Positions 1 through 64,000 of a stretch of 64,000 nt of DNA are shown piece by piece (position 1 is the first letter of the stretch; each line of letters opens with the position of its first letter). Source of the DNA: an uncultured Prochlorococcus sp. (lineage in GTDB: Bacteria > Cyanobacteriota > Cyanobacteriia > PCC-6307 > Cyanobiaceae); NCBI RefSeq assembly GCF_902536725.1, contig NZ_CACAYO010000001.1, positions 1 through 64,000 on the forward strand, read 5' to 3'. The position numbers and the translations under genes were made by a program. A model generated the notes under the pieces. That model was not told the origin of the DNA and did no database searches. It worked only from the letters and a program-made list of their open reading frames with translations.

Positions 1-475
1 TTTCTTTCTTTCCATAGCCTAAGTCATTAAGAATTTTTATGGCATTAATACTTTTTTCAAAAACGCCAAAACCTCTTTGAAAATCAACATTATTTTTTTC
101 ATAACACGGTAGCGAAGCAGTAACTATCACTTTATATTTTGCAAGAAATTGAGGAAGATCTTCATAACCTTGTTCAAAAAAAATTGTCAAATTGCACCTA
201 TCAATAATATCAACTTGTTTTGTGCTCAAGCTGGTTATTAGGTTTTTAAATTCTGGGTGAAGTTCTGGCGCACCACCTGTAATATCTAGAGTCTTGATTT
301 TGTATTTTTCAATTATCTTTGGAATAAGAGATATCAATTCATTGGACATCTTTTCTGTCCTTAGGGGACTCGAATTGACATGACAATGTTTACATGCCTG
401 ATTGCATTTATAACCTATGTTAATTTGCAATGTTTCTATAGGTTCTTTATATATTGAGGGGAATTTTTCTTTCAT
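1..475 (-). CDS. arsS: ArsS-type radical SAM protein, N-terminal part (cut by window edge)
   Basis: Reading the minus strand from the ATG at 475 gives an open frame that runs off the left edge. Near residue 20 it carries CNQACKHC, the CxxxCxxC motif that binds the radical-SAM 4Fe-4S cluster, followed by a TGGAPE stretch that matches the SAM-binding GGE-like motif. This arrangement is typical of the ArsS (arsenosugar biosynthesis) family with a C-terminal DUF3641 domain; that domain lies outside the window. The gene starts 41 nt from the end of stpA on the same strand, so the two may be cotranscribed. The family call rests on the N-terminal 158 residues only. Confidence 0.75.
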   Translation of the reverse strand, partial: MKEKFPSIYKEPIETLQINIGYKCNQACKHCHVNSSPLRTEKMSNELISLIPKIIEKYKIKTLDITGGAPELHPEFKNLITSLSTKQVDIIDRCNLTIFFEQGYEDLPQFLAKYKVIVTASLPCYEKNNVDFQRGFGVFEKSINAIKILNDLGYGKKE

Positions 476-515
476 GAATCTATTACTTATAAATTGTCAT
501 TCGAAAATAAAAAAG

Positions 516-1766
516 TCAACAATTTTTTTTAAAGTTTGATCTTTCATTAGCAAGTTCAATAAACCAACTTATGTATTCTTGGGGACCATTTTTAAAAACT
601 ATGTCAAATTTTAAGTTGTCATGAACATCACTGATCCCTATTAAGCCAGTTTTTTTTACAGATGGTCTCTCAACTTCACCAGAACTACTATCTACAAAAA
701 TTATTTTATTCTTAATCCCAAATTCATTACCTAATATTTGTATAAATTCTAGAAAAGACCTGTCACTTCCTCCTCTTGAATAACTTTTTTCATCATTATT
801 TTCTTTTGATGTGACTGTGTCACCAACTCCTACAATCAAAGGCATATCTTCTTTTTGAATAGTTCTTTTGCATAAATCAATTTTTTCCGTAACAGAATTT
901 GGAGAATTTCTAAAATTAAAATTTCTTCCAAAAGGAGCTTTGCCAGTTTTATCCTCAATAAATTTATTTAAAAGAAATAAAACACCAGAGTCTTTAACTG
1001 CTCCTTTAATAAGTAATTGTATGTCTGTTGATCCGATATCATCTTGAGAAGAAAGTTTAATTGTTTCTCTACCATTTTTAATACCTAAATTTGGTGAAAT
1101 ATGAAGGAAAAATGAGTTTTTGAGACCTTCGGATTCAGCTTTTAAAATGATTTCATTCATCATTTTTTCAAAACTGATTTGAATAAGCTTTCTTTTATCA
1201 GAATCTTTAAGAACTAAATCAAATAGACTATTGAAATTAATAGTTGGCGAGAAGCGTGTCTCACATATTGATTTTGCTGCGTGAAAATTGATATCCTCTT
1301 GGCTAAGTTCAGGAAAAATATTCTTAACTATATAATTAAATTTTGGTTTTATTAAACTAGGTACTTTAGATAAAAAACTTAGTTCTTTTTCTGAGACTCC
1401 TTCAAAACTTGTTTCACCATTACTGTCTTGATACTCTACTCCGCAGGCAGCTAAACCTCTTAAATATAGTTCTTTGTTTTTAGGCTCAGTAGTGCTCCTC
1501 AAACTCCTCTCTATTATTCTGTTAACTCCCCTTGGACCTTCATGTTCTCCGCAAGTTAATACAAAGAATTCCTCAGCAAATTCTTTTACTGCATAGATAT
1601 ATTTTGATTCTAATTCTCTAGTCATTGGATCTTTAACTAAAGGGATACAAACTCCGTCAATATCTTGAATAAATAAGATATTTTTAGAAGAAATTAATTG
1701 TTTTTGTTCATTTAAATTACTTGCCATATATTCCATATTTATAATTATTTTTCTTTTAATTTCCAC
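516..1766 (-). CDS. stpA: glucosylglycerol-3-phosphate phosphatase, StpA/GgpP family
   Basis: This 416-residue soluble protein resembles StpA (GgpP), which removes phosphate from glucosylglycerol-phosphate to give the compatible solute glucosylglycerol. Residues 35-39 (DIDGV) are the HAD-type nucleophile motif. It is followed by VKDPMTRE and by GEHEGPRGVN, stretches I associate with StpA. Near the C-terminus, GVGDTVTS and GGSDRSFLEF supply the late acidic motif. Met11 or Met14 could be the true start, since the first residues are lysine/isoleucine rich. The partner synthase GgpS is not in this window, so the substrate could also be another glycosyl-phosphate. It is divergent from the Rossmann protein at 1857. 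Confidence 0.8.
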   Translation of the reverse strand: MEIKRKIIINMEYMASNLNEQKQLISSKNILFIQDIDGVCIPLVKDPMTRELESKYIYAVKEFAEEFFVLTCGEHEGPRGVNRIIERSLRSTTEPKNKELYLRGLAACGVEYQDSNGETSFEGVSEKELSFLSKVPSLIKPKFNYIVKNIFPELSQEDINFHAAKSICETRFSPTINFNSLFDLVLKDSDKRKLIQISFEKMMNEIILKAESEGLKNSFFLHISPNLGIKNGRETIKLSSQDDIGSTDIQLLIKGAVKDSGVLFLLNKFIEDKTGKAPFGRNFNFRNSPNSVTEKIDLCKRTIQKEDMPLIVGVGDTVTSKENNDEKSYSRGGSDRSFLEFIQILGNEFGIKNKIIFVDSSSGEVERPSVKKTGLIGISDVHDNLKFDIVFKNGPQEYISWFIELANERSNFKKNC

Positions 1767-1856
1767 TTTTTCAGAAATTATAAATTAAAAAACTCAATAT
1801 TTTCAATAAATAATTTGCTATGGTCAAGAATTGCTTTAATGTAGAAAAATGTTGGT

Positions 1857-3404
1857 ATGGGTAAGAAATTAAAAAATTATCAAGAGTTTCCAAAAATGAA
1901 GAATAATTTCGTAGAAAACATCAAAGATGAAAAATATTTTTATTCATTGATTAAAAATATAGAGAATAGCAAAGTTGGATTTTACAGTGTTGGTTTATAT
2001 CCTGCATCACTAGCATACAACTGTGCTATGCATGGAAAATCAAATAATATTATCTTGGCTCCTAGGGAAGATAGAGATTTGTTAGGTGCTTTCTCAAATG
2101 ATGTTATTTCTGATATGGACAATGAGATTATTGAGAAGATTAAGAGAATGGGAAATTATTCTTCAGAGGAAAAAATAAAGTCTTTTGACTTAAAAGATCT
2201 TATCTTGAAATGTGAGATAGTTATTCTTGCTTCAAATAGTAATCACATACAAGATGATGTTAAAAATGCTTTAGAACTCAGAAAAAATTTAAAAAAAGAA
2301 AATGTGGTTTTGGGCTGTTTAGTCGGTTCTTTTTGTATTGATAATAAAAATAAAAACCCTTTTATTCTTTGTAATAAATATCCAAATTTAGCTTTTTTTA
2401 CAGGATTTCATCGTCACGGAGCTTTACGAAATCCTAATGATAGTTTTACTGCAAATTTCTGCCATCCTGATGCGCTAACAGCATTAATAGGGGCACGCAT
2501 TTTGAATCAATTATCACCGAAAATTCAAGTTTCTCCTGGAGTTCACAATATTGAATGTCAATATATAAAATCAATAAAAAATATCTCATCAATATTTGCA
2601 GGTTTTGTAAATAACTTTCATTCCGATAAGCCAGGAATGCTGCCTACCATTAATACGATTTTGTTAACTCAATGTTTAGATCAAGCCGCATCAGTATCAA
2701 AAAAAGTTAGAAAAGAAAATAAATTAGAGAATAAATATCTTTCATTAAAAGAACTTGGTTATGGAGAAGAAATAATTAGTGCAAGGGAAATAATTAATGA
2801 TAAATTTTGTGAAAAAGGAGATTATACTTTTTCTCAATTAAATGCTGTTAAGGCTGATGTTTTAGGGAGTATGACTCTACCAACTGAAGGAAAACCAACA
2901 CGGAATTTTCAAGCAGGACAAGTTTTATCAGATATGCTTTTACAACTCAACAGATGTCCAAAAGATGTCTCAGAATTTGTAAATTGGTGTAATAAATATT
3001 CTCTCAGTCAAGGAGGTTTAGAAGGTCTAAAATCTTTAAAATTTTGGCCAGACATTTATAAAGAATTCAAAATTAAAAATAACAATTGTTCAATGATTAA
3101 TTTGATTTATTTATGCTTTAATGCAAATTCAGAAGAAAAAAAAGAAATTTATAAGGTTTTAATAAGTTCAGAAGAAATCACTAATTTTTGCCAAGAATCT
3201 GTGAAATCTGAATTATCTATCGAACTAAATGAAAAATTAAAAGGAGATTATCTTTTTGATGATATTGAAAACTTTTATAAGAAATTATTTATTAACGAAG
3301 AACAAATAGCCTCTAAAAAAAATAAATATATTAATCAAATTTCTAAAAAAAATCCTAGTTATATCAATGTATTGAAAATTATTAATAAATATTTTAATAA
3401 TTGA
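1857..3404 (+). CDS. Rossmann-fold NAD(P)-binding protein, possibly glycerol-3-phosphate dehydrogenase-like
   Basis: This 515-residue protein has a nucleotide-binding start at residues 40-60 (VGFYSVGLYPASLAYNCAMHG), a variant glycine-rich loop, then a second hydrophobic strand (VILASNSNHI) as in 6-phosphogluconate or glycerol-3-phosphate dehydrogenases. The middle and C-terminal parts are helical and lysine rich. It is divergent from stpA, and glycerol-3-phosphate is a precursor of glucosylglycerol, so a role in osmolyte metabolism is plausible but inferred only from position. The dinucleotide loop is not canonical GxGxxG, so cofactor binding is unproven. Confidence 0.45.
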   Translation: MGKKLKNYQEFPKMKNNFVENIKDEKYFYSLIKNIENSKVGFYSVGLYPASLAYNCAMHGKSNNIILAPREDRDLLGAFSNDVISDMDNEIIEKIKRMGNYSSEEKIKSFDLKDLILKCEIVILASNSNHIQDDVKNALELRKNLKKENVVLGCLVGSFCIDNKNKNPFILCNKYPNLAFFTGFHRHGALRNPNDSFTANFCHPDALTALIGARILNQLSPKIQVSPGVHNIECQYIKSIKNISSIFAGFVNNFHSDKPGMLPTINTILLTQCLDQAASVSKKVRKENKLENKYLSLKELGYGEEIISAREIINDKFCEKGDYTFSQLNAVKADVLGSMTLPTEGKPTRNFQAGQVLSDMLLQLNRCPKDVSEFVNWCNKYSLSQGGLEGLKSLKFWPDIYKEFKIKNNNCSMINLIYLCFNANSEEKKEIYKVLISSEEITNFCQESVKSELSIELNEKLKGDYLFDDIENFYKKLFINEEQIASKKNKYINQISKKNPSYINVLKIINKYFNN

Positions 3405-3453
3405 TTATTTTTCAATTTGCTAGAAAGCATAATTCTTAATTTATTTACTAATC

Positions 3454-4155
3454 TTGATTGCAGGGTTAGAATTATTATGGTTTAAAAGGTTTTTTTTGAA
3501 AAAGGAATTAACTCATCGTTCTCATGAACTTAAAGCTCTTGGTTGGAATCAAGAAGACTTAACAAGATACGAAGATTTATGGGACTATAGTCAAAGATGG
3601 GGATTAATAAATTTAGAAAGAGAAGACAGACAGTTTTTAAAGAAGGCAGAAAAGTTACTCCCAAAGATCCAAAATAAAAAGATATCCGTTAAAAAAACTA
3701 TTGAAGAAAAATCTTATTATCTATGGTTAAAATTTTACCTCGATGAAATTACTATTTTTAGTAATTCTAATCTTCCAAAAAATAAATATGGTGTTTGGAC
3801 ACTCTTAATTGAAGAGGAAATAAAACTTCTTAAGGAATTACAACCAGTTATGGGTCTTCCAGATACTTTAAAAGCTAAGAATCTATTTGAAAATAGAAAA
3901 GAGCTTATAGATAAAGCTTTTAGCGAATTTAATGCTAAGAACAATGATAAGTGTTTCAATTTTGATGAGGTTCTTAACAACTCTGAAAAAGATGTAAGTA
4001 AGAATTGGAAATCAATTTCTGAAAAAGATCCTGAGGCGAATAAAACTTTTCCAATAATTGATTCTGTAAATATTGAGAAACTCAGATCTGCGATAAAAGA
4101 TAATTTAAGTTCATATATGAACGATAATTACCCCTCATTAAAAAAGGATTTATAA
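3454..4155 (+). CDS. conserved hypothetical protein
   Basis: Soluble, highly charged 233-residue protein with no family I recognise. The frame begins at a TTG (3454) with no clear Shine-Dalgarno. The early WFKRFFLKKELTHRSHELKALGW stretch contains another TTG at 3496 that could be the true start. The sequence is tryptophan- and lysine-rich and predicted mostly helical. It sits 72 nt before metY on the same strand, behind a T-rich stretch (4156-4195) that may slow or end transcription. Confidence 0.6.
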   Translation: MIAGLELLWFKRFFLKKELTHRSHELKALGWNQEDLTRYEDLWDYSQRWGLINLEREDRQFLKKAEKLLPKIQNKKISVKKTIEEKSYYLWLKFYLDEITIFSNSNLPKNKYGVWTLLIEEEIKLLKELQPVMGLPDTLKAKNLFENRKELIDKAFSEFNAKNNDKCFNFDEVLNNSEKDVSKNWKSISEKDPEANKTFPIIDSVNIEKLRSAIKDNLSSYMNDNYPSLKKDL

Positions 4156-4211
4156 ATTTTTATCTTTTTTTTGTTTTTTTTTGGGACTTTTTTAAGTTAA
4201 ATAGATAATAG

Positions 4212-5555
<1,344 letters not shown>

Positions 5556-5568
5556 GAAAGGAGATTTA

Positions 5569-6459
5569 TTGGCTTTAATAATTCCTAGTAACTATCACAA
5601 GATTAGTGATGTTGAGAAAAATCATATATCTTGGATCGAACCAGAATTGGCAAAAAGACAAGATATACGTCCTCTTAGGATTGGTATTTTAAATATCATG
5701 CCTCTAGGCAAGCAGTATGAATTTAACTTGCTGCATCCACTTGGTTTATCTCCCCTTCAAATTGAGCCAGTTTGGATAAAGCTTAAAACTCACTCCTATA
5801 AAACATGGGATCTTAATCATCTGAATAATCTATACATTAATTGGGAAGAAGCAAATAATCCAGAACCGTTAGATGGAATCATTATTACTGGAGCACCTAT
5901 TGAACACCTAGCCTTTGAGGAGGTTAAGTATTGGGATGAATTTGTAAAAATTGTAAATGAAGCCAGAAATTCTTGTGCGAGTACTCTTGGATTATGTTGG
6001 GCTGGCTTTGCGCTGGCTTATTTAGCAGGAGTTAATAAGCAAGTTTTTGATAGGAAATTATTTGGGGTATTCCCTTTAAAAAGTCTTGTTCCAGGACACC
6101 CTTTGATGGGTACGCAAGATGATGAATTTATATGTCCTCAAAGTAGATTTGCTGGATTACCAGATTTGGAAATGGAAAAAGCCCAAAAAGAAGGGAAATT
6201 GAATTTGTTAGCTTATGGAGAAAACGTTGGATATACAATATTTGAATCTAATGATCAAAAACAACTTATGCATTTAGGTCATCCTGAATATACGGTGCAT
6301 AGAATTATTAGTGAAGTTGAAAGAGACAAAGAAAAGGGAGATGTTCCTCCTCCTAAAAATTTTGATCCAAATAGTTCAAAAACCGCTTGGAGGTCTCATA
6401 GGAATTTGCTTTTTCAGCAATGGCTTTGGTTCTGTTATCAACAAGTTAGTCTTAATTAA
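5569..6459 (+). CDS. metA: homoserine O-acetyltransferase (MetA family)
   Basis: Acylates homoserine, the committed step of methionine synthesis. The catalytic cysteine is C143 in GLCWAGFA; the His and Glu partners are in HLGHPEYTVHR. At the position known to set acyl-CoA choice (Glu111 in Bacillus cereus, Gly111 in E. coli) this protein has Glu112 in TGAPIEH, which points to acetyl-CoA and so fits the MetY upstream. The start is TTG with a good Shine-Dalgarno (GGAAAGGAG at 5555-5563). It ends 5 nt before the convergent SulP gene. Confidence 0.93.
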   Translation: MALIIPSNYHKISDVEKNHISWIEPELAKRQDIRPLRIGILNIMPLGKQYEFNLLHPLGLSPLQIEPVWIKLKTHSYKTWDLNHLNNLYINWEEANNPEPLDGIIITGAPIEHLAFEEVKYWDEFVKIVNEARNSCASTLGLCWAGFALAYLAGVNKQVFDRKLFGVFPLKSLVPGHPLMGTQDDEFICPQSRFAGLPDLEMEKAQKEGKLNLLAYGENVGYTIFESNDQKQLMHLGHPEYTVHRIISEVERDKEKGDVPPPKNFDPNSSKTAWRSHRNLLFQQWLWFCYQQVSLN

Positions 6460-6464
6460 CTTTT

Positions 6465-8030
6465 TTAATGAGTGCTTTCCAAACCACCTAGTCTTTCAAA
6501 TAAGTTAAGACTTTCTTTATTTAATCCTACAATTTCAACTTTAGAACCACCATTCTGGAACTTTCTAATAATTTGCTCAAGAGCAACTACGCCACTTTGG
6601 TCCCAAATATGAGCTAAAGACATATCAATTACAATATTTTCTGGATGTTCATGAATATCAAATCCTTGTAAGAAATAAATTTTACTTACAAAAAATAATT
6701 GTCCTTTTACTTTGTAGGTAGTCAAATTATTTTCTTTATCTCTTGAGACAGTTATAACTTTTGCGACTTTTCTGCTGAAAAGGATTGCAGCTAATGCAAC
6801 TCCAGCAATAACTCCAAGTGCAAGATTATGAGGTTTTGTCAGCATTGTAACCGCAAAAGTCATAAGCATTACTGCAGTATCACTTTTAGGTATCTTTCTA
6901 ATATTTTTTAATCCATTTATATCTGCTGTACTTATTGCGATCGTTATCATGATTGCTACTAAAGCCGCCATTGGTATTGCTCCAATCCAAGACTTCAAGA
7001 GAATAATCATAATTAGTAGAGATATACCTGAGGAGAGAGTTGATAATCTAGATTTACCACCATTTTCAGTATTCATAACAGATTGCCCAACTAGGGCACA
7101 TCCTGCCATTCCACCAAATAAGGATGCCACAATATTTGCGATTCCCTGCCCTCTTGCTTCTTTATTTTTATTAGAACTTGTATCAGTTACATCGTCTAAA
7201 ATGTCTTGAGTTAAAAAGGTTTCCATTAAACCTACGAGAGATATTGCGAGTGAAGTCGGTAAAATGATTCCTAATGTTTCAAGACTAAAAGGTACTTTCC
7301 CATTTTCTATTGATCCAAAAGGAAGAGAAATACTTGGTAATCCATCAGGTAAATTACCCAAATCGCTGACTGTTGGGACATCTAGATTCAAGAATATGCT
7401 TATGAGAGTAATTACTACTATCGCGATAAGTTGAGATGGGACCACTTTTGTGATTTTTGGAAGCCCATAAATAATTATTAATCCTAGGATTACAAGAATC
7501 CAAACTACTGGGATCTGAGAGTTAACTGGATACTGACTCAAAGTTTGTTCAATTAATCCTTTTGATTCTTTAATACCTATTCCTAACTGAGGTAGTTGTG
7601 CCTGAAATATTAAAAGCGCCAGTGCATTTACAAATCCACTTAATACTCCCGTTGGCACGAATCGCATTTGGTAGGCAAGTCTTAAATATCCCCAAAGAAT
7701 TTGGAAAATTCCAGTTAATATCCCAGCCGCAATAAGATATGAGACACCTAATCCAGGAGCTTGTGATTCTCCATAAGCAACAAGTCCAGTCATCAAAAGA
7801 GCTGTTGAACCTGTAGCTGAAGTGATCATCCCCCTTCTTCCTCCAACAATCGCAATTGTTATAGATAAGCAAAATGCACCAAAAAGGCCAACTTTAGGAT
7901 CTACACCAGCTATACCTGAAAAAGCAATTGCTTCAGGGATCATTGCAAAAGCAACAACTAAGCCTGAGAGAATATTTGACTTTGGATCATCTAACCAATT
8001 TTTAGATAAATATCTTGAGAAATTTGACAT
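6465..8030 (-). CDS. SulP-family anion transporter with STAS domain
   Basis: A 521-residue inner-membrane transporter. About 11-12 hydrophobic helices span residues 15-430, beginning with the SulP signature around VVAFAMIPEAIAFSGIAGVDP. A C-terminal STAS domain (about residues 435-515, with NIVIDMSLAHIWDQSGV) follows. SulP proteins move sulfate or bicarbonate. Its place next to metY-metA, and the general lack of a sulfate ABC transporter in this genus, favour sulfate, but bicarbonate cannot be excluded. It is 30 nt downstream of the FAD oxidoreductase on the same strand. Confidence 0.85.
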   Translation of the reverse strand: MSNFSRYLSKNWLDDPKSNILSGLVVAFAMIPEAIAFSGIAGVDPKVGLFGAFCLSITIAIVGGRRGMITSATGSTALLMTGLVAYGESQAPGLGVSYLIAAGILTGIFQILWGYLRLAYQMRFVPTGVLSGFVNALALLIFQAQLPQLGIGIKESKGLIEQTLSQYPVNSQIPVVWILVILGLIIIYGLPKITKVVPSQLIAIVVITLISIFLNLDVPTVSDLGNLPDGLPSISLPFGSIENGKVPFSLETLGIILPTSLAISLVGLMETFLTQDILDDVTDTSSNKNKEARGQGIANIVASLFGGMAGCALVGQSVMNTENGGKSRLSTLSSGISLLIMIILLKSWIGAIPMAALVAIMITIAISTADINGLKNIRKIPKSDTAVMLMTFAVTMLTKPHNLALGVIAGVALAAILFSRKVAKVITVSRDKENNLTTYKVKGQLFFVSKIYFLQGFDIHEHPENIVIDMSLAHIWDQSGVVALEQIIRKFQNGGSKVEIVGLNKESLNLFERLGGLESTH

Positions 8031-8060
8031 TTTAAGTTTCTTTATAATAAAGAAGTTACC

Positions 8061-9341
8061 TCATAAAGGAGGCAAAATACCTTGTGGGTCAAAAATATTC
8101 TTTAAAGTTTTTAATTCATTCATTCTATCTCCAAAGGCTAATGTAATTTCTTCATCATGAGAATTCAAATGATTATGCAATTGGGCTAAGTGAATATTTG
8201 GATAAAACTTTTTTAGCTTGCTCCACGATTTATAAATCCATTCCAAAGCGACTTCTTTTTCTTGAAGATCATTTTTTTTCCATGATGCATATATCCATGG
8301 TTTCCAAGTGCTTTTTCTATGAACAAAAAAGCTTGAGCCATGATTTAACTTTTTAGTTTTGCAACCTAATTGTTGAGAAGCAATGTAACAGGAATTATTA
8401 GGTTTATTATCCATTATTTCATCCAAACATTCTATAAAAAGTGGGATATCATTTTTTAAATCTTCTCCAAGAAGACTAATTACCTCAGAATGGTTATTTG
8501 CATTCAGCTCATATAAATTCAATTCCTTAGGGAAGAAATTTATTTTGTTAAAGTTTTCATAAAATTGTTTTTCTAGAGTAGGGTATTTTTCTAGAAGCAT
8601 TAGGCATTCTTCTGTTCTTTTATCCTCTAAATTATTTTTGAGTTCAACTAAAATATATATGTAAATTTTTTGGGCATAAATCCATTGAAGACTAATATTT
8701 TCTGGAAATTCCTCTGATAGTTTTATTATTTCTGTAAGTTCATTTAGATTTACAAATCCTTCAATAACCTTAATTGAATTAGATTGGATAGTCTTAAGTT
8801 CTATTTCAGTAATAATTGAAAAGAAGGGTGCTGCGCCTTTAATTCCTTCCCAAATTAATTGTTCTTCTGTATTTATTTGATTTTTTTTTAAAGAAATAAA
8901 TGTGCCATTACCCAGGAAACCTTTTATTGATTCAATATTATCAATGGCTAATCCGTAGGCTCTACTCAGCGGGCTTACTCCACCAGTAAGTATATAGCCT
9001 GCTCCAGGAAGTTTAGAAAGTCCGATTGGAAAACTTCGATTATATTTTTGTAAATGATTTAATAGATCCCCCATTATTACACCACCTCCAATTGTTACTA
9101 AATTGGTTTTTCTATCTAGATGAATTTTGCTGTGATTTTTTCTTAGATCAAGAGTTGTAAAACCATTTTTTGCACAGCTAGAAGTTGTACCTCCACTACA
9201 CACGCAAAGGTGCTCGAATTTTTCGTAAGAATAGTTATCCTCATTAAATAAGGATTCATCCACGTCATAAATTAATTTCTTTAATTTTGCATCCTTTGAG
9301 TTAATATTTGGAACTTTAAGCAAGTTATTATTATTTTTCAC
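8061..9341 (-). CDS. FAD-binding oxidoreductase (FAD_binding_4 type)
   Basis: A 426-residue protein with an N-terminal PP-loop FAD domain: CVCSGGTTSSCAKNGFTTLDLRK, then TIGGGVIMGDLLNHL and GAGYILTGGVSPLSRAYGLAIDNI, which is the usual order in this family. The C-terminus (AQLHNHLNSHDEE...DPQGILPPL) resembles the BBE-type end seen in berberine-bridge-like enzymes. The substrate is unknown. It lies upstream of the SulP gene in the same orientation and is divergent from the cbiX-like gene. Confidence 0.75.
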   Translation of the reverse strand: MKNNNNLLKVPNINSKDAKLKKLIYDVDESLFNEDNYSYEKFEHLCVCSGGTTSSCAKNGFTTLDLRKNHSKIHLDRKTNLVTIGGGVIMGDLLNHLQKYNRSFPIGLSKLPGAGYILTGGVSPLSRAYGLAIDNIESIKGFLGNGTFISLKKNQINTEEQLIWEGIKGAAPFFSIITEIELKTIQSNSIKVIEGFVNLNELTEIIKLSEEFPENISLQWIYAQKIYIYILVELKNNLEDKRTEECLMLLEKYPTLEKQFYENFNKINFFPKELNLYELNANNHSEVISLLGEDLKNDIPLFIECLDEIMDNKPNNSCYIASQQLGCKTKKLNHGSSFFVHRKSTWKPWIYASWKKNDLQEKEVALEWIYKSWSKLKKFYPNIHLAQLHNHLNSHDEEITLAFGDRMNELKTLKNIFDPQGILPPL

Positions 9342-9382
9342 TACATGATATTGATCTTTACTATTATGGTATAAGTAATAAT

Positions 9383-10513
9383 TTGAATTTGGATAATTTA
9401 GATTTGAAGTTAAACAATCAAGTTGCGATACTTATCTGTGGACATGGAAGTAGAAATAAATTAGCCATTACTGAATTTCAAGAATTAACTAATTTCATCC
9501 AAAAAAGATATCCAAACTTTTTAGTTGAATATGGTTTCTTGGAATTTGCAAAGCCTTCGATTGTTGATGCTTTAGACAAGTTAAAAGATCTTTCTATAAA
9601 AAAAGTAATTGCAATACCTGCAATGCTTTTCGCTGCTGGTCATGTAAAAAATGATATACCTAGCTTGCTTATGAATTATTCAAGTAAAACAGGAATTGAA
9701 ATAACTTATGGAAGAGAATTAGGTATCAATAATTTAATGATTAGTGCAGCTTGTGAAAGAGTAAAAGATGTATTTAAACAAAAAAATAATCTCAAACCTG
9801 AAGAATCATTATTAGTTGTGGTGGGTAGAGGCTCTTCTGACCCAGATGCGAATTCCAATGTTTCAAAAATTACGAGAATGATCGTAGAGGGTGTTGGTTT
9901 AGGGTGGGGGGAAACAGTTTTTTCTGGAGTAACTTTCCCCCTTGTTGAACCTGGCTTGAAAAATGTTGTGAGACTTGGTTATAAAAATATAATTGTTTTC
10001 CCTTATTTCCTTTTCTCAGGTGTCCTTGTTACAAGAATAAAAAGACAAAGTGATTTAGTTGCGATTAATAATCCAAATATTTCATTTATACATGCAAAAT
10101 ATCTTTCATCACAGTCTTATGTGGTCGATACTTTTGTAGAAAGGATTGAAGAGATTCTTAATAACGAAGGTAATAATTTTATGAATTGCTCAACTTGTAA
10201 ATATAGATCAAATTTATTTGGCTTTGAAAAAGAAGTTGGAATGGTCCAGGAAAGTCATCATCACCATGTAGAGGGCTTAGGTATAAGCTGTGATTTATGT
10301 GATCCTGAATGTAGTGGTGCTTGTGAAATACAAAATCAAATCCCAACTCATAATCAAGAAAAATCAGACACAGGAGTAGGTGATTACTTAGAACATGAAC
10401 ATGTAGAGGCTCATCAACATGAACATAATCATCATCACAATCACCATAGTATTTATCCAAATTCAAAACATCCTTTAGGACCTGTCACGCTTCGCTTGCC
10501 TAATAAAGACTAA
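9383..10513 (+). CDS. cbiX: sirohydrochlorin chelatase (CbiX-like) with Cys/His-rich tail
   Basis: Inserts metal into sirohydrochlorin for cobalamin or siroheme. Two tandem CbiX/SirB halves cover residues 14-265. The first has ICGHGSR with the metal-binding His21, and FAAGHVKNDIP; the second begins VVVGRGSSDPDAN. After residue 270 comes a tail absent from short CbiX proteins: Cys motifs (CSTCKYR; CDLCDPECSGAC), then a histidine-rich end with more than ten His before HPLGPVTLR. Start is TTG at 9383. The B12-dependent NrdJ elsewhere in the window gives a reason for cobalt chelation. The tail may store or deliver metal, which is inference. Confidence 0.85.
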   Translation: MNLDNLDLKLNNQVAILICGHGSRNKLAITEFQELTNFIQKRYPNFLVEYGFLEFAKPSIVDALDKLKDLSIKKVIAIPAMLFAAGHVKNDIPSLLMNYSSKTGIEITYGRELGINNLMISAACERVKDVFKQKNNLKPEESLLVVVGRGSSDPDANSNVSKITRMIVEGVGLGWGETVFSGVTFPLVEPGLKNVVRLGYKNIIVFPYFLFSGVLVTRIKRQSDLVAINNPNISFIHAKYLSSQSYVVDTFVERIEEILNNEGNNFMNCSTCKYRSNLFGFEKEVGMVQESHHHHVEGLGISCDLCDPECSGACEIQNQIPTHNQEKSDTGVGDYLEHEHVEAHQHEHNHHHNHHSIYPNSKHPLGPVTLRLPNKD

Positions 10514-10893
10514 ATCTTAAGAAAATCCGTTGAAATCAATGAATCACCTGTCTCTTTCTCGACTTAGTCTTAATAGACTCAGTATATATAAGTATTCTTA
10601 ATATAAAATAGTGAAAGTATTTTGAGCTAGATTTTCCACAATTTGCAGGTTGTTTTCCACGTCCAAATCCACATGGGATTAGAAATCCCAGTAGCTTTAA
10701 AAAAAAACAGGACTTCAACACTATTGTTGACTTTTTTTAAAAATCCAATCAATTTCCTTATCTAAAAAGTAAATTTTTTAAAAATCTATTTATAACATGA
10801 GTCTCATTTGATAATTTGAAAAGTTAATATGCAGATTTTTTTTGATTTTTTTTGAAAAAAATATCATTATATTGATGAAAAAAATATAAATCT
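10514..10893. other. 380-bp intergenic region with DnaA-box-like sites and a hairpin
   Basis: No convincing gene was found here. It contains TTTTCCACA (10632-10640), TTTTCCACG (10653-10661) and AAATCCACA (10665-10673), and immediately after them a short palindrome TGGGATTAGAAATCCCA (10674-10690). The remainder is AT-rich and precedes the DUF2811 gene. Confidence 0.5.
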
Positions 10894-11151
10894 ATGGATC
10901 AAATCAGACAATCAAATTTAACAGATAACAATCATGTCAAGTGCTCCTCAAATAAAGTCTCATTAGAAACAGAGCTTTCAGAAACTCTTTATAACACTAT
11001 GAAAGATTTCGTATTAAGTAACCCGACTTGGGATCAATATAAGCTTATAAATTCAGCATTAGCTACTTTTCTCGTTCAAAACGGTTGTACAGATAATTCT
11101 GTCTCTGAAATTTATTTAAATCAATTATTTACACCCTCTAAGTCTTTTTAA
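10894..11151 (+). CDS. DUF2811 family small protein
   Basis: An 85-residue protein whose core (VSLETELSETLYNTMKDFVLSNPTWDQYKLINSALATFLVQNG) matches the cyanobacterial DUF2811 pattern. The function is unknown; the fold looks like a small helical, ribbon-helix-helix-like unit. The C-terminal 14 nt overlap the end of the convergent GMC oxidoreductase gene. Confidence 0.8.
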   Translation: MDQIRQSNLTDNNHVKCSSNKVSLETELSETLYNTMKDFVLSNPTWDQYKLINSALATFLVQNGCTDNSVSEIYLNQLFTPSKSF

Positions 11152-12778
11152 TATTTAAACAGGCTCTTCTACTCAATGCCATCATAGTAAGTGTGGGGCT
11201 TTGCCAAGATGATGTTGGCCAGCATGCTCCATCTAATACCAGTATGTTCTTACATCTCCACAATCTATTAAATTTATCAACTACGCTATTTTCTTCATTC
11301 AACCCCATTGGTGCTCCTCCTAACTCATGAATATAATAACCGGGAGGAGGAGGACTGTCTGAAAGTGCTATCAAATTTTTTGTAAATAAACTCCCTAATG
11401 GAATATTCATTAGTTCATCAATATTTTTTATTTTTCCATTTGCAGCTTTGACTGATTTTTTTATTGTTTTTTCCATATGTTTTGCCATATTTAACTCATT
11501 CTCGCTCCATTCGAATTCAATGTAGGGTATCGGTACTCCCCATTCATCTGTTTTTCTTGAGAGAGAAACTGAGTTTTTCTCTCTAGGAAGGACTTCTCCA
11601 TGGGCGATAAGAAAGCCAATGGACTGGTTTGAGTCTTTTTGTAAAAATTTAGGTATCCCTAATCTATCAATTGCTCCCCAGATTCCATAACCTCTATGGA
11701 AATTTATGTTGTCAATTTCTGGTAAATTTGAACCAAAAGGAATAAAGAAGCTGCCCGCTCCAGAAAGATCGGGAGGATTATCTAGTGATTTATCTGAGTT
11801 TTTTGCTTTTGGGACTGAAAAAAATCTACAGATAGATATGTGATCCATGAGGTATTTACCTAATTTCCCAGAATTATCTTTAAACCCTGAGGAATTTGAT
11901 TTGTATTCTGAGTTCAGTAGTATTCTCAGTGTTGAAATTGTTGATGCGCAAAGAAGAATCAAATCACAATCCAATACTTCTTTGTGCCCATTTTCTAGGT
12001 TTACAATCGTTAGTTTTGAGGCAAGCTCTGTTATCTTGTTAATCTCAAAAGACTCCACTAGATAATTAGAGATTATTTGTACATTTCCAGTATCTAAAGC
12101 TTTTTTTAAAGAGCTTCCTACGCTAGAGGACTTGGGCCAATTTTTTTCTTTTACAGATGAATTACGGTCAAATCCTCTTGATTGGATAAATGGATAGTTT
12201 AATTTTGATTTAACTTTGCTGCCAAAAACTTTTTCGTTTTCTGTAAGAGGAATATCACCAATATATTCACCGTTTGGGACCTCCTTGATATCATCTTTTC
12301 GTCCATAAATTCCGCAGAAATTTTCAATAAAATCGTAGTGCGGGGAAATTTCTTCGTACGAAATAGGCCAGTTTGGCCCGAATCCGTCTTTTTTAGCTGG
12401 ATGAAAGTCTTCTGATGAAAGTCTTAATGTTATACCTCCCCAAGTTAATGATCTCCCCCCATATTGTTTACCTTGTGTCCAAAGAAATGGCTTTTTTTTT
12501 GGGAAGTCATACGGATGCTTCAATTCATTTGAATATAAGTCAGGATTATTTTTCCAATAGCCAGGATGTTGGCACTGATAGGCATGTTTTTTTGTTATTA
12601 CTCCAGATAATCTTTTTAATGTACTTTTTGGCTCATGAGTACTAGCTTCATGTCTTTTAACTTGAGGCCCTGCTTCTATTACTAAAACTTTTATCCCTTG
12701 TTCTGCCAATGTAAGTGCTGCTATTCCTCCTGTAGCTCCAGAACCAACAACAATTGCATCATAAGGACTTATATCCAA
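11138..12778 (-). CDS. GMC-family oxidoreductase
   Basis: A 546-residue FAD enzyme of the glucose-methanol-choline family. The N-terminus has the ADP-binding loop VVGSGATGGIAALTLAEQG, followed by VLVIEAGP. GGRSLTWGGITLRL matches the second family signature region. The C-terminal FAD-closing part reads HELGGAPMG and then VLDGACWPTSSWQSPTLTMMALSRRAC. Such enzymes oxidise alcohols or sugars; the substrate is not shown by the sequence. Its end overlaps the DUF2811 gene by 14 nt. Confidence 0.85.
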   Translation of the reverse strand: MDISPYDAIVVGSGATGGIAALTLAEQGIKVLVIEAGPQVKRHEASTHEPKSTLKRLSGVITKKHAYQCQHPGYWKNNPDLYSNELKHPYDFPKKKPFLWTQGKQYGGRSLTWGGITLRLSSEDFHPAKKDGFGPNWPISYEEISPHYDFIENFCGIYGRKDDIKEVPNGEYIGDIPLTENEKVFGSKVKSKLNYPFIQSRGFDRNSSVKEKNWPKSSSVGSSLKKALDTGNVQIISNYLVESFEINKITELASKLTIVNLENGHKEVLDCDLILLCASTISTLRILLNSEYKSNSSGFKDNSGKLGKYLMDHISICRFFSVPKAKNSDKSLDNPPDLSGAGSFFIPFGSNLPEIDNINFHRGYGIWGAIDRLGIPKFLQKDSNQSIGFLIAHGEVLPREKNSVSLSRKTDEWGVPIPYIEFEWSENELNMAKHMEKTIKKSVKAANGKIKNIDELMNIPLGSLFTKNLIALSDSPPPPGYYIHELGGAPMGLNEENSVVDKFNRLWRCKNILVLDGACWPTSSWQSPTLTMMALSRRACLNIKKT

Positions 12779-12885
12779 AACCTATTTCGTGATTTGCTAC
12801 TTCAATAAATATAGCATTCAGTAAATAACTAATTTTTAGATTTCAACTTAAGAAGTTAGAATTTATTGAAATACTACTCAAACAA

Positions 12886-13359
12886 ATGAGATTTATAATT
12901 TTAACTTTTTTAATAGTTGTTTTAACCCTCCCTTCTAGAAGCTTCGCTGCGTTGGATTATGGTAAACAATCTTTGGTAGGGGCTGATTTTTCTGGATCTG
13001 ATTTAAAAGGAGCAACTTTCTATTTGACTGATTTACAAGACGCAAATTTGTCAGGTTGTGAGCTCCAAAATGCGACTCTTTATGGAGCAAAATTGAAAGA
13101 TACTAATTTGAGTAACTCCAACTTAAGAGAAGTAACTTTAGACTCGGCTGTTTTAGATGGAACAGATTTATCAAATACTAACTTGGAGGATTCTTTTGCT
13201 TATAGTACCAAGTTTGAAAACGTAAAAATACAAGGCGCAGACTTCACAAATGTTTTTTTGCCAAAAGATATTATTAGGAAATTTTGTGAAAGTGCTACAG
13301 GAACTAATCCAATTACAAATAGAGAAACTAGAGAAACTCTAGAGTGCGATTACATCTAA
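12886..13359 (+). CDS. secreted pentapeptide-repeat protein, probably thylakoid-lumen or periplasmic
   Basis: Residues 1-22 form a signal peptide (hydrophobic core LTFLIVVLTLP, cleavage likely after SFAA). Residues 33-123 are pentapeptide repeats of the A(D/N)LxX type (ADFSGSDLKGATF, ANLSGCELQNATL, TNLSNSNL), which fold as a right-handed beta-helix. The C-terminal tail has two Cys. Lumenal pentapeptide proteins occur in cyanobacteria and chloroplasts, mostly without a defined role. It ends 2 nt before the convergent gene at 13362. Confidence 0.8.
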   Translation: MRFIILTFLIVVLTLPSRSFAALDYGKQSLVGADFSGSDLKGATFYLTDLQDANLSGCELQNATLYGAKLKDTNLSNSNLREVTLDSAVLDGTDLSNTNLEDSFAYSTKFENVKIQGADFTNVFLPKDIIRKFCESATGTNPITNRETRETLECDYI

Positions 13360-13361
13360 AT

Positions 13362-13754
13362 TCATGCACATACAAGTTCTTTTTTAATCTTTCTTTGTTT
13401 ATAAAGTGATCTTCCAACAGGCCAACCTAAAGTAGATAAATGTTTCATTAGAGAACCTGAGTATTTGAAATAAAAATTGTCTGAATATTTGATGCCAAGT
13501 TCATTTAGAGTGGTTATTAATAAACATAGATCTTTCTTTTTGCCTTTTTTCATATCCAATAACATAAATCCTTCACTTGATAATTTTTTTTCTAGTACCT
13601 TATCATTTTCAGCAAAACCAACTTTAAGTGAATTAAATGCATCAGAATAAAGAGTATAAATTATTCCGTTTTTAGATTTATCTACAGAAGTCTTTACATT
13701 AAATCTTGATGATATTAATGTTTTGTATCCTTTAATGATTTTTCTATTATTCAT
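13362..13754 (-). CDS. GIY-YIG-like (T5orf172-type) conserved hypothetical protein
   Basis: A 130-residue basic protein. Residues 28-50 (GIIYTLYSDAFNSLKVGFAENDKVLEKKL) resemble the GIY...KVG core of GIY-YIG/T5orf172 nuclease domains. The downstream part (TLNELGIKYSDNFYFKYSGSLMKHLSTLGWPVG) is unlike a standard nuclease end, so catalysis is uncertain. It begins 2 nt after the ribbon-helix-helix gene and is almost certainly in an operon with it. Confidence 0.6.
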   Translation of the reverse strand: MNNRKIIKGYKTLISSRFNVKTSVDKSKNGIIYTLYSDAFNSLKVGFAENDKVLEKKLSSEGFMLLDMKKGKKKDLCLLITTLNELGIKYSDNFYFKYSGSLMKHLSTLGWPVGRSLYKQRKIKKELVCA

Positions 13755-13756
13755 AA

Positions 13757-14254
13757 TTATTTGATTTCATCGTGAGCTAATTCGTATTTCTCCAATAGAT
13801 TGTTTACTTCTGCTAGTGCAATCCTCTTTTGACAGGCCGAGTCATATCTATTTACTGCTATAGAAGGTATTGAACCTTTGCTTTTCATTTCCCTTATACC
13901 AGTTTCTAAACATTGAAAAGCAACACTTGATAGATCTCTTCCCTCTGCTGCAGCCCAAACTTTCAAAAGATAAGTAAGATTTGATGGTACTGAGATCTGT
14001 ACTTTGTTTGAATTTGAAGTATTTAATGCAATATCATCGAGACTAATTTCTTTCAAGGAAATAGTTTCTTTTACCTTTTTCTTCAAAAATTTTACTTGGC
14101 TTATAGCGTCCTCTCTATTCTTTATTTTTTGTTCTATTTCAAATAACTCTTCTTCTGAATTTATTAAAGCTTCTAATGCCCATTTAGCATCATCTTTCGC
14201 AACCGCGGTTCTATCAAGCCATTCATCTCTTATTTTTGACCAATTACTAGGCAT
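13757..14254 (-). CDS. ribbon-helix-helix-type putative DNA-binding regulator
   Basis: A 165-residue protein. Residues 25-70 look like a coiled coil rich in Glu and Lys. Residues 84-115 (KVQISVPSNLTYLLKVWAAAEGRDLSSVAFQCLETGIRE) fit a CopG-like beta-strand plus two helices. A second helical segment ends the protein. It is the first gene of a two-gene unit with the GIY-YIG-like protein. A row of TATAGATT repeats at 11-bp steps lies 37 nt upstream of its start, as expected for autoregulation by a ribbon-helix-helix protein. Confidence 0.6.
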   Translation of the reverse strand: MPSNWSKIRDEWLDRTAVAKDDAKWALEALINSEEELFEIEQKIKNREDAISQVKFLKKKVKETISLKEISLDDIALNTSNSNKVQISVPSNLTYLLKVWAAAEGRDLSSVAFQCLETGIREMKSKGSIPSIAVNRYDSACQKRIALAEVNNLLEKYELAHDEIK

Positions 14255-14288
14255 AAGCTTTATAAGATAATTCTATGATATATATATC

Positions 14289-14333
14289 TATATAGATTGT
14301 CTACATATTCAGTATAGATTTTATATAGATTGT
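14289..14333. promoter_or_regulatory. putative operator array: TATAGATT repeats at 11-bp steps
   Basis: TATAGATT occurs at 14291-14298, 14313-14320 and 14324-14331. The position that would complete the series, 14302-14309, has TACATATT (6 of 8 matching). The repeats are direct and fall on one face of the helix. The longer copy TATATAGATTGT is identical at 14289-14300 and 14322-14333. The array lies just upstream of the ribbon-helix-helix gene; such regulators typically bind tandem direct repeats. Confidence 0.55.
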
Positions 14334-14518
14334 TTAAAGTTTTAATTTTATTTTTAATAATTCCTCGTCTTAGGAATAATCTTTTAAAATAATTGAAACT
14401 GCAGAATACATCCAATTTGATCTAAGAGGTATTTTTTCGCTAATTGAAAACGATATATTTGAAAAATCAATTTTTTAAATTTTAGTTATTTGTTTATTTA
14501 ATTAAAACTTCTGAGCTT

Positions 14519-14908
14519 TTAATCTCTTTCAATAAGTTCAATTTTATAACCATCAGGATCCTCAACAAAAGCCAAGACAGTAGTACTGTTTTTCATTGTT
14601 TTAGGTTTGGTTGTTATTTTACAACCATTTTTTTCTAATCCTTGACAAATTAGATGAATATCTTTTACTCCAATAGCTATATGACCATATTTATCTCCAA
14701 GCTCATAGTCTTCAGACTTTTTGTCCCAGTTATAAGTTAATTCAATTACTGAGTTTTCTTTTTCTGAGCCATATCCAACAAATGCCAAAGTAAATTTTCC
14801 ATGAGGGTAATCCTTTTTTCGCAATAAATTCATTCCTAATCTATTGACGTAGAAATCAATGGATTTATCTAAATCTCCAACCCTCAACATTGTATGTAGG
14901 ATACGCAT
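14519..14908 (-). CDS. gloA: lactoylglutathione lyase (glyoxalase I)
   Basis: A 129-residue vicinal-oxygen-chelate enzyme that isomerises the methylglyoxal-glutathione adduct. Matches include [47 protein letters not shown] and, in the second half, [11 protein letters not shown] and [15 protein letters not shown]. The metal ligands are His5, a Glu in the middle strand, the His in YGHIAI and the final Glu. Length is typical of GloA. Confidence 0.92.
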
Positions 14909-15041
14909 TTTGAATTATGAACCTGAATCAATTATCTAATATTTAATAACCATCTGCCAAAGTTGATTTTTCCGAAAGTAAGTCTTTTTATTAAGTTCAA
15001 AAAATTAGGTTAAAATATGAATACGAAATTTCAATAATATA

Positions 15042-15476
15042 TTGAATCATATATTCCAAAGACTATCATCAGTTTTTTTGTATACTTTGCCATTAAAGGC
15101 ATCAATACCTTTTGGATATTTTTTGTTCTATAAATATTCATTTTTAAAAATACTATTATTACTAACTTTTCCGATAGCAATAATTGAAAAATCTTTGCCT
15201 TTTGGAAGTTTTTTATTATTTATAATTTTGTTTGCTGGATTAGTAAGAAATCCAAAAGTTCCCTATTTCGTTAGATATAACGCATGCCAAGCATTACTTA
15301 TTGATATTGCTTTGATAATAATTTCATATCTTTTGAGAATATTTCCCATAGTTGAATTAGGCTCAATAATTTTTATATTTACACTATGTATTTTTATTTA
15401 TTCGATTTCTCAATGTATTTATGGAGTTGAACCTGAAATTCCCTTAATTAGTAAATCTGTAAGAATGCAAATTTAA
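15042..15476 (+). CDS. Tic20/Ycf60-like membrane protein
   Basis: A 144-residue protein with four hydrophobic helices. The segment VRNPKVPYFVRYNACQALLIDIALIIISYLLRI is the conserved core of the Tic20/Ycf60 family (RFNxxQAxLLDI). In chloroplasts Tic20 is part of the inner-envelope protein import channel; the cyanobacterial role is not settled. The start is TTG at 15042. Confidence 0.8.
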   Translation: MNHIFQRLSSVFLYTLPLKASIPFGYFLFYKYSFLKILLLLTFPIAIIEKSLPFGSFLLFIILFAGLVRNPKVPYFVRYNACQALLIDIALIIISYLLRIFPIVELGSIIFIFTLCIFIYSISQCIYGVEPEIPLISKSVRMQI

Positions 15477-15502
15477 AAAGATTTTTAGATTTTCTGACTT
15501 TT

Positions 15503-15832
15503 TTAGCACTCATTCAGAATAGATTCCCATCTTTGTTGACTTGCCTTTATTGATTGCATTGGCGGATTAGCCCCCTCTATTTCAAAGGCTTTAATTAATG
15601 ATTTATTAGCTAATAGGCCTAATCTTGCTGCCTCTCTTTGCCTAGAGCATACTTTTTTTCTTGATCCCTCTTTTAGACTATTTTCGATTTCTTTAAGAAT
15701 CTGGCTAGCTTCATTTGATTTGGAATAAAAATCATTCATATAAACATCAAGTGCCGTATCAGCAAAGATCTCAACAGGAGAAATTATTGTGACAAAGCAC
15801 ACTATAAAACTTAAAAATACAAGTATTTTCAT
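15503..15832 (-). CDS. small secreted hypothetical protein
   Basis: A 109-residue protein with an N-terminal signal peptide (hydrophobic residues 3-20, likely cleavage after IFA-D) and a helical, charged mature part with two Cys (VCSRQ, NEC). It is 7 nt downstream of the membrane protein at 15840 on the same strand. No family recognised. Confidence 0.55.
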   Translation of the reverse strand: MKILVFLSFIVCFVTIISPVEIFADTALDVYMNDFYSKSNEASQILKEIENSLKEGSRKKVCSRQREAARLGLLANKSLIKAFEIEGANPPMQSIKASQQRWESILNEC

Positions 15833-15839
15833 AAGAATC

Positions 15840-16424
15840 TTAAGTAAATTTTTTGTCTGATCTCTTTAATACTAAATAAAAGATAAGAACGCTAGTTGTT
15901 CCAGATGGGCCTATTAAAACATGCCAAAATTGATCGCCACTAATTGAGAGCCTTGTGCCAAAGAAAGTCGTGAAAATAATACCAAATATTGGGTAAAGAA
16001 TAAAAAGCCAATCTTTAAAAACTCTTTGCCAATTGATAATTAGAAGGATACTTATTATTACTTGAAAAAGGAGAGCAATAGTTTTATCAAATAAAAAATA
16101 TGAGATTATTGAACATAAAGAAATACAAATATTAGTTTTTTGAATAAATTTATTTTTTATAACTGATATAGATAAACAAGTTAGGCCTAAAGATAGGAAA
16201 GAATAAAATAACCAATTAAATAAAGAGGAGTGATCTACATAAATCCAAGATGTTTGGGTATGATCTATCATTTCAGAAATTGATGCCAATCCTAAAAAAA
16301 TAAAACCGAAAGGTATCAATTTGTTCTTGCTTATATGTTTGAATTTATTAATCGATCTAATACCTAATAATATTGGGATGATCGCCGCTTGAAAGTGGGC
16401 AAATAATAAAATTAAAAAAAACAA
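15840..16424 (-). CDS. polytopic membrane protein, unknown function
   Basis: A 194-residue protein that is almost entirely hydrophobic, with six or so predicted helices and short loops. HTQTSWIYVDHSS and GDQFWHVLIGPSGTT contain the few polar, possibly functional residues, including several His. No family recognised with confidence. It is followed closely by the secreted protein at 15503. Confidence 0.55.
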   Translation of the reverse strand: MFFLILLFAHFQAAIIPILLGIRSINKFKHISKNKLIPFGFIFLGLASISEMIDHTQTSWIYVDHSSLFNWLFYSFLSLGLTCLSISVIKNKFIQKTNICISLCSIISYFLFDKTIALLFQVIISILLIINWQRVFKDWLFILYPIFGIIFTTFFGTRLSISGDQFWHVLIGPSGTTSVLIFYLVLKRSDKKFT

Positions 16425-16475
16425 AATAAATTCTCAAACTTAATTCACCTTAATTTAAATAAAAACAGTTTAGGG

Positions 16476-16676
16476 TCACCTTAGTAGAGAAATGTACCAT
16501 TGCCCTATTACTATAATCAATATTGTAAGAACAAAAGGGAAAGCAGGATATCGTGTTTGAAAATTAGCAGGTGGCCAAGGAGACCATGATATTAATCTCC
16601 CTTGCGATTCATTTGAAAAAACTTTTTTTTTTGATTTTTTGGATATTAAATTATCTGCGGCAAATCCTTTACTCAT
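16476..16676 (-). CDS. small single-helix membrane protein
   Basis: A 66-residue protein with a basic, Ser/Lys-rich N-terminus, a Trp/Pro-rich middle (SWSPWPPANFQTRYPAFP) and one C-terminal transmembrane helix (FVLTILIIVIGQWYISLL). No family recognised; the topology resembles small picocyanobacterial membrane proteins. Confidence 0.55.
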   Translation of the reverse strand: MSKGFAADNLISKKSKKKVFSNESQGRLISWSPWPPANFQTRYPAFPFVLTILIIVIGQWYISLLR

Positions 16677-16880
16677 AATCTAAATAAATTTCATTCTAAC
16701 AAAAACGTATCAAAAAGGCGTTTATATTTTTAGGTTCTCTTTAATTGAACAAAGGGGGTGTGATTTCGTTTTAGCCCGAATAATTACCTATGACTGTCTT
16801 TAGCGATATTTATTAAACTGGATAAACTAAATTCTCCAGTAGATTTTTGCCTTATTTTTTGGAAGTTGTTAGGGTATTAT
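16677..16880. other. intergenic region, nothing assigned
   Basis: About 200 bp between two minus-strand genes. It contains a CAAAGGGGGTGTG stretch (near 16750) in otherwise AT-rich DNA and a nine-codon ATG frame at 16791. Neither is enough to call a gene. Confidence 0.3.
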
Positions 16881-17108
16881 TTAATCTTCTGCATTTTCAA
16901 AATCTCTTAGCAAACGAAAAGTTTTGGAAATAAAAGGGAAGATCCATACCAACAACCCCACTACTGTTATCAAAGCGACAAGAAAACCCAAAATTGCTAA
17001 GAATCCGCCTGTTACATCCCCTTCGTAAAAGCGATCAAGCCCAATCGGAGCACCAACTCCTAAAAGGAAGAGTCTTGTTAAAGTTTGTTTTTCTTTTTTT
17101 CTCAACAT
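16881..17108 (-). CDS. TM2-domain membrane protein
   Basis: About 75 residues from the ATG at 17108. The core LFLLGVGAPIGLDRFYEGDVTGGFLAILGF is the TM2 pattern (GxxGxDRFYxG between two helices), followed by ALITVVGLLVWIF. The frame stays open upstream to 17195, but that extension (MGFVKKYWWIESELKV...) does not fit the family, so the internal start is preferred. Confidence 0.7.
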   Translation of the reverse strand: MLRKKEKQTLTRLFLLGVGAPIGLDRFYEGDVTGGFLAILGFLVALITVVGLLVWIFPFISKTFRLLRDFENAED

Positions 17109-17615
17109 AAATAATATAAAAAGAGATCTTATCCCCAATTTTAGATCGACTTTTAATTCGGATTCAATCCACCAGTATTTTTTAACAAATCCCACAGTAA
17201 ATCCCCCAGTAAATAATTACCCCTATGTGATTGTTTATTGATGTCTATAACAAGGGAAAATTTCTTAAATCTTTCAAATATGGCTTTGTATCTACGATTA
17301 AAATAATTCTGCCTGCCTATGGGGGAAAATGACATCCTATGCAGGTCAACTAAATACGGAGGGGGTGTTAGTTTATATAAATTTATAAGATATTCTCATA
17401 CATCTTCTGAGACAACGATTATCACAAATAAGTCAAATTCCCCCAACATTTCCCCCAACACTTTTAATCAAAATTCTGATAATGGAAGACATACTCTGAC
17501 ACTAAGGGAAGCAGCTTTTTAAGAAAAAAATGGATTATTTTTTGAAAATACTTATATTTTAAAAATTTTGATAATCTCTGAACATAGCAGACACTATCAG
17601 AGACGATTATTTGAA
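17109..17615. other. tRNA-proximal gap with repeated CCCCCA tracts; no confident gene
   Basis: About 500 bp between the TM2 gene and tRNA-Ser. CCCCCA-type tracts recur (around 17203, 17440 and 17452, with GGGGGA near 17320 and GGAGGGGGTG near 17357). Short open frames exist on both strands (17319-17522 plus, 17153-17335 minus) but look non-coding. Sequence next to a tRNA with a duplicated half may be debris of an integrated element; no integrase motif is visible. Confidence 0.35.
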
Positions 17616-17702
17616 CGGAGGGGGTGGGATTCGAACCCACGGTACCCTTGCAGATACGCTAGTTTTCAAGACTAGAGCCTTAAACCACTCGACCACCCCT
17701 CC
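17616..17702 (-). tRNA. tRNA-Ser(UGA)
   Basis: The minus strand reads GGAGGGGTGGTCGAGTGG at the 5' end. The anticodon stem-loop CTAGTCTTGAAAACTAG gives anticodon UGA, and a long variable arm follows as in type II tRNAs. The T-arm is GGGTTCGAATCCC and the acceptor closes with CCCCTCC plus a G discriminator. Total 87 nt, no encoded CCA. A copy of its 5' half lies at 18873-18915. Confidence 0.95.
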
Positions 17703-18909
17703 AGGCAAAAATTATTAAATTTTTCACAAATATAATTATACATCAGATTAGATCTTTTAATTTTTAAAAAGTCTTTTAATTTTATGCAGGTTTTGCTTAA
17801 GGTAATCTATTACTGAATCTGTAAAGCATCTCGCCCAAAATCTATTTAATCCTAAAATTCCTGAATATTTTGTATGGCCATAAGGACTTGGGCCTATTAT
17901 TAATTTTGGATTAATAAAAATTGATCCTTGATTTTGCTTGATTGAATTGTGAAAAGATACATGCTCACAAATTTTTTCACCATTTCTACTCAAGCCTATG
18001 TATTTTGCATTATCAGGTATGCTCGATTTTCTATAAATGGCTAAACCCCCGAAAGCAGAATCTACCGCAATAATTTTTTTTGAAGGAATTATTTTAATCA
18101 TTCTTGAATATACATTTCTTGATTCCGATTCAAACCTACTGAATCCAATGTTTAATTCTTCTTTTGTTGCTTGCCAGCAATCATTAGGAGACCAAATATT
18201 ATGACGTAGTGCCCAAATATCGTAGTATGCACCTTTTACATTTGCTGTCTGAACAGACCACCCTTTTTCTGAAATACATTCTTTAATTACTTGACTATTG
18301 ATATTACTACAAACACCATCTGTATCGACAACAATTAAATAGTCTACCCAATCATTTTTTTTACTTTTTAACTCCTCTAAACATCTGTTTCTACATAGGG
18401 CCAATCTTTGTGTATGAATTGGTAATTTCGTTCTTAATCTTCCAAAAGATTCATAACGAAAGTTTTTTTTCTGCCTTGAAAGTTTTTTTAGGCTATCTAA
18501 TGTTTTGTCATCACTATCAGATTCAACAAAAAAATATTCAATTTTATTAGCAAAATATAGACCTTTATCTAAACATTTTATTGTTTGGAAAATTTGTCTT
18601 TGACAATTTCTTATTGTGCCAACTATTAAAAAGTTCAAAATCTGTTAGTTTAGGTGGAATCAAACCTTACATATACTAGTTATATCAGTTAAATTTTTAA
18701 AGATTTTTCTTATTACAAAAGGAAATTTTTTTGTGTTGAGCAAAGAAATTTTTGTAGTCCCCAATGGTTCCCTTATCTTGATAGGGTTAATTTATTCTTA
18801 TTTTCTTACTTGTAAGATCAACTTTATATCAATCATAGAAGATTTATTAAGTTTATTTTTTCCTAAAAAAGATAGTTTTCAAGACTAGAGCCTTAAACCA
18901 CTCGACCAC
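17660..18909. mobile_element. putative tRNA-Ser-targeted integrated element or its remnant
   Basis: A 37-nt direct repeat (17660-17696 inside the tRNA, 18873-18909 outside) bounds about 1.2 kb that holds a single glycosyltransferase gene. The repeat covers the anticodon stem-loop to near the tRNA 5' end; similarity extends a few bases further with mismatches. No integrase, helicase or capsid gene remains between the repeats. Boundaries are the repeats themselves and are approximate. Confidence 0.6.
17757..18638 (-). CDS. GT-A-fold glycosyltransferase-like protein
   Basis: A 293-residue protein. The N-terminus MNFLIVGTIRNCQRQI and FFVESDSDDKTLDSLKKL are a nucleotide-sugar-binding start. LIVVDTDGVCSNI (about residue 103) carries the DxD-type metal motif, and DSAFGGLAIYRKSSI (about 193) is the acceptor-side region. 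It resembles enzymes that decorate surface polysaccharide. It is the only gene between the tRNA-Ser and the copy of its 5' half, so it is probably cargo of a tRNA-targeted element; cell-surface glycosyltransferases are common island genes in this genus. Confidence 0.7.
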   Translation of the reverse strand: MNFLIVGTIRNCQRQIFQTIKCLDKGLYFANKIEYFFVESDSDDKTLDSLKKLSRQKKNFRYESFGRLRTKLPIHTQRLALCRNRCLEELKSKKNDWVDYLIVVDTDGVCSNINSQVIKECISEKGWSVQTANVKGAYYDIWALRHNIWSPNDCWQATKEELNIGFSRFESESRNVYSRMIKIIPSKKIIAVDSAFGGLAIYRKSSIPDNAKYIGLSRNGEKICEHVSFHNSIKQNQGSIFINPKLIIGPSPYGHTKYSGILGLNRFWARCFTDSVIDYLKQNLHKIKRLFKN

Positions 18910-19115
18910 TCTTCCAAAGGGTTTTTCAGTTTTATTGGACTTAAGACAATAACATAAGAAATTAGTCACATTCTAAAAAATCGAAGATTTAAAAATTATT
19001 TCAAGATAATAATTTAAGATAGGAATTTTTATTAATAATGATGAGTTAAATCGTTATAACAATCTATTATTAGTGAAATTTAGTTCACAAAAAATTTAGA
19101 ATGCTGCCAAAAAAA
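18639..19115. other. gap flanking the tRNA fragment; no gene seen
   Basis: Apart from the tRNA-Ser fragment (18873-18915), this 477-bp AT-rich stretch shows no open frame with coding character and no clear hairpin terminator. Confidence 0.4.
18873..18915 (-). repeat. partial copy of tRNA-Ser 5' half (putative attachment-site scar)
   Basis: 37 nt are identical to tRNA-Ser positions 17660-17696, then 4 of the next 6 bases match. The orientation is the same as the intact tRNA. It lacks the T-arm and the 3' acceptor strand and so cannot be functional. Confidence 0.85.
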
Positions 19116-19265
19116 TCACCCAAAGTTGACATTTTGTTGAAATATACCAAATAAGTTATTCCCGACTATTGCAGCGATTATTAAAACCAAGGCAACTATG
19201 GCGAAAAGAGCACTAACATCTTTTATGTCATAAGGTGCTTTAAATAAAGGTTTTTGGTCTGCCAT
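19116..19265 (-). CDS. 49-residue single-helix membrane protein
   Basis: ATG at 19265 gives MADQKPLFKAPYDIKDVSAL, then one hydrophobic helix (LFAIVALVLIIAAIVGNNLFGIF) and a short tail. Its size and topology resemble small photosynthetic-membrane subunits, but it does not match PsaM, PsbX, PsbY or PetN as I know them. Codon use and a clean frame of 50 codons support a real gene. Confidence 0.6.
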   Translation of the reverse strand: MADQKPLFKAPYDIKDVSALFAIVALVLIIAAIVGNNLFGIFQQNVNFG

Positions 19266-19354
19266 GGTTATCTAATATATAAATGCAATTGAATCATATT
19301 ATTTTAATGCTTGTGAGAAGTATTAAGTTACTTTTTAGTGTAAGAAAGGACAAT

Positions 19355-19384
19355 AAAAAAGCCACTAAAAGTGGCTTTTTTTAT
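19355..19384. terminator. bidirectional rho-independent terminator
   Basis: GCCACT-AAAA-AGTGGC hairpin (about 19363-19378) with A-tract before and T-tract after, so it can end transcription in either direction. It sits between the 19401 peptide gene (minus) and the plus-strand side of the 19116-19265 promoter region. Confidence 0.8.
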
Positions 19385-19400
19385 TTAATGGTCAAATAAA

Positions 19401-19502
19401 CTAGCTTGTGTAAGCTTTCCCTCTATAAGTTAGTTCATTGTGCTGCTTTTTAGCTGCTTCTTTATTCTGGACGTACTTTTGTCCTCTGTAAATTAGAGTC
19501 AT
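19401..19502 (-). CDS. 33-residue YRG-repeat peptide
   Basis: ATG at 19502 encodes MTLIYRGQKYVQNKEAAKKQ, then HNELTYRGKAYTS. Two (L)xYRGxxY units flank a charged helix. I associate such YRG peptides with the downstream-peptide genes controlled by glutamine-sensing RNA in marine picocyanobacteria and their phages. The family relation to DUF4278 is probable but not certain. The leader upstream is structured, which agrees with riboswitch control. Confidence 0.75.
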   Translation of the reverse strand: MTLIYRGQKYVQNKEAAKKQHNELTYRGKAYTS

Positions 19503-19600
19503 TGTTTTAGCTCCGGTTTCGCTTAAGTCCCCGTTCCATGGCTTAAGTCGATTTGCGGCTTGCTATACGCAAGTTGAACGTTTTGGTAGCGGTTGCTACA
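19503..19600 (-). promoter_or_regulatory. glutamine-riboswitch-like leader (glnA / Downstream-peptide type)
   Basis: Read on the minus strand, CGTTCA (19580-19575) can pair with GGAACG (19537-19532). Between them is a CTTGC-GTATA-GCAAG hairpin, and GACTTAAGC occurs twice (19549-19541 and 19529-19521). A further GTAGC/GCTAC hairpin (19599-19586) lies at the 5' side. CGTTCA...GGAACG and the downstream YRG peptide fit the glutamine-binding RNA class, but the consensus was recalled from memory. Confidence 0.55.
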
Positions 19601-19602
19601 AA

Positions 19603-19807
19603 TTTATAATAACATCCATTAAAATTATTTGTCTAGGTTTTTAATAAATAACCCTAATATATTAATAATAGCTTAGGTTTCTGTTAAAAATATTTAACAT
19701 AATCCCAGCGTAATTACTTACAGGTTACATTTTGTTCGTTTTTGAGAAGTATTTTTTATTTAATGAACTTTTAAATGTAAAATTCTTAAGATTATAAAAT
19801 TTGTTTT
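19603..19807. other. divergent promoter region between riboswitch leader and small membrane protein
   Basis: About 200 bp of AT-rich sequence, presumably with promoters for both flanking genes. No further open frame or hairpin was identified. Confidence 0.35.
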
Positions 19808-20002
19808 ATGTTTTCTAGAAGCAAAAAACCTACAGTAAAAAAATCTGCAATAGTTGAAGAGACTCCATTATTTGCTCAATTATTACCATTCGCAAACAGA
19901 ATGAATGATAAGGTTCAATTGGTAAATGCTTTGGCTTTTACTTTTATTATGGGATTCTCAATTTTTGGAATTGCTCTATGGAAACTATCAGGGCTAACCT
20001 AA
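19808..20002 (+). CDS. 64-residue single-helix membrane protein
   Basis: Basic N-terminus (MFSRSKKPTVKK), a conserved-looking FANRMNDKVQLVNALAFTFIMGFSIFGIALWKL helix region and a short tail. The helix resembles chlorophyll-binding HLI helices only loosely and lacks the ExxNGRxAM signature, so that family is not claimed. It ends in a 4-nt overlap with the convergent gene at 19999. Confidence 0.6.
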   Translation: MFSRSKKPTVKKSAIVEETPLFAQLLPFANRMNDKVQLVNALAFTFIMGFSIFGIALWKLSGLT

Positions 20003-20265
20003 TTTTTTAATTTTTTCAAAGCATCAATTTTTGATTCTTTGTTTTCAATTATGGTTATTAACCATTTAGAGGCAAGGCCTCTCGATATTGATCTATTTTT
20101 TAGAAATCTACATATATATACATGTAGATTTTTTTCGTTTTTGGAGTTAAATTTCTCCTCAAAATCTAAGATATCCTCTTCTGATGTTCTTTTTCTTAGC
20201 TCATCCACTAACGCATGACTAGAGGAATCATTAAAAAAGTTCCCAATATTTAAGCTTAATGTCAT
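19999..20265 (-). CDS. small hypothetical protein
   Basis: An 88-residue soluble, helical, lysine- and glutamate-rich protein with no recognised domain. It is 88 nt downstream of the nrdJ start side, transcribed in the same direction as nrdJ, and overlaps the end of the gene before it by 4 nt. Confidence 0.5.
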   Translation of the reverse strand: MTLSLNIGNFFNDSSSHALVDELRKRTSEEDILDFEEKFNSKNEKNLHVYICRFLKNRSISRGLASKWLITIIENKESKIDALKKLKN

Positions 20266-20353
20266 TAATAATTTATGTCCCTATTTAAGAGGTAGCCATA
20301 ATTTAAATTTTTAAAAACTAATTTATATTTTTTATTTACAAATAATTCAAAAT

Positions 20354-22687
20354 TTAATCTTTTGGTTTAGCAAGAGGAAGCAAGCACTTGTCTGAATCAC
20401 AACCTGCTGGTCCTGCTTCAGATAGTTCTCCAACATCATATTTATTAAGAGCATCAAAGAAATCGTTATTAACTTTCCTTTCTATTACTTTATTTTGCAA
20501 TGATACATATTCATCTTTACTTATTGGTTCAAAGGGTAATCTAGGGAAAGTAGCGTTAGCACTAAATCTAGCTAGCAATGCCGCTGAAATATATCCCTCA
20601 TTATTTTCTATTGCATTATGAATAGCCTTAGCTAGGTCCTCGATTTCATTTTCTCTAAATTCTACAGTTGCAGAGGTATTATGCTCTGTGTAAAATTTCT
20701 GGACTTGCATATAAAAATCGAATTGAGCTAGTGCCGAGAAATTATTGATGTCTATTTGGTCTGCACCATCTATATTTGCCCAACTAACTTCTGTAGGGAT
20801 TTCAACTAACCATTCTGTGCATCTTGGATCAAATGGATTATCGAGTAAGCAACCATTTTCATCTTTATCAGATTGAGATGGTACAACTGAGTAACCATAA
20901 TCCATGCAAGCTAAAGCGATTGGATCATTTTTTCTGAAAGTTATTCTTCTAATGAATCTTTGAGCCTTAGGAGGATGCCATCCTGGAGCTGCTCCAGTAA
21001 GAAGACTTTTAGTCCCAGCTGGCTGGACTGTTGTGCATCTATTTGGTCTCCTTAGATTATGTTTATCACAATATTCCCAGACAGTTTCTTTTACTATTTT
21101 TCTCCAAGAATCTAGGAATTTAGCTTCCTTCTCCTTGAAAACCTTTCCTTCTTCATTATTTGGCCTTCCTGCTTCCCACCATTTCAACCATGGCGTACCA
21201 AAGGCATGGACACAAAAATCAAATAATCCAGTGAAACTTACTCCTACAATAGGATCATATTCCCTACTTTTTCTATAACGCTCAACTTCAAATTCATGAT
21301 TAAGTAAGCATGCTACAGAAAGAGCTGCTGCCTTAAAAGCTTTTTTTTGCTCTTCAAAATTTTCAGGATCTATCTGATTCAAATGAACTTCAGCCAAATT
21401 GCAGTGGAAATCATTTCCCAAGATCTCACCACAAGGGTTAAGCCCATATCGGCTCATCCTGTGGTCTAGCTCCTCTTTAGAGAATGGACCATAACTACTA
21501 TTTATCCAATTTTTCGCTTCATCCTTACCTTGCTCTGAGTAGATTTCAATAAATTCCTTTCTCAATTCGTCATCTTTGAGAATATCGGCATTCGACCTTG
21601 CGATTGCTTCTGGAGCAAATTGAATAGCTCCCTCACCTGAATGGAATTGTTTTGTTACAGCATCCAAAACAGTTTGGTAAGTCGGTTTTGTATGGTAAAC
21701 CCTAGTATGATTAGCCATCCTGAGGGCATCTTTTTCAGGATCTATTCTCCAATTACCATTCTCATCTTGACTCCATAAATTTTCTTTTGCCGATGCTGCT
21801 TCCCTATCATCTGAAGCAAATTGTCTCATCCCAGCACTTCTTCTTATATTTCCAGCAACTATAGTTACTGCAGCTTCATCAATTAATAAACAACACTCTA
21901 CTGTACTTAATTTTCTGCCTATTGCCTTTCCAAGAAGTGATGCGACTCTGGAGTATAGATCTTTCAATTTAATCGGATTTGCCATCCCACCAAAACCTTT
22001 TAATGATTCTCCAGCAGGTCTAATATCTTCCAAATTTATATAAACATCAATTTCTCTTTCAAGATTTTCATTACTTGATGCCTCAAGAAGATACTTATAG
22101 CTATCTACCCAGCCTCTTCTGCTGTCCCCAACTTTGATGTGAAGGTCTTTTCCTTTGATTTCTATTGATGACTTTTCTTCTCTTTGATCTTTAGGAGTTA
22201 TTCCAACTTCACTAACTGATTTAATGTTTATTTTGTTTATTACCGTAGGTAGATTATTTATAAAATGAGGCTCAATTATTGCACCTGTTCCACATCCCAT
22301 CATTGCTAAGTCCATCATTAATGCGAAGGCTTCCCAATCAATTAAGTTTGTTGAGGTGCAGTTGTATGCTCCTGAGAAATTTTGGTTCTTATTAATCCAA
22401 GGGGTTCCGCCTATCCATAACCACCTTCCTGAAGGTTGGGCTTTTTGGTTACTTTGCATTTCTCTCATTAGAATTAATTCTTCTTCAGAAAGTTTTCCTA
22501 ATTCTTTTAATCCCGATAAATTCCTTTCGCCAACTTCGCTCCAGTTCTCCCTTTTGCCAGATGAAGTTTTTCTACTATAAGATCTGAAAAAAACTGGATA
22601 AGCAGCTGGCGCAGTCTTTGGAAAATCATCTTTTTTAAGATTATTGGAATTGCTCTCAGAAGAAGCTTTATTTGGTGCAACAGTCAC
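20354..22687 (-). CDS. nrdJ: adenosylcobalamin-dependent (class II) ribonucleotide reductase
   Basis: Reduces ribonucleoside triphosphates to deoxyribonucleotides using B12. The 777-residue size is typical of monomeric NrdJ. SGAYNCTSTNL holds the first active-site Cys, and NPCGEILGNDFHCNLAEVHLN the second pair. NTSATVEFRENE is part of the substrate pocket. The C-terminal GPAGCDSDKCLLPL gives the redox-relay Cys pair. No B12 riboswitch is evident in the 135-nt upstream region. Dependence on B12 fits the cbiX-like gene at 9383. Confidence 0.95.
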   Translation of the reverse strand: MTVAPNKASSESNSNNLKKDDFPKTAPAAYPVFFRSYSRKTSSGKRENWSEVGERNLSGLKELGKLSEEELILMREMQSNQKAQPSGRWLWIGGTPWINKNQNFSGAYNCTSTNLIDWEAFALMMDLAMMGCGTGAIIEPHFINNLPTVINKINIKSVSEVGITPKDQREEKSSIEIKGKDLHIKVGDSRRGWVDSYKYLLEASSNENLEREIDVYINLEDIRPAGESLKGFGGMANPIKLKDLYSRVASLLGKAIGRKLSTVECCLLIDEAAVTIVAGNIRRSAGMRQFASDDREAASAKENLWSQDENGNWRIDPEKDALRMANHTRVYHTKPTYQTVLDAVTKQFHSGEGAIQFAPEAIARSNADILKDDELRKEFIEIYSEQGKDEAKNWINSSYGPFSKEELDHRMSRYGLNPCGEILGNDFHCNLAEVHLNQIDPENFEEQKKAFKAAALSVACLLNHEFEVERYRKSREYDPIVGVSFTGLFDFCVHAFGTPWLKWWEAGRPNNEEGKVFKEKEAKFLDSWRKIVKETVWEYCDKHNLRRPNRCTTVQPAGTKSLLTGAAPGWHPPKAQRFIRRITFRKNDPIALACMDYGYSVVPSQSDKDENGCLLDNPFDPRCTEWLVEIPTEVSWANIDGADQIDINNFSALAQFDFYMQVQKFYTEHNTSATVEFRENEIEDLAKAIHNAIENNEGYISAALLARFSANATFPRLPFEPISKDEYVSLQNKVIERKVNNDFFDALNKYDVGELSEAGPAGCDSDKCLLPLAKPKD

Positions 22688-22822
22688 AATAAAAAAAAAC
22701 GTATGTAAATAACCCGTACTGGAAGAATAACTCTACCTGTGGCGTCTGCAACCATTCTTACCACTATTTAACGGTTTGTGTAGAATTATGTTTAATATGA
22801 AATCTTTGTTTCAAGAAAGTAT

Positions 22823-23518
22823 ATGGAAAGAGTCCCCGAACCTGAATTAATGGAAGAAAAAGAGCAGGTCATTTCTTATGACGAAGCTGACTTTTCAGAA
22901 GGGGAAGTTAATCTAATTAATCAAATAAATCAATATTTTTTTAAAAAAAATATTTCTTTAGGTGAAAAAGATTTAATAGTTGATTTAGGATGCGGACCAG
23001 GAAATATTTCTGAGAAGTTAGCAATAAAGTGGCCTAATACTCAAGTCTTAGGAATAGATGGTTCTAAAGAGATGATTTTGAGAGCAGAATTTAATAAAAG
23101 TATTTCTACTAATCAAAAAAAATTAAAAAATTTACGCTACATTTGTTCTGACATAAAAGACATTAAATCAAATAATTTCTTACTTAAACAAAGAATTAGT
23201 TTACTTGTAAGCAATAGCTTGATTCATCACATTACTAATCTTGAAGATTTCTTCAACACTATAAGAAGTTTGTCTAGTAATGTCACTGTAAATTTTCACA
23301 AGGATTTAAAAAGACCATTAGATGAAAAGTCGGCTTTAGAACTCAAAGAACAATGTTCAAAAAAATATAACGAGATTTTAACTAATGATTATTATGCCTC
23401 TTTAAGAGCTTCTTATACTTTTAAAGAGTTAAAAAATTTCATCTTAGAGAATGATCTATCCTCTTTAGATGTGTTTGAGGAAGGTGAAAATTATTTAATA
23501 GTCTATGGTAATGTTTAA
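22823..23518 (+). CDS. class I SAM-dependent methyltransferase
   Basis: A 231-residue protein with motif I LIVDLGCGPGNISEKLA (about residue 50), the acidic motif VLGIDGSKEMI after it, and LLVSNSLIHHI for motif IV. The substrate is unknown. It lies 31 nt before prfC on the same strand, so it may be cotranscribed with it; a link to translation would be inference only. Confidence 0.75.
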   Translation: MERVPEPELMEEKEQVISYDEADFSEGEVNLINQINQYFFKKNISLGEKDLIVDLGCGPGNISEKLAIKWPNTQVLGIDGSKEMILRAEFNKSISTNQKKLKNLRYICSDIKDIKSNNFLLKQRISLLVSNSLIHHITNLEDFFNTIRSLSSNVTVNFHKDLKRPLDEKSALELKEQCSKKYNEILTNDYYASLRASYTFKELKNFILENDLSSLDVFEEGENYLIVYGNV

Positions 23519-23549
23519 AAACTAAGTGAAAGGCCCTTATATTATATAA

Positions 23550-25187
23550 ATGAGCTTAGGTACTAAAATTATAAATAATAAAGAAATACTGGATGCGGTA
23601 AATAAAAGAAGAAATTTTGCTATTATTTCACATCCAGATGCTGGGAAAACGACTCTTACCGAGAAGCTTCTTTTGTATGGAGGTGCCATTCAACAGGCAG
23701 GAGCAGTAAAAGCTAGGGGTAATCAGAGAAAAGCCACCTCAGACTGGATGGAACTTGAGAAACAAAGAGGTATTTCTATTACATCAACTGTATTGCAATT
23801 TGAATATGAAAGATCTGTAATTAATCTATTAGATACACCAGGACACCAAGATTTCTCCGAAGATACTTATAGAACATTAGCTGCTGCTGATAATGCAGTT
23901 ATGTTGGAAGATGCTGCTAAAGGACTAGAACCTCAAACTAGAAAATTGTTTGAAGTTTGCAAGATGCGAAAAATACCAATATTTACTTTCATAAATAAAA
24001 TGGATAGACCAGGAAGAGAGCCATTTTCTTTACTAGATGAAATTGAATCAGAACTTGGATTAAATACCCTACCTATAAACTGGCCAATTGGGAGTGGCGA
24101 GGAATTTAGAGGAGTTATTGATAGATTTTCGAGAGAGGTGATTTTATTTGATAAAGCAGTGAGAGGGAAACAATCGAATGAGAAAAGATTAAGTCTTGAA
24201 GATAAAGAGCTATCAAAATATGTAGAGAGAGATTTACTTGAAAACTCACTTGAAGAATTGGAGGTTCTTGATGAGGCAGGATCTAAATTTGAAAAAGAAA
24301 AAGTTTTTAATGGCTCTTTAACCCCAGTTTTCTTTGGATCTGCCATGACTAATTTTGGCGTAAGGCCATTTTTAGATAGTTTTTTAAAAATGGCACAAAA
24401 ACCAACTTCAAGAAATAGTAATAAAGGGGATATTGAACCTGCAAGCGATGATTTTAGTGGGTTTGTTTTTAAGCTTCAGGCAAATATGGATCCAAAGCAC
24501 AGAGATAGAGTTGCTTTTATAAGAGTTTGTAGTGGTAAATTTGAAAAGGATATGTCAGTTAAACATTCCAGAACTGGAAAAACAATTAGATTATCAAGAC
24601 CACAAAAAATATTTGGGCAAGATAGAGAAGTAGTTGATGATGCCTATCCTGGAGATGTTATTGGTTTAAATAATCCAGGGATGTTTTCTATTGGAGATAC
24701 TCTTTATACGGGTGCTCAATTGGAATATGAGGGTATACCATCCTTTAGTCCTGAAATATTCAGCTGGTTAAGAAATCCAAATCCCTCAGCATTTAAAAAC
24801 TTTAGAAAGGGTGTTAATGAACTTAGAGAAGAAGGTGCTGTTCAGATTCTTTATGACTTTGATGAGAGTAAAAGAGACCCTATACTCGCAGCCGTTGGTC
24901 AATTGCAGCTGGAGGTAGTAACTCATAGATTAAAAAGTGAATATGGTGTAGATGCAAATCTTGAAGCAATGCCATATCAATTGGCTAGATGGATTTCTGA
25001 TGGATGGCCAGCCATTGAAAAACTAGGCAGAATATTCAACTGTAAAATAGTTAAAGATTGTTGGAATAGGCCGGTTATTCTTTTTAAAAATGAGTGGAAT
25101 CTAAATCAATTTGTTGAAGACAATAATCAATTAAATTTAAACAAAGTTGCGCCCGTTGTTAGTGGAGTCGAACCAATTGTTTTATAA
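23550..25187 (+). CDS. prfC: peptide chain release factor 3
   Basis: GTPase that releases RF1/RF2 from terminated ribosomes. The G1 loop is [14 protein letters not shown]2 lies in [14 protein letters not shown]3 is [20 protein letters not shown], and G4 is [11 protein letters not shown]. The RF3-specific C-terminal part follows ([26 protein letters not shown]). Length 545 is normal for RF3 and shorter than EF-G. Confidence 0.95.
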
Positions 25188-25238
25188 AGTCTTAATGGAT
25201 TATAAAATTAGTTAATCTGTTAGTATTGGTAAAAAATT

Positions 25239-25913
25239 TTGGATTCAAACAGTAATAAAAATAATAACGAAAAATCACCTTATGAAATTTTAGGTGTAAA
25301 AGAAGGTGCTGCTTTTGAGGATATTCAGAAGGCTAGAGATATTAAAGTTAAAGAGGCTGGTGAAGACTTAATTTTAAAAGCGAAAATAGAATCTTCCTTT
25401 GATCAATTACTCATGGGTAGTCTGAAAGCTAGGCAATCAGGAAATGTAAGCTATGAAGCTGTTAGTGCCTCAAAAAAAGAAAAACAAATTAATCAATTTA
25501 CCAATAATAACTTCCCACTTCTTTCTAAGATAAAAAATTTAAATAATAACTCTAACAATTCAAGTCAGTATAGTCTGCCAAAAATAACTACCCCCTCATT
25601 TGATAATCTTTCAATAAAAATATCTGTTGGGCTATTATTTTTAATTTTGTTATTTATCAGTCCAGACTCTAATAATAGACTTTTACTCTCTATCTCAACA
25701 TTAATACTTACCTATACTCAAATTAAATCAGGGAAAAGATTTATAGGTTCTCTGGGTTGGAGTGTTACCTTTCTCTCAATAGGATTAATATTTGGTGGAT
25801 TGCTTGAAAATAATTCTTTCATTCAGGAAGTATCAAACAACTCTTTATCAATACAAAAAATTCAAAGTATTCCGGCCATGGTTATTTTATGGCTAGGCGT
25901 AATTTTTTTATGA
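25239..25913 (+). CDS. CPP1-like (J-like domain) membrane protein
   Basis: A 224-residue protein. Residues 13-65 ([27 protein letters not shown]...[19 protein letters not shown]) are the J-like CPP1 domain (DUF3353 family); CPP1 in plants stabilises protochlorophyllide oxidoreductase. A polar linker is followed by four hydrophobic helices from about residue 130. Start is TTG at 25239. It overlaps the convergent hslO gene by 6 nt. The cyanobacterial role is inferred from the plant protein. Confidence 0.8.
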
Positions 25914-26816
25914 TTGATTTTCTATCATAGATTTAATTTCTTCATAATTTATAAGATATTTATTTTTACAAAATTCACAAACCAACTCTGCTTTGCCATC
26001 TTTCTTGAGGATGTCCTCTAACTCGCTCTTATCAAGCATTTTCATCGCATTTAAACTTCTTTCTTTGGAACACTTGCATTTAAAACTCACTTCTTGAGAA
26101 CGAGCTTTTTCAGAGATTGATTTATCGTCAATATCGGGAAATATATTTCTAATTAAATCAAGAAGATTATCTTTTGACTTAAATAGATCTTCGCTGAAAG
26201 AATCAATTTCTTTGCATCTTTCTTCAAGTAGAGAGACTAGCAGAGGGTCAGTATCTTTTTTAGGTAAAACTTGAGCTAATAAGCCACCACTACAAATAAC
26301 ACTTTTATTTTGAATTTTTTCTCCAATAAATACAGCAGAGGGAGTTTGCTCTGAATGATATAAATATGAAGCTAAGTCTTCAGCAATATTCCCATTTACT
26401 AATTCAACAGTGCTTGTGAAGGGTTCTCCAAATCCACTATCTCTAATTACATTTAAATATCCTGTACCTAATGCTTTTGTGAAATCAAACGAATATTTAT
26501 TATTATCTATTTTAACTAGGTCCAATTCTAAATTAGGATTCCCTACATAACCCCTAACTTTCCCGTCTCTACCTGCATCAACTAGTAATCCCTTTAAAGG
26601 TCCGTCAGATCTAACTCTTAAAGTGACTCTCCCATGCATTATTTTCATCGAGCTTGCTAAAAGCAGTGAAGCACTAAATGCTCTGCCTAAGATACAGGTG
26701 GTTAAGTAAGAAAGGCTATGTCTTTTTTTTGCTTCTAAAGAAGATTCTGTTGTTAAGACCGCAACTAATCTTATTCCTCCATTGGCTGCAGTAGCCCGAA
26801 CTATCCTATCCTGCAT
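25908..26816 (-). CDS. hslO: Hsp33 redox-regulated chaperone
   Basis: A 302-residue protein. The N-terminal domain has [20 protein letters not shown] and [11 protein letters not shown], and the C-terminal zinc-binding redox switch reads CKCSKE (two Cys) and CEFCKN (two Cys), the CxC...CxxC pattern. It overlaps the upstream ABC ATPase by 11 nt, so the two are probably translated in tandem. Confidence 0.93.
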
Positions 26817-27453
26817 GATTTTCTTTCATAAAATTTTTGATTTTCCCTTTTTCCAAGAATAATATCCTAGAAGGAATTCCCTCAAATAAGGCAGGTTCAT
26901 GAGTAACAATAATAATTGTATTTTTATTTTTTAAATCAAGAATTAAATTCTTCACATCATTTCTCATTGAATAGTCTAATCCAGCAGTTGGTTCATCAAG
27001 TAAAAGAATTGAGGGGTTTCTAAGTAGTTGAACTGCTACAGCTAACCGCCTTTGTTGCCCGCCACTCAGCTGTTCTGGTGGTTGAGTTAGATTAATTTTT
27101 TTCAAACCAACTTTATTTAAAACTATTTCTATATTTTTTTCTCTTAAAGATTTATGGCCTATTTTTAATTCTTTACCAATGGTTGTACCTATAAAGTATC
27201 TTTCAGGAAATTGGAATACTACTCCACAAAACCATCTTCTTTGTCTAGAAGACAAAATTTTATTCTTCCAAGTAATTTTTCCCTTTTGCGGATTTGTTAA
27301 TCCGCTTATTATTTCGAGTAGTGTTGTTTTCCCAGAGCCACTACTGCCGCATATTAAAATGATTTCATTTTCATGAACTTTTAAATTTAAATTGTCTATT
27401 ATTTTTCTTTCACCAGTTTGGGGTTGATAAGATATTTCTTTTAAATCAAGCAT
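26806..27453 (-). CDS. ECF-type ABC transporter ATPase
   Basis: A 215-residue ATPase: Walker [10 protein letters not shown], a Q-loop with [12 protein letters not shown] (the FQFPE form typical of energy-coupling-factor ATPases of the CbiO/EcfA group), signature LSGGQQRR, Walker [13 protein letters not shown], and the switch His in THEP. No permease or substrate-binding (S) component lies next to it, which is usual for the plant/cyanobacterial ABCI10-type proteins. The substrate is unknown. Confidence 0.85.
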
Positions 27454-27536
27454 TATTAATTAAGTTATAGGTATGAATTTGAATCTAGTAATAACTTACT
27501 TATAATAGCTTTAGATCTAAAAAGATATTAGTCAAT

Positions 27537-27980
27537 ATGAATATTACTTTTAGGGAAGTTGATCCTTTTAATTGTTGGATATGGATCAGGTTTTCAGAAT
27601 CACCAACTCAAGACGAAAAAAATTATTTAGATGGTGTTTTTGATAGTTGGTACGTTTTAGGAAGGTTAGGTGGATTTAATTCTGAAAATTTGCAAACTCA
27701 TGAAGAGGGTTCCGATCTAAGTTGGATGTCCTATGATAATGACCAAAAAAATTCATCTCTTCCAGCCTTAATGCATAACTTAGGAATTATGGAATATCAA
27801 AATCTTTGGGGAAGATGTTGGGTTGATTTTGGAACATCAGACTCCATTTCAATAGATATATTAATTAATTCTTTGAATGAGATATCAAATAATTATGTAA
27901 AAATTGAAGAGTTAATTATTGGGGGTGAAAATAATGATTGGTTAGTTGAAGAACATGAAGATTTAGTTTTTAAAGATTAA
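27537..27980 (+). CDS. DUF3531 family protein
   Basis: A 147-residue acidic protein: ITFREVDPFNCWIWIRFSESPTQDEKNYLDGVFDSWYVLGRLGGFN and NLWGRCWVDFGTSDSISIDILINSL match the DUF3531 pattern shared by cyanobacteria and plastids. The function is unknown. It is followed 9 nt later by rsmE. Confidence 0.8.
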   Translation: MNITFREVDPFNCWIWIRFSESPTQDEKNYLDGVFDSWYVLGRLGGFNSENLQTHEEGSDLSWMSYDNDQKNSSLPALMHNLGIMEYQNLWGRCWVDFGTSDSISIDILINSLNEISNNYVKIEELIIGGENNDWLVEEHEDLVFKD

Positions 27981-27989
27981 GTGTTTTAG

Positions 27990-28763
27990 ATGGAAGACTT
28001 AACAAGATTAATTATTTCCCATGAAAGAATTGAAAATATTAAGAACAATAATTTAGAACTTTCTAAAGAAGAGGCTCATTATTTAAATAAAGTAATGAGG
28101 ATAAAAAATGGAAAAAAAATATTTATAGCTAACGGAGAAGGTTCATTATGGAAAGCTGTAAAAGTTAAAAATGATTGCTTAGAAATAATTAAATCAAAAA
28201 AACCTTACTTATTTCAAGAACAAGAAATTCACTTATTAGGAATAGCTGTTGTTATACCAAAAAGTGGTTTTGAGGATATTTTAAAAATGTGTACTGAAAT
28301 AGGGATTGATTATATACAGCCATTATTTTCAGAAAGACAGGTAAACAAAAATTTAAATTTTTCTAGAAAAATTTTGAGATGGAATTTAATTATCAATGAA
28401 GCTGTTGAGCAAAGTGAGAGATTATGGAAACCATCCATTTTAAATGGAATGGATATTATTGAATGGCTAAAAAGTAGAGATAATCAAGAAAGAGTTTCTA
28501 TTTCTATAACTAGAGAAGAAACACTATATGACTTAAATCAATGGTTAAGAAAAAAACAAGAATTTGGAAATAAAAAAGGAGGTATTTTTTGGAATGTAAT
28601 TGGTCCTGAAGGAGGTTGGTCCGCTAAAGAAATTGATTTTTTTAAAAAAAATAATATTAGCTTTGTTAAGCTTTCCGACACTATCTTGAGAACTTCAACG
28701 GCTAGTATTAACGCATCATCAATTCTAAATCAGTGGAGAATTGATTTGAAATTAAAGAATTAG
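27990..28763 (+). CDS. rsmE: 16S rRNA (uracil1498-N3)-methyltransferase
   Basis: A 257-residue SPOUT methyltransferase. The N-terminal PUA-like part begins LTRLIISHERI; the knotted C-terminal part has VIGPEGGWSAKEIDFFKKN and LSDTILRTSTASINASSIL, the RsmE signatures. It lies between the DUF3531 and DUF92 genes in one apparent operon. Confidence 0.92.
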   Translation: MEDLTRLIISHERIENIKNNNLELSKEEAHYLNKVMRIKNGKKIFIANGEGSLWKAVKVKNDCLEIIKSKKPYLFQEQEIHLLGIAVVIPKSGFEDILKMCTEIGIDYIQPLFSERQVNKNLNFSRKILRWNLIINEAVEQSERLWKPSILNGMDIIEWLKSRDNQERVSISITREETLYDLNQWLRKKQEFGNKKGGIFWNVIGPEGGWSAKEIDFFKKNNISFVKLSDTILRTSTASINASSILNQWRIDLKLKN

Positions 28764-28769
28764 ATAAAT

Positions 28770-29513
28770 ATGGATTTAATTAGAAATCAATTTTTTATAG
28801 GTTTTTGCATTAATTTTATTTTGATTTACATATTTTGCAGGATTCCTTTGATGACGAAAAGTGGTTGGGTAAGTGCAGGCATCTTAGGCACAATTTTGTG
28901 GGGATGTTTGTCTTGGAAGGGATGGATGTCAGTTGTAATTTATTTATTATTTGGATCCCTCGTTACCAAAATAGGTTTTAAATTTAAAAAAGCACAAGGA
29001 ATTGCTGAAAAAAGGGGCGGGAGGAGAGGTCCTGAGAATGTATGGGGCTCAGCAGCTACAGGATTATTTCTTGCCATTATGACCAAATTTAATGCTGCCA
29101 ATGTAGTGATGTTTAAAGTAGGTTTTGCTGCAAGTTTTGCTGCAAAGTTAGCGGATACTTTTGGTAGCGAAATTGGGAAAAGATTTGGTAAAGATACATA
29201 CTTAATTACTTCACTTAAAAAGGTGGATAGGGGAACTGAGGGAGGAATAAGTATAGAAGGAACATTAGCTAGTGTTTTGGGATCAATATTTATGGCTTTT
29301 ATAATGCTTCGTCTATCAATTATTTCTACAAAATATCATTTTATAGTTGTTGTAGTTTCTGGATTCTTGGCAACACTTTCCGAAAGTATTATTGGGGCTA
29401 AATTTCAAAACAAATATAAATTAAGTAATGAATTGGTAAATGCTATTCAGACAAGTATTGCTTCTGTTTTTGCTATCTTTGCTCTTATTTTATATTCATA
29501 TTTTTTAAATTAA
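28770..29513 (+). CDS. DUF92 membrane protein, VTE6-like (putative phytyl-phosphate kinase)
   Basis: A 247-residue protein with about six helices. FKKAQGIAEKRGGRRGPENVWGSAATG and AASFAAKLADTFGSEIGKRFGKDTYLITSLKKVDRGTEGGISIEGTLA are the DUF92 signatures. The plant homologue VTE6 phosphorylates phytyl-phosphate in tocopherol and phylloquinone synthesis from chlorophyll breakdown. The role here is inferred from that family. Confidence 0.82.
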   Translation: MDLIRNQFFIGFCINFILIYIFCRIPLMTKSGWVSAGILGTILWGCLSWKGWMSVVIYLLFGSLVTKIGFKFKKAQGIAEKRGGRRGPENVWGSAATGLFLAIMTKFNAANVVMFKVGFAASFAAKLADTFGSEIGKRFGKDTYLITSLKKVDRGTEGGISIEGTLASVLGSIFMAFIMLRLSIISTKYHFIVVVVSGFLATLSESIIGAKFQNKYKLSNELVNAIQTSIASVFAIFALILYSYFLN

Positions 29514-29529
29514 TAATATTTGGAAAGAC

Positions 29530-30174
29530 CTAAGATCCCCTCCATTTTGTAAGAATCTCCCAGCTTTTAAGTCTTTGGAAAAGCCAGAAATGACCTTCGG
29601 AATTTAGATGAATTCCATCATGCGCAATCCAATTTTTACTCCTTTTATCAGAGTACATTTCTCTAAAAGTAGGAAGAAATGGGACATTCTGATTGAGGCA
29701 TACTTCCTCCATTCTCCTTTCATAAGAATTACAAAAATCATTTGAGTACCATAGACATCCTGCGAACGGCATTTTGCTTTCGTCAACTGGTGTCAAACCA
29801 ATAACAAATACATTTGTTTGAGAGTTCATTTCATTAATTAGCCTCTCGAATCCATATTCAAATCCATCTATATCTAATTGATGTCTTCCATTTATCTGAC
29901 CAATTGCTGCAGTGTCGTTAAGACCTACATTTAGTAGGATTGCTTTAGGTTTATTTCTTCTCGTTTCTCCTCTAGATGACCATTCTTTTTCCCATCTAGA
30001 TGAAACTTTTTCTATCCCATCACCCCTAACGCCAAGTTGATAAATAACTGGCCCATTTTTGTTATTACCCCAATCTTTTCTAAGCCTCTCACACCATCCA
30101 CCACCCTCATTATCTCCCCATCCATAAACTGAGCTATCTCCAATTACAACAAGTTGTTTTGGTAAACTAATCAC
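29530..30174 (-). CDS. SGNH/GDSL-type hydrolase
   Basis: A 214-residue protein with block I VVIGDSSVYGWG (nucleophile Ser in GDS), Gly in QLGVRGDG, Asn in VGLNDTAA and the Asp/His pair in WIAHDGIHLNSEGH. The lipase or esterase substrate is unknown. No signal peptide is visible, so it is probably cytoplasmic. Confidence 0.82.
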   Translation of the reverse strand: MISLPKQLVVIGDSSVYGWGDNEGGGWCERLRKDWGNNKNGPVIYQLGVRGDGIEKVSSRWEKEWSSRGETRRNKPKAILLNVGLNDTAAIGQINGRHQLDIDGFEYGFERLINEMNSQTNVFVIGLTPVDESKMPFAGCLWYSNDFCNSYERRMEEVCLNQNVPFLPTFREMYSDKRSKNWIAHDGIHLNSEGHFWLFQRLKSWEILTKWRGS

Positions 30175-30223
30175 TATTACCGGAAAAAAATCATTACTTG
30201 ATTTAACAAATTATTCTTACAAA

Positions 30224-31726
30224 TCAAGTTAAACTATTTTTGATTTTACCATTTATTAATTCTCCAACTATTGCGATGGAGCTATAAGCTATCAAAACTA
30301 TGGTGACTTCTTGCCATGCGAAGGAACTTAGTGATTCTTTTAATTGCCAACCTAGACCAACACTTCCAATAACCCCAACAATTGCAGTTTCTCTAATAAT
30401 GATGTCAGATCTATAAGCGCAATATGCTAAGTAACTTTTTGCTTGTTGAGAAAATAAACCTAAAAGCCAGCTAGTCTTTTTTGAGATTCCTAGAGAATTC
30501 ATTGCAATATAATTTCTCTTGTCTTGGCTATCTAGATTTGTAAAAAGTAATTTGCAAGTAATACCAGCGTTGTGGAGACCTAATGTTAAAGCCGCTAAAG
30601 ATAAAGAAGGATTATTAAAAGTTAATAGAGTTAGAAGTATTACAGGTGTAGGTATTAAACGTAATAAAAATGCAAAAATTTTTATAAAAATTTTAGAACT
30701 ATTGTTGTTAAAAATTCCTATTACTAATGGAGGTAAACTAATTGCGATTCCTGTTGATAAAAGACTTAAAATTATTGTTTCTAATATAAGTTTTAAGAAA
30801 ACAAATAATCCTAAATCTGAGCTTGATTTAAAAAAAGAATTAACGAAATTAAAATTTTCAAAATTATTATTAAAAATAAAATAAAGAAAATATGAAAAAG
30901 AAAATAAAATTGTTACGAAAAAAACTGTAATAAAAAAAATAGATAGGATTTTATTTGTAGTATTAAATTTTATTTTTTTGAATATTAATCCAGAAAGAAT
31001 TATCAAAATTGCTAAGGACCATAAATAAGTCCATAACTCTCTAAAATTCAAAGTTTGGAAAGATAAAAAAATACTGGTACCTATTCCTCCAATCCCAAAA
31101 AGTCCTAAAATCACAGTACTTCTTATTGAACACTCTAATCGATATAAACCAAAGTTTTTAAATGTATTTATTATTGGATTCCATATTAAAGTTAGTAAAG
31201 AAGAAAATTTAGGTGCATTTATTTGATTTATAGATTCAAAACTTTTGTAGTCAATAGTTTCTAATTGTTCAGCAAAAACTTTTGAATTTACAGCAATATA
31301 AGGTATACATATAGCTATTATTCCTATCGAAAAATTTATTCCATATATTTGCATTAATATTATTCCCCAAACCACTTCGTGTATAGATCTAATTATTGTT
31401 AGAAAAAACCTTATTATGCGGTAGAAGAATTTTGGGATATTAAAGATTTTATAAAAAATATTTGAGGAAATTATTCCAAAAATTGCTCCAAAAATAATAC
31501 TTACTAACCAACTAAAAAAACCAATAAAAATAGTTTCATTTAATCGCTTAATTATGGTAATAATAATTTCATTATCGATCTTGGGATTAAATGCAGAAAT
31601 TAAGAATTCTTGGAATAATTTAAATCCTCCAAAATGAATATTGTTTATTAATTGATACCCTAGAGGTATGCATACCAAAATTGGAAGAAAAGATAATGAG
31701 GTATAGTTTAATTTTAATTTGTTCAA
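30224..31726 (-). CDS. phnE: phosphonate/phosphite ABC transporter permease, fused double domain
   Basis: A 500-residue inner-membrane permease, about twice the length of E. coli PhnE. Each half has helices around an EAA-type loop (SFESINQINAPKF in the first, YIAMNSLGISKKTSW in the second) and ends with an Arg/Glu motif (RSTVILGLFGIGGIG; RETAIVGVIGSVGLG). The fused form allows a single gene to supply both permease halves. It is 4 nt downstream of phnC. Confidence 0.85.
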   Translation of the reverse strand: MNKLKLNYTSLSFLPILVCIPLGYQLINNIHFGGFKLFQEFLISAFNPKIDNEIIITIIKRLNETIFIGFFSWLVSIIFGAIFGIISSNIFYKIFNIPKFFYRIIRFFLTIIRSIHEVVWGIILMQIYGINFSIGIIAICIPYIAVNSKVFAEQLETIDYKSFESINQINAPKFSSLLTLIWNPIINTFKNFGLYRLECSIRSTVILGLFGIGGIGTSIFLSFQTLNFRELWTYLWSLAILIILSGLIFKKIKFNTTNKILSIFFITVFFVTILFSFSYFLYFIFNNNFENFNFVNSFFKSSSDLGLFVFLKLILETIILSLLSTGIAISLPPLVIGIFNNNSSKIFIKIFAFLLRLIPTPVILLTLLTFNNPSLSLAALTLGLHNAGITCKLLFTNLDSQDKRNYIAMNSLGISKKTSWLLGLFSQQAKSYLAYCAYRSDIIIRETAIVGVIGSVGLGWQLKESLSSFAWQEVTIVLIAYSSIAIVGELINGKIKNSLT

Positions 31727-31730
31727 CTAA

Positions 31731-32471
31731 TTAATATATTTTCTCTAAATGAATCTTCTTTAAGTTATTTCTTTTGATATTGAAAAAAATTTTACCATCC
31801 CTTATTCCAATCACTTTATCGAAATCGTTCAGCAAATCTAATCTATGTAATGCAACTAATGCTGTCTTTGGAGATTTTTTTGTATTATTTTTATCTACAT
31901 TTTCTAGCAGAAGGTTTTTAATTGTTGTTATCAATTTGGGATCTAGGTTATTAAAAGGCTCATCTGCAAGTAATATATTTGATTCTTGAATTAATGATCT
32001 AGCTATAGCCACCCTTTGTTTTTGCCCCCCAGATAGTTTTCTGATTTTTTTGTCGTAAATAGAGTTATGAAGTCTACATAATTTCATATATTTATGCGCC
32101 TTCTTAAAAGAACTTATATTTAGTAAATTTTTAAAAGCGAAATAAAAATTATTTTCCGCTAGTAGTCCACAATTAACATTTTGTTCTGCAGAGAGATCTT
32201 CTATTAATCTTAAATCTTGCCATATAGTTGTTATTTTACTTTTCTGCTTTCTATCTAATTCCTCGAAACTTTCATTGAATAATTTAACCTCACCTTGAGT
32301 TGGTTTTATAGTGCCATTAAGAACTGATATAAGTGTAGTTTTTCCTGAACCGCTTTTACCTAAAAGTGCAATTTTTTCCCCAGAATTTATTTTTAAATTT
32401 ATTTTATTTAGGATCAGATCGTTTTTGTATTTATAAGATATATTTTCTAATTCTAAGACAGTATTATTCAT
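31731..32471 (-). CDS. phnC: phosphonate/phosphite ABC transporter ATPase
   Basis: A 246-residue ATPase: Walker [15 protein letters not shown]-loop TIWQDLRL, signature RKLSGGQKQRVAIARSL, Walker B ILLADEPFNNLDP and switch HRLD. Its start overlaps the stop of phnD by 4 nt (translational coupling). Confidence 0.9.
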   Translation of the reverse strand: MNNTVLELENISYKYKNDLILNKINLKINSGEKIALLGKSGSGKTTLISVLNGTIKPTQGEVKLFNESFEELDRKQKSKITTIWQDLRLIEDLSAEQNVNCGLLAENNFYFAFKNLLNISSFKKAHKYMKLCRLHNSIYDKKIRKLSGGQKQRVAIARSLIQESNILLADEPFNNLDPKLITTIKNLLLENVDKNNTKKSPKTALVALHRLDLLNDFDKVIGIRDGKIFFNIKRNNLKKIHLEKIY

Positions 32472-33361
32472 CTAATTTTATTTAATTCCCTCCCGATTTC
32501 CTCTATATTTTTATATTGTTTTGATTCTGCCTTTATAAATCTTTTTGCATTAAACATATCTAATATCTGTTTATGTGATTTTTGCTTTATATCTAAATTT
32601 AGAATTACTGATTTAAGTTCTTTTGTAAACCCTTCCCCGAATCTATTTTCAAGATCACCTTGAGCTACCCAATGATAGTCAACATATTCTGGTGTGGTCC
32701 AGAATAATTCTAAATTACTTGTTCTTTTGGGATTATTTTTAAGGTTGTTTTCCCAAACCTGTTTATTTAAAGCTCCAGCATCAAATGCCCCACTATTAAC
32801 TAAAGCTATAGTGGCATCATGACTCCCACTAAAACCTGCTTTTTTCCCTTTAAAATGTTTAATTTTTACCCCTGCTTGATTTAAAAAATATTCTGGCATT
32901 AATCTTCCAGAAGTTGAGTTTTCAGAGCCAAAAGTAAATCTTAAATTTTTTAGTTTTTTAAGTCCTTTAATGTTTGAAATTGAGTTAAGTTCTAAATTTT
33001 TGTTTACTATAAAAACACTTTTAAATTCCTTATCGATATCTCTTTGAGCTATGACAATTGAATTAGGTGTTTGTAATCTTGCTTGAACTCCTGATAAACC
33101 GCCAAACCAAACTAAATCTAAATCTTTAGTTCTAAATCCAGTTACTGCTGCAACATAATTAATAACAGGAATGTATTTAACTTCTACATCAAGTTGTTTG
33201 GATAATTCTTTTGAAAATAAATTAAATCTTTTGTCCAAAACATCTTGGTTTTGATCAGGTATTGCTCCAACTTTTAAAACTTTGGGATTTGAAAATACAG
33301 GTGATGAAAAAACAGAAAATAATAGATATGAACTTATTAGGAAATTCTTTAAATTAAACAT
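32468..33361 (-). CDS. phnD: phosphonate/phosphite-binding periplasmic protein
   Basis: A 297-residue protein with a signal peptide (residues 1-25, FLISSYLLFSVFSSPVFS) and the PhnD family pattern: KVLKVGAIPDQNQDVLDKRFNLFSKELSKQL, YAxVTGFRTKDLDLVWFGGLSG and GSENSTSGRLMPEYFL. Related picocyanobacterial PhnD proteins bind phosphite and methylphosphonate. It starts 12 nt after the stop of the aminotransferase gene on the same strand. Confidence 0.88.
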   Translation of the reverse strand: MFNLKNFLISSYLLFSVFSSPVFSNPKVLKVGAIPDQNQDVLDKRFNLFSKELSKQLDVEVKYIPVINYVAAVTGFRTKDLDLVWFGGLSGVQARLQTPNSIVIAQRDIDKEFKSVFIVNKNLELNSISNIKGLKKLKNLRFTFGSENSTSGRLMPEYFLNQAGVKIKHFKGKKAGFSGSHDATIALVNSGAFDAGALNKQVWENNLKNNPKRTSNLELFWTTPEYVDYHWVAQGDLENRFGEGFTKELKSVILNLDIKQKSHKQILDMFNAKRFIKAESKQYKNIEEIGRELNKIR

Positions 33362-33373
33362 GACTTATTTAAA

Positions 33374-34570
33374 TTAATAGTATTCAGAGATTGCTTTTTC
33401 AATTCTCTTTAGTCCATTTTTTATTTTAATCTCTGAAGCTGCACAAGATATTCTTATACATTGATCAGCTCCAAAAGCTTTTCCAGGTACAACAACTAAT
33501 CCGTAATCTTGAAGAGCTTTATTGCAGAAATCAACAGAAGTAATTGAAGAGTTGGGTAATTTTGGAAATGCGTAAAATGCTCCGTTAGGTTCTTCAATAT
33601 AAATCCCATTTATATTATTAAGGCCCTCATAGAGAAGTCTTCTTCTTTGATCATAATGGCTATTTATCATTGAGAAAAACTCATTATTAATTTTTAAAGC
33701 CTCTAAAGCACCTTTTTGAACAAAAGAGCAAACATTACTTGTACTTTGACTTTGTAATGCTGAGGATGCTTTGATTACATCTTTTGGACCTACTAAATAA
33801 CCTATCCTCCAGCCAGTCATAGCCCATCCTTTCGCAAACCCATTTATTATAAAAATTCTATCTTTTAAGTCATTTGCTAATGAAGATAAACTGTAGTGTT
33901 TAAATTCTTTTTTAAGGATTAGTTCGTAAATCTCATCAGAAAGAATATTGATATTTGGATTTTCTCTGGCTAAATCGGCAATTTGTAATAATTCTTCCTT
34001 TGACATAACTCTCCCAGTAGGGTTATTAGGAGAATTGATAATTATAAATTTAGTTTTTGAAGAGATTTTAGACTTCAAATCTTCTATATTTATTTTGAAT
34101 CCATCCTCTGCAGAAGAATTTGTAAAAATTGGCTTCCCACCCGCCAATCTAACCATCTGGGGATAACTTAACCAATATGGAGAAGGAATAATAACTTCGT
34201 CTCCAGAATTTAACAATACTTGGAAAAGATTATATATTGCTTGCTTAGCACCATTTGTGACCATTACATTTTCAAATTCATAATTTAAATCGTTTTGAAT
34301 TTGAAGTTTATTTGCAATTGCTTTTCGGAGATCTAGATTCCCCGCTGCGGGCCCGTACTTTGTAAATCCATCAAATATAGCTTTACTTGTAGCCTCTATA
34401 ACTTCTTTTGGGGCATCAAAATCAGGTTCACCTGCACTTAAATTGCAAATATCTACTCCTTCTGCAGATAATTGATTTGCTTTAGCACTTATCTGCAATG
34501 TGAGAGAAGGCTCAATTGAAAGTGCCCGATCAGATAAATTAACTTGACTCATTGACTTATGACTTTTCAA
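33374..34570 (-). CDS. aspC: class I aminotransferase (aspartate aminotransferase-like)
   Basis: A 398-residue PLP enzyme. GAKQAIYNLFQ, SPYWLSYPQMV, NSPNNPTGRVMS, SDEIYELI, NGFAKGWAMTGWRIGYLVGP (with the PLP lysine in FAKGWA) and the C-terminal RISCAAS for the substrate arginine are the class I pattern. Met7 (MSQVNLSD) is the likelier start. It lies just upstream of phnD and may share a transcript with the phn genes. Confidence 0.88.
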   Translation of the reverse strand: MKSHKSMSQVNLSDRALSIEPSLTLQISAKANQLSAEGVDICNLSAGEPDFDAPKEVIEATSKAIFDGFTKYGPAAGNLDLRKAIANKLQIQNDLNYEFENVMVTNGAKQAIYNLFQVLLNSGDEVIIPSPYWLSYPQMVRLAGGKPIFTNSSAEDGFKINIEDLKSKISSKTKFIIINSPNNPTGRVMSKEELLQIADLARENPNINILSDEIYELILKKEFKHYSLSSLANDLKDRIFIINGFAKGWAMTGWRIGYLVGPKDVIKASSALQSQSTSNVCSFVQKGALEALKINNEFFSMINSHYDQRRRLLYEGLNNINGIYIEEPNGAFYAFPKLPNSSITSVDFCNKALQDYGLVVVPGKAFGADQCIRISCAASEIKIKNGLKRIEKAISEYY

Positions 34571-34713
34571 ATATGACTTTTAATAATGACAAATGCATAA
34601 ATTAAGAATAAATAAAACTATCACACTATGGTTTAATTTAGTTCATTTTCTTAATCTATTTTATTTTCATGTTTTGAGTTCTTAAGATAAAAATATTTAA
34701 AGTTTTATTTTCG

Positions 34714-35217
34714 GTGAAAAGGTTAGTAATTGGGAGAGGAAGTGTATTTGCAGATTTGTTAGTAATTGGTGAGGCACCTGGAGCCCAAGAAGATTTAGAA
34801 GGAAAACCTTATGTAGGTAAATCTGGTAAGTTATTAAATGAATTATTAGTACAAGCTGGAATTGATTATAAGAAGGATGTTTATTTTTGTAATGTAATTA
34901 AATGTCGTCCACCAAATAATAGAAAACCCACTGCTAGAGAAATTAATATTCATAAACCTTGGTTATTACAGCAAATAAAGTTAGTCGATCCAAAATTTAT
35001 ATTACTTACTGGTTCTACTGCTATGAGAGCTATTTTAGAAGTTAAAGATCCTATAAGTAATTTAAGAGGTCAATGGATTAAAAAAGATGGGAGAGAAATT
35101 ATGGTAATTTTTCATCCATCTTATTTGTTGAGATTTCCTTCAAAAGAAATCAATAAACCTTACCATCTAACTTTGAAAGACCTAGAGAATGTAAGTGGTA
35201 AACTATATGCCGTATAA
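34714..35217 (+). CDS. family 4-type uracil-DNA glycosylase, short form
   Basis: Removes uracil from DNA. GEAPGAQEDLEGKPYVGKSGKLLNELL (residues 19-45) is the family 4/5 pocket, and HPSYLLR (about 130) the conserved His loop. NVIKCRPPNNRKPT holds one Cys. The N-terminal CxxC of standard family 4 enzymes and the second late Cys (here H in INIHKPWLL) are missing, so the 4Fe-4S cluster is probably lost. Start GTG at 34714; no in-frame extension upstream contains Cys before a stop at 34675. Confidence 0.85.
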   Translation: MKRLVIGRGSVFADLLVIGEAPGAQEDLEGKPYVGKSGKLLNELLVQAGIDYKKDVYFCNVIKCRPPNNRKPTAREINIHKPWLLQQIKLVDPKFILLTGSTAMRAILEVKDPISNLRGQWIKKDGREIMVIFHPSYLLRFPSKEINKPYHLTLKDLENVSGKLYAV

Positions 35218-35252
35218 TTTAGTGAAATCCTTTTTGAATATCAAGAATTTTA

Positions 35253-36470
35253 ATGTCATTAACTCAATCTAAAGAGGTTAATAGTCTCTCCAAAAGATAT
35301 TCAACTCATATTGAGAGAAGGATAACTAGAACAGTAATGGTGGGTGATATAGCTATTGGAAGTGATTATCCAGTAAGAGTTCAATCGATGATAAATGAAG
35401 ATACTATGGATGTCGAAAATGCTTATTTAGCTATCAAAAGACTTCATGATGTGGGTTGTGAAATAGTAAGGTTAACTGTCCCTTCCTTAGCACATGCCAA
35501 AGCAGTAGGAGATATAAAGGCAAAATTACTAGAAAATAATATCAATACCCCCTTGGTGGCTGATGTTCATCATAATGGTATGAAAATTGCAATGGAAGTT
35601 GCAAAACATGTTGATAAAGTAAGAATTAATCCTGGATTGTTTGTTTTTGAAAAATCAGACCCTACAAGAACTGAATATACAGATGAGGAATTTGAAACTA
35701 TTAAACAAACAATACTTAAAAGATTTACCCCTTTAGTTGAAGTTTTAAAGGCTGAAAATAAAGCTCTAAGGATTGGAGTTAATCATGGGTCTCTATCTGA
35801 AAGGATGCTTTTTACTTATGGAGATACGCCATTAGGAATGACAGAATCCGCGATGGAGTTCGTCAAAATTTGTGATGAGCTTGATTTTCATAACATAATC
35901 ATTTCTATGAAAGCTTCTAGGGCTCCGGTCATGATGGCAGCTTACAGAATGATTGCAGATAGGCTTGACTCAGAAGGATATAACTATCCCTTACATTTAG
36001 GAGTGACCGAAGCTGGTGATGGTGATTATGGAAGGATTAAAAGTACTGCTGGAATTGGAACGCTTTTAGCAGAGGGATTAGGAGATACCATTAGGGTTTC
36101 CTTAACAGAAGCTCCAGAAAAGGAAATACCAGTGTGCTATTCAATTTTGCAATCTTTAGGATTAAGAAAAACAATGGTTGAATACATCAGTTGCCCCAGT
36201 TGTGGTAGAACACTTTTCAATCTAGAAGAAGTTGTAGATAAAGTTAGGAACGCTACCTCACATTTGACGGGTCTAGATATAGCAATAATGGGATGTATTG
36301 TTAATGGGCCAGGAGAAATGGCAGATGCTGATTATGGTTATGTTGGAAAAGGTAAAGGAACTATTGCCTTATATAGAAGAAAAGAAGAGATAAAAAGAGT
36401 ACCTGAAGATGAGGGTGTTAATGCTTTAATTCAACTTATTAAGGATGATGGGAAGTGGATTGATCCTTAA
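35253..36470 (+). CDS. ispG: 4-hydroxy-3-methylbut-2-enyl diphosphate synthase (IspG)
   Basis: A 405-residue 4Fe-4S enzyme of the MEP isoprenoid pathway, which feeds chlorophyll, carotenoids and quinones. [18 protein letters not shown] opens the TIM barrel, and [15 protein letters not shown] plus [20 protein letters not shown] give the three Cys and a Glu that hold the cluster. It uses an electron donor such as ferredoxin in cyanobacteria. ctpA follows 61 nt later. Confidence 0.96.
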
Positions 36471-36531
36471 GGATTTGTCAAATTTTTGAATTATAAATAA
36501 ATTCTTTTTATAATAAAAAATATCGAATTAT

Positions 36532-37866
36532 TTGAAGATAAGAAAATTGCTTAAAAAAAAATATATATTTCTGTTTGCGACATCCTTTTCTGGGTTATTT
36601 TTAAATAATTTTGCAGAGGCAACAGTTTTAAATAATAGTTATAAAGAAGTAATTGATCATGTTTGGCAAATTGTATATAGAGATTTTCTTGATTCAAACG
36701 GCAAATTTCAAAAGTCCAATTGGATTAATCTAAGAAAAGAAGTTTTATCAAAAACATATTCAGACAGCAATGAAGCATATGATGCGATTAGAGATATGCT
36801 TTCTAATTTAGATGATTCTTATACAAGATTTTTAGAACCTAAGGAATTTAATCAAATGAGAATTGATACCTCTGGCGAATTAACTGGAGTTGGTATCCAA
36901 ATAGTTAAAGATAAAGAATCTGATGATTTAATAATTATTTCTCCCATAGAGGGCACCCCTGCATTTGATGCTGGAATTAAAGCTAGAGATAAAATATTAT
37001 CCATAGATGAAATTTCTACTGAAGGTATGAATATTGAGGATGCCGTGAAATTAATAAGAGGACAAAGAGGTACTAAAGTAAAGCTTGAAATTCTTAGGGG
37101 TTCTCAATCCTTTTTTAAGACTTTATTAAGAGAAAAAATTGAAATAAAATCTGTATCAAGTAAAGTCAATAAAACCAAAAATGGCTTATCAATTGGCTAT
37201 GTAAGAATTAAACAATTTAATGCAAATGCATCCAAAGAAACTAGAGATGCTATTAAGGATTTAGAAACAAAAAAAGTCGCAGGATATGTTCTTGACTTGA
37301 GAAGTAATCCTGGAGGTTTATTAGAATCAAGTATTGATATCTCAAGGCACTTCATTAACAAAGGAGTAATAGTAAGTACAGTAAGTAAAGATGGTTTAAA
37401 AGAAACAAAAAAAGGAAACGGTCAAGCTCTAACAATAAAGCCCTTAGTTGTCTTAGTTAATGAGGGTTCTGCTAGTGCTAGTGAAATAGTTTCTGGTGCA
37501 ATAAAAGATAATAAAAGAGGAAAATTAGTTGGGAAGAAAACATTTGGTAAAGGTCTAGTTCAATCCATGAGAACTTTAGTTGATGGTTCAGGACTAACTG
37601 TTACAGTCGCTAAGTATTTAACTCCGAACGGCACTGATATAAACAAATCTGGAATTATTCCAGATATAGAAGTAAGAATGAATATAAACCCTATACTTCA
37701 AAGAGAGATAGGAACTAGAAAAGATAAACAATATAGAGCTGGTGAAAAAGAGCTAATAAATATAATTAATAGAAAGAATCAGATAAGCGAATTTAATCCT
37801 GACACCACAAACCTTAATGCATTCCTAAAAATTAATAAGGAAGATAAAGTATTTTCATTAAATTAA
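36532..37866 (+). CDS. ctpA: carboxyl-terminal processing protease (S41)
   Basis: A 444-residue protein with a signal peptide (residues 1-30), a PDZ domain (about 95-180: GVGIQIVKDKESDDLIIISPIEGTPAFDAGIKARDKIL), and the S41 domain with VNEGSASASEIVSGAIKDNKRGKLVGKKTFGKGLVQ, whose Ser and Lys are the catalytic dyad. CtpA matures the D1 protein of photosystem II; other Ctp paralogues exist, so CtpA versus CtpB/C is open. TTG start. Ends in a 4-nt overlap with convergent nadA. Confidence 0.88.
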   Translation: MKIRKLLKKKYIFLFATSFSGLFLNNFAEATVLNNSYKEVIDHVWQIVYRDFLDSNGKFQKSNWINLRKEVLSKTYSDSNEAYDAIRDMLSNLDDSYTRFLEPKEFNQMRIDTSGELTGVGIQIVKDKESDDLIIISPIEGTPAFDAGIKARDKILSIDEISTEGMNIEDAVKLIRGQRGTKVKLEILRGSQSFFKTLLREKIEIKSVSSKVNKTKNGLSIGYVRIKQFNANASKETRDAIKDLETKKVAGYVLDLRSNPGGLLESSIDISRHFINKGVIVSTVSKDGLKETKKGNGQALTIKPLVVLVNEGSASASEIVSGAIKDNKRGKLVGKKTFGKGLVQSMRTLVDGSGLTVTVAKYLTPNGTDINKSGIIPDIEVRMNINPILQREIGTRKDKQYRAGEKELINIINRKNQISEFNPDTTNLNAFLKINKEDKVFSLN

Positions 37867-38777
37867 TTACTCATATCCAGCATTCTCTTTATTGGTACAT
37901 AGGCTCTTCTTATTATTCCTGGGTCTAGTTCAATAGACGGGGAATTTTTCTTCAAACAATCAAGAATTTTTTCTAAAGTATTTAATTTCATATATGGACA
38001 CTCGTTACATTTACAACCTTCTACATCAGGAACTTCAATAAAAATTTTATTAGGTTCTTTCTTTTTCATTTGATGAATTATTCCAGGTTCAGTTAGTACC
38101 ATATAAGTTTTAGATGGATCTTTACTTACGAAATCAAGCAGCTTACTTGTTGATCCAATAAAGTCTGAGAGAGTTAGTAAATTTTGACTACATTCAGGAT
38201 GAGCAATTATTTTTGATCCTGGATTTTGATATTTTAATTTTAGAAGTGCTTCTTCACTAAATGATTCATGAACAATGCAGCTGCCAGGCCATAATTTAAG
38301 ATCTCTCCCTGAATTTTTCTGTACCCATCTCCCAAGGTTCTGATCTGGCGCAAATATTATCTTTTTATCTTCAGGTATCTTTTTAATTAATGAGACTGCA
38401 TTACTGCTTGTACATATCAGATCACTTTGAGCTTTTACTTCTGCAGTGCAATTTATATAACTTACGACATAGTGATCTGGATTTTCTTCCCTGAATTTTT
38501 GAAATTTATCTGAAGGACAATCGTCTGCTAATGAGCATCCTGCGTCAATATCTGGTAATAGGACTGTTTTATTAGGGCTAAGTATTTTTGCGGTTTCGGC
38601 CATAAAGTGCACACCGCAGAAAATTATTATATCTGCGTCATTATTTGCAGCTTTCCTAGATAGATCTAATGAATCGCCAATAAAATCTGCAATTTCCTGA
38701 ATCTCTGGAGCTTGATAATAGTGCGCAAGAATAATTGCATTAGCTTTCCCGCAACGCTCCTTTATTTCAGAAATCAA
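37863..38777 (-). CDS. nadA: quinolinate synthase A
   Basis: A 4Fe-4S enzyme that makes quinolinate for NAD. ILAHYYQAPEIQEIADFIGDSLDLSR, FCGVHFMAETAKIL, CTAEVKAQSDLICTSSNA, and CKCNECPYMKLNTLEKI (late Cys) are all family features. The TTG at 38777 is the best standard start, but the frame stays open upstream to a CTG at 38831, giving an extra TSITSTAKQKSVQNEED that looks protein-like, so the real start may be non-standard. Confidence 0.92.
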   Translation of the reverse strand: MISEIKERCGKANAIILAHYYQAPEIQEIADFIGDSLDLSRKAANNDADIIIFCGVHFMAETAKILSPNKTVLLPDIDAGCSLADDCPSDKFQKFREENPDHYVVSYINCTAEVKAQSDLICTSSNAVSLIKKIPEDKKIIFAPDQNLGRWVQKNSGRDLKLWPGSCIVHESFSEEALLKLKYQNPGSKIIAHPECSQNLLTLSDFIGSTSKLLDFVSKDPSKTYMVLTEPGIIHQMKKKEPNKIFIEVPDVEGCKCNECPYMKLNTLEKILDCLKKNSPSIELDPGIIRRAYVPIKRMLDMSN

Positions 38778-38880
38778 ATCCTCTTCGTTTTGAACTGATT
38801 TCTGTTTTGCAGTAGAAGTTATACTGGTCAGGATTTAGAATATCTCTAAATAGATTATATGCCCTTAAACAGAAAAAATT

Positions 38881-39714
38881 CTGACAAATTTAAAAATTGC
38901 TATTGTTGGTGACTGTCATGGTCAATGGTCTGAAATAGACTTGAAAGTTTTATCGATTATCAAACCAAATATTGTTTTATTTGTTGGTGATATTTCTGAT
39001 GGAAGTATCAAAATAATTAAAAAAATCAATGAGATCAAAATTCCAACTTTTGTAATTTTAGGAAATCATGATAGAGGGAAAGATTCTACAGGCGAAACTC
39101 TCTCAAAGCAGATACGTGTTCTTGGTGAAAAATATTGTGCATGGGATTTGAAAGTTTTTAATAATCAAATAAATTTATTATCTGCAAGACCATGTAGTTC
39201 TGGCGGCGGCTATTATCTTTCGAAAGAAGTTAAAGGTCTTTATGGACCTATCACCGAACAAGATTCAATAAATAAAATCATCAAATGTTCAGAAGAGAGT
39301 ATTGACGATATACCTTTAATAATTATGTCTCATGCAGGCCCCTCGGGTTTAGGCTCAGAACCTAAAAGCATTTGTGGGAAAGACTGGAAATTACCCTCAT
39401 TAGATTGGGGAGATAGAGATTTGTCTGTGGCTATTTCTCAAATACAAAAGAGAAGAAAAGTTGATCTTGTGATTTTTGGTCATATGCACAACCGGCTTAA
39501 AAGAAATCTTGGTTTAAGAGAGATGTTTAAAATTGATACCAAAGGAACAATTTATTTCAACACTGCTGTGGTGCCAAGATATAAAACTGATGAAGATGGG
39601 AAATTACTAATTAACTTTTCATGGATTGAGTTTGAAAAAAAGGGATTAAGGCATGTTTCTCATCGATGGTATTCAGAGTCAGGTGAAATTTGTGAAGAAG
39701 ATAAATTTTTTTAG
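38881..39714 (+). CDS. metallophosphoesterase (TIGR04168-like), non-ATG start
   Basis: Catalytic motifs are GDCHGQW (residue 10 on), GDISDG, GNHDRG, SHAGPSG and GHMHNRL, the standard metal-binding set. The first motif lies upstream of the earliest TTG (38941), so the gene must begin before it. In-frame, the only candidates after the stop at 38866-38868 are ATT at 38878 or CTG at 38881. The CTG gives MTNLKIAIVGDCHGQW. It is divergent from nadA, separated by about 50-100 nt. Confidence 0.8.
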   Translation: MTNLKIAIVGDCHGQWSEIDLKVLSIIKPNIVLFVGDISDGSIKIIKKINEIKIPTFVILGNHDRGKDSTGETLSKQIRVLGEKYCAWDLKVFNNQINLLSARPCSSGGGYYLSKEVKGLYGPITEQDSINKIIKCSEESIDDIPLIIMSHAGPSGLGSEPKSICGKDWKLPSLDWGDRDLSVAISQIQKRRKVDLVIFGHMHNRLKRNLGLREMFKIDTKGTIYFNTAVVPRYKTDEDGKLLINFSWIEFEKKGLRHVSHRWYSESGEICEEDKFF

Positions 39715-39737
39715 GATTAGATACTTTTGATCATATT

Positions 39738-40535
39738 TTAAGTATTTTTGGGCTTTTCATATCTCGAAAATAATGTTTGAGATAAGATATAACCCGCAAT
39801 TCCTGCGGCTGTAAAAGCTAAACCATTTTTAAATAAAGGTAATAAATCATTTGTTCTGGATATTATCGGTGCTAAACCAAAAATTCCAAATAACATTCCC
39901 CATAAAGGAGAAAGAAGAGCTAAAAATCCAATTGATATGACTTGACCTTCTTTTCTTGGGGCAGAAGCGAAACCTGCTACTAAACCTCCAAGAATTGATG
40001 TACATAAAGTCCATATATATTGCTCTTTGGGTAGGCCAGGCACAACTTGACACCCTCCTCTTTCAAGGCAAATCTTTACGGAATTAATTGCATCTAATAC
40101 TGCGCCATCCTCACCATGATCTTTCACATAATATTGATTACCAAATCTTGTTTGGAGTTCAACCCAAAATAACCTTGGCATAAAATTAAAATAAGCCTCT
40201 CCGACGTTAAAGTTCAGTAAATTTCCTCCTCTAGGATCTGCAACTATCAACAAACTTGTCTCATCTAAATCCCAATAGTCCTTTATTGCGCTACCAGGGG
40301 AACTCTCAAACTGAGATAAATATTTAATTTTCCACCCACTTTCAATTTCTAGATTATTTAAGTTTTCCTCTAAAGATTCTTTCTGATTAGGGCTTAACGT
40401 TTTAGCTAAATCAATTACTGGTGTTTTTTCTTCTGGTAAGAGATTTGGATTATTTATAGCGAATACGGGTTTATGTGAAATTAAGACTAATATAGATAGA
40501 AATATTCCCAATAAATAGTTAATCTTTGAAAGCAT
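39738..40535 (-). CDS. TPM-domain protein, TLP18.3-like, membrane anchored
   Basis: A 265-residue protein with a signal peptide (1-26), a TPM domain at about 38-160 (VIDLAKTLSPNQKESLEENLNNLEIESGWKIKYL; GNLLNFNVGEAYF), and C-terminal transmembrane helices (TSILGGLVAGFAS; IGFLALLSPLWGMLFGIFGL; GLAFTAAGIAGYIL). TPM proteins act in photosystem II repair in plants and cyanobacteria. The specific role here is inferred. Confidence 0.72.
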   Translation of the reverse strand: MLSKINYLLGIFLSILVLISHKPVFAINNPNLLPEEKTPVIDLAKTLSPNQKESLEENLNNLEIESGWKIKYLSQFESSPGSAIKDYWDLDETSLLIVADPRGGNLLNFNVGEAYFNFMPRLFWVELQTRFGNQYYVKDHGEDGAVLDAINSVKICLERGGCQVVPGLPKEQYIWTLCTSILGGLVAGFASAPRKEGQVISIGFLALLSPLWGMLFGIFGLAPIISRTNDLLPLFKNGLAFTAAGIAGYILSQTLFSRYEKPKNT

Positions 40536-40566
40536 AAATAAGTTTTATCTTTATATATTCTCGCCG

Positions 40567-41757
40567 ATGAATAGCTTACCCGCGAATAATCCAGATTGGT
40601 TAGTGAAAAAAATAATAAAAATGGGAGGGACTATAAGCTTTTATGAATTTATGAATTTTGTTTTAAATGATCCTATTAATGGTTATTACGGCAGCGGCAA
40701 AGCTGAGTTAGGCGTTCGAGGAGATTTTGTCACATCACCCTCTTTATCTGATGATTTTGGCTTTTTGGCTGGTAAACAAATAGAAGATTGGCTAATTCAG
40801 TTCAAAAGTAGTTTTTTATCTAATCAGAAATTAGCTGTAATTGAATTTGGAGCTGGAGATGGAAGCTTTATGAGCGGATTAATTAAATATTTTTTAGAAA
40901 ATAACAAGAATTTTTTGGAAGGAGTTTCTTTTGTAATTATTGAACCTAATAAAGGGATGGTAGAAAAACAAAAAAATAAATTGGAGGAATTTTTAAACTT
41001 TGGTATTGATATTTTATGGAAGGGTTTAGAAGAAGTAGAAGAAAATAATATAAATGGAATAGTTCTTGCAAATGAGGTTTTAGATGCTTTGCCGGTAGAG
41101 AGAATAACCTTCTCAAAGGGAAAATTAATTCGACAAGCAGTTTCTATAGATAAAAAATCTCATAAGTTATTTTTTGATGAGATGCCAATTACAAGTGAAT
41201 TGGAAAAAAGTATTGAACTTGCTAAAAGTGAGTTGGGAATTACTATTCCGCCCGAGGATGCTCTCGAAGGATGGACAACCGAATGGCATGTAGATAACTC
41301 AAAATGGTTAGAAGCTATTTATGGAAAAATCAATAATGGTATTTTATTGATAATTGATTATGCTAAAGAAGCTAAAAAATACTATAACTCTAAGAATTCT
41401 GACGGGACGATAGTTTCTTATGAAAATCAAAAAATGATGAATAATGTCCTAGATTCTCCTGGAAATTGCGATTTAACATCTCATGTATGCATAGAAACTT
41501 TAATTAATGATGCTGAGACTATTGGATTTAATACTGTTGGAATAACTAAACAAGGAGAGGCTTTGTTGGCACTTGGATTAGCAGAGAGACTTTATGGAAT
41601 TCAGAAGGAATTTAAGGAGGATTTATCAAAGGCTCTTTTAAGAAGAGAGGCATTACTTAGACTCGTAGATCCTTTATGTCTAGGTGATTTTAAGTGGTTT
41701 GTTTTTAATAAGTTTAAGAAGAAGGAAATGAATATAAATTCAACCTGTTTGCGTTAA
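40567..41757 (+). CDS. SAM-dependent methyltransferase, MidA/NDUFAF7 family (DUF185)
   Basis: A 396-residue protein: [26 protein letters not shown] is the family opening, [21 protein letters not shown] the SAM motif, and [19 protein letters not shown] a further signature. The eukaryotic NDUFAF7 methylates an Arg of a complex I subunit; in cyanobacteria NDH-1 is a possible target, which is inference. Its end overlaps aroB by 4 nt. Confidence 0.82.
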
Positions 41758-42845
41758 GAAAAAAACTTTAAAAATAATGAATCCTCTACGTCATCATATA
41801 TATCTACTGCACCAATTTCTCTCGGTAATATAAATCTCATTTTGCCATCACGAACTTTTTTATCGCCCATAAGTATTTTAAGAACGTCTTCTTTATTTAT
41901 TTTGGGAATCTCGGTAGGAAGATAATAACTCCTCAAAAGATTCTTCTGCCTTTCTAATTCTTCTTTAGACCATAACCCTTTTTCAATTGCTATTTTCCCC
42001 GCAATATTCATACCAATTGATATTGCCTCACCATGTAGAAATTTGCCGTATCCACATAAATTTTCAATAACGTGACCAAAAGAATGACCATAATTCAATA
42101 TTGCTCTAATACCATTTTCATGTTCGTCTTGAGAAACAATATGAGACTTTGTTTTTATTGAACTATTAATTATTTTAATTAGATAATCATTCTTGAGATT
42201 TATAAGTTCATTCTTGTTTTTTTCAATTTCTAAGTATTCGAAAAGTTCTTTATCTCTTATTACTCCGTATTTTATTACTTCTGCCATGCCTGCATTAAAT
42301 TCTCTTTTGGGCAAACTTTTTAAAGTTTCCGGATCAATAAAAACTGCTTTAGGTTGATTGAAAGCTCCAATTAAATTCTTACCTTTTGGATGATTTACCC
42401 CTGTTTTCCCTCCCACAGATGAATCAACCATCGATAATAATGTTGTTGGAATCTGAATATATTCGATACCTCTCAGCCAAGTAGCAGCTGCAAAACCACT
42501 TACGTCTCCAACAATTCCTCCTCCAAGGGCAATAATTATTGAATTTCTATCTAAGCCAAATTCAAATGCTATATCATATATTTCACTTAAGCTTTTTAAG
42601 TTTTTATACGATTCTCCAGCCTTGATAAGGAACATTTTGGCCTGAAATTGATTATCTTTTAAATTATTTAAGAATTTTTCTCCATACAAATTTGATATTT
42701 CTTCATTTGAAATCACAAGTATTTTTTTATTCTTTGTAATTCCAATTTTTAAGAGTTCCTCGCTGATATTATTCAATATCCCTGCTTCTAGAGTTACTTC
42801 GTATGACTTATCACCTAATGGAACTAATATTTTTCTCTTTTTCAC
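41754..42845 (-). CDS. aroB: 3-dehydroquinate synthase
   Basis: A 363-residue NAD- and metal-dependent enzyme of the shikimate pathway. [55 protein letters not shown] is the NAD and substrate site; [29 protein letters not shown] carries the metal His ligands. Length is typical. It is divergent from purK with about 125 nt between them. Confidence 0.95.
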
Positions 42846-42970
42846 AATTGATTACCTAGTTAAAATTTATAAATATTTGGTATTAAATACTTTATATATT
42901 AGCAAAATCTAAGCTCTAGATACTTAAAAATTCAGTTGTTAAGAATTAGAAATGGTAATAAAATCATGCT

Positions 42971-44161
42971 ATGAGTTTTAAAAAAAATATAAACGATATT
43001 AAGAAAAATTATTCCCTTGGAATAATTGGAGGTGGTCAACTGGCTTTGATGTTAACCGAGGCAGCAAAAGAAAGAGATTTAGAAGTATGTGTGCAAACTA
43101 AATCTTGTCATGATCCTGCTGGTTCAAAAGCAGATCATGTCATAGAAGCTGATCCTTTAAAGATAAGAGGTAATAAATCATTAATTAATGAATGTGAAAA
43201 AATAATTTTTGAAAATGAATGGATAAAAATTGATAAATTAAATTTAATTGACAATAACGATATTTTTGTTCCAAGCCTTAATGCAATTAAGCCACTAGTA
43301 GATAGGTTTTCTCAAAAAAAATTAATAGATAGGATGAATATTCCTTGTCCAAAATGGATAAGTATTGAAGATTTTAAAAGTCTATCGGATGAGGAAATCA
43401 ATAATTGGACTTTTCCTCTAATGGCAAAATCAAATAAAGGTGGATATGACGGCAAAGGGAACAGAAAAATAAAGACAAAAGCAGATTTAGATTCTTTTTT
43501 AACAGAGAATAATTCTGATGAATGGTTAATAGAAGAATGGATAGAGTATGAAAAAGAACTGGCTCTTGTTGGTTCGAGAGATAGGACCGGTAAGATAAGA
43601 TTCTTTCCAATAGTTGAGACATTCCAATCAAACCATGTTTGTGATTGGGTTCTTGCATCTGGAATAAAGGAATATGATTTGAACTTATTTGCAATTAACA
43701 TTTTCTCTTCAATAGTTAATGAACTTAATTACGTTGGAGTTTTAGCTATTGAATTCTTCTATGGAGATAATGGTCTTTTAATTAATGAAATAGCTCCTAG
43801 AACACACAACTCAGCTCATTTCTCTATTGAAGCTTGCACTTCAAGTCAGTTTGATCAATACGTTTGCATTTCTTCTGGGATAACGCCACCTGAAATTAAA
43901 ATGAACTGTGAAGGGGCAATTATGATAAATCTTCTTGGATTAAGAAAGAATTTCCCAATCTCAATGGAAACCAGAATTAAAATGTTATCAGAAATTGAAG
44001 GTTCTAATATTCATTGTTATGGCAAATCTCGAGAAATTCTGGGAAGAAAAATGGCTCATATTACATTTTTATTAAATGGCAAAACACATTCAGAAAGATA
44101 TGATGAGGCACAAGTTTTATTAACTATGGTAAGAGACATTTGGCCATCTCCAAATGGATAA
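42971..44161 (+). CDS. purK: 5-(carboxyamino)imidazole ribonucleotide synthase
   Basis: A 396-residue ATP-grasp enzyme of purine synthesis. LGIIGGGQLALMLTEAAKERDLEV opens the pre-ATP-grasp domain, FPLMAKSNKGGYDGKGNRKI the ATP loop, and LINEIAPRTHNSAHFSIEACTSSQFDQY the metal and substrate site. The RNA just downstream is the expected cyanobacterial 6S RNA. Confidence 0.95.
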   Translation: MSFKKNINDIKKNYSLGIIGGGQLALMLTEAAKERDLEVCVQTKSCHDPAGSKADHVIEADPLKIRGNKSLINECEKIIFENEWIKIDKLNLIDNNDIFVPSLNAIKPLVDRFSQKKLIDRMNIPCPKWISIEDFKSLSDEEINNWTFPLMAKSNKGGYDGKGNRKIKTKADLDSFLTENNSDEWLIEEWIEYEKELALVGSRDRTGKIRFFPIVETFQSNHVCDWVLASGIKEYDLNLFAINIFSSIVNELNYVGVLAIEFFYGDNGLLINEIAPRTHNSAHFSIEACTSSQFDQYVCISSGITPPEIKMNCEGAIMINLLGLRKNFPISMETRIKMLSEIEGSNIHCYGKSREILGRKMAHITFLLNGKTHSERYDEAQVLLTMVRDIWPSPNG

Positions 44162-44186
44162 AAAAATAAGTTAAAGTTAAGTCACT

Positions 44187-44354
44187 GGATCTTTGGTTAA
44201 GTTCTTCATTATGTGCTCTGATCTGACTCTCTTTCGACATGAGGAGACTGTCGTGATGCGGTAGTAAACCGATCTTGTAATCGGAAACGAAAGCCCACTT
44301 TGAATCCTCTTCTGGCATTTCCAGGTCGATGCAGCAGAGAACTGACGGGGATCC
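44187..44354 (+). ncRNA. ssrS: 6S RNA (SsrS)
   Basis: About 170 nt downstream of purK, the usual position of cyanobacterial 6S RNA. The 5' end GGATC (44187-44191) pairs with GATCC (44350-44354) and an adjacent GTTAAGTTCTT pairs imperfectly with AGAGAACTGAC, forming the closing stem. The interior is relatively GC-rich with several hairpins (e.g. CCGAT-cttgta-ATCGG at 44269-44284). 6S RNA binds RNA polymerase holoenzyme. Ends are approximate. Confidence 0.75.
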
Positions 44355-44360
44355 GGTATT

Positions 44361-44405
44361 ACCTATCAAAATGCATGCTAAAACAGGCTTTTGGTAGGTA
44401 TTTTA
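44361..44405 (+). terminator. rho-independent terminator of the 6S RNA unit
   Basis: ACCTATCAAAA (44361-44371) and TTTTGGTAGGT (44389-44399) form an 11-bp stem with one G-U pair, followed by ATTTTACTTTTT. Confidence 0.75.
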
Positions 44406-44470
44406 CTTTTTAGGAATAACTGAGCTGTTTTAATTCTTTATCAGTGTAAATAATTTATTTGCCAAAATAC

Positions 44471-44500
44471 TTGACGAACCATTTCTAATGTATTTATATT
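44471..44500 (+). promoter_or_regulatory. sigma70-type promoter shared with the other DUF1651 copy
   Basis: TTGACG (44471-44476), 18 nt, TATATT (44495-44500), then AGTAGTAC and GTATTA before the ATG at 44526. The same arrangement recurs upstream of the paralogue at 46970. Confidence 0.65.
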
Positions 44501-44525
44501 AGTAGTACACATGTATTACTAAGTA

Positions 44526-44825
44526 ATGACTTTAGGAGGAGCTAATGTTTGGACTAATTTTTCTTACGGTTATCGTAATGAGTCCCCAAGTGGTTGGTTG
44601 CTTAGCCCAGACCGCAGAAGATTAATTTTATTTATAAAGAATAAAAAATCTCCAAGAAATAGTATGAGAATTTTTGCTCATACATATTATGCAAATGATT
44701 TTGGTGAACCAATGGCAATTAAATCATCCACTCAAATGTATTTGGATAATGCTTGGGATAAATGGCATGACCTTCAATTAGAGGGTTGGACTTTTGAAGA
44801 ACTTGAATTACCTGAATCAGTATGA
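44526..44825 (+). CDS. DUF1651 family protein, copy 1
   Basis: A 99-residue protein: PSGWLLSPDRRRLILFIKNKK, FAHTYYANDFGEPMAIKSSTQMYLDNAWDKWHDLQLEGW is the DUF1651 pattern (basic strands plus a C-terminal W-rich helix). It may bind nucleic acid or act as an adaptor; the function is unknown. Its stop overlaps the next small gene (ATGA at 44822). Confidence 0.78.
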   Translation: MTLGGANVWTNFSYGYRNESPSGWLLSPDRRRLILFIKNKKSPRNSMRIFAHTYYANDFGEPMAIKSSTQMYLDNAWDKWHDLQLEGWTFEELELPESV

Positions 44826-44962
44826 CTAACTTAAATCCAATCAAAAAGAAACTATCAAAAGCAGATAGAAAGATATCTATACAAGACCCATCAAAATTAT
44901 TAGCAGAATTTTTTAATGGTGTTGTCATTGAACTCGATGAAGAATATAAATATGACTCATAA
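44822..44962 (+). CDS. 46-residue hypothetical protein
   Basis: Starts in an ATGA overlap with DUF1651 copy 1 and continues MTNLNPIKKKLSKADRKISI to a stop at 44960-44962. The N-terminal half is basic and the C-terminal part is acidic (VVIELDEEYKYDS). Translational coupling supports expression. No family recognised. Confidence 0.6.
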   Translation: MTNLNPIKKKLSKADRKISIQDPSKLLAEFFNGVVIELDEEYKYDS

Positions 44963-45104
44963 AGAATTGATAGATCAAGTTTCCGCAAATTTATTTAAGC
45001 AAAGTGGAAAGTTAGAAAGCAGAAGATCTTGGTTGGCAATGAGAAGTTATCTTGAACAATTAGACAGCGAACAACTTAAATCCATGCTTAAGGAACTCGG
45101 ATGA
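44952..45104 (+). CDS. 50-residue hypothetical protein
   Basis: MTHKELIDQVSANLFKQSGK, then LESRRSWLAMRSYLEQLDSEQLKSMLKELG. It begins 11 nt before the end of the preceding gene, in another frame. An upstream extension in the same frame exists to 44916 but lies inside the preceding gene. Soluble and helical. Confidence 0.6.
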   Translation: MTHKELIDQVSANLFKQSGKLESRRSWLAMRSYLEQLDSEQLKSMLKELG

Positions 45105-45151
45105 TTAAAAAACTTTATTTAGTTTTTATTTTTTTCTTAATTCTTAGATAA
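45101..45151 (+). CDS. 16-residue hydrophobic micro-ORF
   Basis: ATG overlapping the stop of the 44952 gene (ATGA), coding MIKKLYLVFIFFLILR. It may be a real micro-protein by coupling, but it is very short and overlaps the convergent gene at 45115. Confidence 0.3.
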   Translation: MIKKLYLVFIFFLILR

Positions 45152-45228
45152 CCGTAAGTTGCAAAACCAATCAAAAACATGTCTAAGTAAATATGCCAAG
45201 TAGGAAAAATCTGGTGTATTAATTCCAT
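45115..45228 (-). CDS. 37-residue single-helix membrane protein
   Basis: ATG at 45228 gives MELIHQIFPTWHIYLDMFLI, then a helix GFATYGYLRI and a basic KKKIKTK end. The same general layout (short amphipathic lead, one helix, Lys tail) recurs at 49077. It shares its start base with the stop codon of the ligase-like gene. Confidence 0.6.
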   Translation of the reverse strand: MELIHQIFPTWHIYLDMFLIGFATYGYLRIKKKIKTK

Positions 45229-45977
45229 TAACTTTTTATTGCAACTTGCCAATAAGGATAATCTAAATTTGATTTTTCTCTAATTAATTGTAATTTTCTA
45301 GAATTTATTTTTATTACTATTCCATCTGTTGGATATTTACTAAAAAGCTTCCCTTTCAGCCATTGTTTTCTAAAAACTTCAACTTGAGACGTAAAGTTGC
45401 ATGAAATATCCTGCGGGATTGTGAAGCCAAGCTTTGAAAGACTCTTTTTAGATTCATATTGGTTAAGTTTTGAATTAAGTATTTGAAATGCGCAGAAGCT
45501 AAGACTTTCAGAAAATCCCTCTTTAGCTCTTAGAAATCCAGAAGCGATTGTCTGGGAGATATTTGGACTTTGGTTGGGTGCATATAATTCACCTCTAACT
45601 TGAAGAACTCCTCGTAAAGGGAGATTATTGGGAATGTCTTGGACTTTAATAATTTTACTAGTAACGTCTGACCCTTTTTTTGAAATTGCTTGGTCCAAGT
45701 TTCCATCCCTATATTGCAAAGCAACAGCACAACCATCAATTTTTGGTTCAATTAATAATCTGGTATCTACTAATAATCCTCTCAAAAATTCATCTATTGA
45801 ATTCTTTTCTAATGAAGGTAAAACTAGTTTATTTTTCTTTTTAAAGTAATCACAATTAGGGTTTGTTCTTAATAAATTTTTTTCAAGTTGGTCGAACTGC
45901 TTATCAGAGATTAAGGCATTACCATTTCTATAATTATCGTCATACCATTCAATTCGTTCTTCTAAATAAGTCTTCAT
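45228..45977 (-). CDS. mini NAD+-dependent DNA ligase-like protein (adenylation domain only)
   Basis: A 249-residue protein. Residues 9-32 (IEWYDDNYRNGNALISDKQFDQLE) match LigA domain Ia, which binds the NMN part of NAD. Motif I is EPKIDG with nucleophile K79; motif III is RGE at 128-130, motif IV PTDGIVIKIN at about 216-225 and motif V YWQVAIK at 242-248. The protein stops directly after motif V: no OB fold, zinc finger, HhH or BRCT. It may be a ligase fragment, an inactive paralogue or a real minimal ligase. Confidence 0.75.
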   Translation of the reverse strand: MKTYLEERIEWYDDNYRNGNALISDKQFDQLEKNLLRTNPNCDYFKKKNKLVLPSLEKNSIDEFLRGLLVDTRLLIEPKIDGCAVALQYRDGNLDQAISKKGSDVTSKIIKVQDIPNNLPLRGVLQVRGELYAPNQSPNISQTIASGFLRAKEGFSESLSFCAFQILNSKLNQYESKKSLSKLGFTIPQDISCNFTSQVEVFRKQWLKGKLFSKYPTDGIVIKINSRKLQLIREKSNLDYPYWQVAIKS

Positions 45978-46184
45978 TTAATATGATGGCTTAAGTTTTT
46001 GGCCAGGAATCCAACTTGGTTTATCTTTAATCCATTTTTCTCTATTTTGATATTTAACAGTCCATAAAAGAAATGAAGAAATTTCTTTTAGAATTATGCC
46101 AACCAAATAACTTTTTTTTAGACTTATTGATATAAATCCAAATAATAATATTAATAAGATAAGTTTAAATATGCTTTTAATCAT
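45978..46184 (-). CDS. small membrane protein
   Basis: A 68-residue protein with two hydrophobic segments (SIFKLILLILLFGFISISL; LVGIILKEISSFLLW) and a basic Trp-containing end (YQNREKWIKDKPSWIPGQKLKP). It lies directly upstream of the ligase-like gene with no intergenic base, so the two are one transcript. Confidence 0.6.
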   Translation of the reverse strand: MIKSIFKLILLILLFGFISISLKKSYLVGIILKEISSFLLWTVKYQNREKWIKDKPSWIPGQKLKPSY

Positions 46185-46214
46185 TTAAAAATTAGCTTAA
46201 TTATTGCGAACTTT

Positions 46215-46472
46215 TTAATTCATACAATTCTTATAACCTTCAATTTTTGCTAGTTCATCAATCTTCAAGCCTGTTTCCTCAAGTAAAGTTTCTTCTATAT
46301 TGTCCTTATTAAATTTAGTTAAGGCTCCTTTAGTAGAGTACTTAATACATTGGTTTTTGTATTTTTCTCCTTTGATAACAGGATATAAATAAAAACCAAA
46401 CAAGATGATAAAAGCTCCATAGGTTACAACTTTTCTATGGTTTTTCCACCATTCATAAAATTTATTGGACAC
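46215..46472 (-). CDS. small membrane-anchored hypothetical protein
   Basis: An 85-residue protein with one helix at 16-32 (VVTYGAFIILFGFYLYPVI) and a soluble, Cys-containing C-terminal part (NQCIKYST... YKNCMN). No family recognised. Codirectional with the preceding small genes. Confidence 0.6.
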   Translation of the reverse strand: MSNKFYEWWKNHRKVVTYGAFIILFGFYLYPVIKGEKYKNQCIKYSTKGALTKFNKDNIEETLLEETGLKIDELAKIEGYKNCMN

Positions 46473-46540
46473 GAAAATAAATAAATAATTTCTATTTTAA
46501 ATTGATTGTCAACAAATTACTTTATTAATTGAAGGATTAC

Positions 46541-46777
46541 TTAATTTATTGTTTTTTCATTAATAGATTTAAGCCAAGAATAATATCTTGATTTTCTAAT
46601 CCTTTGCTCTTTCGAGACTAATCTATCCGCAGATTCTAGAGGTGATTCTCCCTTCTCAACTTTTGTTGTAATCGATATACCAAAACCTTTTGCTTCAATT
46701 TTTGGAATGCCACCCTCTAAAAAGAATAAAAAAGACCAACCTTTGTTCCATCCTAAATAGAAGGGATTTCGATACAT
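46541..46777 (-). CDS. small hypothetical protein
   Basis: A 78-residue protein. MYRNPFYLGWNKGWSFLFFLEGGIPKIEAKGFGISITTKVEKGESPLESADRLVSKEQRIRK is soluble with aromatic N-terminus and basic end. No domain recognised. Leads a minus-strand run of small genes down to 45115. Confidence 0.6.
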   Translation of the reverse strand: MYRNPFYLGWNKGWSFLFFLEGGIPKIEAKGFGISITTKVEKGESPLESADRLVSKEQRIRKSRYYSWLKSINEKTIN

Positions 46778-46917
46778 TGCATTCTTTGGTTATACTCTTT
46801 AATTTTATTTTCCTTTTCAAGGTGTTTCTTGTATACACTATTACCAAATAAGAAGTTTACGTCTGCTTATTTCTGGAGAAGTAACTTTAGTATTTAGATA
46901 ATTACTTCGAGGAATAC

Positions 46918-46946
46918 TTGACGCCTAACAGTAGTACGTTTATATT
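46918..46946 (+). promoter_or_regulatory. sigma70-type promoter shared with the other DUF1651 copy
   Basis: TTGACG (46918-46923), 17 nt, TATATT (46941-46946), then AATAGTACAAC and TGTATTA before ATG at 46970. The match to 44471-44520 continues from the upstream GAATAC-like bases to the start codon. Confidence 0.65.
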
Positions 46947-46969
46947 AATAGTACAACTGTATTATTTTT

Positions 46970-47260
46970 ATGACTTTAGGAGTCGCTAATGTTCGGACTT
47001 TTTTTTATCGTGGTAGCCTTATTGACCCCCCAACTGGCTGGTTGTTTAACAAAAAAAGTGGTTTATTAATTTTTTTTGAGAGTTATAAGAAATCTGAATC
47101 TAATAACTTAAAAGTATATTCTCATCTTTTCTATGCAAACGAATTAGGCGAACCAGCCCAAATTAAAAATTCAAGACTTCATTCTATTGAGTGTGCTTGT
47201 GAAACATGGAATGAATTAATTTCAAGAGGTTGGCAAATTGTTACTAATAAATTCCAGTAA
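46970..47260 (+). CDS. DUF1651 family protein, copy 2
   Basis: A 96-residue protein similar to copy 1 (MTLGVANVRTFF..., PTGWLFNKKSGLLIFFESYK, YSHLFYANELGEPAQIKNSRLHSIECACETWNELISRGW). Divergence is high outside the DUF1651 core, while the promoter and first codons are nearly the same. Function unknown. Confidence 0.75.
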   Translation: MTLGVANVRTFFYRGSLIDPPTGWLFNKKSGLLIFFESYKKSESNNLKVYSHLFYANELGEPAQIKNSRLHSIECACETWNELISRGWQIVTNKFQ

Positions 47261-47262
47261 TT

Positions 47263-47496
47263 ATGATCAAGGTAAATCCGTCAAAATGGGAATATCTAAA
47301 AGAATCTACCCTAAAACGAAAACGAACAAAGATTTGCATTACTTGCAATCACTTTCGCTACAGCACTACAGAAACTTTTGCTACTTTCTTGATCTGTCCA
47401 AAATACGAAAAACGCATACCACAGGGGGATCATTTACTTAAAGGTTGTAAGTATTGGAAAAAAAATAGAACGATATTTTCTCTTGATGCATCATAA
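47263..47496 (+). CDS. small Cys-rich (zinc-ribbon-like) protein
   Basis: A 77-residue basic protein from the ATG at 47263, 2 nt after the stop of DUF1651 copy 2. ICITCNHF gives a CxxC pair and LICPKY plus GCKYW add two more Cys, so one zinc site is possible. A competing frame at 47238 overlaps it and looks non-coding. Confidence 0.6.
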   Translation: MIKVNPSKWEYLKESTLKRKRTKICITCNHFRYSTTETFATFLICPKYEKRIPQGDHLLKGCKYWKKNRTIFSLDAS

Positions 47497-47596
47497 TTAT
47501 TCTCCAATTAAACTTGTCTAGGTAGAGATATTTAATTATGTAAACAAAGCATTATTTTATACAACTTAAAATATTCTTTTTAAGTAATTTTGAAGC

Positions 47597-47698
47597 ATGA
47601 TTCAATTCTATTTTTCAATATTTTTGTTAGTTGTGCTTACATTTTTTGCACTTTTATTAGATGCACCAGAATTGGCTTCTTTAATCCAAACATTTTAG
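47597..47698 (+). CDS. 33-residue single-helix membrane protein
   Basis: MIQFYFSIFLLVVLTFFALL, then LDAPELASLIQTF. One hydrophobic helix with an acidic tail. A clean 34-codon frame; function unknown. Confidence 0.55.
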   Translation: MIQFYFSIFLLVVLTFFALLLDAPELASLIQTF

Positions 47699-47778
47699 AA
47701 AATAATAAATCAGCATTTTTACCGATTTACTTTTTTATAAGTAAGGCGTAGGTTTAACTTGTTGAATAGGAGGGATCT

Positions 47779-47820
47779 AATGATTGACAGTCCACCAGAG
47801 GAGTTAAATTATAAAATTTA
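47779..47820 (+). CDS. 13-residue micro-ORF with strong ribosome-binding site
   Basis: TAGGAGGG (47766-47773) precedes ATG with good spacing; the peptide is MIDSPPEELNYKI. A terminator follows 27 nt later, so the whole unit is about 110 nt. It may be a micro-protein or a small RNA. Confidence 0.4.
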
Positions 47821-47847
47821 AATCTAGATAAAACTTATGCTAAATCT

Positions 47848-47883
47848 GGAATGAATCTTCTATATGTGATTCATTCCTTTTTA
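47848..47883 (+). terminator. rho-independent terminator after the micro-ORF
   Basis: GGAATGAATC (47848-47857) and GATTCATTCC (47868-47877) form a perfect 10-bp stem with a TTTTT tail. Confidence 0.85.
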
Positions 47884-47990
47884 ATTTCTTTCTAAAAATG
47901 TAAATTATAAATATTAAATTTTTAAAGTAAAAAATCTGTTCATATTAAAATGATTAAATGCCTAAGTCTCTTCTTAGGTATTTGCTAACT

Positions 47991-48173
47991 TTACCTGAAT
48001 CCAAAACCAGTTTTTTGTGATTCCTTTTCCTCCCATTCATTCATAATTAGTTTTAGTAAACTTTTAATTTCTAAATTCGAAGCGTCAGTATCTTTTTGAA
48101 GATCTATACAAATATTTTTAATTTCCTCAAAAGCATTATCGATTAATATAGTTTTCTGATCTGGGTTAGCCAT
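47991..48173 (-). CDS. small hypothetical protein
   Basis: A 60-residue acidic helical protein, MANPDQKTILIDNAFEEIKN..., with a C-terminal KTGFGFR end. No family recognised. It is 6 nt downstream of the gene at 48180. Confidence 0.55.
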   Translation of the reverse strand: MANPDQKTILIDNAFEEIKNICIDLQKDTDASNLEIKSLLKLIMNEWEEKESQKTGFGFR

Positions 48174-48179
48174 AGAATT

Positions 48180-48377
48180 TTAAAAAGCTCCATTACAGTT
48201 AAAGCCACTGCAGTTAATGATCCTAAAAATGTTCATTATAAAATTATGGAATCTTTCATCAAAAAAAAATGCCCAGGTCGTAAATATTGCAAAACCAGAA
48301 ACTGCAAAAGCAGCATATTGAAGCCAATGTATTCCATAGCTGTCGATTCCATTTTTATCAAAATCAGAATTACTCAA
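48180..48377 (-). CDS. small membrane protein
   Basis: A 65-residue protein: acidic N-terminus (SNSDFDKNGIDSYG), one helix (WLQYAAFAVSGFAIFTTWAFFF) and a C-terminal part with two Cys. No family recognised. Confidence 0.55.
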   Translation of the reverse strand: MSNSDFDKNGIDSYGIHWLQYAAFAVSGFAIFTTWAFFFDERFHNFIMNIFRIINCSGFNCNGAF

Positions 48378-48471
48378 AAGTTTTTTTTCATATAATAAAA
48401 ATTTTTTTTTAAAAAAGAGAGTTTGTTTTGAACGATAGACTTATTACTTGAATCTTAGATGTATTAATCCC

Positions 48472-48726
48472 TTAAATAAACCCTGGAATTATCCACCCAA
48501 AGAAACCGTAGTTAATTGTTAAAGCTAAAAAACCGATCATAGCTAATCTGCCATTTGTTATTTCAGCATTTTTCCAATATTTACCCGTATAGTTTTTAAT
48601 TTTTTTTGAATCTTTAGCTATCAAATAATTTGGTTCTAAAGGTTCTTGCAACCTTTTGATGGCGTATAAAGAGAATTGAATCGTAATTGCGATGATAACA
48701 ACTATAAAACTAGTAAGAGCATCCAT
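48472..48726 (-). CDS. hli: high-light-inducible (HLI/Scp) protein with extra N-terminal helix
   Basis: An 84-residue protein. Residues 55-66 (EITNGRLAMIGF) are the chlorophyll-binding ExxNGRxAMxGF motif in the second helix. Unlike the shortest HLI proteins it has an additional N-terminal helix (SFIVVIIAITIQFSL). HLI proteins bind chlorophyll and carotenoid and protect photosystem assembly under light stress. It lies in a run of tiny genes, as is common for island-borne hli copies. Confidence 0.85.
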   Translation of the reverse strand: MDALTSFIVVIIAITIQFSLYAIKRLQEPLEPNYLIAKDSKKIKNYTGKYWKNAEITNGRLAMIGFLALTINYGFFGWIIPGFI

Positions 48727-49076
48727 TTTTAGATTTCAAATGAGATCGATTAATAAGCCAAAGAGTAAATGACATTAGTATGCATCAAATATTTCCTTAT
48801 ATCTGCTTTATTCACAGAGGAAACCTTAACTTTAATTATTAACAAATGTAACATAATTAAAGAAAATTAGTATGAATCCTTACTTTTTCTTTGGATTTCA
48901 TATGTTTAAATACTTTAATGTTACATTTATGTGTCAGTTATAAAAGCATTAGTTTTAATTGAATTACAAATTAGCTTTAAAGTCTTAATTCTCCAAACCA
49001 GTTAGAGCATTGAAAAGTTTTTTAATAGAAATATTTTTCAATGTTATTTTAAAAAATTTTTAATAATTAGGATTTA
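48727..49076. other. 350-bp gap with inverted repeats; no confident gene
   Basis: AAATGTAACAT (48844-48854) and ATGTTACATTT (48918-48928) are exact inverted copies 63 nt apart. A 23-codon ATG frame (48872-48943) lies between and across them but is not convincing. Otherwise AT-rich. Confidence 0.4.
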
Positions 49077-49196
49077 TTACTTTTGTTTAATTTCTGGAAG
49101 GTAAAATTTATTTCCTAATGTATAACCAATTGACATGAGTACGAACCCAATAAGTTGAGGTAAATGAGAATTTGCTAAAGATATTTTTTCAATCAT
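49077..49196 (-). CDS. 39-residue single-helix membrane protein
   Basis: ATG at 49196 gives MIEKISLANSHLPQLIGFVL, then MSIGYTLGNKFYLPEIKQK. Similar in layout to the protein at 45115 (short lead, one helix, Lys-rich end). Function unknown. Confidence 0.55.
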   Translation of the reverse strand: MIEKISLANSHLPQLIGFVLMSIGYTLGNKFYLPEIKQK

Positions 49197-49247
49197 TTCT
49201 CAATCTTTAAAATAATATAATAATAAAAAAAATTTAATTTTGTAAAT

Positions 49248-49430
49248 CTATTTTTTTTTTGATTCTTTAATTTCCCCAGATTTTTTTAGTGAATTCACAA
49301 GTCTTTCATTTTCTGTTTTTAAATTTTCTAATGCAGATTTTGTGAATTGTTCTTTAGCCTCAAATTTTGCTGAACTTATAACTTTTTTATTAGGAAGTTT
49401 TTTCTTCGGTTCTGGATTCATATTAAACAT
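49248..49430 (-). CDS. small charged hypothetical protein
   Basis: A 60-residue, Lys/Glu-rich, helical protein (MFNMNPEPKKKLPNKKVI...SALENLKTENERLVNSLKK). It could form a short coiled coil. No family recognised. Confidence 0.5.
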   Translation of the reverse strand: MFNMNPEPKKKLPNKKVISSAKFEAKEQFTKSALENLKTENERLVNSLKKSGEIKESKKK

Positions 49431-49519
49431 CTTTTTAAAAATCTTATAAGTTATTTTTTTTGTACTAGGTATTATTTTTTACAATTTTCTGGTTAATAAT
49501 ATTTGTTTACATAAATAAA

Positions 49520-49732
49520 TTAATCGTTATCTTTTGGGAGCCTTAACCATCCAGTGGTCCATTCTGATTTTAGTTTTGCCCATGAAATCCTTTTAATATA
49601 TTTTTTATTTTTGGTAGGAAATATATCAACCCATCTTTTTTCATTTTTACCACCGTAAGCTTTAACTTGAAAATGCCTATTACCATTAATAGTTTTTGGT
49701 GCTGTCCAACAAAGAGTAGGAGGCCATTTCAT
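49520..49732 (-). CDS. small conserved-looking hypothetical protein
   Basis: A 70-residue basic, Trp-rich protein (MKWPPTLCWTAPKTINGNRHFQVKAYGG...WVDIFPTKNKKYIKRISWAKLKSEWTTGWLRL). The beta-rich pattern may bind RNA or DNA, but that is only a guess from composition. Confidence 0.55.
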   Translation of the reverse strand: MKWPPTLCWTAPKTINGNRHFQVKAYGGKNEKRWVDIFPTKNKKYIKRISWAKLKSEWTTGWLRLPKDND

Positions 49733-49755
49733 GAGAAATTTTAAAAGTTAAAAAA

Positions 49756-49842
49756 TTAAAGGTTGCTTTGCCCAGTTAAAACTAAACCATAATAGGCAAT
49801 CGTACCAAGGATAAGTACTATTCCTAGTATCCTAATAATCAT
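49756..49842 (-). CDS. 28-residue single-helix membrane protein
   Basis: MIIRILGIVLILGTIAYYGL then VLTGQSNL. One helix and a short polar tail. Clean frame from ATG to stop; function unknown. Confidence 0.45.
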   Translation of the reverse strand: MIIRILGIVLILGTIAYYGLVLTGQSNL

Positions 49843-49920
49843 GATGTAATATTTTAAAATTCAAAATATATTAGAGAAATTTTATAAATTTGAGTTGAAG
49901 ATTTAATGTTTTCTAATTTT

Positions 49921-50121
49921 TCATTCATTATTTCTAACTATGGAGTGGCAGAATTCAGAATGCCATCCATTCGGAAGCTTACCAATAAAATCATAAATAA
50001 ATGAATCGGGATATCCAGTTTTTTTTTGAAGTTCTGAAAGTTCTTCTTTAATGAATTCATATACACTCGTTATTACCCCTAAATTTTCTTCTTGGGAGGG
50101 AGCCCATTTTTCTATTCTCCA
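49921..50121 (-). pseudogene. open frame without standard start, probably a frameshifted small gene
   Basis: A 66-codon open frame reads WRIEKWAPSQEENLGVITSV then YEFIKEELSELQKKTGYPDSF and ends SEFCHSIVRNNE, with coding-like composition. No ATG, GTG or TTG occurs in frame before its opening stop. An ATG at 50122 lies one base off in the adjacent frame. Either one base change, ribosomal slippage or a non-standard start would be needed. Confidence 0.4.
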
Positions 50122-50131
50122 TTAATAATTT

Positions 50132-50302
50132 TTAATTATTTTCCACAATATCGTAATAGGTTATATCTCCATAATCAGCATCTGAACAACATAAATCTCC
50201 ATATAGTTCCTCTAACAAATCGTACGCTTCTGAATACTTATCAAAACTTTGAGCTGTTAATTCGTCATCTTCCCCATCAATTCTAATTATTTTGTAGGTC
50301 AT
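50132..50302 (-). CDS. 56-residue acidic hypothetical protein
   Basis: ATG at 50302 gives MTYKIIRIDGEDDELTAQSF, then DKYSEAYDLLEELYGDLCCSDADYGDITYYDIVENN. Strongly acidic with two adjacent Cys. The pattern IIRIDGEDD...SYSEAYDLLE is conserved-looking. Upstream of the frameshifted frame at 49921. Confidence 0.6.
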   Translation of the reverse strand: MTYKIIRIDGEDDELTAQSFDKYSEAYDLLEELYGDLCCSDADYGDITYYDIVENN

Positions 50303-50366
50303 ATTTTAATAAGTTGCAAAAAGTATTTTTTTTTTTATTCATTAGATCATCTTATAAATAAAAATC

Positions 50367-50573
50367 TTATTTAGGAGCATTAGTTGGGTAAAGCTTCTGA
50401 ATTTTATTTTTCTGAATTTCTATTTTTCTTTTTTCATATTTTTTTGCCATTATTTTTCTGATAAATAATTGTGGGATAAGCCAAACTAACGCAATAGCTA
50501 TAGCCATGAAAGCAGGATTTCTCCACGTTAACCTAATAATCTCTTGTAAAAATTCTTGATTGAAAATTTCCAT
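50367..50573 (-). CDS. small membrane protein
   Basis: A 68-residue protein with one helix (FMAIAIALVWLIPQLFI) and a very basic C-terminal part (RKIMAKKYEKRKIEIQKNKIQKLYP). No family recognised. Confidence 0.55.
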   Translation of the reverse strand: MEIFNQEFLQEIIRLTWRNPAFMAIAIALVWLIPQLFIRKIMAKKYEKRKIEIQKNKIQKLYPTNAPK

Positions 50574-50747
50574 ACATTAAATTTTGATGATAAAAATATC
50601 TTTGCTTTCTTTTATAAAATCTTTTAAGATACCTAACCTATCATAACCTTAAAAAATCTAGTAAGGAATTTTATAAATTTTTTCTTTTTTTAATCGTTTT
50701 TTTTATATATTTGGATTTAGATTAATTTTTTATTTTTCAGTTTAGAG

Positions 50748-51413
50748 ATGTCGACTTATTTAATTACAGGATCAAATAGGGGTATTGGATTAGAACTATG
50801 TAGGCAAATTCAAAAGAGGGGAGATGATGTAATTGCAACGTGTAGAAAAGCTTCAAAAAAACTTAGAGATTTAGGAGTGAGAATTGAAGAGAATATAGAA
50901 ATTTCTTCTGATGAATCGATAACAAATTTGTGTAAAAAACTATCTGGAGTTAATTTAGATTGCTTAATTCATAATGCAGGAATTTATGAATTTAATTCTT
51001 TCGAAAACTTAGATAAGAAAAGTATTTTGCGCCAATTTGAAATCAATGCATTGAGCCCAATATGTATGACTCAATCACTTAAACATCTTTTAAAAAGATC
51101 TTCTAAAGTTGCTTTTATCACAAGTAGAATGGGATCTATTGAAGATAATACATCAGGAAGTTCTTATGGTTACAGGATGTCAAAGGTCGGCTTGTCCATG
51201 GCAGCAAAATCACTTTCCATAGATTTATCAAGGGAAGATATTTATGTAGCTATCTTGCATCCTGGGTTAGTGAGTACAAGAATGACTGGCTTTACAAGAA
51301 ATGGAATTAGTCCTGAAGAATCAGCAAATGGCCTTTTAAAACGTATTGATTCTTTAAATAAAAATAACTCAGGTACCTTTTGGCATGCCAACGGAGAAGT
51401 TTTGCCTTGGTAA
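50748..51413 (+). CDS. short-chain dehydrogenase/reductase (SDR)
   Basis: A 221-residue NAD(P)-dependent oxidoreductase: YLITGSNRGIGLELCRQI carries the TGxxxGIG loop, LIHNAGIYEF the NAG motif, FITSRMGSI the catalytic Ser region, and YGYRMSKVGL the YxxxK pair. The substrate is unknown. It is the only full-length metabolic enzyme in the accessory tract apart from the ligase-like gene. Confidence 0.85.
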   Translation: MSTYLITGSNRGIGLELCRQIQKRGDDVIATCRKASKKLRDLGVRIEENIEISSDESITNLCKKLSGVNLDCLIHNAGIYEFNSFENLDKKSILRQFEINALSPICMTQSLKHLLKRSSKVAFITSRMGSIEDNTSGSSYGYRMSKVGLSMAAKSLSIDLSREDIYVAILHPGLVSTRMTGFTRNGISPEESANGLLKRIDSLNKNNSGTFWHANGEVLPW

Positions 51414-51529
51414 TATCAATACATTTATATTGAAGAGATTTATATCTTTAATTTGTTAAAAAAATTTTAAATATTTAACGAATTTCTTTCCTTGTTTAAT
51501 TCTTTTGGTTATCTTAAGTAAAACATTAG

Positions 51530-51542
51530 TAAAGGAGGTGAT
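51530..51542 (+). promoter_or_regulatory. near-maximal Shine-Dalgarno
   Basis: TAAAGGAGGTGAT is complementary over 13 nt to the 3' end of 16S rRNA (ATCACCTCCTTTA as usually conserved). It ends 3 nt before the TTG at 51546. Most genes in this window have weak or no Shine-Dalgarno, so this site decides the start of the next frame. Confidence 0.7.
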
Positions 51543-51545
51543 TCA

Positions 51546-51668
51546 TTGTCGTATCTACCGAAAAATGCGGTTACTAAAGGGGCCGTGAATTCATTATCTT
51601 CATCATATTCAACGGTCTCTTTATCTTTGATTAAGAAAAAAGGTTTTATAATCAACAGATTTATATAA
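51546..51668 (+). CDS. 40-residue orphan peptide, Ser-rich
   Basis: TTG start; MSYLPKNAVTKGAVNSLSSS, then YSTVSLSLIKKKGFIINRFI. The last codons and stop lie inside the 32-bp palindrome. No family recognised. The strong ribosome-binding site and a terminator 19 nt downstream support expression. Confidence 0.5.
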   Translation: MSYLPKNAVTKGAVNSLSSSYSTVSLSLIKKKGFIINRFI

Positions 51669-51680
51669 ATCTGTTGATTA
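51649..51680. repeat. perfect 32-bp palindrome
   Basis: TAATCAACAGATTTAT followed directly by its reverse complement, with no loop base. It covers the stop codon of the 51546 peptide. In RNA it can form a strong hairpin; in DNA it is a dimer-type binding site. Confidence 0.9.
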
Positions 51681-51686
51681 ATAACT

Positions 51687-51725
51687 AAAAGCTCTGCATC
51701 CCGTTAAGCTGCAGAGCTTTTTTTA
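51687..51725 (+). terminator. rho-independent terminator
   Basis: AAAAGCTCTGCA (51687-51698), an 11-nt loop, TGCAGAGCTTTT (51710-51721): a perfect 12-bp stem with a T-run. It ends the orphan peptide unit. Confidence 0.85.
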
Positions 51726-51754
51726 TGAATTTAAATAGTCTTTCAAAATTTACT

Positions 51755-51856
51755 CTATTTTTTTTGGCCGAAGTAAATTAAGGCTAAAAAAGATAAAGTG
51801 CTTACAAAAGCGATTAAGTACCATCCAGTTGAGGAGTTGCTGGTTACTTCAGTCAT
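51755..51856 (-). CDS. 33-residue single-helix membrane protein
   Basis: ATG at 51856: MTEVTSNSSTGWYLIAFVST, then LSFLALIYFGQKK. Its start directly follows the stop of the gene at 51857. Layout resembles small photosystem or NDH subunits, but no match is claimed. Confidence 0.6.
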   Translation of the reverse strand: MTEVTSNSSTGWYLIAFVSTLSFLALIYFGQKK

Positions 51857-51946
51857 TTATTTTGATTTATCGGAGGAATTGATTATTTGAGTGAATATCA
51901 CAATTGATATCATTAAAAAAACCAAAAGAATGTAAGTTACGTTCAT
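51857..51946 (-). CDS. 29-residue single-helix membrane protein
   Basis: ATG at 51946: MNVTYILLVFLMISIVIFTQ, then IINSSDKSK. One base upstream lies the stop of the 51947 gene, one base downstream the next start. Confidence 0.55.
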   Translation of the reverse strand: MNVTYILLVFLMISIVIFTQIINSSDKSK

Positions 51947-52201
51947 TTACAGAAAAATGCTAATTATCAAAAAGATTATTCCTAGAACTACCGTAACAAT
52001 TGCTCCATCTACTAATAAGTCTTTCCATATATAACTTTTAAGCATCCTTGTTTTATCTTCTTCACTCATAAGGTTTTTTAACCACGTCCAATCTAAAAGC
52101 TTTGTTAAAGCAATACCAAAAATTAAATGACCAAACAAAATACCAATTAGATCAAGTCTAGAAATATCTTTAGCGAGAGTTGTAATAATAAAAAAGTCCA
52201 C
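51947..52201 (-). CDS. 84-residue membrane protein
   Basis: Two helices (LIGILFGHLIFGIALTKLL; LVDGAIVTVVLGIIFLIISIFL) around a Trp-rich, charged loop (DWTWLKNLMSEEDKTRMLKSYIW). Shares one base (52201) with the stop of the upstream gene. Confidence 0.6.
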   Translation of the reverse strand: MDFFIITTLAKDISRLDLIGILFGHLIFGIALTKLLDWTWLKNLMSEEDKTRMLKSYIWKDLLVDGAIVTVVLGIIFLIISIFL

Positions 52202-52428
52202 TAGCTTTTTTCTTTATTAGATAAGGCACCACCTTCTTCTTTGTATTTTTCCCAAGCTTCGCTTATTTTTGCTTTAGAGAAATTTTGTTTTGCCTCAGAG
52301 AATTTATTTTTGAGGTTATTTAAACTATTAGTCAGTTCTTTTTTTGTTGGTTCATCAAGAAAGTTTGATGTTAATTTCCATAAATACCAGCTACTAGCTA
52401 GAAGAAGAATTAATCCAAGTAATTGCAT
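52201..52428 (-). CDS. 75-residue membrane-anchored protein
   Basis: An N-terminal helix (LLGLILLLASSWYLWKLT) followed by a long charged helix (EPTKKELTNSLNNLKNKFSEAKQNFSKAKISEAWEKYKEEG). First gene of a four-gene run in which each start meets the previous stop. Confidence 0.6.
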   Translation of the reverse strand: MQLLGLILLLASSWYLWKLTSNFLDEPTKKELTNSLNNLKNKFSEAKQNFSKAKISEAWEKYKEEGGALSNKEKS

Positions 52429-52518
52429 ATTAGTTTTTTATTATCCTACTACTTTTCAAAAGGTTTCGATAAATTAATTTATTTAATACCTGCAGAAGTT
52501 ATTTGACCTAAATAAAAA

Positions 52519-52674
52519 TTAAAACTTTAACCAGTGGAAAAATATTCTATCCAGCAGCCATATAGTTAGACCCCCTTCCAGGAAAGCTAGCCAATACATC
52601 CCATAATCAGAAAATCCCATTTGTTCTTGTACTGTTTTAATTAATCTTTTGTGAGCTTGAATGAGATCCTTCAT
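52519..52674 (-). CDS. 51-residue hypothetical protein
   Basis: ATG at 52674: MKDLIQAHKRLIKTVQEQMG, then FSDYGMYWLAFLEGGLTIWLLDRIFFHWLKF. An N-terminal helix and a Trp-rich hydrophobic end. Conserved-looking; function unknown. Confidence 0.6.
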   Translation of the reverse strand: MKDLIQAHKRLIKTVQEQMGFSDYGMYWLAFLEGGLTIWLLDRIFFHWLKF

Positions 52675-52689
52675 GATCAATTAATTTTT

Positions 52690-52941
52690 TTAAACCTGCT
52701 GAATTTCTTTAATTAAAAAACCCTTACCGTAGCAAGATAGACATGTTTTAGTCTCATCTAGTGAAATTCTTAGAAAACCTGCTCCATTACATCTAAAGCA
52801 ATTTACTTTTGTGTTTGAGTAGATTTTTGATTTAATTTTAGCAGCACGATTTAAGTAAGAAACAGTTTCTTTTCGGCCGTTTGCTTTGGTAGCTTTGTTT
52901 AAAAGCTTTTTGTAGTTGACTTTAAGTTCTTGAATATTCAT
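52690..52941 (-). CDS. DnaJ-type zinc-finger protein
   Basis: An 83-residue protein with one zinc finger made of two CxxCxGxG repeats (CFRCNGAGF, Cys48/51; CLSCYGKGF, Cys67/70), as in the DnaJ Cys-rich domain. No J-domain is present. Small proteins of this kind, such as BSD2/DnaJ-E types, assist assembly of Rubisco or other complexes; here this is only possible. Confidence 0.75.
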   Translation of the reverse strand: MNIQELKVNYKKLLNKATKANGRKETVSYLNRAAKIKSKIYSNTKVNCFRCNGAGFLRISLDETKTCLSCYGKGFLIKEIQQV

Positions 52942-53227
52942 ATTTTATTGAAACTAAGATAGGAATACAGGAAAACTAAATTTTTCAATGAATTAAAAAC
53001 CTGGAATTTCCCGTTAATATTTCTAATCTGATCTCTTACGGAGATCTAAACAATATAACTAGAATTTGGTTTATATGTTTGGTATAAAGAGTATTAATTT
53101 TTATATTTAATAGAAATTTTATATTTGATAAAAAAAGGTTATTTGGGTGATCATTCAAGAAATAATTATTTGGCCCTAGAAATGAACTTTTGAGATTTTT
53201 GTTGAAAAAATATTTTTAGCTCATAAA

Positions 53228-53353
53228 TCATCCAGCTTTTTTGAGGTTTTTTACTAAAAAATCATATTCATTGGTAAGAACTTTGAATTTAGATTTTTCC
53301 AACTCTTTTTTGATTTCGGAGTTTAAATCCTTATTTGTCTCATTTAGATTCAT
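53228..53353 (-). CDS. 41-residue charged helical protein
   Basis: ATG at 53353: MNLNETNKDLNSEIKKELEK, then SKFKVLTNEYDFLVKNLKKAG. Soluble and Lys/Glu-rich. Function unknown. Confidence 0.5.
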   Translation of the reverse strand: MNLNETNKDLNSEIKKELEKSKFKVLTNEYDFLVKNLKKAG

Positions 53354-53887
53354 AAATTTGTCCTAGAAATATCATAAAGACATATGTAATGATAGTGATC
53401 CCAAAAAAAAATTGCGGAAAGTTTTTTCTTAAAAGAAGTTAATATTTAATTTTGCACATAGAAATTCAAATTTAATCAACATATTGTGGAAAACCCTGTT
53501 GAAAAACGCTTAAAAAGTGGATAACTCTTGGGGAGCATTATCAAAACAAGCTTTTCTGAAAAAATTTTTAAGTATTAATACTTCATCAAAAAATATAAAA
53601 TATAGTTTAAAAAGTGACATAATCTCCTGTTATAACTGCGGGATCATTACTTTTTAAAAAAAATAATTTTTTTATACCAGCAGCTCATGTTGATAAAAAA
53701 TTAAAAAAGTTTTTTCTTCATGATGTATCAAATTGAAAATTAAAATGAAGAAAAATCAATCTAAACTTGAAATTTTTAATTTTTGTTCTAGAGCTAAAAA
53801 GTAATTGTTTAATTCGGTTTTCTCCATGTAAATATTTCTCGTACCTAAAATTAATCTAATAGATTCTAATAAGTTAAAAATTTATCA
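53354..53887. other. 530-bp gene-free region with DnaA-box-like cluster
   Basis: No convincing gene. TGTGGAAAA (53485-53493), TGTTGAAAA (53497-53505) and AGTGGATAA (53516-53524) lie within 40 bp in the same orientation; the first matches the cyanobacterial DnaA box TTTTCCACA exactly. The rest is AT-rich. Confidence 0.45.
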
Positions 53888-54124
53888 ATGTCAGAAGAAA
53901 AAAAGGATTCAAAAAAGTGTTCTGGTAAGAAAAAAATTATGTTTGCATATGGTTTTATACAACTCGGTTCTAGTTTCGTATCTGCAATAGCTTTAGCTGC
54001 GATTGCTTTTGGATTCTGTTCAGTAAAAAAAGAGTCTAAACTTTTTAATAAATGTGTTGCCGAAATTATTGAAGATGGTGGTTCTAATTCAGAGGCGGTA
54101 AGGTATTGCAATGGGGGCAATTAA
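53888..54124 (+). CDS. small membrane protein
   Basis: A 78-residue protein: basic lead (MSEEKKDSKKCSGKKK), one helix (AYGFIQLGSSFVSAIALAAIAFGFCSV) and a Cys-containing C-terminal part (NKCVAEIIEDGGSNSEAVRYCNGG). Conserved-looking C-terminus. Function unknown. Confidence 0.6.
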   Translation: MSEEKKDSKKCSGKKKIMFAYGFIQLGSSFVSAIALAAIAFGFCSVKKESKLFNKCVAEIIEDGGSNSEAVRYCNGGN

Positions 54125-54146
54125 AAGTCTCACTCAGAAAAATTAA

Positions 54147-54389
54147 ATGGATTCGACAAGTGATCTGATTATTGACTCTTTAAAAAATGAGCCAATTGGA
54201 GAAACTGATCACTTTATTTGGTTCATAACAGATATTGGTATTGCTGCCCTATTTAAAAGAGAGCAAAACTTTGAAATTTATAGTTCAAGTGTCGAAATTG
54301 AGGCTAATAAAATTGGTTTAGATATAACTAAAGAGGAAAAAGAGTATCTCAAAATAAAAGAGAAACAACTTTTCTTGTTTTATTCATAA
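54147..54389 (+). CDS. small hypothetical protein
   Basis: An 80-residue acidic, soluble protein (MDSTSDLIIDSLKNEPIGETDHFIWFITDIGIAALFKREQNFEIYSS...). It follows the 53888 gene by 22 nt on the same strand. No family recognised. Confidence 0.55.
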   Translation: MDSTSDLIIDSLKNEPIGETDHFIWFITDIGIAALFKREQNFEIYSSSVEIEANKIGLDITKEEKEYLKIKEKQLFLFYS

Positions 54390-54407
54390 GTTTAGATCTT
54401 TTTTTAT

Positions 54408-54602
54408 TTAATAAGAGGGTTCAAGGTTAAAGGCTGGCTCCATAATATTGTTTTCGCTAATTAATTCGTAGGTTAGCTCTTTGTTTAGGGCATTTATATA
54501 AGATGTATAAAGTTTTCCCCAAACAAATTCAAATTCATCCTTACTTAAATTCTTGAAAAGAATTTCTCCTTTGAAGTAAATGTGATAAGAATCATTCATC
54601 AT
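54408..54602 (-). CDS. small hypothetical protein
   Basis: A 64-residue acidic protein (MMNDSYHIYFKGEILFKNLSKDEFEFVWGKLYTSYI...). The pattern SYHIYFKGE...L..EEF..VW is common among small cyanobacterial hypotheticals. Function unknown. Confidence 0.55.
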   Translation of the reverse strand: MMNDSYHIYFKGEILFKNLSKDEFEFVWGKLYTSYINALNKELTYELISENNIMEPAFNLEPSY

Positions 54603-54695
54603 GGAAAATTAATCTTATCCTTTTTAACGCAGTGAAATATGAATGTAGTATTAGGTGCTACAAAAAAAATATATCTTTAGATCTTAGAAATACTT

Positions 54696-55007
54696 TTAGA
54701 CTATCCGTGTATTCATTTTTTGTTTTTTGAATAGTCCGACTGTCTCATCAAGATCCATACACGGCTGAATACTTATATCCATTAACCTTCTCCAGGGATG
54801 CCACTGCTTCCAAATTGTCTCAAGTGAATCTGCACTTACTACAGAATGTCCAATCCCATTTTGAACCATAAAAATCCAAGAATGAACCTCATAGTTTTCA
54901 GGCCGATTTTGGGGACCACCTGATTCGTACCAATTAATTAGCATTTCTGCTCCTTCTTCTTGATCCTCACCATCTGTAAATTCGTAGGAAATCAAATACC
55001 TTTGCAT
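54696..55007 (-). CDS. DUF3303-like protein
   Basis: A 103-residue protein: MQRYLISYEFTDGEDQEEGAEMLINWYESGGPQNRPENYEVHSWIFMVQNGIGHSVVSADSLETIWKQWHPWRRLMDISIQPCMDLDE follows the DUF3303 pattern (a ferredoxin-like fold with a W...W motif). Function unknown. Confidence 0.72.
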   Translation of the reverse strand: MQRYLISYEFTDGEDQEEGAEMLINWYESGGPQNRPENYEVHSWIFMVQNGIGHSVVSADSLETIWKQWHPWRRLMDISIQPCMDLDETVGLFKKQKMNTRIV

Positions 55008-55290
55008 ATAGATTATTTTTGAAATCTCTAAACTATTTTAACTCTTGATTTAGATATTGCTTCGCAATTTAATTAATGCTATGAAGTTTATAGAAGTGAT
55101 TGTTTTAAATGACAGAAAGATTTGGGAAAATCAAAAAGAATATTTTGACTAATTTATCTTTTATAAATAAAACAATCTTGAAGTATTTTCAAAACCATGA
55201 TCTGTTCGTATAGCTCCAGCTAACAGATAAAATTTGATACTTTTTAAAATACCTTAAATTAGTTACCATATTTGTACAGTATAGATATCA
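55008..55290. other. 283-bp gap, weak micro-ORF only
   Basis: A 23-codon ATG frame (55081-55152, MKFIEVIVLNDRKIWENQKE) is open but unsupported. Nothing else identified. Confidence 0.3.
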
Positions 55291-55674
55291 ATGATAAATA
55301 AAAAGGATAAAACCGATCCTATTGATAATTTAGAGTATGAAAAAGTTCTAGAAGAAGAAATAATTAATTCGTACGAAAGTAAATTTCAGAAAGATACTGA
55401 AGAAGATAGTAAAAAGATTAAATTTTACAGACTTAAAAGAACTCCATTAGAAATACTAAATAGGACATTTTTCTTTTTCTTTATTGGAAGTTTTCTTTTC
55501 TCTTTGTTTTTAGCTTATTCAGAAAGTAAGTTGTGGTTCATACTTTATGTAATAAGTGCATTGTCTTGTGTTTTTTATACTCCTAATAGAAAAGCACTTA
55601 AAGAATTGATAGCAGCTTGGCCAAATATAGAGGATCTCATTAAAGGGAGGAGTTTATGGAGAAAAGGCAAGTAA
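55291..55674 (+). CDS. membrane protein, unknown
   Basis: A 127-residue protein: acidic N-terminal 60 residues, two helices (TFFFFFIGSFLFSLFLAYS; LWFILYVISALSCVFYT) and a C-terminal basic segment. No family recognised. It starts a run of three small plus-strand genes. Confidence 0.6.
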   Translation: MINKKDKTDPIDNLEYEKVLEEEIINSYESKFQKDTEEDSKKIKFYRLKRTPLEILNRTFFFFFIGSFLFSLFLAYSESKLWFILYVISALSCVFYTPNRKALKELIAAWPNIEDLIKGRSLWRKGK

Positions 55675-55681
55675 ATAGATT

Positions 55682-55774
55682 ATGAAACCTTTAAGTTCAT
55701 TTAAAAAGTGGTTATTAAATATTCTTGTGCCATACATAGAGGGCACCAACAAGAAAAAAGAGGATAAAAGATGA
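55682..55774 (+). CDS. 30-residue amphipathic peptide
   Basis: MKPLSSFKKWLLNILVPYIE, then GTNKKKEDKR. It starts 8 nt after the 55291 gene and its stop overlaps the next start (ATGA), so it is probably real and coupled. Confidence 0.5.
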   Translation: MKPLSSFKKWLLNILVPYIEGTNKKKEDKR

Positions 55775-55908
55775 GCCTTATACAGCTTGGAATTATTGTT
55801 GAAATATTTTTGTTTGTAGGAATTTTTTTATGGGTTAGGAAACTAACTAGTAAAAAAGGTAGGCAACCGTCTCTATCAAAAAAAACAATTAAAAATCTCA
55901 AATTTTAG
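55771..55908 (+). CDS. 45-residue single-helix membrane protein
   Basis: ATGA overlap with the preceding gene. MSLIQLGIIVEIFLFVGIFL, then WVRKLTSKKGRQPSLSKKTIKNLKF: one helix and a very basic tail. Function unknown. Confidence 0.55.
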   Translation: MSLIQLGIIVEIFLFVGIFLWVRKLTSKKGRQPSLSKKTIKNLKF

Positions 55909-56029
55909 AATTTTGATCACAAAAAAAGGAATCTTTATAAAGAGATCAAATTTATGGGAAAATTCTTTACTTTTTCCCTCTCACTTTGTGTATGAAATCG
56001 GTTAGAACATTTATATAGTTTTTAAAAAT

Positions 56030-56383
56030 ATGGTTTCCTCCATCCAAGGTCTTGCTCCTATAACTAATCCATTAAATAGTGTCTTAATAGAAAAGAAACT
56101 AATAAATGTTGATCAAAAGTTCATTCAACTTGTCTCCCTAGCAGAAGGATTACCCCGTACAGAAGTCATCGAAAGTGGAAGGACTTATTGGAGAGGTGTT
56201 TGTAGAAGCTTAATTTTCAGATTTCCAGATGACCTCGAAATTTTGAAGCTTGATGTAAGAAGTTATGTAGATAGATCAAAAGGAATCATTCAAATAAGAT
56301 CTGCAGCAAGATTAGGTCAATCAGATTTAGGCGTTAATCTAAGAAGAGTGGAATACTTGTTTAATCAATTAGAGAAATTTTAA
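56030..56383 (+). CDS. DUF1499 family protein
   Basis: A 117-residue protein: YWRGVCRSLIFRFPDDLEILKLDVRSYVDRSKGIIQIRSAARLGQSDLGVNLRRVEYL is the DUF1499 signature (RSxxRFPDD ... IRSASRLGxSDLGVNRRRVE). No signal peptide. The molecular function is unknown. Confidence 0.85.
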   Translation: MVSSIQGLAPITNPLNSVLIEKKLINVDQKFIQLVSLAEGLPRTEVIESGRTYWRGVCRSLIFRFPDDLEILKLDVRSYVDRSKGIIQIRSAARLGQSDLGVNLRRVEYLFNQLEKF

Positions 56384-56460
56384 TTAATCTGTTTTTCTAT
56401 AAATTTAAGGTTCTTTTTACTAAATAGTTGTGCTTTAATTCATAAGAATATTGCATTGCC

Positions 56461-56592
56461 ATGGTAAAGATAATCTTAGTTGGAATAATTGTAGCTCTTG
56501 TATATTCTCAACCTGACCTTCGTCTTACAGTCGCTGATTGGTTAAGAGCAGCTTCTGATTTTCTTATTGAATCAGTACAAGTAAAACCTTGA
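56461..56592 (+). CDS. 43-residue hydrophobic small protein
   Basis: MVKIILVGIIVALVYSQPDL, then RLTVADWLRAASDFLIESVQVKP. One helix followed by an amphipathic segment. The PDLRxxxADxLRAASDxL pattern is conserved-looking. Confidence 0.6.
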   Translation: MVKIILVGIIVALVYSQPDLRLTVADWLRAASDFLIESVQVKP

Positions 56593-56774
56593 ATTAATTT
56601 TTAATGAACATTAAAAAAGACCTGAAATAGTAATCATTTGTTTAATGCATCCAGCTACGAAAATTAATATTATTATCCTGCTTAATATGTATTTCACTTA
56701 GACAAATAAATAGTTTTAGGAACATAATAGAAAATTTTTTTGAAATTTTTGAATAGTTAACGATAATAAGGGAT

Positions 56775-57830
56775 ATGAAGCTTAGATTATTTGAGTTCTA
56801 TTTTATTAAAGACTATTTAAGACCTTGGTTTGGTCTTATTTATTCTTTATTCTTTCTGTTTTTTTTAGGTGCAATTGGGTATCGAATAACAGAAGGATGG
56901 GAATGGAGTGATTGCTTATGGATGGTTCTGATCACAATAACCACCATTGGTTTTGGAGAAGTTCAACCTTTAAGTCCTGAAGGAAGAATAGTAACTGTTT
57001 TAGTAATCGTTGGCGGATTGATCTTTATTCAATTTACCTTTCAAAAAGCTGTTAGATTATTCGAATCCGGCTATTTTCAAAGAGTAAATGAATTACGTTT
57101 TAAAAGACTTCTTAGAAAAATGGAAAATCATGTAATTTTGTGCGGCTATGGGAGGGTTGGTCAGGAAATATCTAACCAGATAAAAACACAAAATATTCCA
57201 ATTATTGTTGTTGAGAGTGATGAAGATAGAAAAAAGATTGCTGAAGAAAATGGTTTAGAAGTTCTTTGTGCTGATGCAACTCTTGATGAGACGTTAAAAC
57301 TGGCAGGATTAGAAAAATGCAAAAGTTTGGTTGTTACTTTGCCCAATGATGCTGCGAATTTATATGTTGTTTTAAGCGCTAAAGGAATAAGAAGTTCTAT
57401 AAGAGTAATTGCAAGAGCAGGAACTGAAGAGGCCGCAAGTAAGTTGAGATTAGCTGGGGCAAGTATAGTTGTAAGCCCTTATATCGCAGCAGGAAGGGCA
57501 ATGGCATCAATGGCTTTAAGACCAATTGCTATTGACTTTCTTGATCTGCTTGCTGGAAGTGAATGTGAAATTGAAGAATTTGAATTAAGTAATGATATTA
57601 GTCTTTTTGAAACAGCAGAGAAAAGATCACTCTCAGAACTTGGAATAGGCAAAAAGAGTGGTGCAAAAATTTTAGCTATTAAAGAGAACGAAAAATTATT
57701 TACCAACCCTGGAGGTAATTTTATACTTCAACCAGGTCAGGTATTAATAGCATTTGGTAGTAAAGAACAGCTAAATATTTTGAATGGTTTGTTGGGTAAT
57801 CTTGTCGTAGCAGTAGAGCTATTAAAGTAG
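56775..57830 (+). CDS. potassium channel with RCK/TrkA-N regulatory domain
   Basis: A 351-residue protein. Two helices (20-37, 71-90) flank a pore loop with T56-T57-I58-G59-F60-G61, the K+ selectivity filter. VILCGYGRVGQEI (120-132) begins the RCK NAD-binding domain, and an RCK-C (TrkA-C) domain ends the protein. This is the two-helix MthK-type plan. It is followed by an AT-rich hairpin terminator and then pstS. Confidence 0.9.
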   Translation: MKLRLFEFYFIKDYLRPWFGLIYSLFFLFFLGAIGYRITEGWEWSDCLWMVLITITTIGFGEVQPLSPEGRIVTVLVIVGGLIFIQFTFQKAVRLFESGYFQRVNELRFKRLLRKMENHVILCGYGRVGQEISNQIKTQNIPIIVVESDEDRKKIAEENGLEVLCADATLDETLKLAGLEKCKSLVVTLPNDAANLYVVLSAKGIRSSIRVIARAGTEEAASKLRLAGASIVVSPYIAAGRAMASMALRPIAIDFLDLLAGSECEIEEFELSNDISLFETAEKRSLSELGIGKKSGAKILAIKENEKLFTNPGGNFILQPGQVLIAFGSKEQLNILNGLLGNLVVAVELLK

Positions 57831-57862
57831 ATATATCAAAATAATTTGATATATAAATTTTT
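57831..57862 (+). terminator. AT-rich hairpin terminator after the K+ channel gene
   Basis: ATATATCAAA (57831-57840), ATAA loop, TTTGATATAT (57845-57854), then AAATTTTTC. It separates the channel from pstS, although the T-run is not immediate. Confidence 0.6.
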
Positions 57863-57884
57863 CAATTTTTAAATTTTTTAAAGG

Positions 57885-57902
57885 CTTTAAATTATCTTTA
57901 AA
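57885..57902 (+). promoter_or_regulatory. candidate Pho-box-like direct repeat before pstS
   Basis: CTTTAAA at 57885-57891 and 57896-57902, exactly 11 bp apart, about 30 nt before the pstS start. PhoB-type regulators bind direct repeats at this spacing. The sequence is degenerate compared with known cyanobacterial Pho boxes. Confidence 0.45.
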
Positions 57903-57929
57903 GTAAACAAACTTATTTCTCATTACTAA

Positions 57930-58901
57930 GTGGGCATTTTCAAAAAAACTCTCATTTTCTCTTCTGCAATTTCATTAATACTTTCTCCATCTGCGATGGC
58001 TTCAAAAAGATTGAGTGGTGCTGGTGCTACATTCCCCTCGAAAATTTATACTAGGTGGTTTTTTGACATAGCTAAATCTGGAGGCCCTAGAGTTAATTAT
58101 CAAGCAGTTGGTTCTGGATCTGGAAGAAAAGCTTTCATAGATGAAACTGTTAATTTTGGAGCCTCTGACGATCCAATGAAAGAAGCTGATATAAAAAAAG
58201 TTACTAGAGGACTTGTTCAATTACCGATGGTAGGTGGAACAATTGCGTTTGGATATAACTACGATTGCGACTTGAAACTAACACAAGAACAAGCTGTTCA
58301 AGTAGCAATGGGAATGGTTAAAAACTGGAAAGAATTAGGCTGTAAATCAGGAAAGTTAACTTGGACGCATCGTTCTGATGGTTCAGGAACTACTAAGGCT
58401 TTCACAAACTCTATGGAAGCATTTTCACCAACATGGACTTTAGGAACTGGTAAATCAGTTAAATGGCATTCGGGAGTTGGAGCAAAAGGCAATTCTGGTG
58501 TTGCAGGTGTTATTCAAAACACTCCTGGCGCAATTGGTTATGTAAACCAGTCATACATTAAAGGTAATGTTAAAGCTGCTGCACTTCAAAATCTTTCAGG
58601 GGAGTTTCTAAAACCATCTGCAGAAGCAGGAGCTAAGGCTCTTAATGGTATTACTTTAGATGAAAATCTTGCGGGTAAAAATCCTAATCCAACAGCAAAA
58701 GGAGCGTACCCTATCGCTTCATTGACATGGATACTTGCTTACGAAAAAGGTAATGGTAGAAATACTAAAGCGATCAAACAAGTCTTTAATACATTGTTAA
58801 GTGATGAGTATCAAGATAAGGCTTCATCCCTTGGATTTATCCCCTTAAAAGGGAATATCCTTTTGAAATCAAGAGCTGCCGTTGAAAAAATAGGTAGTTA
58901 A
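57930..58901 (+). CDS. pstS: phosphate-binding periplasmic protein PstS
   Basis: A 323-residue protein with a GTG start, a signal peptide (1-25, SAISLILSPSAMA), GAGATFPSKIYTRWF, AVGSGSGRKAFI, FGASDDPM and HRSDGSGTTKAF, the phosphate-binding loops. First gene of pstS-C-A-B; expected to be induced by phosphate shortage. Confidence 0.95.
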   Translation: MGIFKKTLIFSSAISLILSPSAMASKRLSGAGATFPSKIYTRWFFDIAKSGGPRVNYQAVGSGSGRKAFIDETVNFGASDDPMKEADIKKVTRGLVQLPMVGGTIAFGYNYDCDLKLTQEQAVQVAMGMVKNWKELGCKSGKLTWTHRSDGSGTTKAFTNSMEAFSPTWTLGTGKSVKWHSGVGAKGNSGVAGVIQNTPGAIGYVNQSYIKGNVKAAALQNLSGEFLKPSAEAGAKALNGITLDENLAGKNPNPTAKGAYPIASLTWILAYEKGNGRNTKAIKQVFNTLLSDEYQDKASSLGFIPLKGNILLKSRAAVEKIGS

Positions 58902-59006
58902 AAATTTTAATAGATGTCAAATTATCATGACTTTCATATACCTTTAAGTCCTCTTAAGGTCTTTTACAGCATTTAGTAGTAGATTTATAGAGATATTCTT
59001 TTTTTA

Positions 59007-59954
59007 ATGGAAGAGAAATTAACTCTTTTCAAGAATCGTAAAAGATTCGGTATCGAAAAAAATATAGATATTATCTTCAAAAATACTGCCCTAGTCTTGT
59101 CTAGTTTCGTAGCAATAATACTTTTAGGAATTATTTTAGTAGTTTTTTTTCAGTCATTTGAATCCTTTTCAAGGTATGGCTTGAAGTTTCTAGTAACCTC
59201 TGAATGGAATCCAGTAAAAGATGAATACGGAGCTTTTACTGCAATATATGGCACATTAGTAACCTCATTTCTTTCTTTATTAATAACTATCCCTTTGGGC
59301 GTTGGAACTGCAATATTTATTACCGAGGACTTTGTCCCGAAAGTTTTTAGAGAAATAATAGGTTCTTTTGTTGAATTGTTAGCAGCAATTCCATCAGTTG
59401 TATTGGGACTTTGGGCAATATTTGTTATGGAACCTTTTTTTAGAGCCTTTTTTGTCTTTTTACATAATTTCTTTGGTTGGATACCTTTATTTAGTACAGA
59501 ACCTACAGGTAGGAATTCCCTGTTAGCAATATTGATTTTAGTAGTAATGCTTTTGCCAATAGTGACCTCCATAGCGAGAGATTCTCTTAATCAAGTACCT
59601 AAAAAGTTAAGAAATGCAGCCTATGGAATTGGAGCAAGTAGATGGAAAACAATATTTTCAGTCATTTTGCCAGCAGCGTTATCAGGAATTATGGCAGGTG
59701 TTTTATTGGCTTTAGGCAGGGCAATGGGAGAAACAATGGCTGTCACAATGATTATTGGTAATTCAAATGCATTTAGTTGGTCTCTATTATCTCCTGGATA
59801 TACCATTTCCTCCATGCTTGCAAACCAGTTTGGGGAAGCTGATGGAAGTCAGGTTTCATCACTGTTTTATGCGGCTTTTGTTCTTATGATCCTTTCTTTG
59901 GTAGTAAATATCTTCGCGCAATGGCTAGTTAAGAAATTTAGTCTCAAATATTAG
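59007..59954 (+). CDS. pstC: phosphate ABC transporter permease PstC
   Basis: A 315-residue membrane protein with six helices and the EAA-type loop (LRNAAYGIGASRWKTIFSVILPAALSGIMAGVLLALGRAMGETMAVTMIIGN). The first periplasmic loop (FEYG... EWNPVKDEYGAF) is typical of PstC. 105 nt after pstS; 6 nt before pstA. Confidence 0.94.
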   Translation: MEEKLTLFKNRKRFGIEKNIDIIFKNTALVLSSFVAIILLGIILVVFFQSFESFSRYGLKFLVTSEWNPVKDEYGAFTAIYGTLVTSFLSLLITIPLGVGTAIFITEDFVPKVFREIIGSFVELLAAIPSVVLGLWAIFVMEPFFRAFFVFLHNFFGWIPLFSTEPTGRNSLLAILILVVMLLPIVTSIARDSLNQVPKKLRNAAYGIGASRWKTIFSVILPAALSGIMAGVLLALGRAMGETMAVTMIIGNSNAFSWSLLSPGYTISSMLANQFGEADGSQVSSLFYAAFVLMILSLVVNIFAQWLVKKFSLKY

Positions 59955-59960
59955 ATAATT

Positions 59961-60854
59961 ATGAATTCACTTTATTACCAGAAAAGATTATCAAGAAATA
60001 TAGGAGATAAATTCTTTACTTCTTTATCCGTTATTTGTGCATTAATAGCAATACTTCCTTTGATTTTTCTAGTGACTTATATACTTTACAAAGGTGGATC
60101 TCAAATCACACCAGAATTATTTACTTTAGAACCAAATCCTCCTGGAGATGATTTAGATGCAGGAGGTATTAATCCTGCATTAATAGGGACATTAATAATA
60201 ACTACCATTGCTTCAATTATTGCGATACCAGTAGGTGTTGGCGGGGGAATATATCTGGCGGAATATTCTAAAGGCGGTGCTTTTTCAAGGTTTATTAGAT
60301 TCGGGGTAAATGTTTTGGCAGGAGTTCCCTCAATAATTGCAGGTGTATTTATTTATGCATTAATTGTTTCAACAAAGATCTTATTTGGCAGTATGTACAG
60401 CGGGTTGGCTGGAGGGATGGCGCTTTCAATATTGATGTTGCCTACTGTGATTAAGACCACTGACGAAGGTTTAAAGTTAGTTCCTAACGAATTAAGATAT
60501 GCTTCTCTTGGTGTTGGAGCAAGTATGTATACAACTATTTTGAAAGTTACTTTACCCTCTGCCTTTAGGTCTATTACTACTGGCGTTGTTCTTGGTATCG
60601 CAAGAGCTGCAGGTGAAACAGCACCTTTGATATTTACGGCTTTATTCTCTTACTACTACATAACAGGCTTTGGAGACTTGTTTTATGAGATGGGTTCTTT
60701 GGCTGTATTGATATACAACTTTGCTCTAGAACCATACGATGCCCAGAATAAATTAGCCTGGGCAGCTTCCTTTATTCTTGTTTTATCGATACTATCAGTA
60801 AATATATTTTCAAGGATAATGGCCGCTTTTACTGAGAAAACCAAGAGAGTATAA
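59961..60854 (+). CDS. pstA: phosphate ABC transporter permease PstA
   Basis: A 297-residue membrane protein with EAA loop LRYASLGVGASMYTTILKVTLPSAFRSITTGVVLGIARAAGETAPLIFTA, and GGIYLAEYSKGGAFSRFIRFGVNVLAGVPSIIAG, both PstA features. pstB starts at the next base. Confidence 0.94.
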   Translation: MNSLYYQKRLSRNIGDKFFTSLSVICALIAILPLIFLVTYILYKGGSQITPELFTLEPNPPGDDLDAGGINPALIGTLIITTIASIIAIPVGVGGGIYLAEYSKGGAFSRFIRFGVNVLAGVPSIIAGVFIYALIVSTKILFGSMYSGLAGGMALSILMLPTVIKTTDEGLKLVPNELRYASLGVGASMYTTILKVTLPSAFRSITTGVVLGIARAAGETAPLIFTALFSYYYITGFGDLFYEMGSLAVLIYNFALEPYDAQNKLAWAASFILVLSILSVNIFSRIMAAFTEKTKRV

Positions 60855-61664
60855 ATGATTAAAAGTAATAAAAGAACACCAAAGAATATCATTTTATCTC
60901 TTGAGAATGTCTCTATTAGTTATGGAACTTTTGAAGCTGTAAGAAATGTTTTTTGTAACTTTAAAAAAGGCAACATAACATCTCTTATTGGTCCTTCTGG
61001 TTGTGGTAAATCAACGGTTCTGAGATCTTTAAATAGGATGAACGATTTAATTCCTAATTGCTCATTAAAAGGGACTGTCCTCTTTGATGGCACTAATATT
61101 TACGATAAAAGAGTTGATCCAGTTGAAGTAAGAAGAAGAATTGGAATGGTTTTTCAACAACCTAATCCTTTTCCTAAATCCATCTATGAAAATATTGCGT
61201 TTGGAGCAAGAATTAATGGCTTTAATGGAAATATGGATGAATTAGTGGAAAGTTCACTAAGAAAGGCTGCCTTATGGGATGAATGTAAGGATAAATTAAA
61301 TGATAGTGGTTACTCTTTATCTGGTGGGCAACAACAAAGATTATGTATCGCTAGAACTATTGCTATTGAGCCTGAAATAATTCTCATGGATGAGCCATGC
61401 TCAGCGTTAGATCCAATCTCTACTTTGAAAATAGAAGAGACGATGCACGAACTTAAGAAGAATTACACAATAATAATCGTTACCCATAATATGCAGCAGG
61501 CTTTAAGAGTTAGTGATATGACGGCATTTTTTAATGCAATTGAATATGAAGATGGTGACGGAGGAAAGGTTGGTTACCTTGCAGAATTTAATTCGACAAA
61601 GAAAATTTTTAACTCTCCAAAAGAAAAAACTACTCAGGAATACATATCTGGTAAATTTGGTTAA
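60855..61664 (+). CDS. pstB: phosphate ABC transporter ATPase PstB
   Basis: A 269-residue ATPase: Walker [29 protein letters not shown] (the PstB-specific continuation), Q-loop [20 protein letters not shown], signature [13 protein letters not shown], Walker [13 protein letters not shown] and switch His THNMQQA. No phoU follows. Confidence 0.96.
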
Positions 61665-61771
61665 TGTTTAATTTTTACTTTTATGAGAAAGATTTTTAGC
61701 TTTAAAATGGAAAAAGGGTAGACAAACAGTATAAATACCTATATAGTTATTTCGAATTAGCAAGTTTATCT
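61665..61771. other. pstB downstream leader with complementary segment
   Basis: AAAAGGGTAG (61712-61721) is the reverse complement of CTACCCTTTT (61780-61789) inside the next small frame, so an mRNA hairpin could cover its start region. Confidence 0.4.
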
Positions 61772-61861
61772 TTGAAAAACTACCCTTTTCTACCTTTCTT
61801 GATTTTCGCAGGGGCTCTCATAACAACTGCAACAATAGGATTGCCTGTATTTACTTCATAA
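61772..61861 (+). CDS. 29-residue single-helix membrane protein
   Basis: TTG start; MKNYPFLPFLIFAGALITTA, then TIGLPVFTS. One helix. It lies 107 nt after pstB. The 5' codons contain the complement of 61712-61721. Confidence 0.5.
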   Translation: MKNYPFLPFLIFAGALITTATIGLPVFTS

Positions 61862-61891
61862 TTTAATAGTATTTCTATTTCAGGTAAAATT

Positions 61892-62047
61892 ATGCTTTTA
61901 AAAATTAATAAAGAATTAATTGGAAGTCCTCATAAAACTTTAATAAAGGGAGATTTATTTGACTTTATAAAAAAAAGAGAGAATATGAATCTGTGTGGGA
62001 GTGAAAAATCTGTATTAAAACCATTTTTAAAAGTGGTTAATTTCTAA
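61892..62047 (+). CDS. 51-residue basic hypothetical protein
   Basis: MLLKINKELIGSPHKTLIKG, then DLFDFIKKRENMNLCGSEKSVLKPFLKVVNF. Soluble and Lys-rich. Clean frame, no family recognised. Confidence 0.45.
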   Translation: MLLKINKELIGSPHKTLIKGDLFDFIKKRENMNLCGSEKSVLKPFLKVVNF

Positions 62048-62057
62048 TTTATTTATC

Positions 62058-62204
62058 ATGGATAAAACTAAAGAACAGTTAGAAAAATTAAGAGAAGTAG
62101 CAGAAGCATCTCTTACAAAAACGGATGAACTTCAAAAAGTTCTTGCTCAAATCGAAGCTTTAATGTCTAGAGAAGAATCACAAACATTATCAAAGAAGAA
62201 ATAA
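62058..62204 (+). CDS. 48-residue coiled-coil-like protein
   Basis: MDKTKEQLEKLREVAEASLT, then KTDELQKVLAQIEALMSREESQTLSKKK. Heptad-like Leu/Ala spacing suggests a short coiled coil. It follows the preceding frame by 10 nt. Confidence 0.6.
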   Translation: MDKTKEQLEKLREVAEASLTKTDELQKVLAQIEALMSREESQTLSKKK

Positions 62205-62312
62205 TTTTTCGAAAATATTATAGGTTTTGTACTTTTAATTACACCTCTACAATTCCATAGTAGTTATTAATTGGTTATGCAGAACCCGTTCCAAAGTTTT
62301 CTGTTAGGTCTC

Positions 62313-62347
62313 GAGGTCTTACCTTCTTTAAGTAAAAGACCTCTTTA
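62313..62347 (+). terminator. hairpin terminator
   Basis: GAGGTCTT (62313-62320) and AAGACCTC (62336-62343), 8-bp stem, followed by TTTAATTTG. It may end the small-gene unit at 61772-62204, or an uncalled RNA at about 62270-62345. Confidence 0.65.
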
Positions 62348-62385
62348 ATTTGTTTGTTTTTATTATATTTTTATAATCTGCTTAT

Positions 62386-62688
62386 CTAATTGACTATTTT
62401 ATAGATTTCTTTTAAGCAGACATTTACATCGAAAGATTCAGTATTTACAACTTCTAATCCTGTTTTTTCTGTAACTTCAACAGTGGCATTGCATTCGTCT
62501 TGTTTAAGAGCCATGTAACTTGGCTTTTTATTTTCCATGTCTGATTCATTACTTGATTCAGTTTCTTCCTTATATTGCTCCATTACTAGTGTAAGTGCCT
62601 CTATCTCCACAGAAAAATTATCATTTGCTTTTACCCCAAATGGGATCATAAGAAATGGAAATAAAATCAAGGCTATTAATTTTTTCAT
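62386..62688 (-). CDS. secreted small hypothetical protein
   Basis: A 100-residue protein with a signal peptide (MKKLIALILFPFLMIPFGVKA) and an acidic mature part with two Cys (DECNATVEV, NVCLKEIY) that could form a disulfide. No family recognised. Confidence 0.6.
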   Translation of the reverse strand: MKKLIALILFPFLMIPFGVKANDNFSVEIEALTLVMEQYKEETESSNESDMENKKPSYMALKQDECNATVEVTEKTGLEVVNTESFDVNVCLKEIYKIVN

Positions 62689-62882
62689 TTCTATAAAATG
62701 TGTTTATTTTTTTTATAACGTGGATTGTCAGCTAAAGAAAGGGCCATTAGCTCTATATATTTTTTTCTATCTTTACTAGTAAAGTTAGACTTAAATTAAT
62801 TGATAAAAAAACTGAACGTGACTTTTAAGTATAAATTGGTATATCTGAATGAAAAATTTAAGTCAATTTAATAGGATTTTTC

Positions 62883-63533
62883 TTAAGATTTTATTTCGAT
62901 AATTTCTTTTTCAGAAACAATTGCCCATTTTTTAAATGACTTTTTGCAGGGATATCCCCCTGTTAAGTCTCCAAATGCCGGTAAAAATAAAGTATTTTTT
63001 TTCTTATCCATTGCAAAGCACCTAAATGATAATTTATCTCCGTTGTTTTTTAAATAGATTTTTGGATGATAATGTCCACAAATATTCAGGGTTTTTTTGT
63101 TTTCTGAATTAACTGGCTCATGACTAAAAGTAATATTTTTAGTTTTTTTGATATCAAAAATTTTTATATTTTTAACATCACAACCTACATCGTGATTTCC
63201 TTGGACTAGTTCAACGTTAGTTTTTAGTATTTCAGGAAGATCCTCAACTTTTTTTTGAAGAGTTTTATCTATTGAATATTTGCTATGGAATAAATCTCCC
63301 AATATTATTAACTTTTTAGGACTATATTTTTTTACTAATTTTTTTATTCTTGCAAAATTGTTTTTATCTGAATTATTAGTTAGAGGTATACCATTTTGCT
63401 GAAAATACTCAGCTTTCCCAAGATGAATATCGCATATTAACAACTCTTTTGTTTCCGATAAAAATAACGCTCTAGATGGAAGCATCTCTAACAATGTATC
63501 TTCCCAACAAAATTTAAAAGAACTTTTTTTCAT
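62883..63533 (-). CDS. pdeM: ligase-associated DNA damage response endonuclease PdeM
   Basis: A 216-residue metallophosphoesterase: ICDIHLGKAEYFQQNGIPL, ILGDLFHSKY, VQGNHDV, SHEPV and ICGHYHPKIYL are the metal motifs in PdeM form. In other bacteria pdeM sits with an Lhr-like helicase, an exonuclease and an ATP-dependent ligase. Here the helicase gene is immediately upstream (63534), which supports the assignment. Confidence 0.85.
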   Translation of the reverse strand: MKKSSFKFCWEDTLLEMLPSRALFLSETKELLICDIHLGKAEYFQQNGIPLTNNSDKNNFARIKKLVKKYSPKKLIILGDLFHSKYSIDKTLQKKVEDLPEILKTNVELVQGNHDVGCDVKNIKIFDIKKTKNITFSHEPVNSENKKTLNICGHYHPKIYLKNNGDKLSFRCFAMDKKKNTLFLPAFGDLTGGYPCKKSFKKWAIVSEKEIIEIKS

Positions 63534-64000
63534 TTAATCACTATATTTTTTTATAAGTTTTTCTACTCTTTTTTCTATTGGTTCATTGCTTAAAGTATTT
63601 TTAAGTCTCTCAACTAATAAAGGGAAAGCAAAAGGAGTTGGAGTTTTTATCTCGTTTAATAGCATTTTAAAATTTTTTAATCTTTCTAATGATCTTGATA
63701 TTCTTTTATTTTCTAATTGATATTCTTTAACTTCTTGATGCGATTGTTTTATCAAAAGATGGCCTTCTTCATATTTAGTAAAGACATCGTAGAAAAGACT
63801 TGAACTTATTTGAAGTTGAGAAGAGGTTTTTGTTTTGGTTGGATTATTTTGATTTACTAGTCCACTTATCTGGGCAATATTTTTAAATCTACGTTTTGTT
63901 AATTCTGAAAAATTAATTGCATTCTCTAGATCTTCCTCTAATTTTTTGTTATCCAAAAAATAATCAGCTTCTTTTTTAATTATGGAAAAATCATAATCTT
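63534..64000 (-). CDS. ligase-associated Lhr-like helicase, C-terminal part (cut by window edge)
   Basis: The frame is open to the right edge with no start (DYDFSIIKKEADYFLDNKKL before the internal TTG at 63956). ISSSLFYDVFTKYEEGHLLIKQSHQEVKEYQLENKRISRSLERL and PTPFAFPLLVERLKNTLSNEPIEKRVEKLIKKY match the C-terminal domain of ligase-associated Lhr-like DEAD/DEAH helicases. The helicase motifs lie outside the window. It abuts pdeM, so the two are one operon. Confidence 0.8.
   Translation of the reverse strand, partial: DYDFSIIKKEADYFLDNKKLEEDLENAINFSELTKRRFKNIAQISGLVNQNNPTKTKTSSQLQISSSLFYDVFTKYEEGHLLIKQSHQEVKEYQLENKRISRSLERLKNFKMLLNEIKTPTPFAFPLLVERLKNTLSNEPIEKRVEKLIKKYSD

Follow-up and report, generated by a model that had tools for sequence, protein, structure and literature searches.

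A likely cargo cassette with a single predicted glycosyltransferase gene, inserted at tRNA-Ser(UGA) in Prochlorococcus

The stretch of DNA that we analyzed, hereafter the window, comprises 64,000 nucleotides from an uncultured Prochlorococcus sp. The only tRNA gene that ARAGORN calls in it is a tRNA-Ser(UGA), around which the following features lie, listed from the downstream to the upstream side of the tRNA.

16753..16765, minus strand: 13-nt remnant of the original tRNA 3' end (tRNA positions 73-85, 12/13 matching)
16881..17195, minus strand: gene for a 104-aa membrane protein, TM2-like by eye, within what is taken as an older downstream insertion
17356..17367, minus strand: 12-nt remnant of a tRNA 3' end (positions 78-89), where synteny with the tRNA end of L088, L068, and L057 resumes
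17368..17614, minus strand: second insertion, gene-less, 247 bp, downstream of the tRNA
17438..17461, minus strand: repeat pair within this downstream unit, GTTGGGGGAAAT twice with a period of 12, found by eye
17615..17703, minus strand: intact tRNA-Ser(UGA), the target
17704..18872, minus strand: inserted one-gene unit, repeat period 1213 bp
17735..17740, minus strand: -10-like TATAAT upstream of the tRNA and within the unit, read by eye
17757..18638, minus strand: predicted GT-A glycosyltransferase gene, 293 aa, TTG start, the sole ORF of at least 60 aa between the repeats
18754..18772, minus strand: repeat pair of the left end, GGGAACCATTGGGGACTAC, now worn; distance to the scar start, 144 bp
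18873..18916, minus strand: outer scar of the upstream unit, formed by the displaced 5' half of the original tRNA-Ser (positions 1-44), from the joint reconstruction
18947..18952, minus strand: -10-like hexamer, read by eye, lying upstream of the scar and presumably part of the ancestral tRNA promoter

The tRNA and the scar form a direct repeat (17660-17703 versus 18873-18916) that is identical at 42 of 44 positions, including an exact run of 37 (17660-17696 and 18873-18909). This is far above chance, the runner-up direct repeat in the same 10 kb being 32 nt long at 75% identity. The outer copy corresponds to the 5' half of the tRNA, from the acceptor stem to the anticodon stem-loop. An initial annotation, made from the letters alone, had described a tRNA-Ser(UGA) with a duplicated 5' half that brackets a glycosyltransferase gene and nothing else, with no integrase remaining. 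The ARAGORN call and the repeat coordinates agree with that description, and the only ORF of at least 60 aa within the unit is the glycosyltransferase, which leaves no integrase there. Of the marks of a tRNA-targeted insertion, the site therefore has the intact tRNA and a fragment in direct orientation on the correct side and lacks an integrase of its own. On the insertion reading, both the 5' half of the intact tRNA and its promoter come from the inserted unit. A -10-like box occurs 20-60 bp upstream of the tRNA in 103 of 106 cases, a weak test because shuffled sequences already give a fraction of 0.59.

Sequence families alone gave the cargo protein no name: its Pfam matches, to GT2, were sub-threshold (E 0.063 and 0.071), and its NCBIfam match to PgfS (E 6e-4) fell far under the family cut-off. 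The broad class was settled by a fold search with an AlphaFold2 model (pLDDT 84.9), which retrieved GT-A enzymes such as COLGALT1 (E 5.6e-10) and Mnn9 (E 3.3e-9); judged by this model, the earlier naming appears right, and the cargo is a predicted GT-A glycosyltransferase. The DxD aspartates Asp105 and Asp107 are invariant across 10 homologues, and dN/dS is 0.12-0.18 against five homologues, a pattern that points to an enzyme kept by selection. A putative role in surface sugars is plausible. The gene ends 54 bp from the tRNA, and its protein has matches at E ≤0.001 in eight of 151 genomes, two of them marginal.

We searched the tRNA region in 151 Prochlorococcus genomes and took 117 stretches from among the matches listed. 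Leaving out of the counts L061, which has two inverted tRNA copies, and 12 stretches without an intact tRNA (L085 and L137-L147), we obtained 104 stretches that together with the window make 105 loci with an intact tRNA. The excluded L061 (genome G095) is a single contig on which the tRNA-Ser region is present as two inverted copies, perhaps an assembly artefact. The neighborhood is conserved, with nrdJ and genes for 88-aa and 64-aa proteins upstream and genes for 66-, 194-, and 109-aa proteins downstream. The distance from the 64-aa gene to the tRNA is 1071-1105 bp in 17 of the 34 loci that have no 5' scar and have the 64-aa gene in view; in the window, the 64-aa gene lies 1083 bp from the scar, matching this empty-site spacing, and among the 26 occupied loci in which that gene is visible, 11 have the same distance at 1074-1114 bp. 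The spacing exceeds that of the empty site in 15 of these 26 occupied loci and in 17 of the 34 unscarred ones, which we read as further or older insertions or as other lineages.

When the flanks of the window unit were joined at tRNA position 44, 22 single alignments spanned the joint with at least 150 bp on the left and at least 40 bp on the right; 20 of them are shown, each from another locus (for example L115, 94% identical over 978 bp). In most of these, the right part is the tRNA's own 3' half, 45-53 bp, and only L130 spans the entire joined piece; the right-hand match is short because the downstream side of the window holds other insertions. The joined flanks thus rebuild the uninterrupted site of the relatives, and the window unit is a precise insertion. 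The syntenic comparison that the initial annotation had proposed accordingly yields relatives that lack both the tRNA fragment and the glycosyltransferase.

Altogether, we count three insertions at the tRNA-Ser of the window, the two on the downstream side being older than the upstream unit. The first 165-180 bp of the gene-less downstream unit are 86-94% identical to downstream-side DNA of L091, L119, L121, and L054. The 104-aa protein farther downstream matched no Pfam family at E 0.01, and the tRNA start implied by the 13-nt remnant beyond it is separated from the conserved 66-aa gene by 161 bp, the spacing seen most often at empty sites. By score, the 3' remnants are weak, with shuffles as good in 17 of 300 trials for the 12-nt and 39 of 300 for the 13-nt remnant (for the former, 2 of 300 in a narrower region), yet both still count because they lie exactly at synteny joints.

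Across the 105 loci, drawn from among the matches listed, 5'-half scars occur upstream of the tRNA in 41 and 3'-half scars downstream in 21; 10 loci have both types and 53 have neither, some contigs or stretches ending before a scar could show. Seven loci have two stacked 5' scars. Conservation extends over tRNA positions 1-44 in 5' scars (n = 62) and 28-89 in 3' scars (n = 25), so the two overlap in a common core, the anticodon stem-loop; only the sharpness of the edges is informative here because the scars were chosen by the ends of BLAST matches. The initial annotation had called 3' halves the commoner kind of fragment. In general this holds, as 159 of the 3919 tRNA/tmRNA islands in Islander have a 5' fragment (Table 1 of PMC4383910, from the part of that paper available), but at this tRNA 5'-half scars are common.

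The 48 upstream units comprise 24 gene-less units of 164-168 bp, 12 units of 656-1252 bp, and 12 of 1.9-11.7 kb. Among those of 656-1252 bp, nine have one ORF of at least 60 aa and three have two, and five of the larger ones contain a divergent tyrosine recombinase beside the tRNA. Cargo varies from unit to unit and includes a MORN protein, a CHAT protein, and proteins without a family. In L114 and L122 (genomes G136 and G103), an 11.6-kb unit, bounded by a tRNA-Ser 5' half on one side and the intact tRNA on the other, encodes named UreC and UrtA; its other genes, judged by size and order, are presumably also of urease and urea transport, and its ORF list holds no member of the recombinase clusters. 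Each end of this urease unit in G136 bears GTGACCA repeat pairs. On the opposite side, over half of the 22 downstream units show past the tRNA, by eye, a hairpin and then a T-run, taken here as a terminator. Small units, most of them without an integrase, thus pile up on both sides of tRNA-Ser and re-supply the half that they displace.

Larger elements with recombinases, which the initial annotation had predicted for other strains, do sit at the same place. In L063, L117, L127, L109, and L071, a related ORF of 323-405 aa adjoins the tRNA; that of L063 matches Phage_integrase below the cut-off (E 0.0017) and the phrog_1 integrase at E 7.6e-6. Residues Arg260, Lys283, Arg354, His377, and Tyr386 are common to nine aligned recombinases, a pattern that we take to fit a tyrosine recombinase. 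Among the matches listed, 21 of the 151 genomes have a recombinase homologue upstream of tRNA-Ser, the match starting 185-531 bp from the tRNA and in every case reading away from it. A second, ordinary integrase is also present in L063, L117, and L127, and L063 further encodes a Prim-Pol and a VapE-like helicase, relatives of both occurring in L117 and L127. On a Prochlorococcus contig from the viral collection (L183), the recombinase lies 181 bp downstream of tRNA-Ser, with relatives of the integrase and VapE beyond it. The unit in the window has no divergent tyrosine recombinase adjoining its tRNA, and in its genome (88% complete) each recombinase search returned one match, to a 389-aa Xer-like protein found in most genomes.

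Similar arrangements were seen elsewhere. In L210 (G201, another genus), tRNA-Ser(UGA) is flanked by divergent recombinases about 265 bp upstream and about 150 bp downstream. At tRNA-Pro(UGG), L223 (G051) has two 5' halves, L214 (G004) a 3' half, and L216 (G084) a degraded copy that is almost complete (positions 8-74), with integrase relatives nearby; by comparison with tRNA-Pro, two-sided use of tRNA genes may be general. A search of viral_contigs with the 405-aa recombinase found no relative, by a method that detects close relatives only, L183 in that collection having a 31% relative. The same collection searched with the tRNA-Ser 5' half gave 36 contigs, of which one is L183 and 35 have an intact tRNA-Ser; these 35 are apparently phage and contain none of the marker proteins used. 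Over 32 bases, the tRNA-Ser 5' half of these contigs (L174-L209 except L183) is identical to that of Prochlorococcus.

The ends of the units are conserved as well. Of 62 left ends, 40 contain repeat pairs with a period of 11 bp, every one of them located +45-50 or +98-105 from the core, against a mean of 4.5 and a maximum of 8 left ends in shuffled sequences. On the downstream side, a pair of this kind precedes the 3' scar in 10 of 22 units, against 1.0 in shuffles; these counts are not independent events because the rows are related to each other. One pair, of the GACCA type, was searched as the pattern GNGACCANNNNGNGACCA in 266 whole genomes and gave 28 matches in 16 genomes, with none for the reversed control; every match falls at tRNA-Ser or at a 5' half of it. 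In 11 GACCA-type units, 804-1252 bp long with differing genes, some of them common to several genomes, every left pair sits 148-149 bp from the scar start, and eight of the units also show a right pair, 162-165 bp before the tRNA. Within 1.5 kb on each side of the 28 matches, some of these stretches being cut by contig ends, tblastn with three recombinases and one integrase found no recombinase. Repeats of the TTCCGAA type are common to the 166-bp units and the recombinase-bearing units; the GACCA type has no recombinase-bearing member among its 28 matches, and we found no helper recombinase for this class, which is that of the window.

The left pair of the window fails the automatic pair test; at the same position, the orthologue in AG-892-L04 reads GGGACCATTTTGGGACAAC. 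By position and sequence, the left end of the window unit belongs to the GACCA class, but it is worn. No right repeat pair was found in the unit, and the last 16 bp before the tRNA (17704-17719) resemble the 166-bp units, while orthologous cassettes end otherwise, which suggests that the right end is a chimeric junction. The initial annotation had called the element decayed or satellite, and each word captures something: satellite fits the recurring integrase-free class with conserved ends, so the window unit is not simply debris, and decayed fits the worn end repeats of this copy. Two further observations concern the cores. The left ends of L063 and L127, and in variant form L117, have a second anticodon stem-loop core, CTCTAGTCTTGAAGACTAGCG, about 100 bp inside. 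Separately, L142/L229 (G138) contains a second tRNA-Ser copy about 31 kb from the intact one, its anticodon loop split by about 100 bp with TTCCGA repeats; in its order of core, repeats, and second core it is like the left end of a recombinase unit, and it is possibly an excision footprint.

The same cassette recurs in other genomes. In AG-892-L04 (L168), the whole unit with both 5' halves is present at 91% identity over 1487 bp, and a 3' half lies downstream. The gene adjoins the tRNA in AG-347-K16 (L170), where the left end differs and the stretch examined shows no 5' scar; in AG-347-I21 (L171), a 5' half, a 166-bp unit, and the tRNA come, in that order, after a 76% relative; and in AG-422-O15 (L169), the gene is followed by a 5' half rather than an intact tRNA. 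A 92% homologue in L220 (G108) lies at about 1.208 Mb, with no tRNA-Ser within the 15 kb examined. In an nrdJ tree of 54 loci, the window forms one supported clade with its nearest relatives L109, L100, and L102, whose upstream contents differ: a 9.1-kb recombinase-bearing unit in L109, a 166-bp unit plus a 1.1-kb cassette in L100, and a 166-bp unit in L102. Distances between 166-bp units are uncorrelated with nrdJ distances (r = -0.03, 14 loci), and occupancy is slightly clustered on the tree (18 changes against a shuffled mean of 20.4, with 9 of 200 shuffles as low).

Our observations thus comprise a precise insertion, sites with and without a unit, ends that are conserved, larger units with a recombinase at this very position, and a second genome with the same cassette. 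The stretch is probably best explained as a non-autonomous one-gene cargo cassette that entered tRNA-Ser(UGA) at its anticodon stem-loop through site-specific recombination. A circular form would have carried a promoter, a tRNA 5' half, the anticodon-loop core, and the left end. Strand exchange at the anticodon loop, presumably catalyzed in trans by the recombinase of a larger tycheposon-type element, would join this circle to the tRNA, so that the host's 5' half ends up 1.2 kb upstream together with its old promoter and the tRNA is completed by the half and promoter of the cassette. The downstream units would be the mirror image, with the 3' half. Once in place, the glycosyltransferase may alter a surface sugar. 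The copy in the window is probably now fixed and immobile, given that its left repeats show wear and a right pair was looked for without success.

Other histories of the unit are conceivable. A larger recombinase-bearing tycheposon could have inserted and lost its interior to deletions that spared one gene between the ends; recombinase units at the same place and, in the window, the worn left repeats, the lack of a right pair, and the chimeric right end would all suit such a remnant. We nevertheless hold it to be improbable, since the small units are a recurrent size class (12 of 48, 656-1252 bp) with open genes and fixed repeat offsets, all 28 GACCA matches are without a recombinase neighbor in the up to 1.5 kb covered on each side, and the glycosyltransferase unit recurs with both 5' halves in AG-892-L04. 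Somewhat less improbable, though still unlikely in our view, is that cassettes made long ago by site-specific recombination now spread by homologous recombination between conserved flanks and repeated tRNA halves. Good conservation of the flanks speaks for this, as does the chimeric right end, which hints at a crossover between adjacent units; disagreement between tree and occupancy is also expected from homologous exchange. The seven two-scar loci, however, differ in their stacking: three of them, L063, L117, and L087, have the 166-bp unit in the outermost position and one, L100, has it beside the tRNA, variation that repeated insertion at the tRNA would give, and recombinases are present at the locus in the 21 genomes noted above. 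That the repeat is a partial tRNA duplication or an ancient feature, with no insertion at all, would explain only the bare repeat; the empty sites, the joint reconstruction, and the variable cargo contradict it, and we consider it scarcely credible.

Taking recombination in trans at the anticodon stem-loop as the preferred reading of the window unit, we tentatively extend it to both sides of the tRNA, an extension to which we give a little under even credence. Here, tRNA-Ser(UGA) would serve as a two-sided, integron-like platform on whose near-palindromic anticodon stem-loop mirror-image recombinases act, with upstream cassettes bringing a promoter and 5' half and downstream ones a 3' half and terminator. 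The GACCA class, with cargo of single genes and even a urease/urea-transport operon, would have no autonomous member and be moved wholly in trans. The cassette model as such predicts that cassette and helper have repeats in common, and the fixed offsets of the repeats make cassettes easy to search for.

The closest named kind of element to the window unit is the tycheposon, reportedly described in Prochlorococcus by Hackl et al. in 2023. Tycheposons excise and are dispersed in vesicles or phage particles. Like them, the units described here insert into a tRNA gene and leave a tRNA fragment at the far end, the larger tRNA-Ser units have a divergent tyrosine recombinase by the tRNA and some of them Prim-Pol and VapE, and two tRNA-Ser units, in which no recombinase was seen, carry the nutrient cargo of urease and urea transport. 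Tycheposons are, however, 4-200 kbp in size according to the accessible portion of PMC10872708, whereas the window unit is 1.2 kb with one gene and no recombinase. A further difference is that the displaced fragment is the 5' half, so that the unit supplies the promoter, and that mirror-image units lie on the other side of the tRNA.

With the islands of Islander, as set out in the part of PMC4383910 at hand, the window unit shares a regenerated tRNA, a displaced fragment at the ends, and an anticodon-centered crossover. The method, by the same portion of PMC4383910, discards candidates under 2 kb or without an integrase and would therefore miss the window unit, and one-gene tRNA units in general fall under the size and integrase filters of finders of this type. 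Use of the tRNA 5' half as an attachment site is described, in the section seen of PMC8371274, for pTN3-like archaeal integrases, which are like the present case in the half used and unlike it in their recombinases and hosts. As the same section of PMC8371274 has it, nearly all recombinant tRNA genes of bacteria retain their original promoter; the window unit would instead replace it, and replacement of a tRNA promoter at every insertion would be unusual by that account. Among the top-ranked part of the literature, judged by title and abstract opening, we found no description of 5'-half insertion or of one-gene units at tRNA-Ser.

Prochlorococcus combines small genomes with a very large gene pool. 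A promoter-bearing one-gene cassette that slots into a tRNA would swap traits singly, perhaps those of surface sugars. Integron gene cassettes, too, are small, hold one gene each, stack at a single site, and depend for their movement on a recombinase encoded outside them. Units of the window's type are like them in being small, one-gene, and stacked and, on the present reading, moved in trans; they are unlike them in having a tRNA gene as their platform, no integron integrase in the unit, and end repeats with an 11-bp period.
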